Below, one piece after another: positions 1-39,512 of a stretch of DNA of 39,512 bases. This stretch comes from Spirochaetota bacterium. GTDB lineage: Bacteria > Spirochaetota > Leptospiria > Turneriellales > Turneriellaceae. The DNA lies in the NCBI GenBank assembly GCA_017302045.1, contig JAFLED010000006.1:1-39512 (forward strand), read 5' to 3'. Made by a program: the position numbers and the translations under genes. Under the pieces are notes generated by a model that ran no database searches, was not told the DNA's origin, and saw only the letters and a program-made list of their open reading frames with translations. The first letter of the stretch is position 1, and each line of letters starts with the position of its first letter.

Positions 1-134
1 GGATCTTGAGGATGATCTCCGCGCGCCATGGTTGCCGCATGCAGCGTTTCGGAATCGGTGCCCGAGGCGACGGCGATCTTCTGTGTTGGGTATGCGTGTA
101 TTCTCTGTTCGACTTCGGCGAAGTTCGTGATCAT
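1..134 (-). CDS. Phosphate acetyl/butyryltransferase-like protein, N-terminal part (truncated by window edge)
   Basis: Reading the minus strand from an ATG at 134 gives an open frame that runs off the left edge. It starts MITNFAEVEQRIHAYPTQKI and continues through IAVASGTDSETLHAA to AEIILKI. A short N-terminal helix followed by K-I-A-V-A-x-x-x-D-x-E-x-L-x-A is how phosphate butyryltransferases and phosphate acetyltransferases begin; these move an acyl group between CoA and phosphate in the cytoplasm. Only about 44 residues are visible, so the substrate cannot be told. There is no strong Shine-Dalgarno before the ATG, only an A-rich stretch. The gene lies just downstream of the FecR gene on the same strand (40-bp gap) and could be co-transcribed with it. 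Family assignment is moderate. Confidence 0.6.
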   Translation of the reverse strand, partial: MITNFAEVEQRIHAYPTQKIAVASGTDSETLHAATMARGDHPQD

Positions 135-174
135 GCTGTACTTTTCGTTTTTTTAGCGCAGCGGTCGACCGCTT

Positions 175-1677
175 TTACGGACCTGCCGTTACCAATTTGA
201 CGCGCGGCGCCTTGGGTAATTCTTTTTTTAGTATCTCAAGCGCTACCGGTTTTGAAGTATGTAATAGCTGTCTGTAAGCATGATCGTAAACGCCGATCTT
301 CCAGTAGTATTTTCCGGGAGAAAGCACAGCGACCCATTCTGTGTCTTGCGTCTTATGGCTGCGCATCGCACGGCTAAACTTGTTGTCTTGCGCGATAGTG
401 ATGCGGAATGCCCGCTCGGGCCCGGGGTGTTTCCAGATCAGGTGCGCCTGCGCGGCGGTGGCGTCGGGTTCGATGAAAATTCTCTTATCTGACCGGGGGT
501 CAGCATAGGGCAAAAACTCGTCTTGCGACGAAATGCTGAATTGCGATGTTAAGGCTTTATATTCTTGGCGACCTTTCGGTTCGACCTTCCAGTAATATTT
601 TCCCGGCTTCAGCGCCGGTGGTTTGATAAGCCCTGAAGCTGAATCCTGAACGGTCAGCATATCGGAAAAATCGACCTTCTGTGAGAGCGAAAAAGTTGCA
701 GCAACGACATCGTCAGAACCGGGGAGATCCCACCGGAAAACCAAATCTTCGGCCTGGTTGCGCGGAATTTTTTCACCGCTATGCGGATACACTGCGCGAA
801 GTGCTGCTGCTGGCCGAACGCGCAGGGTTGCCGCCTGCGATTCGCCACCTGCCGCCGCGGTTTTATCCGGCGCGCTTTCACATGCAACCTGCCAGACATA
901 GGTTCCAGGGGGCAGCGTTTTGCTGAGCGAGCTGCCGCGGACGCTGAATTTGCGCAGTGTGCCAGCGGTATCTTTCACCTGCACCAGACACTGGTCTTTG
1001 GGCGAAGGCGCCAGCCACTGGAATGACACCGGTTCGTCGGGGCGGGTGACCACGATGCCGTCGGCGGGCTTTACGAGTTTTATCGCAAATTTCTTTTTGA
1101 GCACGCGCCCTTGTGAGTCGCGCATCAAGGCTTCGCCCGAACCGACTTCATTTTTTTGCCCGGCTTTTTCGACCCGGGCGCTGCCTTCGCTCACTGCAAT
1201 TTCGCTGGTATCTTCTGTCGAAGCAACCCGCGTATTTGCATTTTTAAGCTCCATACGCGTGCCATCCGCCGTGGTGACGACTGCGTGAGTACCTGTGCTG
1301 CCTTCGGTGTGTACGACCCCGCCCCTGAGCGCTATATTCGCCGTGTTGCCCGTCATGTCGATTTCGACCATGGAATTCGGTTCGATCTGAATCTTGAGTC
1401 CGTTTTGCATCGTGATCTTCGCATCCGACTCGCCGTTCGTCATGATCGAATCGTAAAGATAGATTTCTTCGGCTGCCTCGAGATCTTCCCACATCATGCG
1501 GTCTGAAAACTTACGCAGCACTTCGCGGTAGCGGTATTCGACGACACCGACGGGTTTTAAATCGTCGGAGAGAATACCGCGCTGCCGGCTGTGCCAGTAG
1601 ATGAGATACGCGATCAGAGTAATCACGGCGAGACTCGCGAAGGTAAAGATATAGTCGTTGCGGTTGAGGCGCGGCAT
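175..1677 (-). CDS. FecR-domain protein with N-terminal membrane anchor
   Basis: 500 residues. A hydrophobic segment at about residues 9-27 acts as a signal anchor and puts the rest in the periplasm. Residues about 70-165 form a FecR-type domain (IYLYDSIMTNGESDAKI, then NSMVEID, then repeated beta-strand motifs around VSEGSARVEKAG). The remainder holds two or three fibronectin-like segments, each carrying a P-G-x-Y-x-W-x-V/I motif (GTYVWQV, GKYYWKV, GKYYWKI). In leptospires, FecR-domain proteins of this shape lie next to adenylate cyclases. That is also the case here: the ATG is 2 bp after the cyclase stop, so the two are one operon. The likely role is a periplasmic sensor or scaffold partner of the cyclase, which is inferred. 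It is not an iron-dicitrate anti-sigma factor in the classical sense, because no sigma gene is adjacent. Confidence 0.75.
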   Translation of the reverse strand: MPRLNRNDYIFTFASLAVITLIAYLIYWHSRQRGILSDDLKPVGVVEYRYREVLRKFSDRMMWEDLEAAEEIYLYDSIMTNGESDAKITMQNGLKIQIEPNSMVEIDMTGNTANIALRGGVVHTEGSTGTHAVVTTADGTRMELKNANTRVASTEDTSEIAVSEGSARVEKAGQKNEVGSGEALMRDSQGRVLKKKFAIKLVKPADGIVVTRPDEPVSFQWLAPSPKDQCLVQVKDTAGTLRKFSVRGSSLSKTLPPGTYVWQVACESAPDKTAAAGGESQAATLRVRPAAALRAVYPHSGEKIPRNQAEDLVFRWDLPGSDDVVAATFSLSQKVDFSDMLTVQDSASGLIKPPALKPGKYYWKVEPKGRQEYKALTSQFSISSQDEFLPYADPRSDKRIFIEPDATAAQAHLIWKHPGPERAFRITIAQDNKFSRAMRSHKTQDTEWVAVLSPGKYYWKIGVYDHAYRQLLHTSKPVALEILKKELPKAPRVKLVTAGP

Positions 1678-1679
1678 AA

Positions 1680-3497
1680 CTAGTATTTGATTTTTTTACC
1701 CGGATACATATCGACGAGTTTATGCAGTTCTTTCAGGTTCTTCGGCGCTTTCGGGTCGCCCGCAAAACCCAGCACCGCGAAAACTTTTTGTTCGCTTTGT
1801 TTACCCTTCACCTTAACCTTGCGCATCGGTACGCAGTGGAACTTATCTTTCACCAGAGCATGCGTGGTCTCGCTGATAAGGATATCGGTACCGAAGACCT
1901 TGTTGAGCCCTTCGAGGCGCGAAGCGAGGTTAACGGCGTCGCCGATGACGGTATACTCAAGGCGGTCTTCGCTGCCGATCTGGCCAGCGAGCACGGGGCC
2001 TGTGTTGATACCCATGCCGATTTTGATGATGGGCTTCGCGCGGCTGCCGCGGCCGACATTGTACTTTTTTAATCCCTCGCGCATCATGAGAGCCGTCTCG
2101 ACGGCGTTAACGGGGTCATTCGGCGTACTCAGCGGGGCCCCAAACAGCGCCATGATGGCGTCGCCGATGAATTTATCGACTGTGCCGCCTTTCTTGCGCA
2201 CGATGCCGACCATGAGTGTCAGATACTCATTGAGAAAGCCGACCACTTCGAGCGGTGTGAGTTTTTCGGAGATACTTGTAAATGAACGGATATCGGAAAA
2301 GAAGATGGTGACCTCTTTGCTTTCGCCGCCGAGTGCGAGCCGGCCACTGAGAACACGTTCGGCAATCTCTTCGTTCACAAACTTGCCGAAGGCCCCCTTA
2401 AGTTTTTCTCTTTCTTCGAGACCCTTGGCCATGGCGTTGAAATCGGTCGTCAAATCGCCGATCTCGTCGTGCGTACTCGGGTCGAGCTTTATGTCGTAGT
2501 TACCCTCACGGATTTTTTTGGTGCCCGTCGCGAGGCGCTTGATCGGCTCTGAAATCGTTTTTGAAAAAAAGTAAATGAAGAGAACCGCAATCGCGATGAT
2601 GAGCAGCGCAATCAACAGGGCGCGCGTGCGGGCGCGGCGCACGCCTTCGAGGGCAATATCTTCGTTCACCGTCGTTAGAATCGTGGCTTCGGCGGTACTG
2701 AGTTTCTGAAAAGCGCCGAGTTCATGCACACCGTCGAGCTCGTAGCGTCGCACACCGTTCTTACCGACTTTCTGCGCGGCCATGTAGGCGACAACGGGAT
2801 GTTTGTTCAGATCTGTACCCACCACGCTCTTCTCCGTTTCTGAATCGGCGACCAGCCTGTGCTGCGCATCGGTGAGAAATGCCCTGTAGAGCGACGTCGT
2901 CGAACCGCGCGACTTGAATGTCGAGAACAGCGCGGCGAGTGTGTCTGAGCGCATGACGGCGGCCACGACGCCGCGGCCCTTCTGGCCTTCGTAACGCGCA
3001 CCGGCGAGCAACCATGCTCCAGTCTTCGTGCGGCCGAGGGCGCGTATCGTCGTTTTGCCCTGCGATGCCATGGCGAGTTCCATAGCAGGCAGATAGAGTG
3101 CCTTTTCGATTTCATCGGCCGTAATTTTCGCATGGACGAGCTTCGGTTCGCGGTAGAGGATTTTTTCGCGTTCGAACTGGCCGTTGTCTTCGCTAAACCA
3201 CGCGATCGCGAGGAAATCCCCCGTGTCGGTGAAATAGCGATCGGCAAGCGCGGGATTTTTGCCGCGGCCTGCATCCAAAAGGCGCAGCGATTCGAGCCGG
3301 TGGTTTATCTCGGCGTCGATCTTGTCAGACATCATGCGCGCATTGTTGCCACTGTTCAGCGTGACCATGTTGCGCAGATCTTTCTGGAAGAGGTTCAGCG
3401 TTGTCGTGATCAGAAAGAAAAGACTGAGCAGCACCAGCGCCGAGATGATCACCATCAGTTTGGTGCGTATCGAGACGAAGCGTATTTTGGTCAGCAT
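1680..3497 (-). CDS. Membrane-bound class III adenylate cyclase (sensor-HAMP-cyclase)
   Basis: 605 residues from the ATG at 3497, chosen because GAGGAGGAG lies just upstream; the frame is open 14 codons further back. Order: TM1 (about residues 12-34), an extracytoplasmic sensor region of about 260 residues, TM2 (about 294-314), a HAMP segment (SKTISEPIKRLATGTKKI) and a class III nucleotidyl cyclase domain (about 390-570). Catalytic motifs are intact: FSDIRSFTSISE (first metal Asp), DKFIGDAIMALFG (purine-contacting Lys and second metal Asp) and YTVIGDAVNLASRLE (Asn and Arg of the transition-state set). The Lys and the Thr before VIGD favour ATP over GTP. It should make cAMP in response to an outside signal. 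It is followed by the FecR gene, and a cyclic-nucleotide-binding protein is encoded on the divergent side. Confidence 0.88.
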   Translation of the reverse strand: MLTKIRFVSIRTKLMVIISALVLLSLFFLITTTLNLFQKDLRNMVTLNSGNNARMMSDKIDAEINHRLESLRLLDAGRGKNPALADRYFTDTGDFLAIAWFSEDNGQFEREKILYREPKLVHAKITADEIEKALYLPAMELAMASQGKTTIRALGRTKTGAWLLAGARYEGQKGRGVVAAVMRSDTLAALFSTFKSRGSTTSLYRAFLTDAQHRLVADSETEKSVVGTDLNKHPVVAYMAAQKVGKNGVRRYELDGVHELGAFQKLSTAEATILTTVNEDIALEGVRRARTRALLIALLIIAIAVLFIYFFSKTISEPIKRLATGTKKIREGNYDIKLDPSTHDEIGDLTTDFNAMAKGLEEREKLKGAFGKFVNEEIAERVLSGRLALGGESKEVTIFFSDIRSFTSISEKLTPLEVVGFLNEYLTLMVGIVRKKGGTVDKFIGDAIMALFGAPLSTPNDPVNAVETALMMREGLKKYNVGRGSRAKPIIKIGMGINTGPVLAGQIGSEDRLEYTVIGDAVNLASRLEGLNKVFGTDILISETTHALVKDKFHCVPMRKVKVKGKQSEQKVFAVLGFAGDPKAPKNLKELHKLVDMYPGKKIKY

Positions 3498-3612
3498 GAG
3501 CTCCTCCTCGGGGGTTGTGAGCGACATGCTGTCAAACACATAAAAAGAATAAAAGATCGTTTATTATTAATTAGAGGTGTACGGCCTGTCTGGGGGCAAA
3601 GACTGTGCCGGC

Positions 3613-5634
3613 ATGAAATTACTGCTGTGGTTTTTAGCCGCTCTGTTGCCTCTCGCGGCGGCAGATGTCTATAAGCTTGAAAACCATTCATACCCTCTCG
3701 GGCAGAAGACGCTCACCGGTCTCGAGTCGGGTACCATTGCTCAGGGCATCGCCGTGCGCGTTGTCCGCAACGGCCAGCCGGCCGCGAACGAGCTCGTGCG
3801 TTTTCACCTGAGCCATGCGCCCGGTACGAATGCCGCCGTCGAACCGGGGGAAATCCGCACCGATAAAGACGGTTTTGCGCGCGCGACATTTCGCATCGGC
3901 GACAAACCAGGCGATTATATCGTACAGGCTTTTCACAACGCCCGTCTCGACACGGCGCCGCTCGAAATTCGCGTCAAGGCGCTGCGCGGCGGATGGCTCG
4001 TGTTTCTGATTCTGGGGCTCTTGGGCGGCCTGGCCATTTTCCTCTTTGGTATGGATGCGAGCTCCGAAGGGCTGCAGAAAGTCGCCGGCGATAAGATGCG
4101 CGTCATTTTGGGCAAACTCACGAATAAGCCGGTGATGGGTGTTGTCGTGGGTACGCTCACGACGGCGGCGATACAGAGTTCGAGCGCGACGACGGTGATG
4201 GTGATTGGTTTTGTCAGCTCAACGCTGATGACGCTGAAGCAGGCGATCGGTGTCATCTATGGCTGCAATATCGGTACGACGCTCACGGTGCAACTCATTG
4301 CCTTCAACATTGCCGACTACGCGCCGATGCTCATCGCCGTGGGATTTTTCACTTCACTGATTTTTGGTTCGAAATCGCAGGGCATTAAATTCGGTGGCCA
4401 GATCGTGTTCGGCTTCGGTCTGATTTTTTTCGGTATGGGGCTCATGAGCGATGCGATGAATCCGCTGCGTTCGGTGCCGGCATTCACGAACCTGCTGACA
4501 TCGATCGGCGAAAAACCCATTCTGGGTCTTGTGGTGGCGACAGTCTTCACAGCGATTATACAGTCGAGCGGCGCCGCGATCGGTATTTCGATTGCTCTCG
4601 CCACGCAGGGTATTCTCCCGCTCAAGGCCGCGATCGTGATCGCGTTCGGTGCCAATATCGGTACAACCATGACGGCGGTGCTGGGCAGCATCGGTTCGGG
4701 ACGCGACGGCAAACGCGTGGCACTCATCCATTTTCTCTTTAACTTTATCGGCGTGCTGCTGTTCTTCCCATTTCTCGACCCGTTTACCGCGCTCATGAAA
4801 AAAATCACCGATGTTATGGATCCGGGAAATATCTCGCGTGCGATTGCGAATGCGCACATGTTCTTTAATGCGATCAATACTATCGTCTTTTTGCCTTTCG
4901 TCGGCCTCATGGAGAAATCTGTTCGCTTTTTAATTAAGGACAGCGCCACCGAAGCCGCAGTCTTTAAGCCGCAGTTTATCCAACCTGGCGATATCAGGTC
5001 TTCGAGCCTCTCTCTCGAGCAAACACGGCGTGAGATTATGCGCGCTGGGCAGATCGTCTTCGGTACAGTCAAAGATCTCGCGAATCTCTGGAATCCGCAG
5101 AGCGTTGTCGCCGCTGAAAATCATATTGAGACTACGAACCGGCAGATTGCCGTGTTATCGGATGCGATTAAGCTTTACCTGCGCGATCTCGCCAAACTGA
5201 CGCTGTCGAACAGCGAATCGCGTGAAGCCACGTATTACCTGCACTTGACTGAAGATTTGCGCCAGCTCGCGAATTCTTTGCAGCTCGAGGTTTTACCCGT
5301 CATGAAAGCCTCGGGTGAGAAGTATTCTTCTTTTAATGAATCTCAGCGCAAAGACCTTGAGTTTCTACTGGCCAAGATTTCCGAGCTACTAGAAAAGAAC
5401 CTGCAGGCATTCGAACAAAAGAATATACCGCTCGCCGAAGAGTCTGGTTTGCTCTACAAAAAGCTGAAGTTTATGTCGAAGAAGGTGCAGAGCCAGAATC
5501 TCGAAAGTCTGCTCGCCGCCGAAGCGCAGGATAGCGCCGCTCTCAATGCCTTTGTCGACATTCTCGACGGCCTGCGCGTCGCGGCCTCAGATGTACACCA
5601 GGTCAGCAAAACCATACTGGAGAATCAAAACTGA
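3613..5634 (+). CDS. Na/Pi-cotransporter family protein with N-terminal Ig-like domain and C-terminal PhoU-like helices
   Basis: 673 residues from the ATG at 3613, chosen because it begins a clear signal peptide (MKLLLWFLAALLPLAAA); a GTG at 3577 would add a non-signal extension. Residues about 20-110 form an Ig-like (Big-1-type) periplasmic domain ending near RVKALRGG. A multi-helix transporter core with two inverted Na/Pi repeats follows, marked by IQSSSATTVMVIGF and IIQSSGAAIGIS, and by NIGTT in both halves. The last about 190 residues are hydrophilic and helical like PhoU. This is the PF02690 family, which takes up phosphate with sodium. The exported Ig-like domain is an uncommon addition. 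The stop overlaps the ATG of the cyclic-nucleotide-binding gene, which suggests coupling of transport to cAMP signalling. Confidence 0.85.
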   Translation: MKLLLWFLAALLPLAAADVYKLENHSYPLGQKTLTGLESGTIAQGIAVRVVRNGQPAANELVRFHLSHAPGTNAAVEPGEIRTDKDGFARATFRIGDKPGDYIVQAFHNARLDTAPLEIRVKALRGGWLVFLILGLLGGLAIFLFGMDASSEGLQKVAGDKMRVILGKLTNKPVMGVVVGTLTTAAIQSSSATTVMVIGFVSSTLMTLKQAIGVIYGCNIGTTLTVQLIAFNIADYAPMLIAVGFFTSLIFGSKSQGIKFGGQIVFGFGLIFFGMGLMSDAMNPLRSVPAFTNLLTSIGEKPILGLVVATVFTAIIQSSGAAIGISIALATQGILPLKAAIVIAFGANIGTTMTAVLGSIGSGRDGKRVALIHFLFNFIGVLLFFPFLDPFTALMKKITDVMDPGNISRAIANAHMFFNAINTIVFLPFVGLMEKSVRFLIKDSATEAAVFKPQFIQPGDIRSSSLSLEQTRREIMRAGQIVFGTVKDLANLWNPQSVVAAENHIETTNRQIAVLSDAIKLYLRDLAKLTLSNSESREATYYLHLTEDLRQLANSLQLEVLPVMKASGEKYSSFNESQRKDLEFLLAKISELLEKNLQAFEQKNIPLAEESGLLYKKLKFMSKKVQSQNLESLLAAEAQDSAALNAFVDILDGLRVAASDVHQVSKTILENQN

Positions 5635-6095
5635 TGGAACTCATTCAACTACTTGGGACCTTCGAACTCTTCAAAGACCTCAGCGAAGAAAAGCTAAAGC
5701 TCGTTGCCGCGAAGGCCGTGAAGCTCGATTTTGCCGAGAACCAGGAAATTTTCCACGAACTCAGCACAGAATCCGATATCTATATTCTGATGCAGGGCAG
5801 GGTGCAAATCGTGGGTGCGCTGGGTAAGACCGACAGTGCGACGATTCACACCATCTTGCCGGGTAAACTTTTTGGCGAGTTTGCTTTCATTGACGGCGAG
5901 CCGCGCTCGGCGACGGCGCTCGCGATAGAGAAGACCACTGTCTTTAAGATACCGCGGGCCGATCTCTATGCGCTCTTTGAAGGTGATCAGGCGATGGGCT
6001 ATATCGTGATGCGCAATCTCGCGCGCATTCTTGCGCGGCGTATACGCCAGACCGCGCACGAGCTGAGGTCGAGCCTCATGTGGGAGAGACATTAA
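5634..6095 (+). CDS. Stand-alone cyclic-nucleotide-binding domain protein
   Basis: 153 residues, essentially one Crp-type cNMP-binding domain and no DNA-binding helix-turn-helix. The phosphate-binding cassette is present as GKLFGEFAFIDGEPRSATAL, with the Gly-Glu pair and the Arg that bind the cyclic phosphate and ribose. A C-terminal helix follows (NLARILARRIRQTAHELRS). The ATG overlaps the stop of the Na/Pi transporter (TGATG), so the two are translationally coupled. The protein is probably a cytoplasmic regulatory subunit that senses cAMP made by the divergently encoded cyclase and acts on the transporter. The target is inferred from gene order only. Confidence 0.85.
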   Translation: MELIQLLGTFELFKDLSEEKLKLVAAKAVKLDFAENQEIFHELSTESDIYILMQGRVQIVGALGKTDSATIHTILPGKLFGEFAFIDGEPRSATALAIEKTTVFKIPRADLYALFEGDQAMGYIVMRNLARILARRIRQTAHELRSSLMWERH

Positions 6096-6105
6096 GGTGC
6101 AGCTT

Positions 6106-6612
6106 ATGAAGAAAGTATATCTGTTCCGAATCTCTCTCGCTCTTGCATCACTCCTCTTCATCTTACCTTCTGGCGCAGAATCACCGCCTGCGGCTTTAAG
6201 GGGCCATGTTTTACTCAGCGATAAGCGTTTCCCGGTGGCTGCGGCAAGCCCTGCAGCGTTGCGCAAACAGAGTAAGACGAGTTTCATACAGGATAAACAA
6301 ACGAAAAACTGGAAAATTTACATCGCCGCTTTCCTGCGAGCTCCCCTCGCCGGTAACGAATACAAGATCAAGGTTTATGATGACTCAGGCAAAGCCCGCA
6401 GCTTGCTGGTTACACAGGATCAATTCGCCGATGCGCGCGGGCGCGAAACCCTGTTTGCAGAAATTACGCTTGAACCGCGGCAGGTAGGCGTCAATAAGCA
6501 GCTGCTCATTCATGTTGAAGACACCGGTGCAAAAATACTGGGTTCCGCTCAATTGAAGATAATTGGCGAAAGTCCCAAATTTTCCGGCAAAGTCGAATTT
6601 AAAGAAGAATAA
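6106..6612 (+). CDS. Secreted hypothetical protein
   Basis: 168 residues from the ATG at 6106, preceded by AAGGTG at good spacing; a GTG at 6097 in the same frame is less likely. Residues 1-25 are a signal peptide (MKKVYLFRISLALASLLFIL followed by a small-residue cleavage region near SGAES). The mature part is beta-rich and ends in a highly charged tail. I recognise no family motif. It starts 11 bp after the cNMP-binding gene and is probably the last gene of that operon, so it may be a periplasmic accessory of the phosphate transporter. This is a guess from position. Confidence 0.7.
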   Translation: MKKVYLFRISLALASLLFILPSGAESPPAALRGHVLLSDKRFPVAAASPAALRKQSKTSFIQDKQTKNWKIYIAAFLRAPLAGNEYKIKVYDDSGKARSLLVTQDQFADARGRETLFAEITLEPRQVGVNKQLLIHVEDTGAKILGSAQLKIIGESPKFSGKVEFKEE

Positions 6613-6656
6613 AAACGGGCGGTTTACCGGCGTGGTTTTTCGGGGCTTGCGCCAGT

Positions 6657-6815
6657 CTAACGTGCCGGTGCGTCGTAGATTTCAGGGTGGTTTATTTTTT
6701 TTCGCGCGCGCCTCATAGTGCGCATCTTGGCGTCCATAATGGCGTCGATGAGGCGTGGCACGACCTTTAACGCCGCGGCTACGAACAACAGAGGCACGAG
6801 TATAAACTTTCGCAT
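6657..6815 (-). CDS. Candidate small membrane protein (52 aa)
   Basis: A minus-strand frame of 52 codons from ATG at 6815 to TAG at 6657, in an otherwise empty gap. The product begins MRKFILVPLLFVAAALKVVP, one hydrophobic segment, followed by a strongly basic stretch (RTMRRARKK) and a short polar tail (INHPEIYDAPAR). A single membrane helix followed by positive charges is a believable small-protein layout. The ribosome site is poor (AGG only two bases from the ATG), so this is a candidate and not a firm gene. Confidence 0.4.
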   Translation of the reverse strand: MRKFILVPLLFVAAALKVVPRLIDAIMDAKMRTMRRARKKINHPEIYDAPAR

Positions 6816-6968
6816 GCCTGTGTCTGTTTGTTTCATGAAAGATATAAATTCGAAGATTTTATGATCAGAGAAGGTAAACTCGATGTTTGTCTTTTAGTAA
6901 AGACTATCATTCTTTTCCTCGCCGGCCTGAATCGGATTGCAATTCGAAACGCAGCTTTCGGGTGCAGC

Positions 6969-7817
6969 ATGGCAAAATTACTCATTCAACCCATTGACTC
7001 CCTCGACGCTCCCGAGCTGCAGTTGTACCGTACTCTACGCCGTATTGAAGAGCACGAGCGCGCCGGTGTGTTTGTCGCAACTAACGTCAAAGTTGTAGAG
7101 CGCCTTTTTGCGAGTCGCATTGAAGTCGCTTCGGCGCTGCTGACACCCGAATGGTATGAAAAATTCGCGGCGTCACTGCGGGCGCGCCCCGAAGCAGAGC
7201 TGCTAGTCTATATCGGCGAAAAGGTACTTCTCGAAACGATCACGGGTTATCACCTGCACCAGGGCGCTCTCGCCGTGGGTCGAATACCCCGGCAGCTGAC
7301 TCTGCCTGAACTGCTGGCAACAGCGCCGCGCCCGCTGCTCTTTGCCGCAGTCGAAGGTATTGCCAGCGCTGAAAACCTGGGCGCGATCGTGCGTGGCTGC
7401 GCGGCATTCGCAGCACATGCGCTCATTGTCGGTGAAACCTGCGTCAGCCCCTTTCAGCGCCGCGCGGTTTCAGGTTCGATGGGCAGTATCTTCGAACAAC
7501 CGGTGCTTATGGCGACAAACCTCGTGGCCACGCTGCAAGAACTGCGCGCGCATGGTGTGCGTTGCCTCGCCGCCGACCCGGCCGCCGATGCGACGAAATT
7601 ATTTGACGCCGATTTGCGCGGCGACACCTGTCTGGTTTTTGGGGCAGAAGGTCCGGGCCTCAGCGAAGCGGCGCTAAAAGCCTGTGACGAGGTGGTCGAG
7701 ATTCCGATGCCGAGCCACATGAACTCACTCAATGTGGCAGCGGCAACGGCCGTCTTTCTTTATGAAGCGACGCGGCAGCGCGGTTACGGCAGTTCTGAAA
7801 AAGTCATGCGCGGCTAA
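6969..7817 (+). CDS. TrmH/SpoU-family RNA 2'-O-methyltransferase
   Basis: 282 residues from ATG 6969 (MAKLLIQPIDSL), chosen because GGGTG precedes it and the product then has the family's usual length; the frame remains open 141 bp upstream. Residues about 20-100 are the substrate-binding domain that precedes the SPOUT fold. The three SPOUT motifs are visible: SAENLGAIVRGCAAF (N-x-G-x-x-x-R), LVFGAEGPGLSE, and MPSHMNSLNVAAATAVFLYE, the last forming the knotted SAM site. Enzymes of this family methylate ribose 2'-OH groups in rRNA or tRNA. The exact target cannot be assigned from sequence. The gene is convergent with the aldolase gene, with hairpins in between. Confidence 0.85.
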   Translation: MAKLLIQPIDSLDAPELQLYRTLRRIEEHERAGVFVATNVKVVERLFASRIEVASALLTPEWYEKFAASLRARPEAELLVYIGEKVLLETITGYHLHQGALAVGRIPRQLTLPELLATAPRPLLFAAVEGIASAENLGAIVRGCAAFAAHALIVGETCVSPFQRRAVSGSMGSIFEQPVLMATNLVATLQELRAHGVRCLAADPAADATKLFDADLRGDTCLVFGAEGPGLSEAALKACDEVVEIPMPSHMNSLNVAAATAVFLYEATRQRGYGSSEKVMRG

Positions 7818-7825
7818 AGCCGCGC
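7808..7825. terminator. Perfect 8-bp hairpin spanning the trmH-like stop codon
   Basis: GCGCGGCT and AGCCGCGC pair around the TAA stop of the methyltransferase gene. With a very short loop it is effectively a 7-bp stem with a 4-base loop. There is no T-run, so a classical intrinsic terminator is not shown. Its place at a convergent gene end suggests 3'-end structure or termination. Confidence 0.35.
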
Positions 7826-7834
7826 GAGTGAATA

Positions 7835-7858
7835 AGCACATTTGCGGACAAATGCGCT
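7835..7858. repeat. Hairpin element between convergent genes (REP-like)
   Basis: AGCACATTTG and CAAATGCGCT form a 10-bp stem with one G-T pair around the loop CGGA. Read on the minus strand it begins AGGAGCGCATTTG, which resembles the start of known REP-type elements. It lies between the 3' ends of the methyltransferase and aldolase genes and may end both transcripts. I see no second full copy in this window. Confidence 0.4.
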
Positions 7859-7884
7859 CCTAATCTTGCTTTATCGGAATTTGC

Positions 7885-8946
7885 TCAGGCGATCGTAACG
7901 TCTTTGCAGAGATAGACGTCTTGAATCGCGTGGAGCAGGTCGACGCCTTCTTTGATCGGTTTCTGGAATGCCTTGCGGCCAGAGATGAGACCCATGCCAC
8001 CCGCGCGCTTGTTGACAACCGCTGTCGTGATTGCTTCGGCGAGGTCAGTGGCGCCTTTCGATTCGCCACCCGAGTTGATGAGGCCCATGCGGCCCATGTA
8101 GCAGTTTGCTACCTGGTAACGCGTGAGGTCGATCGGATTATCGCTGGTCAGGTCTGAATAAACTTTCGGGTGTGTTTTGCCAAATTTAAGAGCGTTGTAA
8201 CCGCCGTTGTTTGTGGGCAACTTTTGTTTGATGATATCTGCCTGAATCGTGACGCCGAGATGATTCGCCTGGCTTGTCAGGTCGGCGCTCGTGTGGTAAT
8301 CCACACCGTCTTTCTTGAAGTCGCTGTTTCTGAGGTAGCACCAGAGAATTGTCGCGAGACCGAGTTCATGCGCGCGCTCGAAAGCCTGCGCCACTTCGAC
8401 GATTTGGCGTGCCGATTCGTCAGAGCCAAAGTAGATCGTCGCCCCAACGGCAACCGCGCCCATCGCTGCTGCTTCTTCGACGCTGCCGAACATGATTTGG
8501 TCGAACTTATTCGGGTATGAAAGAAATTCGTTGTGGTTGATCTTCACGATAAAAGGAATCTTGTGTGCGTATTTACGCGAGACGGCTGCCAGCACGCCAT
8601 AAGTCGATGCCACCGCATTGCATCCGCCTTCGATCGCGAGCTTGACAATATTTTCGGGATCGAAATAGATCGGGTTGGGTGCAAACGACGCGCCGGCCGA
8701 GTGCTCGATACCCTGGTCGACGGGCAGAATCGAAACATAGCCGGTATTCGCGAGGCGGCCATGGCCGATGATCGACTGCAATGAGCGCAGCACGTTGTTA
8801 TTGCGGTTTGAGGAGGCATAGATATTGTCGACGACATCTGCCGACGGCAGGTGGAGCGACTCTTTCGGAATCGTCGTGCATTTGTGCGCCAGCAGGCCTG
8901 CATGTGCGCCGAGGTGGTTTTCGATTTCGTTGATCTTCAATGGCAT
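7885..8946 (-). CDS. fbaB: Class I fructose-bisphosphate aldolase, FbaB/DhnA type
   Basis: 353 residues from ATG 8946 ([13 protein letters not shown]); the frame stays open to 9018 but the shorter start fits the family length (E. coli FbaB is about 350). Recognisable segments are [34 protein letters not shown], and the C-terminal [13 protein letters not shown] plus [19 protein letters not shown], which match the DhnA-type TIM-barrel aldolase with a Schiff-base Lys. It catalyses cleavage and formation of fructose-1,6-bisphosphate in glycolysis and gluconeogenesis. The gene stands alone. The TetR-type palindrome at 9023-9048 lies upstream of its start as well as of the divergent hydrolase gene, so shared control is possible. 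Confidence 0.88.
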
Positions 8947-9022
8947 GGCGGAAATTATCGGTTTTTCAGACAGGGCGGCAAACGCTTTTGTCTTTGCGCT
9001 TGACGGTATCGCCGGCACACTT

Positions 9023-9048
9023 TTTATGACTGACTAGTCAGTCATAAA
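9023..9048. promoter_or_regulatory. Perfect 26-bp palindrome, probable TetR-family operator
   Basis: A perfect inverted repeat with the core TGACTGAC-TA-GTCAGTCA, extended by AT-rich arms. It sits 12 bp before the hydrolase ATG (with GAGAGG between) in the divergent region facing the aldolase gene. TetR-family repressors bind such palindromes, and a TetR gene is the second gene of the downstream operon, so autoregulation is the natural reading. Half-sites TGACTGAC also occur in the desaturase palindrome at 24606-24645, with a different spacer. Confidence 0.75.
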
Positions 9049-9060
9049 TTGAGAGGGTAC

Positions 9061-9888
9061 ATGGTTACGAAACAAAAACAGGGGAGCGCCGCAAGGGTCG
9101 GCCGGGTAGAGACTACGGCAGGTGCCATGGCGGTCTATGAGTACGGCCATGGTGTGCCGCTCGTGTTGCTGCATGCGAATGCGCACGATCATGCGGATTA
9201 CCAGCCGGTTATCCCGGCGCTGGCCGAAAAATACCGCGTCATTGCGATCGATGCGCCGGGCCATGGCGCGTCGGCATGGGCTTTTGACCCCGCAGAAATC
9301 ACGGCTGTCAAAATCGCCGACGCGCAGGCCGAAGTTGTTGCCAGGCTCGGTCTTAAACGGCCGGCTTTCATCGGCAATTCGATCGGCGGTTTTACCGCGT
9401 TGCGTTATGCGCTCAAAAATCCCGGCAACACACGCGGTCTCGTACTGGTAAATAGCGGTGGGTTTAACTCATCCGATCTAAAGGCGAAGATCTTCTGCAA
9501 CCTGATGGGATTCACCCCCGTCGCCGGCGCTTTGTGGAATCTATTTCCGCAGAGCTATCTGCGTGTGAAGACCCCGCACGTGAAAAAGATACTCGCGAAA
9601 ATACGCGCGCGTAAAAACACCGAAACGGTGCAGATGTTCGCTGCAATCTGGAAGAGTTTTCTCGAAGACGAACATAATCTGCTCGAAGCGGCGAAACAGG
9701 TTACTGCGCCGACGCTTTTAGCCTGGGGTAAACGCGATCCCGTAATTCCTTTAAGTATCGGTCGTGTCGCGCAGAAGTGCATCCCCCATGCGCAGCTGCA
9801 TGTCTTCGATACAGGCCATGAACCGTTTGCCGAGGCACCCGAAGATTTTTTACGGGTAGTGCTGCCGTTTCTGGATTCGCTGAAATGA
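9061..9888 (+). CDS. Alpha/beta hydrolase
   Basis: 275 residues from ATG 9061, with GAGAGG at good spacing upstream. The alpha/beta hydrolase fold is clear: VPLVLLHANAHDHADY (oxyanion region), VIAIDAPGHGAS, nucleophile elbow GNSIGGFTAL (catalytic Ser), LAWGKRDPVIP (acid) and DTGHEPFAEAPEDF (catalytic His). There is no signal peptide, so it is cytoplasmic. The substrate is unknown; an ester or lactone hydrolase is likely. The last four bases (ATGA) overlap the start of the TetR gene, making a two-gene operon under the upstream palindrome. Confidence 0.85.
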   Translation: MVTKQKQGSAARVGRVETTAGAMAVYEYGHGVPLVLLHANAHDHADYQPVIPALAEKYRVIAIDAPGHGASAWAFDPAEITAVKIADAQAEVVARLGLKRPAFIGNSIGGFTALRYALKNPGNTRGLVLVNSGGFNSSDLKAKIFCNLMGFTPVAGALWNLFPQSYLRVKTPHVKKILAKIRARKNTETVQMFAAIWKSFLEDEHNLLEAAKQVTAPTLLAWGKRDPVIPLSIGRVAQKCIPHAQLHVFDTGHEPFAEAPEDFLRVVLPFLDSLK

Positions 9889-10427
9889 AAAAATACGACG
9901 CCGCCCGTACCAAAGCCGCGCTCATCGCCGCCGGATTGCGTGTTTTCGAAAAGAAGGGTTTGGCTGAAATGCGCGTCGACGACGTCGTCGACGAGGCAGG
10001 CGTCGCCAAGGGTACTTTCTATCTCTATTTCAAAGACCGCGCAGCATATCTTTTGGGCATGCACCGTGACTTTCACGATACGCTGCGCGACGAAATTCTG
10101 CAGAAGACCGCACAGTTGCCGCATGGCCGTGAGCGTCTGCTGACCGGTACCACGATTTATCTCGACGGCTGTCTGAAAAAGCACGGCGTCAAGGCGATGT
10201 TGTTTGAAGCACGCAGTGAGCCTGCGCTGCGCGACGAAGTTCTCGCCCGTAATGAAATTTTTTCAGCTGTTGTCGCCGAAGATTTTAAGGCGATCGGCAG
10301 AAGGCATCCCGGCGCCGCGGCGAAACTGTTCGTCGCTATGGCCGCCGAAGCCGCGCTCAGCGAGATGCAGGCGCGAAAAAAACTCGCACCGCTGCGGGCA
10401 GCGCTGGCCGATTTTATTACCGGGTAA
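9885..10427 (+). CDS. TetR-family transcriptional regulator
   Basis: 180 residues. The N-terminal helix-turn-helix is typical: AALIAAGLRVFEKKGLAEM, then VDDVVDEAGVAKGTFYLYFK, which places the recognition helix around residues 35-55. The C-terminal part is the helical ligand domain and matches no specific subgroup I can name. Translation is coupled to the hydrolase gene by an ATGA overlap. It probably represses its own operon through the 26-bp palindrome at 9023-9048; the inducer is probably a substrate or product of the hydrolase. The 3' end overlaps the convergent histidine kinase gene by 11 bp. Confidence 0.88.
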   Translation: MKKYDAARTKAALIAAGLRVFEKKGLAEMRVDDVVDEAGVAKGTFYLYFKDRAAYLLGMHRDFHDTLRDEILQKTAQLPHGRERLLTGTTIYLDGCLKKHGVKAMLFEARSEPALRDEVLARNEIFSAVVAEDFKAIGRRHPGAAAKLFVAMAAEAALSEMQARKKLAPLRAALADFITG

Positions 10428-13257
10428 GAGAGTGCGGCGGCTGATCGAGGCAGCTGCGTATGGTTTCGGCGAGCTTCTGCAGATCGTATGGCTTGGGGAT
10501 AAAATTGACCCCCTCCCGGATATTTCTTTCGCCGCTGATCAGATCGGCGGCATAACCGCTGGTGAGCAATACTTTTAGCCCGGGTTCAGATGCTTGCAGC
10601 TTGCGCGCCAGCTCAACGCCATTCATACCATCGGGCATAATGATGTCAGTCATCAGCATGTCGATTTTCTCCTGGCGTTGTTCCCACAGAGCGACCGCTT
10701 CTTTACCGGTCGCCGCTTCGATGATCTTATAGCCCAGGTTAGAGATCAGAGTTTGTACCATTTTGCGCACCGAGTTTTCATCCTCGACGAGCAAAATCGT
10801 TTCATTGCCGCGGGGCAGATTCTTTTTCTGTTCGGGGGCAACCGGATTTTTCGTGGTTTTGATGACAGGCAGATAAACGCGAAACGTGGCCCCGCTACCT
10901 GGCTCGCTGAAAACATCGACCCAGCCGCCATGTTGCTGGGCGATGCCGAAGACGGTGGCAAGCCCCAGGCCCGTCCCCTTGCCGACGTCTTTGGTCGTGA
11001 AAAACGGTTCGAAAATATGCGCCAGGGCCTCGGGGGGAATTCCAGCGCCGCTGTCGATAACGGAAATACGCGCATAACTGCCCGGCTTGGCCGCAGGTAC
11101 TCTCTGTGCGACCGCTTCGTCGAAGTCAACCTGAGTAACGTCGATGAGTAACCGTCCTCCGTTGGGCATCGCGTCGCGGCTATTGACCGCGAGATTGACG
11201 AGAATCTGATTCATCATACCGCTATCGGCGCGTACAAAGATTGCGTCTGCCGCGGTTTGAAAGCGCAGATCGATATCTTCGCCGACAATACGTTTGAGCA
11301 TCTTGCCTGTCTCGTGTACAATTTCATTGAGATTGATTTCGCGCAATTTCATGGCTTGTTTACGGCCGAAAAGCAACAGTTGCCGTGTCAGCGCCGCCGC
11401 GCGCTGCGCCGCGTCGTCAATTTCACGGGTGAACAGCTGAATCTGTTCCGGATTTTTTTCGCCCGCGATGAGTGAAGCATTCCCTTGAATGACCGTGAGC
11501 AGGTTATTAAAGTCATGCGCAACACCGGCAGAGAGCTGACCGATAGCCTCCATCTTTTGCGCCTGCAGCATCTGAAATTCGAGTTGTTTGCGGCTTGTGA
11601 TGTCTTCGGCTACACCGACGATGCGACGCACAGAGCCTTGCTTGTCAAGAACGGGAAATGCCCGCTCGGCAATCCAGCGTTCGCTGCCGTCGGGTCTCAG
11701 AATGCGGTACTCCTCCATGTATTTTGCTTCTTTGCGGTCAGAAATCGCCTTGCGAATACGATCCTGATCGTCGGGATGCACCGTCTCAAGCCATGCCGCG
11801 GGATGTTCGAGTAAGGCCTGGCCAGATCGCCCCCAGATGCGTTCGTACGCGGGGCTGATATAATATATTTTATCGCTCGCCGGGTCGGTCATCCAGAAAA
11901 CTTCTTCAATACTTTCCACGACCTGTCTGAACTGGTCTTCGCTTTGCCGCAATTTTTCTTCGTTGTCTTTGCGTGCTGAGATATCGCGCAGAAAAGCCGC
12001 CAAACCTTCACCCGACGGAAACAGCCGAATGTCGAGCCAGCATTCGGCGACGTGTGAAAAGGCTTCGAAGGCAACAGGCACGCGTTCGGCCATCGCATGG
12101 CGGTATTGCTGCTCCATGGGTGTGCCCCTGAGCTGGTAAAAAACATCCCAGATCGATTTGCCGATCATCTCTTCGCGGGTGTGTTTCAGCAAAGTCAGGC
12201 CGCGGTCGTTGACGAAAGTGAAGCGCCATTCGATATCGAGCGCAAAGCAGGCTTCGTCCATACCGCGTACGATTTCGGCAAGCAGTCTGTTCTCTTCGGT
12301 GATCTGGCGGAGGGCGTGCGTATTGGAAAAGCTTTCCAGCGCGTAAGAGAGATCCGCGGCCACAGCCACAAGCGTTGGTATTAGTTTTTCGGTGAAGTAC
12401 CCGGGCTGAATGGAATAGACGCCGAGTAAACCCTTGAGCTCGCCCTTGAGTCTCAGGGGAAATGTGGCTAACGAATGGACCCCGGCCTTAGCCGCCAGCG
12501 AAGATAGCCCACGCATAGCGGGGGTCTCCTGGAAGTTATTCAGTACAGTATATCCGTGCGAGTCGAAATTTGCAATCCGGAGGGCATGATATTTTTCGGC
12601 CATTTCTTGCGGCATCTGTGCGACATCGGCAATGATTCCATTATCGTCGCCGTAAATAGCGCATGGATCGAACCCATTTTTCCGGGCATTCAATAATCCA
12701 ATCCAGGCGAACTTAAATTTTCCGTATTCGACGGCGATTTCGCAGACGGTTTTGAACAAGGCTTCCGGATTCTGAGCCTGTGAAATTGCCTGGCTCGTCT
12801 TCGACAGCATTGCATACAAATTCCGCTGCGCGACCAGTTCGCCTTCGATCTGCATTCTTTCGGAGACATCGCGCAAAATGATGGAATAGACCGTTCTGCC
12901 GTCGTTGGGTGAGCGCGTGATAGAGGCTTCGACGGGAAACTCACCGCCGTCGGAACGCAGGCCGTTGATGAGTCCGAGTTTACCCATGCGACGGCGCGTT
13001 TGACCGGTCTCGCCGAAGGTTTTCATTTGAGCTGTGTGATCGCCGCGAAAACGGTTGGGGATCAGCAGTTCAAGGCCCTTGCCCAGCATTTCGTCTGCGG
13101 GGTATCCGAACATTTTTTCCGCCGCCTGGTTAAAAAGAATGATACGAAATTTTTCATCGACCGAAATGATCGCATCCACGGCGTTTTCGATCAAAGCGCG
13201 CAACGCGGGTGCGTTCAGCACTGTCTCTGGCGATTGATGGCCTTCTTCGGCTGGCAT
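10417..13257 (-). CDS. Soluble hybrid sensor histidine kinase (PAS-GAF-PAS-PAS-HisKA-HATPase-REC)
   Basis: 946 residues, no membrane segment. Order: PAS (about 15-135, ALIENAVDAIISVDEKFRII), GAF (about 150-310), a second PAS (about 325-435, MDEACFALDIEWRFTFVNDR), a third PAS with PAC (about 445-560, FRQVVESIEEVFWMTDP), HisKA with the phospho-acceptor His in SAGVAHDFNNLLTVIQGN, an ATPase domain (NLAVNSRDAMPNGG, DSGAGIPPEAL, GKGTGLGLATVFG) and a receiver domain (TILLVEDENSVRKM; acceptor Asp in MLMTDIIMPDGMNG; Lys in FIPKPYDL). It senses a cytoplasmic or diffusible signal and relays phosphate to its own receiver. No output regulator is adjacent. Its 3' end overlaps the convergent TetR gene by 11 bp. 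Confidence 0.92.
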   Translation of the reverse strand: MPAEEGHQSPETVLNAPALRALIENAVDAIISVDEKFRIILFNQAAEKMFGYPADEMLGKGLELLIPNRFRGDHTAQMKTFGETGQTRRRMGKLGLINGLRSDGGEFPVEASITRSPNDGRTVYSIILRDVSERMQIEGELVAQRNLYAMLSKTSQAISQAQNPEALFKTVCEIAVEYGKFKFAWIGLLNARKNGFDPCAIYGDDNGIIADVAQMPQEMAEKYHALRIANFDSHGYTVLNNFQETPAMRGLSSLAAKAGVHSLATFPLRLKGELKGLLGVYSIQPGYFTEKLIPTLVAVAADLSYALESFSNTHALRQITEENRLLAEIVRGMDEACFALDIEWRFTFVNDRGLTLLKHTREEMIGKSIWDVFYQLRGTPMEQQYRHAMAERVPVAFEAFSHVAECWLDIRLFPSGEGLAAFLRDISARKDNEEKLRQSEDQFRQVVESIEEVFWMTDPASDKIYYISPAYERIWGRSGQALLEHPAAWLETVHPDDQDRIRKAISDRKEAKYMEEYRILRPDGSERWIAERAFPVLDKQGSVRRIVGVAEDITSRKQLEFQMLQAQKMEAIGQLSAGVAHDFNNLLTVIQGNASLIAGEKNPEQIQLFTREIDDAAQRAAALTRQLLLFGRKQAMKLREINLNEIVHETGKMLKRIVGEDIDLRFQTAADAIFVRADSGMMNQILVNLAVNSRDAMPNGGRLLIDVTQVDFDEAVAQRVPAAKPGSYARISVIDSGAGIPPEALAHIFEPFFTTKDVGKGTGLGLATVFGIAQQHGGWVDVFSEPGSGATFRVYLPVIKTTKNPVAPEQKKNLPRGNETILLVEDENSVRKMVQTLISNLGYKIIEAATGKEAVALWEQRQEKIDMLMTDIIMPDGMNGVELARKLQASEPGLKVLLTSGYAADLISGERNIREGVNFIPKPYDLQKLAETIRSCLDQPPHSLTR

Positions 13258-13397
13258 GGTGTCGGGGATACCTTTGCGCCCCCAAGTCAGCCCTGCAACT
13301 CATTTATAGAATAATGTATCTATATATCTGTTAATGGCGCATGGGAAAAGCGCCTCGGGGTTTACGCGGTAGGCGAGTGTCGCGATACCTGCAGAGC

Positions 13398-13868
13398 ATG
13401 TCGACGATTCTTTTAGAGACATATATCGCCGCGCCGATCGAAGTCTGTTTCGACGCCGCGCGCGATGTCGGCCTGCATCTTGGTTCGGCTGCCGGTACCG
13501 GTGAGCGGGTTATCCGGGGGCGCACGACGGGCCTTTTCGAACGCGGCGAAGAAATCACCTGGCAGGCGCGGCATTTCGGTGTGCGGCAACGATTGACGGT
13601 GCGCATTACTGAGTTGGATTTCCCGCGTTTCTTTGCCGATGAAATGGTGCGCGGGGCCTTTAAAGCGATGCGGCACGAACACTATTTTGCGGCCAGCGGC
13701 ACAGGTACGCTGATGACAGATAAGTTTATGTATGAAACCCCGTTTTGGGTCTTCGGTAAGATCTTCGATACGCTGTTATTAAAAAAACACATGACGGATT
13801 TTCTCATGCGGCGAAACCAATTTCTTAAAGCGGTCTGTGAACAGCGCGCCCGCGGCGAAAGCCGGTAA
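13398..13868 (+). CDS. SRPBCC (START/polyketide cyclase-like) family protein
   Basis: 156 residues from ATG 13398; the frame is open 57 bp further upstream but MSTILLETYIAAPIEVCFDA is the normal beginning of this fold (beta strand, then I-x-A-P-x-E-x-x-F-D). The helix-grip features continue with LFERGEEITWQARHFG and DEMVRGAFKAMRHEHYF. Such proteins bind hydrophobic ligands in a central cavity. The role here is unknown. It stands between the divergent histidine kinase and the convergent Cys-motif gene, with no evident operon partner. Confidence 0.75.
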   Translation: MSTILLETYIAAPIEVCFDAARDVGLHLGSAAGTGERVIRGRTTGLFERGEEITWQARHFGVRQRLTVRITELDFPRFFADEMVRGAFKAMRHEHYFAASGTGTLMTDKFMYETPFWVFGKIFDTLLLKKHMTDFLMRRNQFLKAVCEQRARGESR

Positions 13869-13879
13869 ATTTTGGTCGA

Positions 13880-14593
13880 TCAGCCCGGTTGAGTAATGCT
13901 GGCGCGCAATGCGGCAAATGCGGCGAGGTATTCGGTCTTGTCGAACTCGAATGGCCCTACCTGGGGAAAGTCGATCTCCTTTGCCACATCTTCCCTGATG
14001 TCGGCCTCGCGATCGATGGTATATGTCCCTTTTTTATACGCATGGATGAATTCGTAATCGTTCTCGTATTCTGCAGTGGCCCATTGCCCGAGCATACCAT
14101 AGTTCTTGCCTTCGGCTAACCACAGCTCGAATAACCGTTGATCGAGAACCGATTTATCTTCGTTGAAGTAGGCGGCGGGTTTCTCACGGCCATTGTCGAA
14201 ATGCCGCCAAATAACCGTACCCGGTGTTTCAAGAATTTGCATCGTTACGCTGCCGCAGTAGAGATCGCCGCATTCCGGGCAGCCATAGATATGCACGCGC
14301 CGGTTTTCGAGGAAAGTCGGAATCTCGAGCGTCAATACAAGGGGTAATCGGCCGGCATGTTTGAACTGGTTGAAACAGTCTTTCAGGTGGAAAGTTGTCG
14401 TGAAACTCTCGGGCTTCAGCATACCCGTCAGATCGTTTTGATCAACGGAACACAAATCGGCGAGCGACTGCCCGTTGACGATAAAATCGATATACTCGAC
14501 ACCGATTCTGTGGCCATCCATCGCCATGTTCTTGCGCGCGCCTTCAGGCTGTACTTCGAGGCGATGGCGCCATTGAAACGACAGTTTATCCAT
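13880..14593 (-). CDS. Hypothetical protein with Cys motif, last gene of the ECF41 operon
   Basis: 237 residues from ATG 14593, preceded by AGAGG; the frame opens 18 bp earlier. The central stretch IYGCPECGDLYCGSVTMQI gives Cys105, Cys108 and Cys113, a small metal- or redox-type cluster I recall only from uncharacterised proteins. The rest mixes charged and aromatic segments (HFDNGREKPAAYFNEDK) with no signal peptide. Its start overlaps the stop of the ECF41 sigma gene by 8 bp, so the two are translationally coupled. I do not recognise an enzyme. Position suggests it is part of the sigma-controlled response, possibly redox-related. Confidence 0.75.
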   Translation of the reverse strand: MDKLSFQWRHRLEVQPEGARKNMAMDGHRIGVEYIDFIVNGQSLADLCSVDQNDLTGMLKPESFTTTFHLKDCFNQFKHAGRLPLVLTLEIPTFLENRRVHIYGCPECGDLYCGSVTMQILETPGTVIWRHFDNGREKPAAYFNEDKSVLDQRLFELWLAEGKNYGMLGQWATAEYENDYEFIHAYKKGTYTIDREADIREDVAKEIDFPQVGPFEFDKTEYLAAFAALRASITQPG

Positions 14594-15572
14594 AGCTGCG
14601 CCTCTGCACAAAAAACTTCTTCTTCATGAGCAACCAGCTCAGGCGCAGCCGCTGCGATGCAGAGAGTATTTTTTGTACCGGCACCAGAGCACCGCGCCGC
14701 AGTAAATCCCCCCGGTTTGCCCATGCCTTTAGTTTGTCGGGATTCAGCACCGTGAGTAGTTTTTCAATCGTGCCGCCGCGCGCGTCGAAGTATTGTACAA
14801 ACGCCGGGGTCTCGCGGTTGTAACCGACGAGCACAAGCGTACCCCCCGAATACGCGGCGTAATAATGTGTCGCGCGCACCTTGTTGCGTACTGCGAACAG
14901 AAACTTCGCGGTTTGCCGCGCCGTGCGAATCGGTATTTTCGACGCCGGCACTTTGCCACCCGCATCGGATATGTACAAGATGTCTTCTTTTAAAAGGCGC
15001 AGCAGATCTTTGCGGTCGGGACTATTGCACGCGCTGAGAAACGCGGCGAGCAGCGCGCGCTCTCTTTCGGGCGGCAGGGGGCGACGGTTAGAATCTGCAC
15101 GCAGGCTCTTCTTCGCGCGGTGAAAAATCTGCCGGCAATAATCGCCGCTCTTTTGAGTGACACGCGCTATCTCGGTGTAATCGTAGTCGAAAACCTCGCG
15201 CAAGAGAAACACCGCGCGCTCGACGGGCGACAGTTTCTGCAGCACGGTGAGAAATGCGAGCGACACAGTTTCCCTTTCTTCAAGGCGTTCGTGCGCCAGA
15301 TAAAGATCGGGTACGGGTTCGGGCAGCCACGGGCCGATGTAGGTCTCGCGCTTTTTACGCGAACTTCTTAAGAGATCGATACAGAGGCGGGTGACAATCG
15401 TGGTTAAGAGCGCCGCCGCAGATTGAATTTTCTCTGCGGGCACGCGCGCAAATTTAACATAGGCGTCTTGCAGAATATCTTCGCTGTCTGACCAGCTGCC
15501 CGTCATGCGGTAAGCGAGAGAAAAGAGCCGGGGTCGCGCCTCTTCGTATGCGTTCAGGTGCTTCGTATGCAT
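14586..15572 (-). CDS. ECF41-family RNA polymerase sigma factor with fused regulatory domain
   Basis: 328 residues, about 140 longer than a minimal ECF sigma. Sigma2 is at about residues 10-75 (YRMTGSWSDSEDILQDAYVKF) and sigma4 at about 105-160 (LSPVERAVFLLREVFDYDYTEIA). The linker carries GPWLPEPV (WLPEP at 82-86). The C-terminal SnoaL-like domain carries SDAGGK (202-207, a variant of the DGGG motif) and NPDKL (277-281). WLPEP and NPDKL are the signatures of ECF41, whose C-terminal domain replaces an anti-sigma factor. It starts directly after the lipoprotein stop and overlaps the next gene, inside a four-gene operon. The promoter at 17290-17316 fits its own consensus, so autoregulation is likely. 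Confidence 0.93.
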   Translation of the reverse strand: MHTKHLNAYEEARPRLFSLAYRMTGSWSDSEDILQDAYVKFARVPAEKIQSAAALLTTIVTRLCIDLLRSSRKKRETYIGPWLPEPVPDLYLAHERLEERETVSLAFLTVLQKLSPVERAVFLLREVFDYDYTEIARVTQKSGDYCRQIFHRAKKSLRADSNRRPLPPERERALLAAFLSACNSPDRKDLLRLLKEDILYISDAGGKVPASKIPIRTARQTAKFLFAVRNKVRATHYYAAYSGGTLVLVGYNRETPAFVQYFDARGGTIEKLLTVLNPDKLKAWANRGDLLRRGALVPVQKILSASQRLRLSWLLMKKKFFVQRRSYG

Positions 15573-16130
15573 CTATGTCGGGGCGAGAGCCGCGGTGAGC
15601 GCTGCGCTCAGGTCGGCCGAAAGGGTTTTTACGCCTTTCAATACCCACGCGCCGCCATTTTGCCAGTGAACCGTAAATTTTTCGGTGTGTGTATTGCCGG
15701 CTTCAGAAACTTCGATATCTAACACCACTTCGGTGCCGCCTTCGACCAGGGCGAACGACGAAAACATTCTCACAACAGGGCCGAGTTCGCGCACCGTGAT
15801 ATGCAGGTATTTTTGATTGCCCGCGGCAGCCGGTGCCAGACGTAAATACTCTGCAATACTGCCCGCGTCGGTGCGTTCCAGCTGCGCCGTGCTGAAGCAT
15901 TTACTCCCGCGAAAAAAATCTTCGAAACCCTGTTTTGCCGCGGCCTCGCGGTTTGCGGGCTCTTTCTGGTCTGGCCGCCAGTGCGGCTTCCACAGCACCA
16001 GCGCGCGCATTTGCTCACCCGCTGTTGCACAAATTTTCTCAGCGGGCCCCTGTGGGCTATAATGTACCTGCGTGGATGAACAAGCCCCGGCAGCAAAGCC
16101 GAGGCAGGTAATCAAATACAATGTTCTCAT
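15573..16130 (-). CDS. Lipoprotein in the ECF41 operon
   Basis: 185 residues from ATG 16130 (MRTLYLITCLGFAAGACSST); the frame is open upstream into the oxidoreductase gene but this start creates a proper lipoprotein signal. The lipobox is A-A-G-A-C with Cys17, the relaxed type used by spirochaetes. The mature part ends in strands KYLHITVRELGPVVRMF, EVVLDIEVSEAG and VHWQNGGAWVLKGVKTL, like a small ligand-binding or envelope-stress lipoprotein. I know no named family. It lies 2 bp after the oxidoreductase stop and abuts the sigma gene, so it may sense or buffer envelope conditions for the regulon (inference). Confidence 0.75.
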   Translation of the reverse strand: MRTLYLITCLGFAAGACSSTQVHYSPQGPAEKICATAGEQMRALVLWKPHWRPDQKEPANREAAAKQGFEDFFRGSKCFSTAQLERTDAGSIAEYLRLAPAAAGNQKYLHITVRELGPVVRMFSSFALVEGGTEVVLDIEVSEAGNTHTEKFTVHWQNGGAWVLKGVKTLSADLSAALTAALAPT

Positions 16131-16132
16131 GG

Positions 16133-17281
16133 TTAAGCGGCGCGTGAGGCCACCTGACCGCCGCGCCTGGTGAGCCGCGTCTTGAGCCATGTATAAATTG
16201 GCCAGCCGGTTTTACGCTCCCACGCGGGCGCTGCGGTTGTCATCTTGCAGATCAGTTCTTTGATAATCGCGGCGACACGCCCGGTGAGAATTTTCTCCCG
16301 CGGGGCGCCGCTGTATTTGTCGACGAACTGTACCAGACCGCGCTTGCGGCCGAGACTCACGCAGCGGCCCGGAAAACCAAACCGAAATGCCTCAGGCTCT
16401 TTTCCGCGCAACAAGGCGGCAATCGCGTCGCCGCTGTGCGTGCCCATCGGCATCGCCGTCTGACAACCGGCAAAATCGATCGCTTCGCTACCAAAGCCGT
16501 ATGCTGCTGCATCGCCGCAGGCAAAGATATCTGCAAACCCGCGCACGCGCAGCGCCTCGTCGACCAGCACGCGGTTCTTCGCGTCTACCGGCAGACCTGA
16601 CCGGCGCGCCAGATCGGGAAAATAAAACCCCGTGCAATCGATGCGGATATCCTGCGTTTCGGGTGCCTCGTCTGCGACGAAGTGAATATTCATAGCGGCG
16701 AAAGTTGCGGCGAAATAGCGCCGTGCCTTCTCTGAAAAGCCATGGCCCAGGGTATGCCGGTCATAGACGGTGATCTTTCTTTCAGGCCATGCTTCGCGCA
16801 GCTCGGTCGCCAGCTCGATGCCGGTGAGACCTGCACCCACGATGGTTAATCCGCGCCGGGGTTCTTGCCGCAGCGCATCTTTGAGTTGCGCGGCCGCGTC
16901 GGCTGTATTCACGCGAAAGGCGTTCATCGTGCGGGCAGCCGTTGCTCCGCTGCCGGGCGCGTAGACGAGTATGTCGTAAGCAAAGGGGAATATCCCCGTT
17001 GCGGTTTTGACGAGCACCTGTTTCATTGCGGTGTCGATATTTTCAGCGCGGCCTTGCACAAAGGCGATACCGTTGCCCAGTACCTGCCGCAGGTCGAGGC
17101 GTTTCAGCGTTGCCCCCGCCGCTTTCTGGTGGTTACGTATACGTTCGACAAATTCGCCGCGCTCGTTGACGACTGTAATGTGCACGGCCTTGTCGCGTAC
17201 CCGCAGCCGCAGCGCCGCGTTGACGCCGGCGTAACCGCCCCCTAAAATAAGTACTTTTTTGCTGTCGTGTTCTTGTTTCAT
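16133..17281 (-). CDS. FAD-dependent NAD(P)H oxidoreductase (NDH-2-like), first gene of the ECF41 operon
   Basis: 382 residues from ATG 17281; a GTG two codons upstream is also possible. It is a two-Rossmann flavoprotein of pyridine nucleotide-disulfide reductase type: VLILGGGYAGVNAALRLR binds FAD at the N-terminus, GLTIVGAGLTGIELATEL binds NAD(P)H at about residues 143-160, and GFADIFACGDAAAYGFG holds the FAD-contacting Asp. No CxxxxC redox pair is seen, which fits NDH-2-like rather than thioredoxin reductase enzymes. ECF41 genes are known to sit next to oxidoreductases of this sort, which are their main targets. A near-exact ECF41 promoter precedes the gene, with the start only about 8 bp past the -10 element. 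Confidence 0.87.
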   Translation of the reverse strand: MKQEHDSKKVLILGGGYAGVNAALRLRVRDKAVHITVVNERGEFVERIRNHQKAAGATLKRLDLRQVLGNGIAFVQGRAENIDTAMKQVLVKTATGIFPFAYDILVYAPGSGATAARTMNAFRVNTADAAAQLKDALRQEPRRGLTIVGAGLTGIELATELREAWPERKITVYDRHTLGHGFSEKARRYFAATFAAMNIHFVADEAPETQDIRIDCTGFYFPDLARRSGLPVDAKNRVLVDEALRVRGFADIFACGDAAAYGFGSEAIDFAGCQTAMPMGTHSGDAIAALLRGKEPEAFRFGFPGRCVSLGRKRGLVQFVDKYSGAPREKILTGRVAAIIKELICKMTTAAPAWERKTGWPIYTWLKTRLTRRGGQVASRAA

Positions 17282-17289
17282 ACCCACGT

Positions 17290-17316
17290 GACGGGGGTAG
17301 GTTACAGCCTGTGACA
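17290..17316 (-). promoter_or_regulatory. ECF41-type promoter (TGTCACA-N16-CGTC)
   Basis: On the minus strand TGTCACA (17316-17310) is followed by exactly 16 bases and then CGTC (17293-17290). The ECF41 consensus, from published work on the family as I recall it, is TGTCACA then about 16 bp then CGTC. The oxidoreductase ATG is at 17281, so transcription would begin at or within a few bases of the start codon, giving a leaderless or very short-leader mRNA. I found no second site of this quality elsewhere in the window. Confidence 0.82.
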
Positions 17317-17322
17317 GTTTCG

Positions 17323-17826
17323 CTAAATTTTTGTGCGCACCCAGATACCGAAGCGGCTGGCATAACCGACCATCGTATGCGCAACGCTGCCGTCGCCATT
17401 CAGAATATAAATAGTGGGATATTTATCGATACTAAACCGGCGCGCGAGATTGGGCGCGCCCGCGAGTATCGGCACATCTAACCGGTTCTGGAACGCCGCG
17501 AGCTCGCCGGGCTTTTCATAGTCGAGACCGACGGCCACCGCCTGCACCTTCTCGCTGCCCGCGAATAGATTCAGCGCATCGATCGAGGCTTTACAGACCG
17601 TGCACCAGGGCGCAAAAAAATAAAGCACCGTCTTTTTACCTCCGGCGGTATTAAGCGTAACGGGTTTACCGTCGAGCGTGGTCAATGCCAGCGACGGTAT
17701 TTTTTCGCCGCCGTGTTTCGGCGCCTGAAACCAGTTCACCATCGCAGCAAATATAAAGAAAGCAATGAGATAGATGCCCCAGCGCCCTGCCTTTGTGAAA
17801 ATTGCGCGTGCCGCCGGTAATTGCAT
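17323..17826 (-). CDS. TlpA/thioredoxin-like membrane-anchored redox protein
   Basis: 167 residues. An N-terminal membrane anchor (about 15-32, GIYLIAFFIFAAMVNWF) is followed by a thioredoxin-fold domain of the TlpA/ResA type. It shows PSLALTTLDGKPVTLN, the redox site FFAPWCTVCKAS (C-x-x-C) and the cis-Pro region DKYPTIYILNGDG. It should face the periplasm and reduce or oxidise disulfides, for example in cytochrome maturation. It is encoded just upstream of the ECF41 operon on the same strand and ends 7 bp before the -35 element, so it is a separate transcription unit or reads through into it. Confidence 0.82.
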   Translation of the reverse strand: MQLPAARAIFTKAGRWGIYLIAFFIFAAMVNWFQAPKHGGEKIPSLALTTLDGKPVTLNTAGGKKTVLYFFAPWCTVCKASIDALNLFAGSEKVQAVAVGLDYEKPGELAAFQNRLDVPILAGAPNLARRFSIDKYPTIYILNGDGSVAHTMVGYASRFGIWVRTKI

Positions 17827-17904
17827 GCCCCCAATATACTACAGAGATCGGTTCTGTCGCCCGAAAAAACCGACCCATTTTCGCGCAGCCGGCGTCTAAG
17901 GTCT

Positions 17905-18216
17905 ATGCGCTTCTGGCTCTGCTTTTTGCTGGCTTCGTCCGCTTTGATAGCGGCACCACCCGCTGTGAACAATCCACCACCCGTGACAACACCCGCCGCG
18001 GGTTTCTTTTGTTACTGGATGGAGAATGTCTCGGGCCGCTTCGAGTGGGTGCCGGCCGAGGTCGGCGGGCTTTACCGCAACGAAGGTTACGACCGTTGTT
18101 TTGCGCTCGACTCGTGCGACGGCGGCCGGGGGGAATCCGCCGGTGGCTGCTATAAGTGGGCGCGCTCGGCGCAGGCCGCGCGCGTGCTTTGGGTAAAAGA
18201 TCAAAAGCAGCGTTGA
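17905..18216 (+). CDS. Small secreted Cys-containing hypothetical protein
   Basis: 103 residues from ATG 17905, preceded by CTAAGG at good spacing. A signal peptide is clear (MRFWLCFLLASSALIAAPP). The mature part starts Pro-rich (NNPPPVTTP), then has aromatic and Gly-rich segments with four cysteines (FFC, DRC, DSC, GGC), which could form two disulfides. No family recognised. It is divergent from the thioredoxin-like gene next to it, which might service its disulfides (speculative). Confidence 0.65.
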   Translation: MRFWLCFLLASSALIAAPPAVNNPPPVTTPAAGFFCYWMENVSGRFEWVPAEVGGLYRNEGYDRCFALDSCDGGRGESAGGCYKWARSAQAARVLWVKDQKQR

Positions 18217-18258
18217 ACCTGCGGCTGCGGTGCTGGTACCGGGGCCGTTCTGCCTGTG

Positions 18259-18582
18259 TCAGTTCGACATCAGGTACAGAGCGACTGCCGCGCCCTGCGT
18301 GCCGATTTTTGCGAGATCTTGCAGGCCGAGATTTTTGAAATTTTTTCTGATATTATAACTGCGCGTGAGGCTCGATAAAACTTTGAGCGTTGCGAGCGCC
18401 GATTTGCCGATGTAGAGAATCTTACGCGTCACACCGGGGGTCGGCATCTCTGCCGCGGTTGTCACTCTGAAAGTGAAAGAGCGATCGGGTGCGTTGTCGA
18501 TAATTTCTTCGACCGTATCCATAATCTCGAGTATTTCCAGATCGCTGATGCTATTATTATTTTCGGTAGATGTAAGTTCCAT
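18259..18582 (-). CDS. Hypothetical protein (107 aa)
   Basis: 107 residues with one of the best ribosome sites in the window (AAGGGAGGGA upstream of the ATG). The N-terminal third is acidic (SDLEILEIMDTVEEIIDN) and the C-terminal half is basic and mildly hydrophobic (KILYIGKSALATLKVLSS, ending in a short nonpolar stretch). No signal peptide and no family I recognise. The convergent neighbour at 18216 is unrelated. Confidence 0.65.
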   Translation of the reverse strand: MELTSTENNNSISDLEILEIMDTVEEIIDNAPDRSFTFRVTTAAEMPTPGVTRKILYIGKSALATLKVLSSLTRSYNIRKNFKNLGLQDLAKIGTQGAAVALYLMSN

Positions 18583-18795
18583 TGCGTCCCTCCCTTTTAT
18601 AGACCCACAGCGACGGGTTTCTGTTCCAAGATATCCGCTCGCTTTCCCAGCGCGCCAATATTTGGATTATGTAACATGGCCGAGGTCGCTTAAACTGAAA
18701 AGCGGATTTTCTCAAATGCGCCGCGAAAAAATGACGCGGCGATCAGTTTTATGGCGAATGAGTGTTTGTTTTTAGAGCCGCGGCCCACCGAAGAC

Positions 18796-19005
18796 CTAGG
18801 CGAGTGTCGCCACAACGAGGCGACCAATGGCCGGGTCGCGCGACAGCAGAAAAACCGTGACCGCGAAACAGAGAATTAACACGGGGAAGAGATATTTGCG
18901 CTGGCGCCGGTCGGAGACGTGAAAATTTTCGAAGACGCCGCGCTTCATGAGCGCAATGACATAGAGCGTGGGCACGACACACATGACGAAGCTTGCGGCG
19001 AGCAT
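18796..19005 (-). pseudogene. Fragment of a membrane protein, possibly PAP2-like
   Basis: 69 codons with two hydrophobic segments (AASFVMCVVPTLYVIAL and FPVLILCFAVTVFLL) separated by the polar loop VSDRRQRK. A loop of the form D-R-R-Q-R between two helices is found in PAP2-type phosphatase relatives, whose full length is about 200 residues with catalytic histidines further on. Those are missing, because the frame stops soon after. Just upstream of the first Met lies a 53-bp repeat and the frame there looks broken. I read it as a remnant, but a real two-helix small membrane protein is possible. Confidence 0.4.
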
Positions 19006-19009
19006 GGTC

Positions 19010-19062
19010 GGCGAAGCGGTGCATGGCTTAGCGTTTCAGCGCAGGGCGCTGTGGTCAAGGGG
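19010..19062. repeat. 53-bp imperfect direct repeat, copy 1
   Basis: Matches 19671-19723 at 47 of 53 positions by hand count, in the same orientation. It lies immediately upstream of the membrane-protein fragment and contains a short inverted repeat (CAGCGC-AGG-GCGCTG). The two copies bracket the broken zeta-toxin-like gene and its small basic neighbour. It may be a duplicated coding remnant rather than a mobile end. Confidence 0.7.
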
Positions 19063-19112
19063 GGAAAGGAGGGAACCCGGGGATAGCTTGGCCTGGTTTG
19101 CGGGAAAAAAGA

Positions 19113-19280
19113 CTATTTGCTTTTAACAACGACCTTCGCGGATTTTACCTGACGGGTAACAAAGCGGGTTTTAGTTTGTTTTGCCAGCTTGAGAGCATAC
19201 GCTGCCGCCTCTTTCAATGATTTATCGACGGCAGCTTTTTCCCGGCTCATCGATTTCGCTTTAGCCTGTTTTGCTTTCAT
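19113..19280 (-). CDS. Small basic Lys/Ala-rich protein (55 aa), coupled to the broken zeta-toxin-like gene
   Basis: A 55-codon frame from ATG 19280 to TAG 19113 whose start overlaps the end of the zeta-toxin-like frame by 20 bp. The product begins MKAKQAKAKSMSREK and has about 17 Lys or Arg residues, then an amphipathic helix (VDKSLKEAAAYALKLAKQ). Zeta-type ATPases often have a small partner gene, so this could be the old antitoxin or DNA-binding partner. It appears intact although its neighbour is broken. A real gene is likely but not proven. Confidence 0.5.
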   Translation of the reverse strand: MKAKQAKAKSMSREKAAVDKSLKEAAAYALKLAKQTKTRFVTRQVKSAKVVVKSK

Positions 19281-19573
19281 TGCTACCTTCTGCCAGTAAT
19301 ATCATCGGAACTATACTATTATCATATATCTGCCATGAATTGACAAGTTTTTTGTAATTCGCTAAATTTGCCATGCCGCGGCTATGCCGTCTGCGAATGA
19401 CATCCGCCGGTATATTGTGACCGCCTTGTTTGACCCGCTGCCGTACTCGCTCGATCGCGAAAGCCGGGCTCGTCATTCAGGTAATGCTTTATTTCAGGAT
19501 AATTCTTCAGGAAAAATTTTGCAAACGTGGTCTTACCGGCACCATTCGGGCCTGCAATGATGAATATCTTCAT
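19261..19573 (-). pseudogene. Zeta toxin-like P-loop ATPase (COG4185 type), broken by internal deletion and frame change
   Basis: The N-terminus reads MKIFIIAGPNGAGKTTFAKF, a perfect Walker A, then HYLNDE. After that, the C-terminal part continues in another frame (AFAIERVRQRVKQGGHNI, then IRRRHSRGMANLANY and SWQIYDN). In intact members (about 190-200 residues) these parts are separated by about 85 more residues, including the DE-x-x-T core, which are absent here. So an internal segment was lost and the frames no longer join. The gene sits in a decayed patch between 53-bp repeats. Confidence 0.72.
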
Positions 19574-19670
19574 GTGGCAATAGCGTAGGATTAATGGAGT
19601 CTGCTATGGCAAATAGATTATAGCCGGTGATGGAGATGAAGAGGGGATTGAAAACGGCGGAGACCCAGTA

Positions 19671-19723
19671 GGCGAAGCGGTGCGTGGCTTTGGGTTTCAG
19701 CCGAGAGCGCTGTGGTCAAGGGG
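19671..19723. repeat. 53-bp imperfect direct repeat, copy 2
   Basis: Second copy of the repeat at 19010-19062 (47/53 identical). On the minus strand one frame through and past it reads KPKATHRFAYWVSAVFNPLF, which looks like the first helix of a membrane protein. It then runs on without a clear start into the space before the zeta-like gene. This suggests that the repeat is the shared start of two related, now decayed, genes. Confidence 0.65.
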
Positions 19724-19767
19724 AAATGGGACAGCAGTATTTGGTATCCAAAGACAGTAGTTATTTG

Positions 19768-20076
19768 CTATGCCTTGTCCTTCAACTTGTAGAAAGTAGC
19801 ATTTCGACATTTTGCCAATAAGTTGAGATCAGTCAGGGCGCCATTAATCAGAGCTAGCTTCTTATTCTTGCGCCAGCCTTGGATTTGCTTTTCCCGAGCA
19901 AAAGCGTGGTCTATTCTGTCGTATTCTTCGGTATATATGAGTTTAACAGGTAACCGCTTCTTCGTATAATTCGCGCCTTCTCCTGCCTGATGTTGCTGCA
20001 CTCTTAACTCTAGGTCTTTTGTGCTACCCGTGTACAGGGAACCATCGGAGCATTCGAGGATGTACATGGAGCCCAT
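19768..20076 (-). CDS. GIY-YIG domain nuclease (UPF0213/YhbQ-like)
   Basis: 102 residues; ATG 20076, or the internal ATG at 20067 (MYILECSDGSLYTGSTKDLE). The GIY-YIG core appears as YIL...LYTG. The family's catalytic residues follow in ELRVQQH and FAREKQIQGWRKNKKLALI (Arg and Glu). Stand-alone members are about 85-100 residues, of mostly unknown cellular role in DNA processing. The base composition is AT-richer than the surrounding chromosome. The start codon directly abuts a perfect 8-bp hairpin repeat, and no normal ribosome site is visible, so expression may be weak. Confidence 0.82.
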   Translation of the reverse strand: MGSMYILECSDGSLYTGSTKDLELRVQQHQAGEGANYTKKRLPVKLIYTEEYDRIDHAFAREKQIQGWRKNKKLALINGALTDLNLLAKCRNATFYKLKDKA

Positions 20077-20104
20077 AGGTCACTTCGACTCCGCTCAGTG
20101 ACCT
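20077..20104. repeat. Palindromic repeat element (AGGTCACT...AGTGACCT)
   Basis: A perfect 8-bp stem flanks TCGACTCCGCTC. The core TTCGACTCCGCTCA is a sequence I recall from dispersed hairpin repeats in many unrelated bacterial genomes. It touches the start codon of the GIY-YIG gene. A related copy in inverted orientation is at 20141-20177. Confidence 0.6.
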
Positions 20105-20140
20105 TTCAATATTTTCCGATGTGTCTGGGCTTAGCAATCG

Positions 20141-20177
20141 CCCGCCGGTCGGTGAGCGGAGCCGAACCGCGGCGGGG
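20141..20177. repeat. Second palindromic repeat element, inverted relative to the first
   Basis: Contains GGTGAGCGGAGCCGAACC. Its reverse complement shares TTCG-x-CTCCGCTCA with the element at 20077-20104. The outer arms CCCGCCG and CGGCGGG can pair to form a bulged stem. The two lie between the minus-strand GIY-YIG gene and the plus-strand zinc-ribbon/HNH pair. The region 20077-20310 otherwise holds no gene I can support. Confidence 0.5.
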
Positions 20178-20310
20178 AATACGATTCTGAGCTTATCAAT
20201 CGTGGGACATCAATCATCAAATCGCCAAAGCCATGGTAGAGACATAATATTCCTTGACGCTCCGCAAATCTCCATGTATCTACTAATTTTAAAAGGAGTT
20301 TGCTGGCAAT

Positions 20311-20508
20311 ATGAATCGGGCCTCAGAAATATTTATTTATTCGGATCAACCCACGACCTGCGTCACATGTGGCAGGCGGACTGAGATTGTTTTGGATTCT
20401 CCTTTCTCAGACGAAAAAACTCAAATTCATAAATGTCCAAGTATTGATTGTGGCTTTGAATTTGTTTTGAAGGAAGATAGTGATTTCGAAGATGGTTCGC
20501 TATTATGA
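20311..20508 (+). CDS. Small zinc-ribbon-like protein coupled to the HNH nuclease
   Basis: 65 residues. Cysteines at 17, 20, 42 and 47 (TTCVTCGRR and HKCPSIDCGFEF) make a C-x2-C / C-x4-C pattern typical of a small zinc-binding knuckle pair. The tail is acidic (KEDSDFEDGS). AAAAGGAG lies about 12 bp upstream of the ATG. The last bases overlap the HNH start (TATTATGA), so the two are translationally coupled. It may be a DNA- or protein-binding partner, or the modulator of the nuclease. The function is not known to me. Confidence 0.7.
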   Translation: MNRASEIFIYSDQPTTCVTCGRRTEIVLDSPFSDEKTQIHKCPSIDCGFEFVLKEDSDFEDGSLL

Positions 20509-21272
20509 AAGAAGGTCAGCGGGCATGGACGCGGGATGAACTTATTCTTGCTATCAATCTTTATTGTAAGTTGCCGTTTGGAAAATTGGATCAACGCACT
20601 CCCGAGGTTAAGCAACTAGCCAAATTAATTGATCGAACACCCGGTTCAGTTTCTTTTAAATTGAATAACTTTGCAAGCCTTGACCCAAGTTTGCAAGCCC
20701 GCGGCATCAAAGGCGCTCAAAACACGAGCAAATTGGATAAGATTGTTTGGGATGAATTTTACAATAACTGGAGCGATCTGCCTTTTGAAAGTGAAAAAAG
20801 AAAAGCAACCTTGTTGAAAACCTCGGTGGAGAAAATTAATGAAATCGATGAGGCGAATTTACCGACTGGAAAAGAGCGCGAGAGGGTAGTAAAAGTCCGG
20901 GTAAATCAGCGTTTCTTTCGCGATATGATCATGGCGGCTTACAATGATACTTGTTGTATAACAGGTCTTCGGAATCGTGAATTATTGGTTGCCGGACATA
21001 TTCAACCTTGGGGCGTCGATGAGGGCAATCGGTTAAATCCCAGAAACGGGTTGGCGTTGAATTATTTGCACGACAAGGCTTTTGAAATTGGTCTCATTAC
21101 TATTACCGAAAAGTATACCGTCAAAGTCTCAAAAGCGTTGAAAAAGAACCTAGAGAAGCCAAACGTAAATCTTCTTAGTAGGTATGAAGGTCGGAAAATT
21201 CATCTGCCACGAAGATTTTTACCGGATATTGAGTTTCTGCGAAATCACCAAAGGGAACGATTTCAAGGATAA
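20505..21272 (+). CDS. HNH endonuclease (HNH_2 type, predicted restriction-like nuclease)
   Basis: 255 residues. The C-terminal half has the HNH core: CCITGLRNRELLVAGHIQPW (His165), NRLNPRNGLALNYLHDKAFE (Asn181, His189, Asp190) and IGLITI. This arrangement (GHI-x-PW ... N-x-NGL-x-L ... HD-x-AF) belongs to the HNH_2/COG3440 group annotated as putative restriction endonucleases. The N-terminal about 90 residues (RAWTRDELILAINLYCKLPF, then RTPGSVSFKLNNFASLDP) look like a helical DNA-recognition domain. GC content is about 40 % by rough count, well below the flanks, which points to horizontal acquisition. No methyltransferase is next to it. A defence role is plausible but unproven. Confidence 0.85.
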   Translation: MKEGQRAWTRDELILAINLYCKLPFGKLDQRTPEVKQLAKLIDRTPGSVSFKLNNFASLDPSLQARGIKGAQNTSKLDKIVWDEFYNNWSDLPFESEKRKATLLKTSVEKINEIDEANLPTGKERERVVKVRVNQRFFRDMIMAAYNDTCCITGLRNRELLVAGHIQPWGVDEGNRLNPRNGLALNYLHDKAFEIGLITITEKYTVKVSKALKKNLEKPNVNLLSRYEGRKIHLPRRFLPDIEFLRNHQRERFQG

Positions 21273-21285
21273 CAAGGTCTCCTCC

Positions 21286-21594
21286 CTATTTGAACCCATC
21301 GTGCAAGTTGGAAATAAAAGACATGATATCCTGATCGACTTGCGCGGGGGCATCAACTTCCTTAAAACTATGAAATTCTAGCCAAGAGTGGTCCAACTCT
21401 TCGTCGAAGTCTTCATCTAAATCCATCGGCATAGGGGCTAGCTCTTGTTCAAAATACTCGCCCGAAATTAGCTGTTTCTTAATTTTCTCTGTCAATTCAC
21501 TGACGGATTTTTCCGATTTGTTCGGAAAGATTACATCGTACCAATGCTTATAATTACCGGCATCCCGGTAAAGGTAGGTCATGCGAATATTCAT
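21286..21594 (-). CDS. Conserved hypothetical protein
   Basis: 102 residues from ATG 21594 (MNIRMTYLYRDAGNYKHW); the frame is open upstream and a second Met lies 4 codons on. The N-terminal pattern TYLYRDAGNYKHWYDVIFPN and the acidic C-terminal part ending in DHSWLEFHSF match an uncharacterised family of about 100 residues that I recall from accessory regions of several phyla. It is convergent with the HNH gene (13 bp apart) and shares its low GC, so it probably arrived with it. Function unknown. Confidence 0.65.
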   Translation of the reverse strand: MNIRMTYLYRDAGNYKHWYDVIFPNKSEKSVSELTEKIKKQLISGEYFEQELAPMPMDLDEDFDEELDHSWLEFHSFKEVDAPAQVDQDIMSFISNLHDGFK

Positions 21595-21664
21595 TACCTG
21601 GCTGAACGCAACCAGATATTGCGTCAAATCGAATCACGACAATGGATCGCATTCTCGCGCGAGC

Positions 21665-22345
21665 TCAATGAATCTTCCCATCAACCCAGTTCGCCCACGG
21701 CATCACAATCGGAATCAGCACCAGCGACGAAATCGCGATGACCGTCGGGTTGTTCGGCGGCGGCGGGCCGAAGACCGACATCATATACATCACAACCCAA
21801 AATACCACAAATAACACAAGCGCGAGCCAGCCGCGTTTACCATGTGCCGTGACGCCGCGGGTGTAAATAAACACACTGAGAAAAAAGAGGCCCAGCTCGA
21901 CGATAAGCGTGCCTGCGAGCGAGTTCCACAGTTCGAGACCGTAACGCGCCGAGTGGGGGGCGAGCGGCATATCGGCGCGGTGCGTAGCGTAGTCGAGCAG
22001 CCAGTGGCTGAGCACGGCCAGTGCGCCGAAGATAAACGCGTTGCGGCTGCGGACGAAGGCGAAGACAACAGCGCCGAAGAGTATCGCCCAGAGCACGGCC
22101 ATCGCGAGGCTATGCGACCAGTCGAGGTTAATGAGGTCGAGTGGCATGACGCGAGTGATGCCGGGTACGATCGCGACCTTTTCGATGCCGAGGAGCAGAA
22201 ACACCGGCCAGAGAATGTCGAGAAACATCGCGGCGACAAGCCAGATACCCAGAGGCAACCGGGGTTCGGTTTTTTTCAGCGCAAAGCCGACGGCGAAATG
22301 TCCGATGAACACACCCGGGCGTGCGGCAGGCAAACGCAGAGTCAA
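21665..22345 (-). CDS. Integral membrane protein, possibly YdjM-like metal-dependent hydrolase
   Basis: 226 residues if the TTG at 22345 is used; a GTG at 22312 would give a start at FIGHFAVGFALKK, which fits the family better. About six membrane segments. Histidines in GHFAVGFA, DWSHSLAMA and LSHWLLDYATHRAD lie on membrane edges, as in the PF04307 family of membrane-bound metal-dependent hydrolases. The activity in cells is poorly known. It is divergent from the ArAE-like gene, 45 bp away. Confidence 0.7.
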   Translation of the reverse strand: MTLRLPAARPGVFIGHFAVGFALKKTEPRLPLGIWLVAAMFLDILWPVFLLLGIEKVAIVPGITRVMPLDLINLDWSHSLAMAVLWAILFGAVVFAFVRSRNAFIFGALAVLSHWLLDYATHRADMPLAPHSARYGLELWNSLAGTLIVELGLFFLSVFIYTRGVTAHGKRGWLALVLFVVFWVVMYMMSVFGPPPPNNPTVIAISSLVLIPIVMPWANWVDGKIH

Positions 22346-22390
22346 GCGATTGAAAAAAATGCCGTCGGCCGAATTTATTGTAATATAGAG

Positions 22391-22912
22391 ATGAAAGAGA
22401 TGACTCCCGAAAAACGCAGCACCGCCGTCTACATCGCGAAGGTCGCGAGCGGGGTGCTCGCCTGCTATCTCATTGCGCGCCTCGTGCCGCGCGTCGACTA
22501 TATCTGGGCGCTGATTTCAGTCGTGCTGGTTCTGTCGCCCGAAGGCAAAGACGCGCGCGAGCTTGCGGTCATGCGCATCAAGGGCAACATAGTGGGATGC
22601 CTCGTTGGGGTGCTTTTCTTGTTCGCCGAGATTGCGAATCCGGTGCACATCATTGCGGGCGCCGCGGTTGCGCTCTTTATTTGCCACCGCCTCAAAATTC
22701 TCGAAGCGGCGCGCTCGACACTCGCGGCACTCGTCATCACGCTGATGCACACGCAGGCGATTAATCCCTGGGAGGCCGGCCTCACGCGCGTCGCCGCGGT
22801 GATTGCGGGCTGTATCGTCGCGCTCGGCGTGACGTATCTTTTTCACTCGCTCTTTCGCCTGAGTTATGGCGACGAAACCGAAAACAAATCGGCTAAAGCG
22901 GCAGGGGGCTAA
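22391..22912 (+). CDS. FUSC/aromatic-acid-exporter-like membrane protein
   Basis: 173 residues from ATG 22391 (MKEMTPEKRST). Hydrophobic helices are paired through the first about 150 residues (ASGVLACYLIARLVP, IWALISVVLVLSPEG, IVGCLVGVLFLFAEI, IIAGAAVALFICHRL), with a charged tail. The SPEGKDARELAVMRIKGNIVG segment, with its R-x-x-G in a loop, is typical of FUSC-type proteins of the small, single-domain kind. The likely role is export of aromatic acids or similar. The 3' end overlaps the convergent TetR gene by 20 bp. Confidence 0.7.
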   Translation: MKEMTPEKRSTAVYIAKVASGVLACYLIARLVPRVDYIWALISVVLVLSPEGKDARELAVMRIKGNIVGCLVGVLFLFAEIANPVHIIAGAAVALFICHRLKILEAARSTLAALVITLMHTQAINPWEAGLTRVAAVIAGCIVALGVTYLFHSLFRLSYGDETENKSAKAAGG

Positions 22913-23567
22913 GGGGGATATCCACCGGCGGCGAAAACAACCGTTCGTGAATAATGCCCGCAACGAGAATTTCATAACGGCGGCATAACTCTTCGCGGCT
23001 GACCCGCTCGTCGATGAGCAATACCTGCAGTTCGACACTCAAGGCCATCTGAAACACCGAGTTGATTATAAAGAGGACAAAAAGCCGCAACTCTTCGCGG
23101 GCCACGGGAAAATCTGGCGGAAAAACGGCGGTGAGTCTGTCCATGAGTGGCAGCCAGTACCGCTGCGCCGCCCGTTGCACATGGAGGTTCCGGGGGCTAC
23201 GCAGCCACGGATGGTTTCCCGGCGCAGGCCGCGGGGCTGTCTGCGGTATATCCAGATAGATACGATTGAGCAGTTTCGCATGCACCGGTTCGGCGATCAT
23301 CCAGCGCAGCAGACGGTGAAATTTTGCGATGACCTGCGCCTCAGTATCGCCCTCGACCGCAGCGCCGTCGAGAATGCCGCTGAACTGATCGATGCTCTGC
23401 TTCATCACCTTCTGGTACAGCCGCTTCTTCGAGGGAAAGTGATGCAGTACGGTCGATTTCGCAATACCCGCACGTGCGGCGATATCGCTGATGCTTGTAC
23501 CTTCATAGCCGCCGAGGGCGAAGAGCTCTTCCGCGGCTTTAAAAACCGTTTTCTGAAATTCAGTCAT
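22893..23567 (-). CDS. TetR-family regulator, probable regulator of the desaturase gene
   Basis: 224 residues. The helix-turn-helix lies in residues about 5-55: FKAAEELFALGGYEGTSISD, then IAARAGIAKSTVLHHFPSKK. The ligand domain is long, as in lipid-responsive members. It lies downstream of the fatty-acid desaturase on the same strand (50 bp gap), so both may be on one transcript. The 40-bp palindrome just before the desaturase is the obvious operator. By analogy with DesT-type regulators it may sense acyl-CoA saturation, which is inferred only. Confidence 0.87.
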   Translation of the reverse strand: MTEFQKTVFKAAEELFALGGYEGTSISDIAARAGIAKSTVLHHFPSKKRLYQKVMKQSIDQFSGILDGAAVEGDTEAQVIAKFHRLLRWMIAEPVHAKLLNRIYLDIPQTAPRPAPGNHPWLRSPRNLHVQRAAQRYWLPLMDRLTAVFPPDFPVAREELRLFVLFIINSVFQMALSVELQVLLIDERVSREELCRRYEILVAGIIHERLFSPPVDIPLSPLPL

Positions 23568-23578
23568 GCTTCTTATTT

Positions 23579-23604
23579 CCCCTCTCCACTGTAGTGGGTA
23601 GGGG
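23579..23604. repeat. GC-rich hairpin repeat (CCCCTCTCCACT... type)
   Basis: CCCCTCTCCACT pairs with AGTGGGTAGGGG around GT, a 12-position stem with one mismatch and one G-T. It is followed by a G-rich stretch ending GTGGGGT. A related element is at 31267-31290. Such CCCCTCTCC hairpins are widely scattered in bacterial genomes. Here it separates the desaturase stop from the TetR start and could reduce read-through. Confidence 0.5.
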
Positions 23605-23616
23605 GAGGGGGTGGGG

Positions 23617-24597
23617 TCACTTCGCTGTCGCCAGCCTTAAGATATCACCATACCCCTGCGCTACATAGACCTTATCAAAAACACCGCGGCTCTTGAGAAT
23701 TTTGTGCATCTGCGGCAGCCGGTACGAAGGCACCGCCATGAGAAAGTGGTGCTCCATATGGTAGTTCACATGGTGTGGCGCGAAAGTCAGGCGCTCCCAC
23801 CATGAAACCTCGGTCGTGCGTGTGTTCTGCAACATGTCTGCGACGCGCGGCAGCATGCCGTGTTCGGCGATCGAACGAATGCGTGTAAAAAACTGGAAGG
23901 TCGTGAGCGCCGACGCGATCCAGAGCAGATAGAGCCAGGGCTGCCCGACGAGAAAGAGAATGGTAAAAATCACGGCATTGCTCAGCAGAAACGGAAACAG
24001 CTTTTTGACGCCGAGGAAAATCCACCCGAATATATTTCTTTTGGGTTGGGGCAGCATGACAACGCGACCCGAGAGGTCATATTTCATGAGACCCAGATTC
24101 ATTGCTAAGAGGCCGAGGTAGAGGCGCGGCGCCGAACGAAACGTAAGATCTTTGATGAGCCATTTTCTGAGACTCTTTTTCGAAATCGGGTAGTTGCGCG
24201 TCAGAATAATATCGGGATCGCCCTTGTCGTCGCGGTAATCTTCACCGGTGTATTTGTGGTGTTGAATGTGGTACTGGCGGTAGCCCGTGAGGCTTTGCAG
24301 CTCGGGCGCGGCGGCGAACCATTTGCCAAAAAATTCATTGAGTGCTTTGGTCTTGAAGAGCGCGTGGTGGCAGGCATCGTGCACCAGAATCGAGAGCGCG
24401 AGGTGCCTGTTGCCCAGCAGCACCAGTGCGACAAGAATCGGCACGAAGAGCGTCGGCAGGTGTGGCCACAGAGCGACGATGGCGAATGAGAAAGCAATGA
24501 TACCCCAGCTCGTGCAGATCTCTATAAACCCGCGCGCGTCCGATTTTTTAAGCAGGATTTCCATCTCGGCGGGTGTCAGAACGTCTTTCGGTTTCAT
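23617..24597 (-). CDS. Membrane fatty-acid desaturase
   Basis: 326 residues. Several hydrophobic helices and the three histidine boxes of di-iron desaturases: HDACHHALF (box 1), HIQHHKYTG (box 2) and HHVNYHMEHHFL (box 3). EHGMLPR, before the third box, is typical of the family. It introduces double bonds into acyl chains in the membrane, using oxygen. GAGAAAAAG precedes the ATG. The 40-bp perfect palindrome ends 9 bp upstream of the start, so regulation at this site would block transcription or overlap the leader. The downstream TetR gene is its probable regulator. Confidence 0.9.
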   Translation of the reverse strand: MKPKDVLTPAEMEILLKKSDARGFIEICTSWGIIAFSFAIVALWPHLPTLFVPILVALVLLGNRHLALSILVHDACHHALFKTKALNEFFGKWFAAAPELQSLTGYRQYHIQHHKYTGEDYRDDKGDPDIILTRNYPISKKSLRKWLIKDLTFRSAPRLYLGLLAMNLGLMKYDLSGRVVMLPQPKRNIFGWIFLGVKKLFPFLLSNAVIFTILFLVGQPWLYLLWIASALTTFQFFTRIRSIAEHGMLPRVADMLQNTRTTEVSWWERLTFAPHHVNYHMEHHFLMAVPSYRLPQMHKILKSRGVFDKVYVAQGYGDILRLATAK

Positions 24598-24605
24598 CTT
24601 TTTCT

Positions 24606-24645
24606 CTTTACACCTGACTGACCGATCGGTCAGTCAGGTGTAAAG
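24606..24645. promoter_or_regulatory. Perfect 40-bp palindrome, probable TetR-family operator of the desaturase
   Basis: All 20 base pairs of each arm match. The core is TGACTGAC-CGATCG-GTCAGTCA, extended by CACC/GGTG and AAAG/CTTT arms. It ends 9 bp before the desaturase ATG. TGACCGATCGGTCA is a well-known form of TetR operator. The same TGACTGAC half-site is used at 9023-9048 but with a 2-bp instead of a 6-bp centre. If transcribed it would also form a long hairpin in the leader. Confidence 0.82.
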
Positions 24646-24673
24646 CATTTTCTTTTTGTTTTGTATTCTTAGC

Positions 24674-24722
24674 GGGGGTTCTAAAGGGGGTGGTGCAACC
24701 ACCCCCTTTAAGGTAAACCCCC
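24674..24722. repeat. Nested hairpin in the desaturase/OMP divergent region
   Basis: An inner perfect 13-bp stem (TAAAGGGGGTGGT / ACCACCCCCTTTA, loop GCA) is enclosed by an outer 7-bp stem GGGGGTT / AACCCCC. It lies upstream of both divergent genes, so it is not a simple end-of-gene terminator. There is no T-run. It might be a repeat element or a leader structure of the outer-membrane protein gene. Confidence 0.5.
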
Positions 24723-24785
24723 GGGGTTGAGTATATACTTTACAATGTCGATATTAAGCGCATAGGTTCGTCCCATAGGCAAAAC

Positions 24786-25787
24786 ATGACGCGGTGGATT
24801 TTTCGTTCGTTATTTCTCTGTTTTTCTCTCGGCACAGCCTCGCTTTCGGCGACGGTGAATTTTCCTGCGCTGGCGGGTACTTATCTCACGCAGGCGCAGA
24901 CCTTCGATACCAAGTACACGCAGTTTGCGAACTCCTTCTCGCACTATTATGGCGATGCCGCGGCTTTCGCCTCGTATCTTTCGGCGCCCAATGCGCGCGA
25001 TAATCTCGGTAAGTTTCCCTCGCTCTATGTCGGTTTTGGGGTGGGTGTTACCTTTGGTAAGGTCAACTCGATGAAAGGCGAGGTCGATTCTTCAATCCAG
25101 AGCAATGTGCCTTCATACCTCATCGCAGAAAACATGTCGTTTAATTTCGGGGTGGGCATTAACCGCAGCTGGGATCTCCGCTTCTCCTTTTTCCCGAATG
25201 CCGCGATCGCGATACCTTCGAGCAGCCTCGGCAGTAACCGCACCGCCGAGCTGAAATCCGGCGTGTATCGCGCGCGTCTGGGGTATCATGTACTCGAAGG
25301 CGGGTTTCTCAAACCCGGTTTTACGATCGCCGGTTTCGTTTCATACACGACGGGTGGTTTGACTCTCAGCGAAACCGGGTTTTCGACCAGTTCGACAGAT
25401 TCGAGCGGTAATACCGTTGCCCTCAGCAACGTGACGACTAAACTCAGTACCAGCTGGCAGTATTTTGGTATCGGGCCTGAAGCCCGCTTCTGGTATGATT
25501 TGAAGTTTTTTCATCCCTTTGTCGGCTACTCGTTGGGCCTGCAGTTAGGGCAGTATACAACCGGCCTCGATGTGAACGGCAATATCGCGGTCACCGTTTC
25601 TTCGGTAACGCAAAACGACACGGGTTCGATCACTATTTCTGAGCGCCGGGCCGCGCAGCTCATCAGCCACCGCCTGATGTTCGGGTTTGAGATCTCGTTG
25701 CTGGTTTTAGATATCGGTGTCGAAGCGCAGGTTGATCTGGTGAACGGCCTTGTCGGCGCCGCGGTCGGTACTGCCCTGCGTTTCTGA
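24786..25787 (+). CDS. Outer-membrane beta-barrel protein, Lsa36-like
   Basis: 333 residues. A signal peptide (RSLFLCFSLGTASLSA) is followed by a region with alternating polar and nonpolar strands, such as LYVGFGVGVTFGKV, DLRFSFFPNAAIAI, RARLGYHVLEGGF and WQYFGIGPEARFWY, and a C-terminal Phe (GTALRF) as used by the Bam machinery. The overall pattern, including the long Thr/Ser-rich loop (STSSTDSSGN), recalls the leptospiral Lsa36 group of surface proteins, but I cannot confirm this without a search. The stop abuts the stop of the convergent methyltransferase gene (shared TGATCA). Confidence 0.7.
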   Translation: MTRWIFRSLFLCFSLGTASLSATVNFPALAGTYLTQAQTFDTKYTQFANSFSHYYGDAAAFASYLSAPNARDNLGKFPSLYVGFGVGVTFGKVNSMKGEVDSSIQSNVPSYLIAENMSFNFGVGINRSWDLRFSFFPNAAIAIPSSSLGSNRTAELKSGVYRARLGYHVLEGGFLKPGFTIAGFVSYTTGGLTLSETGFSTSSTDSSGNTVALSNVTTKLSTSWQYFGIGPEARFWYDLKFFHPFVGYSLGLQLGQYTTGLDVNGNIAVTVSSVTQNDTGSITISERRAAQLISHRLMFGFEISLLVLDIGVEAQVDLVNGLVGAAVGTALRF

Positions 25788-26393
25788 TCAGCCCTTAATC
25801 GCGCGCATCGTATAGAACGGCTGTTTGCCGCTTTCTTCATGCTGAATGCTGAGTCCACTATACAGCAACAGCTGTTTAAAGTCGCCGATGGCGATGCGCC
25901 GCGCCGCGGGCACAAAGACGTCGAGCGCTGTATGCGACTTTTCGGGATCCCATTCGATAAAATGAAACTGGGTACCCGACGGCGTCTGTTTGACGATCTG
26001 CGGCAGGCCGATGTCGGGGTGTTCGAGCGAAGACATGCTGAACGAACAAAACACATAATCGATCGGCGGCAGCCACCCCGGAATATAAATCTGCGAATAG
26101 TTGGGCATGTGAAATGCCGTGAGATTCTTCACGCCGCGCTGCGCGATACGGCCCCAGAGCACGTCGAGGCACTCTTCGTCGGTATCGCAGGCATAGACGC
26201 GTATGCCATTCAGCGGCTGCAGCGCGAGCAGCATCGCGACATAACCGTGACCGCAGCCGAAATCGAGCACATTCAGGTTGTCGCGGCCGTCGCGTGAAAT
26301 CGCGGTCGTATAAATCTGCGGATTGATGAGTTTTTCTCTCTGGTCAGAAACCAGAAATTTCTGATAAAGCGCAAACTCTTCGGAGTGCTGCAG
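25788..26393 (-). CDS. Class I SAM-dependent methyltransferase, start uncertain
   Basis: About 200 residues. Motif I is VLDFGCGHGYVAMLL, followed by VYACDTDEECLDVL (acidic residue of motif II), IDYVFCSFSMSSLEH and FHFIEWDP. The substrate is unknown. A GTG at 26270 starts right at motif I and would remove the helix before it. The sequence upstream (QHSEEFALYQKFLVSDQREK, then LINPQIYTTAIS) looks real but has no ATG, GTG or TTG before the in-frame TAA of gatC at 26406. The CTG at 26393 is my provisional start. This is therefore either a rare start codon, a stop read-through from gatC, or a lost start. Confidence 0.7.
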   Translation of the reverse strand: MQHSEEFALYQKFLVSDQREKLINPQIYTTAISRDGRDNLNVLDFGCGHGYVAMLLALQPLNGIRVYACDTDEECLDVLWGRIAQRGVKNLTAFHMPNYSQIYIPGWLPPIDYVFCSFSMSSLEHPDIGLPQIVKQTPSGTQFHFIEWDPEKSHTALDVFVPAARRIAIGDFKQLLLYSGLSIQHEESGKQPFYTMRAIKG

Positions 26394-26405
26394 AGAGCCC
26401 CGGAA

Positions 26406-26699
26406 TTATTCCGTTTCGATGACGCGCGGTACGACGAAAAAGCCGGCTTCAAATTTGGGCGCCGATTTGCGTATCGCTTCCTGGTCGATCGAAGGTATCG
26501 GTTTATCTTCGCGCGCGGCATTCGTGTGTCCCAGAGGGTGGTCGAGAGCGGGAGCGCCCTGCGTATCGGCGGTTTTGATCTGCGCGACAAAATCGAGAAT
26601 GCCGTTGAAGTCATGCGCCATCTTTTCGAGCTCCGAACCCTCTAAGCGTAGTTTGGAGAGCGAGGCTATTTTCTGCACTTCTGCGACACTGATGGCCAT
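26406..26699 (-). CDS. gatC: Asp-tRNA(Asn)/Glu-tRNA(Gln) amidotransferase subunit C
   Basis: 97 residues. The GatC pattern is plain: VAEVQKIASLSKLRLEGSEL at the start, DFNGILDFVAQIKTADTQGA in the middle, and HTNAAREDKP with FVVPRVIE at the end. It clamps the GatA-GatB complex that converts Glu-tRNA(Gln) or Asp-tRNA(Asn) to the correct amides. gatA and gatB are not in the window. The same reading frame continues after the TAA into the methyltransferase. No clear Shine-Dalgarno is seen. Confidence 0.9.
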   Translation of the reverse strand: MAISVAEVQKIASLSKLRLEGSELEKMAHDFNGILDFVAQIKTADTQGAPALDHPLGHTNAAREDKPIPSIDQEAIRKSAPKFEAGFFVVPRVIETE

Positions 26700-26750
26700 G
26701 GGCGTTAACGGGGGATTTTACTCAGCGCGAAAAGAACAAAACAGCGGCGA

Positions 26751-27437
26751 TCAACCCTGCGCCGGGCGCGGCGCTACGGCATGCACCCACCAGAGAAAAA
26801 TGCAATAGTAGACGAGATTCGGTACGACGCGCAGCGCATAACCGAACGCGATACCCTTCAGAATGAGGACATCCGCCGTTGCCCACAGGCCGTAAAAGAT
26901 GAAGACGGGTATTGCTACCCGGCGCAGAAACCGACGCTCGGCATCGGCGATCGGTTTCTGCGGCATGACCGCAAATATCCAGAGAAAGGTCAGCGCAAAG
27001 AAGATACCTTCATAGGTCAGAAATTTCACGCGCGGTTCGGTAAAGATGCCGGGATTCGCAAACTCAATCGCACGAACGATGAGCGAGTCGAACATGGTAA
27101 ACACCAGCGCGGGTTTCCATACCGAACCGTCGATCTTGAACGCTTCGATTTCGGGCATTTTTTTCTGCGCGTAGACGACAAATGCCAGCAGCACGATGAA
27201 CCGCAGGTCGCCGATGAGCACGAAGATATATTCGATAGCAGTCTGTACGTCGGGGTTTGCGATTGGTATGATTTTCGATGCCACGAGGATATCCGCCAGC
27301 GTTGTCGCAGAAAAAACCAGGAGGTAGGTTTTCAGCCGTGGTTTTTTAAAGACCGCAAAGAGCAGAAGTGCAGCATTCGCCGCAATCGCCGGGTAGGTTT
27401 TCAGCCAGAGATTTTGATCGATTCCAATGAGATTCAT
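26751..27437 (-). CDS. Integral membrane protein, unknown function
   Basis: 228 residues with about seven hydrophobic helices (for example YPAIAANAALLLFAVF, LRFIVLLAFVVYAQKK, GIFFALTFLWIFAVM, and NLVYYCIFLWWVHAV near the end). No family motif recognised. Its ATG overlaps the stop of the second ABC permease gene (TGATG type), so it is co-translated with the peptide permeases and may belong to the same membrane system. gatC follows after a 51-bp gap. Confidence 0.65.
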   Translation of the reverse strand: MNLIGIDQNLWLKTYPAIAANAALLLFAVFKKPRLKTYLLVFSATTLADILVASKIIPIANPDVQTAIEYIFVLIGDLRFIVLLAFVVYAQKKMPEIEAFKIDGSVWKPALVFTMFDSLIVRAIEFANPGIFTEPRVKFLTYEGIFFALTFLWIFAVMPQKPIADAERRFLRRVAIPVFIFYGLWATADVLILKGIAFGYALRVVPNLVYYCIFLWWVHAVAPRPAQG

Positions 27438-28420
27438 CGTGTGAAGCGCTCGCGCAGCTTATCCCCCAGGTTGTTAAAAGTAATCACGGTTTGAAAAATC
27501 AAGAGGCCGGGAAACAGCGTCATCCACCACGCGATGTCGGGAAAATCCTGCGCGGTTTTGAGCACATCGCCCCACGATGGCTCGGGTATGGGCACGCCGA
27601 TGCCGAGAAAACTCAGCGCCGATTCGGTGAGTACGGCCTCGGCGACGTCGAATGCAGCCGTTACCGAAAGCGGCCCCACGGTTGCCGGCAGAATGTGGAT
27701 GAAGATGATGCGCCAGGGTGAAGCTCCCATTGCGCGTGCGCTCTGTACATAGTCGTAGTTGCGGATGCGCATGACTTCGCCACGGATGAGCCGCGCGATG
27801 CCCGTCCAGCTGGTGACGCCGATCACGATCATGAGGTTTAACAGCGAAGGTTTCTTGAGCGCCATCACCGCGATGATCAGAATCAGTTTGGGAAAACAGA
27901 TAACGATTTCGATGAACCGGCTGATGATCGAATCTACCCAGCCGCCAAAATAGCCGGCAACGGCGCCGATGACCACGCCGATAAAAAGCGCAAGCCCGAC
28001 GGCAACGAGCGAAACCAGCAGCGAATTGCGCGTGCCGCGCACGAGCCTTGCGGCGACATCGCGGCCATTCTCGTCTGTTCCTAAAAAATGTTTAAACCGC
28101 TTACCCCAAAGCTGCGGCGGCTTGAGATAATTTTCAAGATCGGCTTCGTAGGGAGAGTACGGAATGAGCGTGAAGACCGCGCCAATCTCGCCTTTTTCGG
28201 CGAGTTTGCGGTATTCGATTTTTTCAACCTGCGCATCGCTGAACAAAAAAGTATAAAAGAGCGGCGAGCGTCTGAGTTTCTGACCGGTTTTTTGTTCGTA
28301 GTTAGCCTTGTCATAGATCAGAATCGGCTGCGAAGAGGCGATAAAGGGGGCGAAGACGCCGACAAAGACGAATGCACCTAACAGCCAGTACGTCAGTTTT
28401 GCCGTCAGCAGGCGTTTCAT
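27434..28420 (-). CDS. Peptide-type ABC transporter permease (OppC/YejE-like)
   Basis: 328 residues. TM1 (LLGAFVFVGVFAPFIAS) is followed by a long periplasmic stretch of about 100 residues ending in HFLGTDENGRDVAARLVRGT, the hallmark of OppC/DppC and especially YejE-like permeases. Five more helices follow, and the EAA loop is in DYVQSARAMGASPWRIIFIH, where the ATPase docks. It forms a heterodimer with the preceding permease to import oligopeptides or related compounds. It overlaps its partner by 4 bp. The ATPase and binding-protein genes are not in the window. Confidence 0.88.
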   Translation of the reverse strand: MKRLLTAKLTYWLLGAFVFVGVFAPFIASSQPILIYDKANYEQKTGQKLRRSPLFYTFLFSDAQVEKIEYRKLAEKGEIGAVFTLIPYSPYEADLENYLKPPQLWGKRFKHFLGTDENGRDVAARLVRGTRNSLLVSLVAVGLALFIGVVIGAVAGYFGGWVDSIISRFIEIVICFPKLILIIAVMALKKPSLLNLMIVIGVTSWTGIARLIRGEVMRIRNYDYVQSARAMGASPWRIIFIHILPATVGPLSVTAAFDVAEAVLTESALSFLGIGVPIPEPSWGDVLKTAQDFPDIAWWMTLFPGLLIFQTVITFNNLGDKLRERFTR

Positions 28421-29421
28421 GTTTTCTCCGTCTGCATGCCATAGCGTATGCGCGGGTCGACCAGCATGTAGGCGATGTCTGAGAGAAAGATGCCGATCAT
28501 GGTGAGTATCGACGAGATCGAAACCACGGCGATAATGACCGTGTCGTCGTTCGCATAAAAGCTGTCGTATGCGAGTTTACCCATACCCGGTATCGAAAAA
28601 ATCCGCTCTAAAATAACGGAGCCACCGATCAGCGAAGGGAGTAATCCCCCCAATAGCGTCACCAGGGGGATGACCGAATTGCGCAGGGCATGCACATAGA
28701 TAATGCTGCGGCTCTTGAGGCCCTTCGCGCGGGCGGTACGCACATAGTCCGATTTTAGCGCCTCGAGAAACGACGATTTCATGTACCGTCCCAGAAAGGC
28801 GAACGAGCCATAGACCATGACAGTGATCGGCAGCACGAGATGCCAGAGCACATCGCCGATTTTTTGGTACCACGCGAGCTTGGCATAGTAGGGGCTCACC
28901 AACCCCGAAAGCGGAAAAAGATCGAGATATTCGGCCGAGCCGAAGTATTTGAGCAGCATCAGCGAAACCCAGAAAGCGGGCAGCGCGTAGAGGATATACA
29001 GCACCGTGGCGATCATCTTTTCTTTGCGCGTATTGTCGTGCACCGCCATGTAGATGCCGAGCGGTATCGAGATCGTGTAGACGATGAGCACCGTGATAAT
29101 ATTAAAAAACAGCGTAACGGGTAACGCCTCGCCGATCTTGGTCAGCACGGGCCTGTGGTCGAGACGGCTCTCTGAAAAATTCAGTGTCAGTATATTTTTC
29201 CAGAGACGCAGGTATTGAACATGCAGCGGCTGATCGAGGCCGTAATACGCGCGCATCTTGGTTTGAAACTCGTCGAGGCCCGAATTTTCTTTCATGCCGT
29301 CTGGCCCCATCGAGGCGGTGGTCAACGCGTCGGGGCGCAGTTTGGTGAGAAAAAATGTGATGGTGATGATGCCGATGAAGGTGGGCACCATGAGTAGAAA
29401 CCGCTTTAATGCGTATCGCAC
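28417..29421 (-). CDS. Peptide-type ABC transporter permease (OppB/YejB-like)
   Basis: 334 residues from GTG 29421 (MRYALKRFLLMVPTFIG, a standard OppB start). The core has DEFQTKMRAYYGLDQPLHVQ, then helices and the EAA loop in DYVRTARAKGLKSRSIIYVH. GGSVILERIFSIPGMGKLAY is typical of this group. It pairs with the overlapping downstream permease. The upstream gap of 188 bp up to the divergent SanA-like gene should hold its promoter. Confidence 0.88.
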   Translation of the reverse strand: MRYALKRFLLMVPTFIGIITITFFLTKLRPDALTTASMGPDGMKENSGLDEFQTKMRAYYGLDQPLHVQYLRLWKNILTLNFSESRLDHRPVLTKIGEALPVTLFFNIITVLIVYTISIPLGIYMAVHDNTRKEKMIATVLYILYALPAFWVSLMLLKYFGSAEYLDLFPLSGLVSPYYAKLAWYQKIGDVLWHLVLPITVMVYGSFAFLGRYMKSSFLEALKSDYVRTARAKGLKSRSIIYVHALRNSVIPLVTLLGGLLPSLIGGSVILERIFSIPGMGKLAYDSFYANDDTVIIAVVSISSILTMIGIFLSDIAYMLVDPRIRYGMQTEKT

Positions 29422-29551
29422 GTGCTGGCGACGACGCTGTGAAGAGAGAGTGGGTCAACCATTAAAGAGTCTGTCTGCAATTCAGCAGTAAGATCTTCGG
29501 AACTGAAAAAGCCGCCCTGCGCCATTATCCGCTGTGCCATGCGAATTTCAT

Positions 29552-29580
29552 TTGACAATTTGCTGTCCGCGCCGCTTAAA
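29552..29580 (+). promoter_or_regulatory. Possible sigma70-type promoter of the SanA-like gene
   Basis: TTGACA at 29552-29557 is followed 17 bp later by CTTAAA, 29 bp before the ATG at 29610. The -35 is perfect but the -10 is poor, so this is a candidate only. Confidence 0.35.
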
Positions 29581-29609
29581 AACCAGATTCGTACCGCCGG
29601 TTTAACACG

Positions 29610-30308
29610 ATGCGCCGCCTGATAAAATTTATGTTCGTGCTGCTGCTTGTCGGCGGCGGCGTATCGGCTACGGCTGTGTGGTGGATAGCCAACCGCGGCA
29701 AAAACAAGATATTCCGGTCGGCTGTAAATCCCCCCTTGCCGCACCCCGCGCAGGTGGCGCTGATACCAGGTGCGAGTGTTTTGCCGAACAAAACCCCTTC
29801 GAATACGCTGCTCAATCGCCTGCGCGCCGGTATCGAACTCTATAACAAAGAAATCGTGCCGAAACTTCTGCTCTCGGGCGACAACACACGCAAGTTTTAC
29901 GACGAAGTACACACCATGCGCGACTATTGCCTGCGCCATGGCGTGAAGCCCGAAGACATATTTCTCGACCATGCCGGCGCGCGCACGTACGACACCATGG
30001 CCCGCGCGCGCGGTACTTTTGCGGTGAAGACCGCGATCATCGTCAGCCAAGATCTATACCTGCCACGCGCACTTTTTCTCGCCGAAGCCCAGGGCATCAA
30101 GGCCGAGGGTTTTGCCGCCGAATCTTCCTCTTTTGACAACACCTGGCAGGCACGGGGGCGAGAGTACCTCGCGCGCCTCAAGTCGATTTGGGATATCTAT
30201 GCCGTGAAACCCGTGGTAGTGCAGGATAAACCCATGCCCATCACGGGCGATGGCCGCGCCAGTTGGGAGAAATCCAATACCTCCAGGGCGATTGCGCCTG
30301 AGAAATGA
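29610..30308 (+). CDS. SanA/YdcF-like DUF218 membrane-anchored protein
   Basis: 232 residues. One N-terminal membrane helix (MRRLIKFMFVLLLVGGGVSA) followed by a periplasmic DUF218 domain: VALIPGASVLPNKTPSNTL, KLLLSGDN, HTMRDYCLRHGVKPEDI, DHAGARTYDTMARA and AIIVSQDLYLPRALFLAE. SanA of E. coli acts in envelope barrier function; these proteins are thought to handle envelope polymers, though their chemistry is not settled. It is divergent from the permease operon. Confidence 0.85.
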   Translation: MRRLIKFMFVLLLVGGGVSATAVWWIANRGKNKIFRSAVNPPLPHPAQVALIPGASVLPNKTPSNTLLNRLRAGIELYNKEIVPKLLLSGDNTRKFYDEVHTMRDYCLRHGVKPEDIFLDHAGARTYDTMARARGTFAVKTAIIVSQDLYLPRALFLAEAQGIKAEGFAAESSSFDNTWQARGREYLARLKSIWDIYAVKPVVVQDKPMPITGDGRASWEKSNTSRAIAPEK

Positions 30309-30375
30309 TGGTTTTCTAACACTTGTTCACGAGAATCTATTGACAAAATAAAACGGAAAGTACCACCGGAACCAG

Positions 30376-31266
30376 ATGCTCACTGAGAAACTCAGAAATC
30401 TTGAGTTGCCCCCCATGCCGCAGGTAGCGGCCCGCGTCATGCAGATCGACGAAAGTCAGGTCAGTGTGTCGGCCGAACAGATTAAAAACATCATTCAGGC
30501 AGATATGGCGCTTTCGACCAAAATTCTGAAGCTGGCGAATTCGGCCTTTTATGCGCGCGGCAACCGCATCCAGAATCTCTCGCAGGCGATTGCATTATTA
30601 GGATTCAAAACCGTGAAAGGCCTGTCGTTGCTCGTATCGGCGGCGTCGATTATCCCCAAGAAGGGAAATTTCAAGATCATGAAAGAGCTCTGGATGCGCT
30701 CGGTTTTGACCGCCCTCATCGCTAAAATCATCGCCGAGCGCATTGGCAAAGACAAGCTGAAAGACGAGATTTTTATGATCGGTCTTTTACGCCAGATCGG
30801 TAAATCGATTCTCGCGAACCAGTTCGCCGAAGAATACGCCATCTGTTTTCAGATGTCGGGCGAAGGCGTCGACGAAGAGAAGTTGCACCAGCTCGAAAGT
30901 ATGAAATGGCAGTTTACCTCGGCCGATGCCTCTTCGTTTGCCATGAAAAGCTGGAACTTTCCGCCTGACCTGGTTCAGAGCAGTGAAGTGCGGCGCTATA
31001 AGCTCGGCGATCCCGCTCAGATCGAAGCGACGCAGCCGATGCTCTTACCGGTGATTCTCGCGGAATACATTGTCTTGCTGGCGGGTTATACCGAAACCGT
31101 AAAACTCGAAGGCAAACTGCGCGAGAAAATGCTCGCCGAATTCGGCCGAATTTGCGCGGTCTACGGCATCGACGCGGTGAAACAAAAGTATTACCTCGAA
31201 GACCTGCGCCAGGTCATTAAACAAGATTCGTTTTATTCGTTCTGCGGCGAGCTGTTTACGAACTGA
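30376..31266 (+). CDS. HDOD-domain signalling protein
   Basis: 296 residues. The HDOD core is at about residues 8-210: LRNLELPPMPQVAARVMQID, IIQADMALSTKILKLANSAF, IQNLSQAIALLGFKTVKGLS, then GLLRQIGKSILANQF. HDOD proteins are related to HD phosphodiesterases but lack the catalytic metal site, and act as signalling or scaffold proteins, often with c-di-GMP or chemotaxis systems. No other domain is attached. The degenerate GGDEF-EAL protein gene is 0.65 kb away on the same strand. A TTGACA at 30340-30345 has no good -10 behind it. Confidence 0.88.
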   Translation: MLTEKLRNLELPPMPQVAARVMQIDESQVSVSAEQIKNIIQADMALSTKILKLANSAFYARGNRIQNLSQAIALLGFKTVKGLSLLVSAASIIPKKGNFKIMKELWMRSVLTALIAKIIAERIGKDKLKDEIFMIGLLRQIGKSILANQFAEEYAICFQMSGEGVDEEKLHQLESMKWQFTSADASSFAMKSWNFPPDLVQSSEVRRYKLGDPAQIEATQPMLLPVILAEYIVLLAGYTETVKLEGKLREKMLAEFGRICAVYGIDAVKQKYYLEDLRQVIKQDSFYSFCGELFTN

Positions 31267-31290
31267 CCCCTCCCCATACATGGAGAGGGG
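31267..31290. repeat. GC-rich hairpin repeat between convergent genes (CCCCTCCCCAT type)
   Basis: CCCCTCCCCAT pairs with ATGGAGAGGGG around AC, 11 positions with one mismatch, followed by GCAGGATGGGGTT. It is related to the element at 23579-23604 in arm sequence and in the G-rich tail. It starts right after the HDOD stop and lies before the convergent TPR gene end, where it could serve as a two-way terminator. Confidence 0.5.
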
Positions 31291-31301
31291 GCAGGATGGG
31301 G

Positions 31302-31874
31302 TTAAGGGGTTTCGGCCTTTTTAACTTCGGTGACCGGCGTCTCTTTCGAAATATAATCGCCTGTTTTCTGCATCAGGTTCAGAGCTTCCATGCGCGTGCG
31401 TGCCTTGTTCGCCGCTTCTGAGCCCGGGTCGATCTGGTTAATTTCTTTGTAGATTCTCACCGCCGCATCTTCGTCGCCCGAAAGTTCGTGTAACCGCGCC
31501 GCCTCGAGGTGATAGAGCAGGCCAAGAGCGCCGACGCCCTGTTCGCGGTAGAGCGCGTTATATTGCCGTATCGCAAGGTCGTAACGCTGGCGGCGTTCGT
31601 AGATGCGCGCTATGCTCTCGCGCGCCTCGCGTAGCCGGGCGCTCATTGGAAAGACCTTCACGAATTCATGGTAGGCTTGCAGTGCCTCGCGGAATTTTTT
31701 TTCGCGCGCGGGCGAATGCGCGAGGTTGAGCGCGAGATCCGCCTGCTCGTTTTCAAGCGGTGTCATTTCGTCTGTCATCGAGACAGGGGGTGTCGCCACC
31801 GGGGTATTCTGCGCTGAGAGCGAGCTGAAGGCGCAGACCAGAAAAACGACGAAACAGTGAGCAGACCTTCCCAT
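31302..31874 (-). CDS. Exported TPR-repeat protein
   Basis: 190 residues. A signal peptide (CFVVFLVCAFSSLSA, cleaved near AQN) is followed by a low-complexity linker and about three tetratricopeptide helices pairs: EKKFREALQAYHEFVKVFP, RYDLAIRQYNALYREQG and DEDAAVRIYKEINQIDPGSE. This resembles YbgF/BamD-like periplasmic TPR proteins, which act as scaffolds for envelope complexes. It is divergent from the degenerate GGDEF-EAL gene, 44 bp away. Confidence 0.8.
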   Translation of the reverse strand: MGRSAHCFVVFLVCAFSSLSAQNTPVATPPVSMTDEMTPLENEQADLALNLAHSPAREKKFREALQAYHEFVKVFPMSARLREARESIARIYERRQRYDLAIRQYNALYREQGVGALGLLYHLEAARLHELSGDEDAAVRIYKEINQIDPGSEAANKARTRMEALNLMQKTGDYISKETPVTEVKKAETP

Positions 31875-31918
31875 ATTATGTCACATCGGCAAGCGCCTGA
31901 AAAACATGAGTTAAAAAA

Positions 31919-33316
31919 ATGACCTTTACGCAGGGGGGCGCGAATATCCCTTCGGCGCCGGTGGCTCTGCGATCTATTCTGCAAAAGACTGTCGAGAATT
32001 TCGGCTTCGCGGACGCTGAAAAAAATTTCCGCAGTACGTTCATCGAAAAGAACCGCGGCAAACCTCTGTTTCTGATGCTGGTCGAGCACCTCAAAGGCAT
32101 GCGCATCGACGAGTTTCTGAAACGTATTCCCGATTTTATCCGCCGCGTGAATTCCGAAGACAACCAGTCGATTCAGATGTACGTGCTGGGCGATGAATCC
32201 CGTTTCTATGTCGGCATTGTTCCCGGCGACGACGCACCGGGGTTTCTGCCCAATATCGACGGCGCGATGGGCAAGTTTCACGGTGAGGCTCCGAAAGATA
32301 CCAAGGGCAGTTTTGATTTCGGTATCGGGCGCACGCAATGCAATTATATTTCAGACCCCGAAGAGATCTTCACCGAGCTCGTGCGCGCCGCGCATAAAAA
32401 TCTCAAAGACAATCTCGTGCGCTGGAGCTGGACATACCTCAACCGTGCGAACGACTATTTCGCCGACATCGAGGCGAATGCCGTGATTCAGCCGATCATT
32501 CACTTCGACGCGCGCAAAGAAACATATTCGATTAAGGGCGGCGAGGTCTTCGTCGGCGGCGAGCTCTATTCGGGTTACGCCGAGTTACTGCGCGATATCC
32601 CCAGCGATCAGGATATCAACCGTATCGAGCTTTTGATTCTCGAAAAAATCGTCATGGCTTGCTATGAAGCGCCAGGCCTCTTAAAGTTCAATGTTTCGCC
32701 GCAGACGCTGATCGATACCTTTCCCTCGGTCGAAAAGGTCTTCCGTTTTAACGAATTGCTGACCCGCCAAAAGCTCAGCCCGCATAATGTCAGGCTTGAG
32801 CTGGTCGAAAAACCTTATGAAGAAAAAGAAATTAAACTCAAAGACGTCTGCCGGTATTTTTTTCAGTTCGGCATCAGTTTCGCCGCGGACGATTTTGGGG
32901 TAAAGAGCCAGAGCCACCAGGTCATACTCGACCTGGGTGAAATGATCAAGGAGTTTAAACTCGACCCGATCAGCTTCAAGTTTAAGCCCGAAGAAGACCA
33001 GACGAAGTTCTTGGATAACCTCGCGTTTATCGACTACTGCATACGCCTTGCCGATAACCGCGAGGCCATTATCACCGCCGAAGCGGTCGACGATTACGAT
33101 ACCATGCGGTTTCTGATCGCGCACCAGGTCTTCTATTTCCAGAGCCATATCTTCTGTAAGAAACTGCCGCTCTCGTATTACAAGGCCAACTTCCATAAGA
33201 TGCAGAACCTGCCCGAAGAGGCGGTACGCCGTATTCTCTCAGAAGACGAGCTGATACAGCGCCAGAAAGACCATGGGAACATTTTCGAACTGGCCCGCGA
33301 GCTGAAACTTTACTAA
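31919..33316 (+). CDS. Degenerate GGDEF-EAL family protein (likely c-di-GMP receptor or regulator, not an enzyme)
   Basis: 465 residues, cytoplasmic. Residues about 65-180 resemble a GGDEF fold without the signature. Residues about 185-420 form an EAL-like barrel: AVIQPIIHF, LKFNVSPQTL, VRLELVEKPY (Glu294 of ELTE), FAADDFGV (Asp-Asp 324-325), FKFK (in place of the catalytic Lys region), ITAEAVDD (Glu388) and QSHIF (in place of QGY). The EAL signature itself reads AEL at 221-223 (GYAELLRD), so the metal-binding Glu is missing from its place. Loss of that Glu argues against phosphodiesterase activity. The protein may bind c-di-GMP or act as a scaffold. The nearby HDOD protein fits a signalling role. 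Confidence 0.72.
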   Translation: MTFTQGGANIPSAPVALRSILQKTVENFGFADAEKNFRSTFIEKNRGKPLFLMLVEHLKGMRIDEFLKRIPDFIRRVNSEDNQSIQMYVLGDESRFYVGIVPGDDAPGFLPNIDGAMGKFHGEAPKDTKGSFDFGIGRTQCNYISDPEEIFTELVRAAHKNLKDNLVRWSWTYLNRANDYFADIEANAVIQPIIHFDARKETYSIKGGEVFVGGELYSGYAELLRDIPSDQDINRIELLILEKIVMACYEAPGLLKFNVSPQTLIDTFPSVEKVFRFNELLTRQKLSPHNVRLELVEKPYEEKEIKLKDVCRYFFQFGISFAADDFGVKSQSHQVILDLGEMIKEFKLDPISFKFKPEEDQTKFLDNLAFIDYCIRLADNREAIITAEAVDDYDTMRFLIAHQVFYFQSHIFCKKLPLSYYKANFHKMQNLPEEAVRRILSEDELIQRQKDHGNIFELARELKLY

Positions 33317-33354
33317 CCGCTTTGCCTCATGTCCTGATTTTTGAAACCGGCGCC

Positions 33355-34506
33355 ATGGACTCAGCATCGGCTAAAGGCGCACTCGTCTTTGCGGATGGTA
33401 CAGTCTTTCCGGGCACCTTATTCGGTGCACAGCCGGCAACGACCGGGTCTTTCGGTGAGGCGGTCTTTCAGACGGCGATGTCGGGCTATCAAGAAATTCT
33501 GACCGACCCGAGCTACCGCGGCCAGATCGTCTGCTTTACCTATCCCTCGTTCGGCAATTATGGTGTGAATGCCGACGACCTCGAATCGAAAAAAGCCTGG
33601 CTCTCGGGTGTTGTCGTGCGCGATCTCTGCGAGATACCCTCGAACTTTCGTTCTACCGATACCGTCGCCGGTTTTCTGCAAAAACAAAATATCAGTGGCA
33701 TCACCGGTGTCGACACGCGCGCCGTCGTGCGCAAAATACGCGAAGGCGGAGCGCAAACCGCGGGCATTTTCGCACTTGGTGCGACATCAGATACTAAGGC
33801 GCTCGCCTCTCAGGTTGCGGCGCAACCTTCGATGGATGGCCTCAACCTTGTGCGCGATTTTAACGGTAGCGATGCCGATGCCTTTGCGGCGGATTACCTC
33901 AAGCGGCGAGGCATCGACGCAAAGGCCTTAAAACCGATAGCCGTTCTCGATTTTGGTATCAAGTATAATATTCTGCGTGAACTCATTGCCCAAGGTTTTC
34001 ATCCGCGCGTGTTCGCGGGGGATACCCCCCTCAGCGAACAAAAAGGTTTTAACGCGGGCGATTATGCCGGGTTCTTTTTTTCAAATGGACCGGGCGACCC
34101 TGCTGTTGTCACGAACGGTGTTGCTAACATCAAAAGCCTTATTGAAACGGGAAAACCCTGTCTGGGTATTTGTCTGGGGCATCAGATGCTTGCCCTCGCG
34201 CTTGGAGCGAAAACCTATAAACTCAAATTCGGCCACCATGGCGGCAACCAGCCCGTAAAGGCCGACTACCGCAAACAAGTCATCATCACCTCGCAGAACC
34301 ATGGTTTTGCGGTCGACGAAGAATCGCTGAAAAAGGTGGCGGGGCCAGGCACACGCTTTGAGGTGAATGCCAATGACCTCAGTGCCGAAGGTTTTCGCGT
34401 TGTCACAGATAAGTACAAGATACTGAGCGTGCAGTACCACCCCGAGGCGGCACCGGGACCCCGCGATGCAGCCATCGTTTTCGCGGAGTTCCGCGCGCTT
34501 TTTTAG
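33355..34506 (+). CDS. carA: Carbamoyl-phosphate synthase small subunit
   Basis: 383 residues from ATG 33355 (MDSASAKGALVFADGTVFPG); a TTG at 33322 in frame is less likely. The N-terminal CarA domain (TAMSGYQEILTDPSYRGQIV and GITGVDTRAVVRKIREGG) is followed by a class I glutamine amidotransferase domain. Its nucleophile Cys lies in PCLGICLGHQMLALALG, and its His and Glu in VQYHPEAAPGP. It hydrolyses glutamine and passes ammonia to CarB for carbamoyl phosphate, used for pyrimidines and arginine. carB is not adjacent. It follows the degenerate GGDEF-EAL gene by 38 bp but need not be functionally related. Confidence 0.95.
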   Translation: MDSASAKGALVFADGTVFPGTLFGAQPATTGSFGEAVFQTAMSGYQEILTDPSYRGQIVCFTYPSFGNYGVNADDLESKKAWLSGVVVRDLCEIPSNFRSTDTVAGFLQKQNISGITGVDTRAVVRKIREGGAQTAGIFALGATSDTKALASQVAAQPSMDGLNLVRDFNGSDADAFAADYLKRRGIDAKALKPIAVLDFGIKYNILRELIAQGFHPRVFAGDTPLSEQKGFNAGDYAGFFFSNGPGDPAVVTNGVANIKSLIETGKPCLGICLGHQMLALALGAKTYKLKFGHHGGNQPVKADYRKQVIITSQNHGFAVDEESLKKVAGPGTRFEVNANDLSAEGFRVVTDKYKILSVQYHPEAAPGPRDAAIVFAEFRALF

Positions 34507-34520
34507 CACTACACAGAACC

Positions 34521-34540
34521 GGGGCATTATCCCCCTTTTT
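34521..34540 (+). terminator. Weak intrinsic terminator after carA
   Basis: GGGG and CCCC pair around CATTAT, followed by a TTTTT run. The stem is only 4 bp, so efficiency is doubtful, but the position 14 bp after the carA stop is right. Confidence 0.4.
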
Positions 34541-34575
34541 GCTTTACAGCAAAGCCTCGCGGCAAGCCCTAACGC

Positions 34576-35376
34576 ATGTCTTTGACCGAAGCCCAGAAAA
34601 CGGAGCTTTTGACCCTGCAAAAACTCTCGCGCCAGTACGAGGGTATTATACGCACCTCACGCAATAGTGAACAGCAAAACAAGGCCAAGATCGAGCTCAA
34701 AAAAATACGTGATAAGATGGAGTCGATTGCCCCCGGGGGCAGCGCCGACCAGTTCTTGCAGGCGAATCCCGTGGCTGCGCCGACGTATGGCAAAAAGAAG
34801 AGCATCGAAGATATAGGCGATACTTACCCGACCCTCGGCAAAATGCCGATGGCTCGTATCACGCCGAACTCCGACGAACTTGAGATCAATATTCTCGGTA
34901 GTGTGCTCAATGTCTGGGAGAACACCTTTTACCCGGCCCTGGGTAAAATCAAACTCGATTTTGCACTCTCTGCAGAGCGCGACACACACTTTACCATTCT
35001 CGAAAGCCTCAAGCGGCAGATGAAAATTCTCATCGAAACCATTGAAGATTACAACCGTGCGGTGCGCGAAGATTCGAAGGCGCAGCTGCGTGACATGCGT
35101 ACGCGCCAGCAACGGCAGTTTATGTTCGACGGCGGTACCTTTCTGAAAAAGATCTACGAATTCTGGAAAAATGTCTACGAAGACATTCAGGCAAACGGCC
35201 CCAAGTGTTTTAATAAAGACGATACCATCATGGTCGATACGCGGCTTGAGACCGCCAATTATTTTCATGGCAAAAGCGTGCGCGAGACAGCGCGTTTTAC
35301 TGTCATGTTCGTGCACGAGGCGATCGAAGCGCTGAATCTGCCCGACCTGCCCGCAGATAAAAACAAGCAGAGGTAA
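34576..35376 (+). CDS. Conserved hypothetical protein, helical, Leptospirales-type
   Basis: 266 residues. Predominantly helical and charged. The first about 50 residues look like a coiled coil (EAQKTELLTLQKLSRQYEGI, then NKAKIELKKIRDKM), followed by a linker and a second helical domain (ERDTHFTILESLKRQMKILI, then DSKAQLRDMRTRQQRQF). No signal peptide and no known domain that I can name. I recall similar proteins only in leptospires. It lies 1 bp before the aldehyde dehydrogenase start, so they share a transcript. Confidence 0.7.
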   Translation: MSLTEAQKTELLTLQKLSRQYEGIIRTSRNSEQQNKAKIELKKIRDKMESIAPGGSADQFLQANPVAAPTYGKKKSIEDIGDTYPTLGKMPMARITPNSDELEINILGSVLNVWENTFYPALGKIKLDFALSAERDTHFTILESLKRQMKILIETIEDYNRAVREDSKAQLRDMRTRQQRQFMFDGGTFLKKIYEFWKNVYEDIQANGPKCFNKDDTIMVDTRLETANYFHGKSVRETARFTVMFVHEAIEALNLPDLPADKNKQR

Positions 35377-35377
35377 T

Positions 35378-36925
35378 ATGGCCGCAAAAAAAACAAAAAG
35401 TAAAGCCGCGGCCCCGAAAGCCGTCGTGAAAAAATCAACGGCGGTCGCGAAACCGCAGCAAGCGCCAGGCGATCTCATTCAGTTCGGCAAAGCGTGGGAA
35501 TACGCCGAGAGTATTGAATCTTCGTCGATCGTTAAAATCGCGCCGAAATATAACCTCTTTATCAACGGTAAATTCGTCGCGCCGAAAAGCGGCAAATACT
35601 TTGCGACGATTAATCCCGCCACCGAACAAAAAATTGCCGATATCGCCGAAGCCGGCGAGGCCGATGTCGACGCAGCCGTAGTGGCGGCGCGCACTGCATA
35701 CAACAAAGTCTGGTCGAAGCTGCCCGGCAAAGAGCGCGCGAAATATATTTACCGCATCGCTCGCCTGATTCAAGACCGCGCGCGCGAGCTTGCGGTACTC
35801 GAGTCGATCGATGGCGGCAAACCGATACGCGAATCGCGCGATGTGGATGTACCGCTCGCGGCAGCGCATTTTTTCTATTACGCGGGCTGGGCTGATAAGC
35901 TCGACTATGCTTTTCCCGGCCGTAAGCTGAAGCCTCTCGGTGTTGCGGGGCAGGTCATTCCCTGGAACTTTCCGCTGCTCATGGCCGCATGGAAACTCGC
36001 GCCGGCGCTTGCGTGCGGTAATACCGTCGTACTCAAACCCGCCGAAACAACGCCGCTGACTTCGCTCTTTCTCGCCCAGATTCTGCAAGAAGCAGAACTT
36101 CCCGACGGCGTTGTGAATATCGTCACGGGTGCCGGTGCCTCGGGCGCTGCGGTGGTTTCTCACCGCGACGTCAACAAGGTGGCGTTCACCGGCTCGACGG
36201 CCGTCGGCAAACGTATACAGCAGGCGCTCGCGGGTTCGGGCAAAAAAATGACGCTCGAGCTTGGCGGCAAAGCCGCCAATATTATTTTCGAAGACGCGGC
36301 GCTCGATCAGGCGGTCGAAGGTATCGTCAATGGTATCTACTTTAACCAAGGGCATGTCTGCTGCGCAGGTTCGCGCCTCTTAGTGCAGGAATCTATCCAC
36401 GATGTTGTGGTGAAGAAGCTGTTTCGCCGTTTGCAGACTCTGCGCGTGGGTAATCCGCTCGATAAAAATACCGACATTGGCGCGATCAATTCGAAGATGC
36501 AGCTGAACAAGATCTGCGAGCTTGCCGATGCAGGCGTTGCCGAAGGTTCTGTGATGCACCAGAAGGCGGGCAAATTGCCCGACAAAGGGTTCTGGTTTCA
36601 GCCGACTTTTTTTACGAATGTCACCCCTTCGAGCCGTATCGCGCGCGAAGAAATTTTCGGGCCGGTCTTGTCGGTCATGACATTCCGCACGCCCGAAGAG
36701 GCGATCGAAAAAGCGAACAATACTCAATACGGTCTTTCGGCCGGTATCTGGACCGATAAAGGTTCGAAGGCGATGAAGATCGCGAATGCCGTGCGCGCGG
36801 GTGTGGTCTGGATCAATACCTTTAACAAGTTCGACCCAACGTCGCCGTTTGGCGGCTACAAAGAATCGGGCTATGGCCGCGAGGGCGGTAAACAGGGCCT
36901 GCTCGATTATTGTAAAGTCGAGTAA
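35378..36925 (+). CDS. Aldehyde dehydrogenase with basic N-terminal extension
   Basis: 515 residues. Residues about 1-30 form a Lys/Ala/Pro-rich tail (MAAKKTKSKAAAPKAVVKK) that is not part of the family fold. After it comes a standard NAD(P)-dependent aldehyde dehydrogenase: PKYNLFINGKFVAPKSG, VIPWNFPLLMAAWKLAPALA, FTGSTAVGKRIQQ, LELGGKAANIIF (catalytic Glu), FNQGHVCCAGSRL (catalytic Cys), EEIFGPVLSVMTF and the C-terminal SPFGGYKESGYGREGG. It oxidises an aldehyde to an acid; the substrate is not assignable from sequence. It is tightly linked to the preceding hypothetical gene and a following small membrane protein gene. Confidence 0.92.
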   Translation: MAAKKTKSKAAAPKAVVKKSTAVAKPQQAPGDLIQFGKAWEYAESIESSSIVKIAPKYNLFINGKFVAPKSGKYFATINPATEQKIADIAEAGEADVDAAVVAARTAYNKVWSKLPGKERAKYIYRIARLIQDRARELAVLESIDGGKPIRESRDVDVPLAAAHFFYYAGWADKLDYAFPGRKLKPLGVAGQVIPWNFPLLMAAWKLAPALACGNTVVLKPAETTPLTSLFLAQILQEAELPDGVVNIVTGAGASGAAVVSHRDVNKVAFTGSTAVGKRIQQALAGSGKKMTLELGGKAANIIFEDAALDQAVEGIVNGIYFNQGHVCCAGSRLLVQESIHDVVVKKLFRRLQTLRVGNPLDKNTDIGAINSKMQLNKICELADAGVAEGSVMHQKAGKLPDKGFWFQPTFFTNVTPSSRIAREEIFGPVLSVMTFRTPEEAIEKANNTQYGLSAGIWTDKGSKAMKIANAVRAGVVWINTFNKFDPTSPFGGYKESGYGREGGKQGLLDYCKVE

Positions 36926-36926
36926 C

Positions 36927-37208
36927 ATGCAGTCCGGGGGTAATCCCGCACCGCGGCCGGTGGAGAAGTGGCGTATTGTCGCATTTGCGACGACGCTCGT
37001 CGCTCTCACCGCAGCTACGGTCGGGTTGCTCATTGCCGCCCCCTGGCCCATCAGCGATTTTATCCGCTGGCAGGCGGCTCACAATAACGGCAGGTATTAT
37101 CCGAAACTGACGGGTGGTCTGATCTTTATTTCGCTGGGGATTATTTTTCTGTTACTGGCAGTCGGTTTCAATGCATTGCGCCGCGCTTTCTCAAAAAGCG
37201 CGGGCTAG
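36927..37208 (+). CDS. Small two-helix membrane protein
   Basis: 93 residues from ATG 36927, one base after the aldehyde dehydrogenase stop. Two membrane helices (VAFATTLVALTAATVGLLIA and GGLIFISLGIIFLLLAVGF) joined by a polar loop (FIRWQAAHNNGRYYPKL). No family recognised. Its position suggests co-expression with the dehydrogenase. It ends 6 bp from the convergent CAP-domain gene. Confidence 0.7.
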   Translation: MQSGGNPAPRPVEKWRIVAFATTLVALTAATVGLLIAAPWPISDFIRWQAAHNNGRYYPKLTGGLIFISLGIIFLLLAVGFNALRRAFSKSAG

Positions 37209-37214
37209 CCAGTT

Positions 37215-37865
37215 TCATTTCTCGACGTATTCGCCGGCGAAGGTCTGCACGCACATTGTGCCATAGACCTTGTGCGGGCCACAGGCGATGCCGACGCGGT
37301 TGAATTCGGGCTTATAGATATTCTTACGGTGACCCCGGTTCGCTACGGCGTCGTCGACAATCAGTTGGATTAACACCGCGCGCCCTTCGTCGTTACCGAA
37401 GCTGATGTTTTCGCCCGCGGTTTGCTGCCACTGACCGTAGCGGTTGATGCGGTCGAAGGGCTTCGAGCCGTCAGAGCCGTTATGCCCGGTGATCCCTTTC
37501 GGGCCGATATCTTTGACATGGTCCATTGCGCCTTTCGACATGCCTTTCGAGGGGCGCATCGCTGGTAGAGGGGCCTGCTTATTCAAGGCCGCAATCGCTT
37601 CGTCGACTGCGCGCGTGCCTTCGCTTGTCATGAGGTCGATTTTTCCGGGGCGTTTCGCGATTTTGCCGTTGAAGGTGGCGCGGTAATCTTGCAAAAGTTT
37701 GGCATAAGTCTTCGGGTTCATGCGCGCAAAATTCAGTTCTTCGAGCACAGAGTTTTCGAGCGCGGAGAGATATGAGGGTTTTTCGAGAACAAGGCTTTTC
37801 GCCGAGGCCGCGGTCAGTGCCGCTGCGATCAGGATAAGCCGGTAAAAATTCTTCGTAATGTTCAT
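37215..37865 (-). CDS. Secreted CAP/SCP-domain protein
   Basis: 216 residues. A signal peptide (MNITKNFYRLILIAAALTAA) is followed by a CAP superfamily domain: LNFARMNPKTYAKLL, then GHNGSDGSKPFDRINRYG (His), TAGENISFG (Glu) and DDAVANRGHRKNIYKPEFNR (second His), ending in GIACGPHKVYGTMC. These residues form the CAP cavity. Bacterial members are secreted proteins of mostly unknown biochemical role. No operon partner. Confidence 0.88.
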   Translation of the reverse strand: MNITKNFYRLILIAAALTAASAKSLVLEKPSYLSALENSVLEELNFARMNPKTYAKLLQDYRATFNGKIAKRPGKIDLMTSEGTRAVDEAIAALNKQAPLPAMRPSKGMSKGAMDHVKDIGPKGITGHNGSDGSKPFDRINRYGQWQQTAGENISFGNDEGRAVLIQLIVDDAVANRGHRKNIYKPEFNRVGIACGPHKVYGTMCVQTFAGEYVEK

Positions 37866-37873
37866 TCCTGAGC

Positions 37874-38026
37874 ATGAGTCCTGCCGATGTTATGTCAACA
37901 AAAATGGCGTGGCTTGCGAAACATCGTAACGTTTTGATTGCCGTTACGGAATGTGCCTGCATACCGGTTGTGGGGGCTGTCTGTATGGTAATTCTGTACC
38001 GAGAACGTGCCGGAGCCTTAACCTAG
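37874..38026 (+). CDS. Candidate small membrane protein (50 aa) abutting the next gene
   Basis: A 50-codon frame from ATG 37874 to TAG 38024-38026; the next gene's ATG is at 38027, with no space between. It starts MSPADVMSTKMAWLAKHRNV and contains one hydrophobic helix with three Cys (IAVTECACIPVVGAVCMVIL), then RERAGALT. The exact abutment to the following gene supports reality; the weak ribosome site argues against it. No family known to me. Confidence 0.45.
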   Translation: MSPADVMSTKMAWLAKHRNVLIAVTECACIPVVGAVCMVILYRERAGALT

Positions 38027-38710
38027 ATGCAAAATCCCTGTATGGGCGCGACCCAGTCGTGCAGCGCATGCTGTGGGCTTTTTAACCTGAAGGGCAGCGA
38101 TGACGAAAGGCGCGACTGGATTCGCCGCAACACCGAAGAATTTCTGAGCCTCGACATCTCGCTCGCAGCGAATATCGTCAACTTCCGAAAAGAACGCGAG
38201 GCGGCGACTCTGCCGCACCGCGTGCGTGAAGATATCTATGTTTGCCCGTTCGTCGGGTTTGTCGATTCCCAGCGTACGGGATGTCTGCTGCATCCGCAGG
38301 GGTCGCCGCACCCGCAGATTGGCCTCTGGGCGCACCCGCAGAATTTTTCGTTTTATGGCGAAGGTATTTGCCTGAGTTATGATTGTCTCGCGAAAGAGCG
38401 ACGGGTGTACCGGGCGGATTTCTTTCTCTGGGCAGAAAAGGTTTCGGTTTTCGATTATGCGCGCCTGGCTTCGGACCACACGCTGCACCGGGCCTTGGCG
38501 GCTTTGCCCGATTTGCCCCGTGATTTGAGCCGGTTTTATTCGCTGCTTGCAGACCTTTACCGGCAACGAGGCGTTGTCACGACGTCTTTCGAAGACGTAG
38601 AGAAATCTCTACCCGAAACTTTCGCAGCGCTTTGCGATTTTCTGGCACGCCGCATAGACGCTTCTCACGCGGAAAAGCTGGCAGAAAAACTCGCCGCCGC
38701 TATGGGTTAG
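38027..38710 (+). CDS. Cys-rich conserved hypothetical protein
   Basis: 227 residues. Cysteines are clustered at the N-terminus (Cys5, Cys12, Cys15, Cys16 in MQNPCMGATQSCSACCGL), with more around residue 73 (IYVCPFVGF), in TGCLLHPQGSPHPQIG, and in GEGICLSYDCLAKERRVY. This distribution, together with His, suggests an iron-sulfur or zinc site, somewhat like the YkgJ-type C-x-x-C proteins, but I cannot assign a family. I recall similar proteins in leptospires. The gene abuts a candidate small membrane protein gene and is followed 36 bp later by serS. Confidence 0.7.
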   Translation: MQNPCMGATQSCSACCGLFNLKGSDDERRDWIRRNTEEFLSLDISLAANIVNFRKEREAATLPHRVREDIYVCPFVGFVDSQRTGCLLHPQGSPHPQIGLWAHPQNFSFYGEGICLSYDCLAKERRVYRADFFLWAEKVSVFDYARLASDHTLHRALAALPDLPRDLSRFYSLLADLYRQRGVVTTSFEDVEKSLPETFAALCDFLARRIDASHAEKLAEKLAAAMG

Positions 38711-38746
38711 TTCTTTTCGCCCTGTCCCGAAATCCGACTTTTTCCC

Positions 38747-39512
38747 ATGATCGATCTGCAGCTGCTTCGCACCGAAGAGGGATTTCAGCGTGTGCTCGCG
38801 AGTCTCGCGAAGCGCGGCGACGCGACGGGTGCGAATGACCTGAGAACGGCCGCCGAAAAGCGCCGGGCGGTAATCCGCGAAACCGAATCTCTGTCGCAAG
38901 AACGCAACACACAGTCGAAGAAGCTCGGCGAACTCAAGGCGCAGGGCAAACAAGCCGAGTTTGATGCGCTGCGCGAGACGATGAAGGGAGTCGCCGACAG
39001 GCTGAAAGTCCTGAAAGAAGAAGAAACCCAGGTAGAAGAGAATTTCCAGGCCTTGCTTTCGCGCTTACCTAATTTGCTCGACGATAACGTGCCCGAGGGT
39101 AAAGACGAGACAGCGAATACCGTGGTGCGCACCTCGGGTGAAATACCGAATTTCTCATTCGACGTTAAGCCGCATTATGAAATCACCGAAGCGCATAACC
39201 TCGTGGACTTCGAACGCGGCGCCAAACTTTCGGGTGCACGCTTCTATATTTATAATGAGCGTATCGCGCGCTTAGAGCGCAAACTTTCAAACTGGATGCT
39301 CGAACAGCATGCCACGGTCGGTTACAGCGAACGTACCGTACCTTTGGTGGTGAAAGACGAGTGTATGTTTGGTACCGGGCAGTTTCCGAAATTTGCCGAC
39401 GACTATTACCGCATGGACAAAGACGGGCTGTCGCTCATACCTACGGCAGAGGTACCGCTGACGAATATTTATGCCGACGAGATTTTAGGCGAAGCCGAGC
39501 TGCCTATCAAAC
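38747..39512 (+). CDS. serS: Seryl-tRNA synthetase, N-terminal part (truncated by window edge)
   Basis: The frame starts at ATG 38747 and is open to the right edge, giving 255 codons of about 420 in the full enzyme. MIDLQLLRTEEGFQRVLASL is followed by the long antiparallel coiled-coil arm (about residues 25-105, LSQERNTQSKKLGELKAQGK) that grips the tRNA. The core then begins: HYEITEAHNLVDFERGAKLS, the motif-2 region lead-in, and IPTAEVPLTNIYADEIL. It charges tRNA-Ser with serine. The remaining active site lies outside the window. Confidence 0.95.
   Translation, partial: MIDLQLLRTEEGFQRVLASLAKRGDATGANDLRTAAEKRRAVIRETESLSQERNTQSKKLGELKAQGKQAEFDALRETMKGVADRLKVLKEEETQVEENFQALLSRLPNLLDDNVPEGKDETANTVVRTSGEIPNFSFDVKPHYEITEAHNLVDFERGAKLSGARFYIYNERIARLERKLSNWMLEQHATVGYSERTVPLVVKDECMFGTGQFPKFADDYYRMDKDGLSLIPTAEVPLTNIYADEILGEAELPIK

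What the first reader, a model, noticed from the sequence alone, without database searches (positions are those of the whole stretch)
17290..17316. Consensus ECF41 promoter upstream of the operon that encodes its own sigma factor, with a near-leaderless start
Minus strand 17316-17290 reads TGTCACA, exactly 16 bases, then CGTC. This is the ECF41 consensus as I recall it from published work. It precedes the FAD oxidoreductase gene, and the ECF41 gene is the third gene of the same operon. The start codon is only about 8 bp after the -10 element, so transcription would start at or next to the ATG. Autoregulation by a sigma factor that carries its own regulatory domain, from a leaderless promoter, would be a compact switch in a spirochaete.
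Basis: partly seen in the sequence, partly recalled or inferred. Interest (0 to 1): 0.75.

Follow-up and report, generated by a model that had tools for sequence, protein, structure and literature searches.

The report
Leaderless ECF41 promoter, conserved in leptospires
A bacterial stress-type sigma factor (ECF41) appears to switch on its own operon from a promoter placed so that the messenger RNA should begin exactly at the first gene's start codon, and this exact spacing is kept in related spirochaetes even when the first gene is a different one.

Summary
Minus strand 17316-17290 reads TGTCACA-N16-CGTC, the published ECF41 consensus, in the 41-nt gap before a four-gene operon (FAD oxidoreductase, lipoprotein-like gene, ECF41 sigma factor, unknown). 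In Sinorhizobium meliloti the mapped ECF41 start site is the 9th base after CGTC; here the 9th base is the A of ATG 17281, so the mRNA is predicted to start at the AUG. No Shine-Dalgarno sequence and no later start codon before the FAD motif is available. The spacing is conserved: four of four same-genus ECF41 operons and four operons of another family in the class have ATG exactly 8 nt after CGTC, although the first gene is an FAD oxidoreductase, a cytochrome-b-like protein or a carboxymuconolactone decarboxylase. Across the class, offset 8 occurs 10 times against about 0.45 expected. Elsewhere ECF41 promoters mostly have Shine-Dalgarno leaders, but Xanthomonadaceae put ATG 8-9 nt after CGTC before the sigma gene itself. 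A tree gives at least three changes between the two arrangements. Autoregulated ECF41 operons and leaderless mRNAs are each known; I found no report joining them. New variant of a known kind. No transcript data exist; 5'-end mapping would settle it.

The parts
17310..17316 (-). -35 element TGTCACA
   Evidence: Exact match to the ECF41 consensus (consensus); exact in all same-genus ECF41 operons
17294..17309 (-). 16-nt spacer
   Evidence: Published spacer is 16 +/- 1; 16 in all eight leaderless class loci
17290..17293 (-). -10 element CGTC
17281..17281 (-). Predicted transcription start (+1), the A of the ATG
   Evidence: 9th base after CGTC, the distance mapped for the S. meliloti ECF41 promoter; inference, not measured here
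17328..17332 (-). A5 tract upstream of the -35, possible UP-like element
   Evidence: A5+/T5+ tracts at -14 to -24 from the -35 in 11 of 15 class sites against 9% of random stretches
16133..17281 (-). First gene: FAD/NAD(P)-dependent oxidoreductase (382 aa), the COE gene, predicted to be read without leader
   Evidence: Pfam Pyr_redox_2; NDH-2/FSP1-like in PDB; no later start before GGGYAG
15573..16130 (-). Second gene: putative lipoprotein (MRTLYLITCLGFAAGACSS...), no family match
   Evidence: scanned as 15573-16142
14586..15572 (-). Third gene: ECF41 sigma factor with fused C-terminal domain (328 aa)
13880..14593 (-). Fourth gene, overlaps the ECF41 stop; no family match
17323..17826 (-). 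Upstream neighbour: TlpA/ResA-like redoxin; its stop lies 6 nt before the -35. Its homologue lies downstream of ECF41 in L026 and L027

Best explanation
This is the ECF41-dependent promoter of a COE-type operon that includes the ECF41 gene. RNA polymerase carrying the ECF41 sigma factor recognises TGTCACA-N16-CGTC and starts transcription at the 9th base after CGTC, the A of the FAD oxidoreductase's AUG. The mRNA is then leaderless and is read by the 5'-terminal-AUG route without Shine-Dalgarno pairing. The third gene of that mRNA makes more ECF41, giving positive feedback that the sigma factor's fused C-terminal domain restrains. The -10-to-AUG distance is under selection independently of which gene is first. 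Shown by sequence: motif, exact spacing, absence of SD, conservation. Inferred: sigma binding, +1 position, leaderless translation, feedback.
For: Exact consensus in a 41-nt gap. Canonical ECF41 in the same operon. Motif, N16 and ATG at offset 8 in all four same-genus ECF41 operons, with FAD first in two and a cytochrome-b-like gene first in two, and in four operons of another family with CMD first (one of these, L031, has TGTCACG). Class census: offset 8 seen 10 times, 9 of them before real ORFs, against 0.45 expected from the reversed control (Poisson P about 6e-11). The excess is absent in 345 genomes of the phylum outside the class. S. meliloti ECF41 start site is 9 nt after CGTC. Xanthomonadaceae: all 14 ECF41 genes recovered start 8 or 9 nt after CGTC although offsets 4-14 were allowed. 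Leaderless mRNAs are common in the class: 430-450 L. interrogans genes have a start site within 10 nt of the start codon.
Against: No transcript, protein or binding data for this organism. The published start-site distance comes from alphaproteobacteria and may differ by a base. ECF41 promoters studied elsewhere have 22/23-nt leaders with an RBS, and class and phylum relatives L028, L029, L030 and L039 have leaders too. In the four CMD operons a second in-frame ATG at offset 32 cannot be fully excluded as the start.
Confidence: 0.85

Rival explanations
1. An ECF41 promoter, but with a short leader: transcription starts a few bases before ATG (for example 17284-17282) and translation uses no true leaderless mechanism.
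For: Start sites can scatter by a few bases. In Xanthomonadaceae the commonest offset is 9, which implies a 1-nt leader with the same +1.
Against: Offset is exactly 8 in 8 of 8 class operons, and the mapped ECF41 +1 is the 9th base. No SD could fit in 1-5 nt.
Confidence: 0.1
2. The motif is a chance or dead match; the operon is read through from a sigma-70-type promoter upstream of the redoxin gene (GCGACA-N16-TATATT, 17860-17833).
For: A sigma-70-like site precedes the redoxin gene, and the gap to the FAD gene is only 41 nt, without a terminator-like site.
Against: Motif and spacing are conserved in same-genus operons where no redoxin gene was found upstream. Read-through mRNA would have no SD before the FAD gene.
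Confidence: 0.04
3. ECF41 promoter with a misplaced start codon: the true start is elsewhere and the mRNA has an ordinary leader.
For: A second in-frame ATG exists in the CMD operons of L031, L037, L038 and L040.
Against: In the window and L025 there is no other start codon between the ATG and the GGGYAG dinucleotide-binding motif. The upstream in-frame GTG would not be transcribed.
Confidence: 0.03

Closest known systems
ECF41 autoregulated COE operons of B. licheniformis (ydfG), R. sphaeroides (RSP_0606) and S. meliloti (SMb20029-rpoE9)
   Same: Same -35/-10, N16 spacer, first gene of COE type, sigma gene in or next to the same operon, no anti-sigma gene nearby
   Different: In the first two the start site is followed by 22/23 nt with a ribosome-binding site (PMC3426412); here +1 is predicted to fall on the AUG
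Leaderless mRNAs of Leptospira interrogans
   Same: Same class of spirochaetes; start site at or within 10 nt of the start codon in 430-450 genes (PMC5243855)
   Different: There no promoter motif other than sigma-54 was found; here a defined alternative sigma factor is tied to the leaderless start
Xanthomonadaceae ECF41 genes (this work, e.g. L094, L096, L171)
   Same: TGTCACG-N16-CGTC with ATG 8-9 nt downstream
   Different: The first gene is the sigma factor itself; the -35 ends in G; separate place in the tree

Membership tests
ECF41 sigma factor | Sigma region 2 and region 4 without region 3 | tested here: met
   Pfam Sigma70_r2 and Sigma70_r4_2
ECF41 sigma factor | Fused SnoaL-like C-terminal domain, with conserved motifs GPWLPEP in the linker and DGGGK and NPDKL in the C-terminal part (motif names from my own knowledge) | tested here: met
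   GPWLPEP and NPDKL present; DGGGK is DAGGK here; SigJ/SigX4 models match full length, just below curated cut-offs: 269.6 against 271 and 292 against 323; SigJ 5xe7 aligned over residues 5-281
ECF41 sigma factor | COE gene (carboxymuconolactone decarboxylase, oxidoreductase or epimerase) next to it and no anti-sigma gene | tested here: met
   FAD oxidoreductase heads the operon; no anti-sigma match among the neighbours
ECF41-dependent promoter | TGTCACA, 16 +/- 1 nt, CGTC before the COE or sigma gene | tested here: met
   consensus from PMC3426412
ECF41-dependent promoter | Activated by the cognate ECF41 | not testable with these tools
   Needs reporter or in vitro transcription
Leaderless mRNA | +1 coincides with the A of the start AUG | tested here: inconclusive
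   Predicted from the S. meliloti distance and conserved spacing; no 5'-end data
Leaderless mRNA | No Shine-Dalgarno sequence, AUG start codon | tested here: met
   CCCCCGTCACGTGGGT precedes ATG; ATG in 8 of 8 class operons

The most novel reading that the evidence does not exclude
ECF41 promoters form a recurrent leaderless class, gained at least three times, in which selection fixes the AUG on +1. The whole ECF41 regulon would then be translated by the SD-independent route and could stay on, or turn on, when canonical initiation is impaired. Under that reading the sigma factor couples its regulon to the state of the ribosomes.
Probability: 0.25. Interest if true: 0.75.

Novelty: new variant of a known kind. 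Interest (0 to 1): 0.5.

Why it matters
It predicts, to the base, an alternative-sigma leaderless promoter in a clade where promoter motifs other than sigma-54 could not be recognised. It links a defined sigma factor to leaderless translation in a class known for many leaderless mRNAs. The same arrangement in Xanthomonadaceae and near relatives with leaders gives natural paired comparisons for asking why genes lose or gain leaders. The conserved second target in related genomes suggests that ECF41 can control more than its own operon.

Tried and rejected
Genome-wide motif counting as proof of a regulon: rejected, since 7 matches against 4 in the control is near chance; one target is predicted in this genome. 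Offset-8 match in G031 contig 60: rejected, its ORF has 22 codons. Offset 8 elsewhere in the phylum: no excess. Leaderless arrangement as one ancestral ECF41 clade: disfavoured, with three changes needed and the single clade rejected at p-AU 0.023, though the leaderless set was named after seeing a first tree and parts of the backbone are weak. In one search rows were labelled leaderless or leader; a few leader labels rest on the most plausible start only. The GTG-started offsets 8-9 in Actinopolymorpha and Mycobacterium, and the ATG offset 8 in Solirubrobacter, were left out of the count as single cases.

Full report
What is there. On the minus strand 17316-17290 reads TGTCACA GGCTGTAACCTACCCC CGTC. 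The upstream redoxin gene ends 6 nt before the -35 and the ATG of the next gene (17281) follows the -10 after 8 nt, so the whole promoter fits a 41-nt gap, with an A5 tract just inside the upstream gene. The operon runs FAD oxidoreductase (17281-16133), a lipoprotein-like gene (16130-15573), ECF41 (15572-14586) and an unknown gene overlapping the ECF41 end (14593-13880).

Chance. Shuffles give 0.05 matches per window. Across the genome 7 matches against 4 for the reversed pattern show that the motif by itself is not informative genome-wide; its placement in this gap is (about 2e-5). Only this copy has an ATG-started ORF close behind.

Identity of the sigma factor. The 328-aa protein matches SigX4/SigJ models over its whole length, slightly under their curated cut-offs, carries GPWLPEP, D(A)GGK and NPDKL, and its best solved relative is M. 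tuberculosis SigJ, 5xe7. The published ECF41 consensus is TGTCACA-n16(+/-1)-CGTC, found upstream of COE genes that often head an operon with the sigma gene (PMC3426412). The first gene here is an oxidoreductase, related by sequence to NDH-2 and FSP1 enzymes. The genome holds one ECF41 gene at E <= 1e-20.

Where transcription should start. The S. meliloti start-site map places the same motif 9 nt upstream of the +1 of the ECF41 operon (PMC3616915), and the later table prints CGTC ATGGTGTC G for that promoter, nine bases after CGTC (PMC6180224; the bold type marking +1 is lost in the text copy). Table 5 of PMC3426412 gives 31/32 nt where the mapped leader is 22/23 nt, also a difference of 9. The 9th base after CGTC in the window is the A of ATG 17281. 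An uncertainty of one base remains.

Conservation. Same-genus loci L025, L026 and L027 all have the exact motif, N16 and ATG after 8 nt. L025 starts with the FAD gene, while L026 and L027 start with a cytochrome-b-like gene that is second in L025. In another family of the class, L037, L038 and L040 (exact) and L031 (TGTCACG) have the same spacing before a carboxymuconolactone-decarboxylase-like gene. Over 48 genomes of the class, TGTCACA-N16-CGTC followed by ATG at 2-30 nt gives 17 places, 10 of them at offset 8, against 13 control matches spread over 29 offsets. Nine of the ten precede genuine ORFs. Outside the class, in 345 genomes of the phylum, offsets 5-11 are flat.

Start codon. In the window and L025 nothing but this ATG can start the protein before the GGGYAG motif; the GTG at 17287 lies upstream of the predicted +1. 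There is no Shine-Dalgarno sequence. In the four CMD operons a second ATG 24 nt later is possible but also lacks one.

Other lineages. In 80 ECF41 loci from other phyla most motifs are followed by 20-60 nt leaders, many with SD-like sequences. Relatives L028, L029, L030 (same class) and L039 (same phylum) also have leaders. In Xanthomonadaceae, however, all 14 ECF41 genes recovered with TGTCACG-N16-CGTC start 8 (4) or 9 (10) nt after CGTC, though 4-14 were allowed. In a tree the three leaderless groups are separate, two of them grouped with relatives that have leaders (99/98 for the CMD operons with L029; 84/86 for the window's genus with L028 and L030); at least three changes are needed and one clade is rejected at p-AU 0.023, with the caveat that the group was named after a first look.

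How it probably works. ECF41-holoenzyme starts the operon at the AUG; the leaderless mRNA is translated from its 5' AUG; the third gene feeds back on the promoter; the fused C-terminal domain sets activity in place of an anti-sigma factor. The first step follows from the motif and published work, the leaderless start from spacing and conservation; feedback and translation mode are inferred.

What is known and what is new. ECF41 autoregulated operons are established (PMC3426412). Leaderless mRNAs are common in L. interrogans (PMC5243855). The paper library has one paper holding both 'ECF41' and 'leaderless', and the passages seen do not join them. The new part is a fixed, recurrent leaderless form of the ECF41 promoter.

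Limits. Draft genome (84% complete), no transcript data, organisms of whole-genome hits unnamed; G004's chromosome length (4,384,015) fits my memory of Turneriella parva but was not verified.

Noticed in passing
L138 around 6781 (-), L139 around 7136-7579 (+), L140 7224-7643 (+): Exact ECF41 motifs precede homologous DUF4345-like membrane protein genes in three class genomes with no ECF41 gene within several kb: offset 8 in two, an SD-containing leader in the third. A likely second ECF41 target acting in trans, contrary to the published view of one target operon per ECF41.
   Followed up: partly
window 17328-17332 and 10 of 14 other motif sites of relatives: A5-8 or T5-8 tracts start 14-24 nt upstream of the -35 in 11 of 15 sites against 9% at random and 9 of 37 in other phyla; possible UP element.
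   Followed up: partly
window 17323-17860: The redoxin gene has a sigma-70-like -10 (TATATT) ending 6 nt before its ATG, so it too may be leaderless. Its homologue lies downstream of ECF41 in L026 and L027.
   Followed up: partly
window 14586-15572, residues around 203-207 of the protein: The otherwise conserved DGGGK of the ECF41 regulatory domain is DAGGK in this copy.
   Followed up: no
window 13880-14593 and 15573-16130: Two operon genes without any Pfam or NCBIfam match and without homologues in the related ECF41 loci examined.
   Followed up: no
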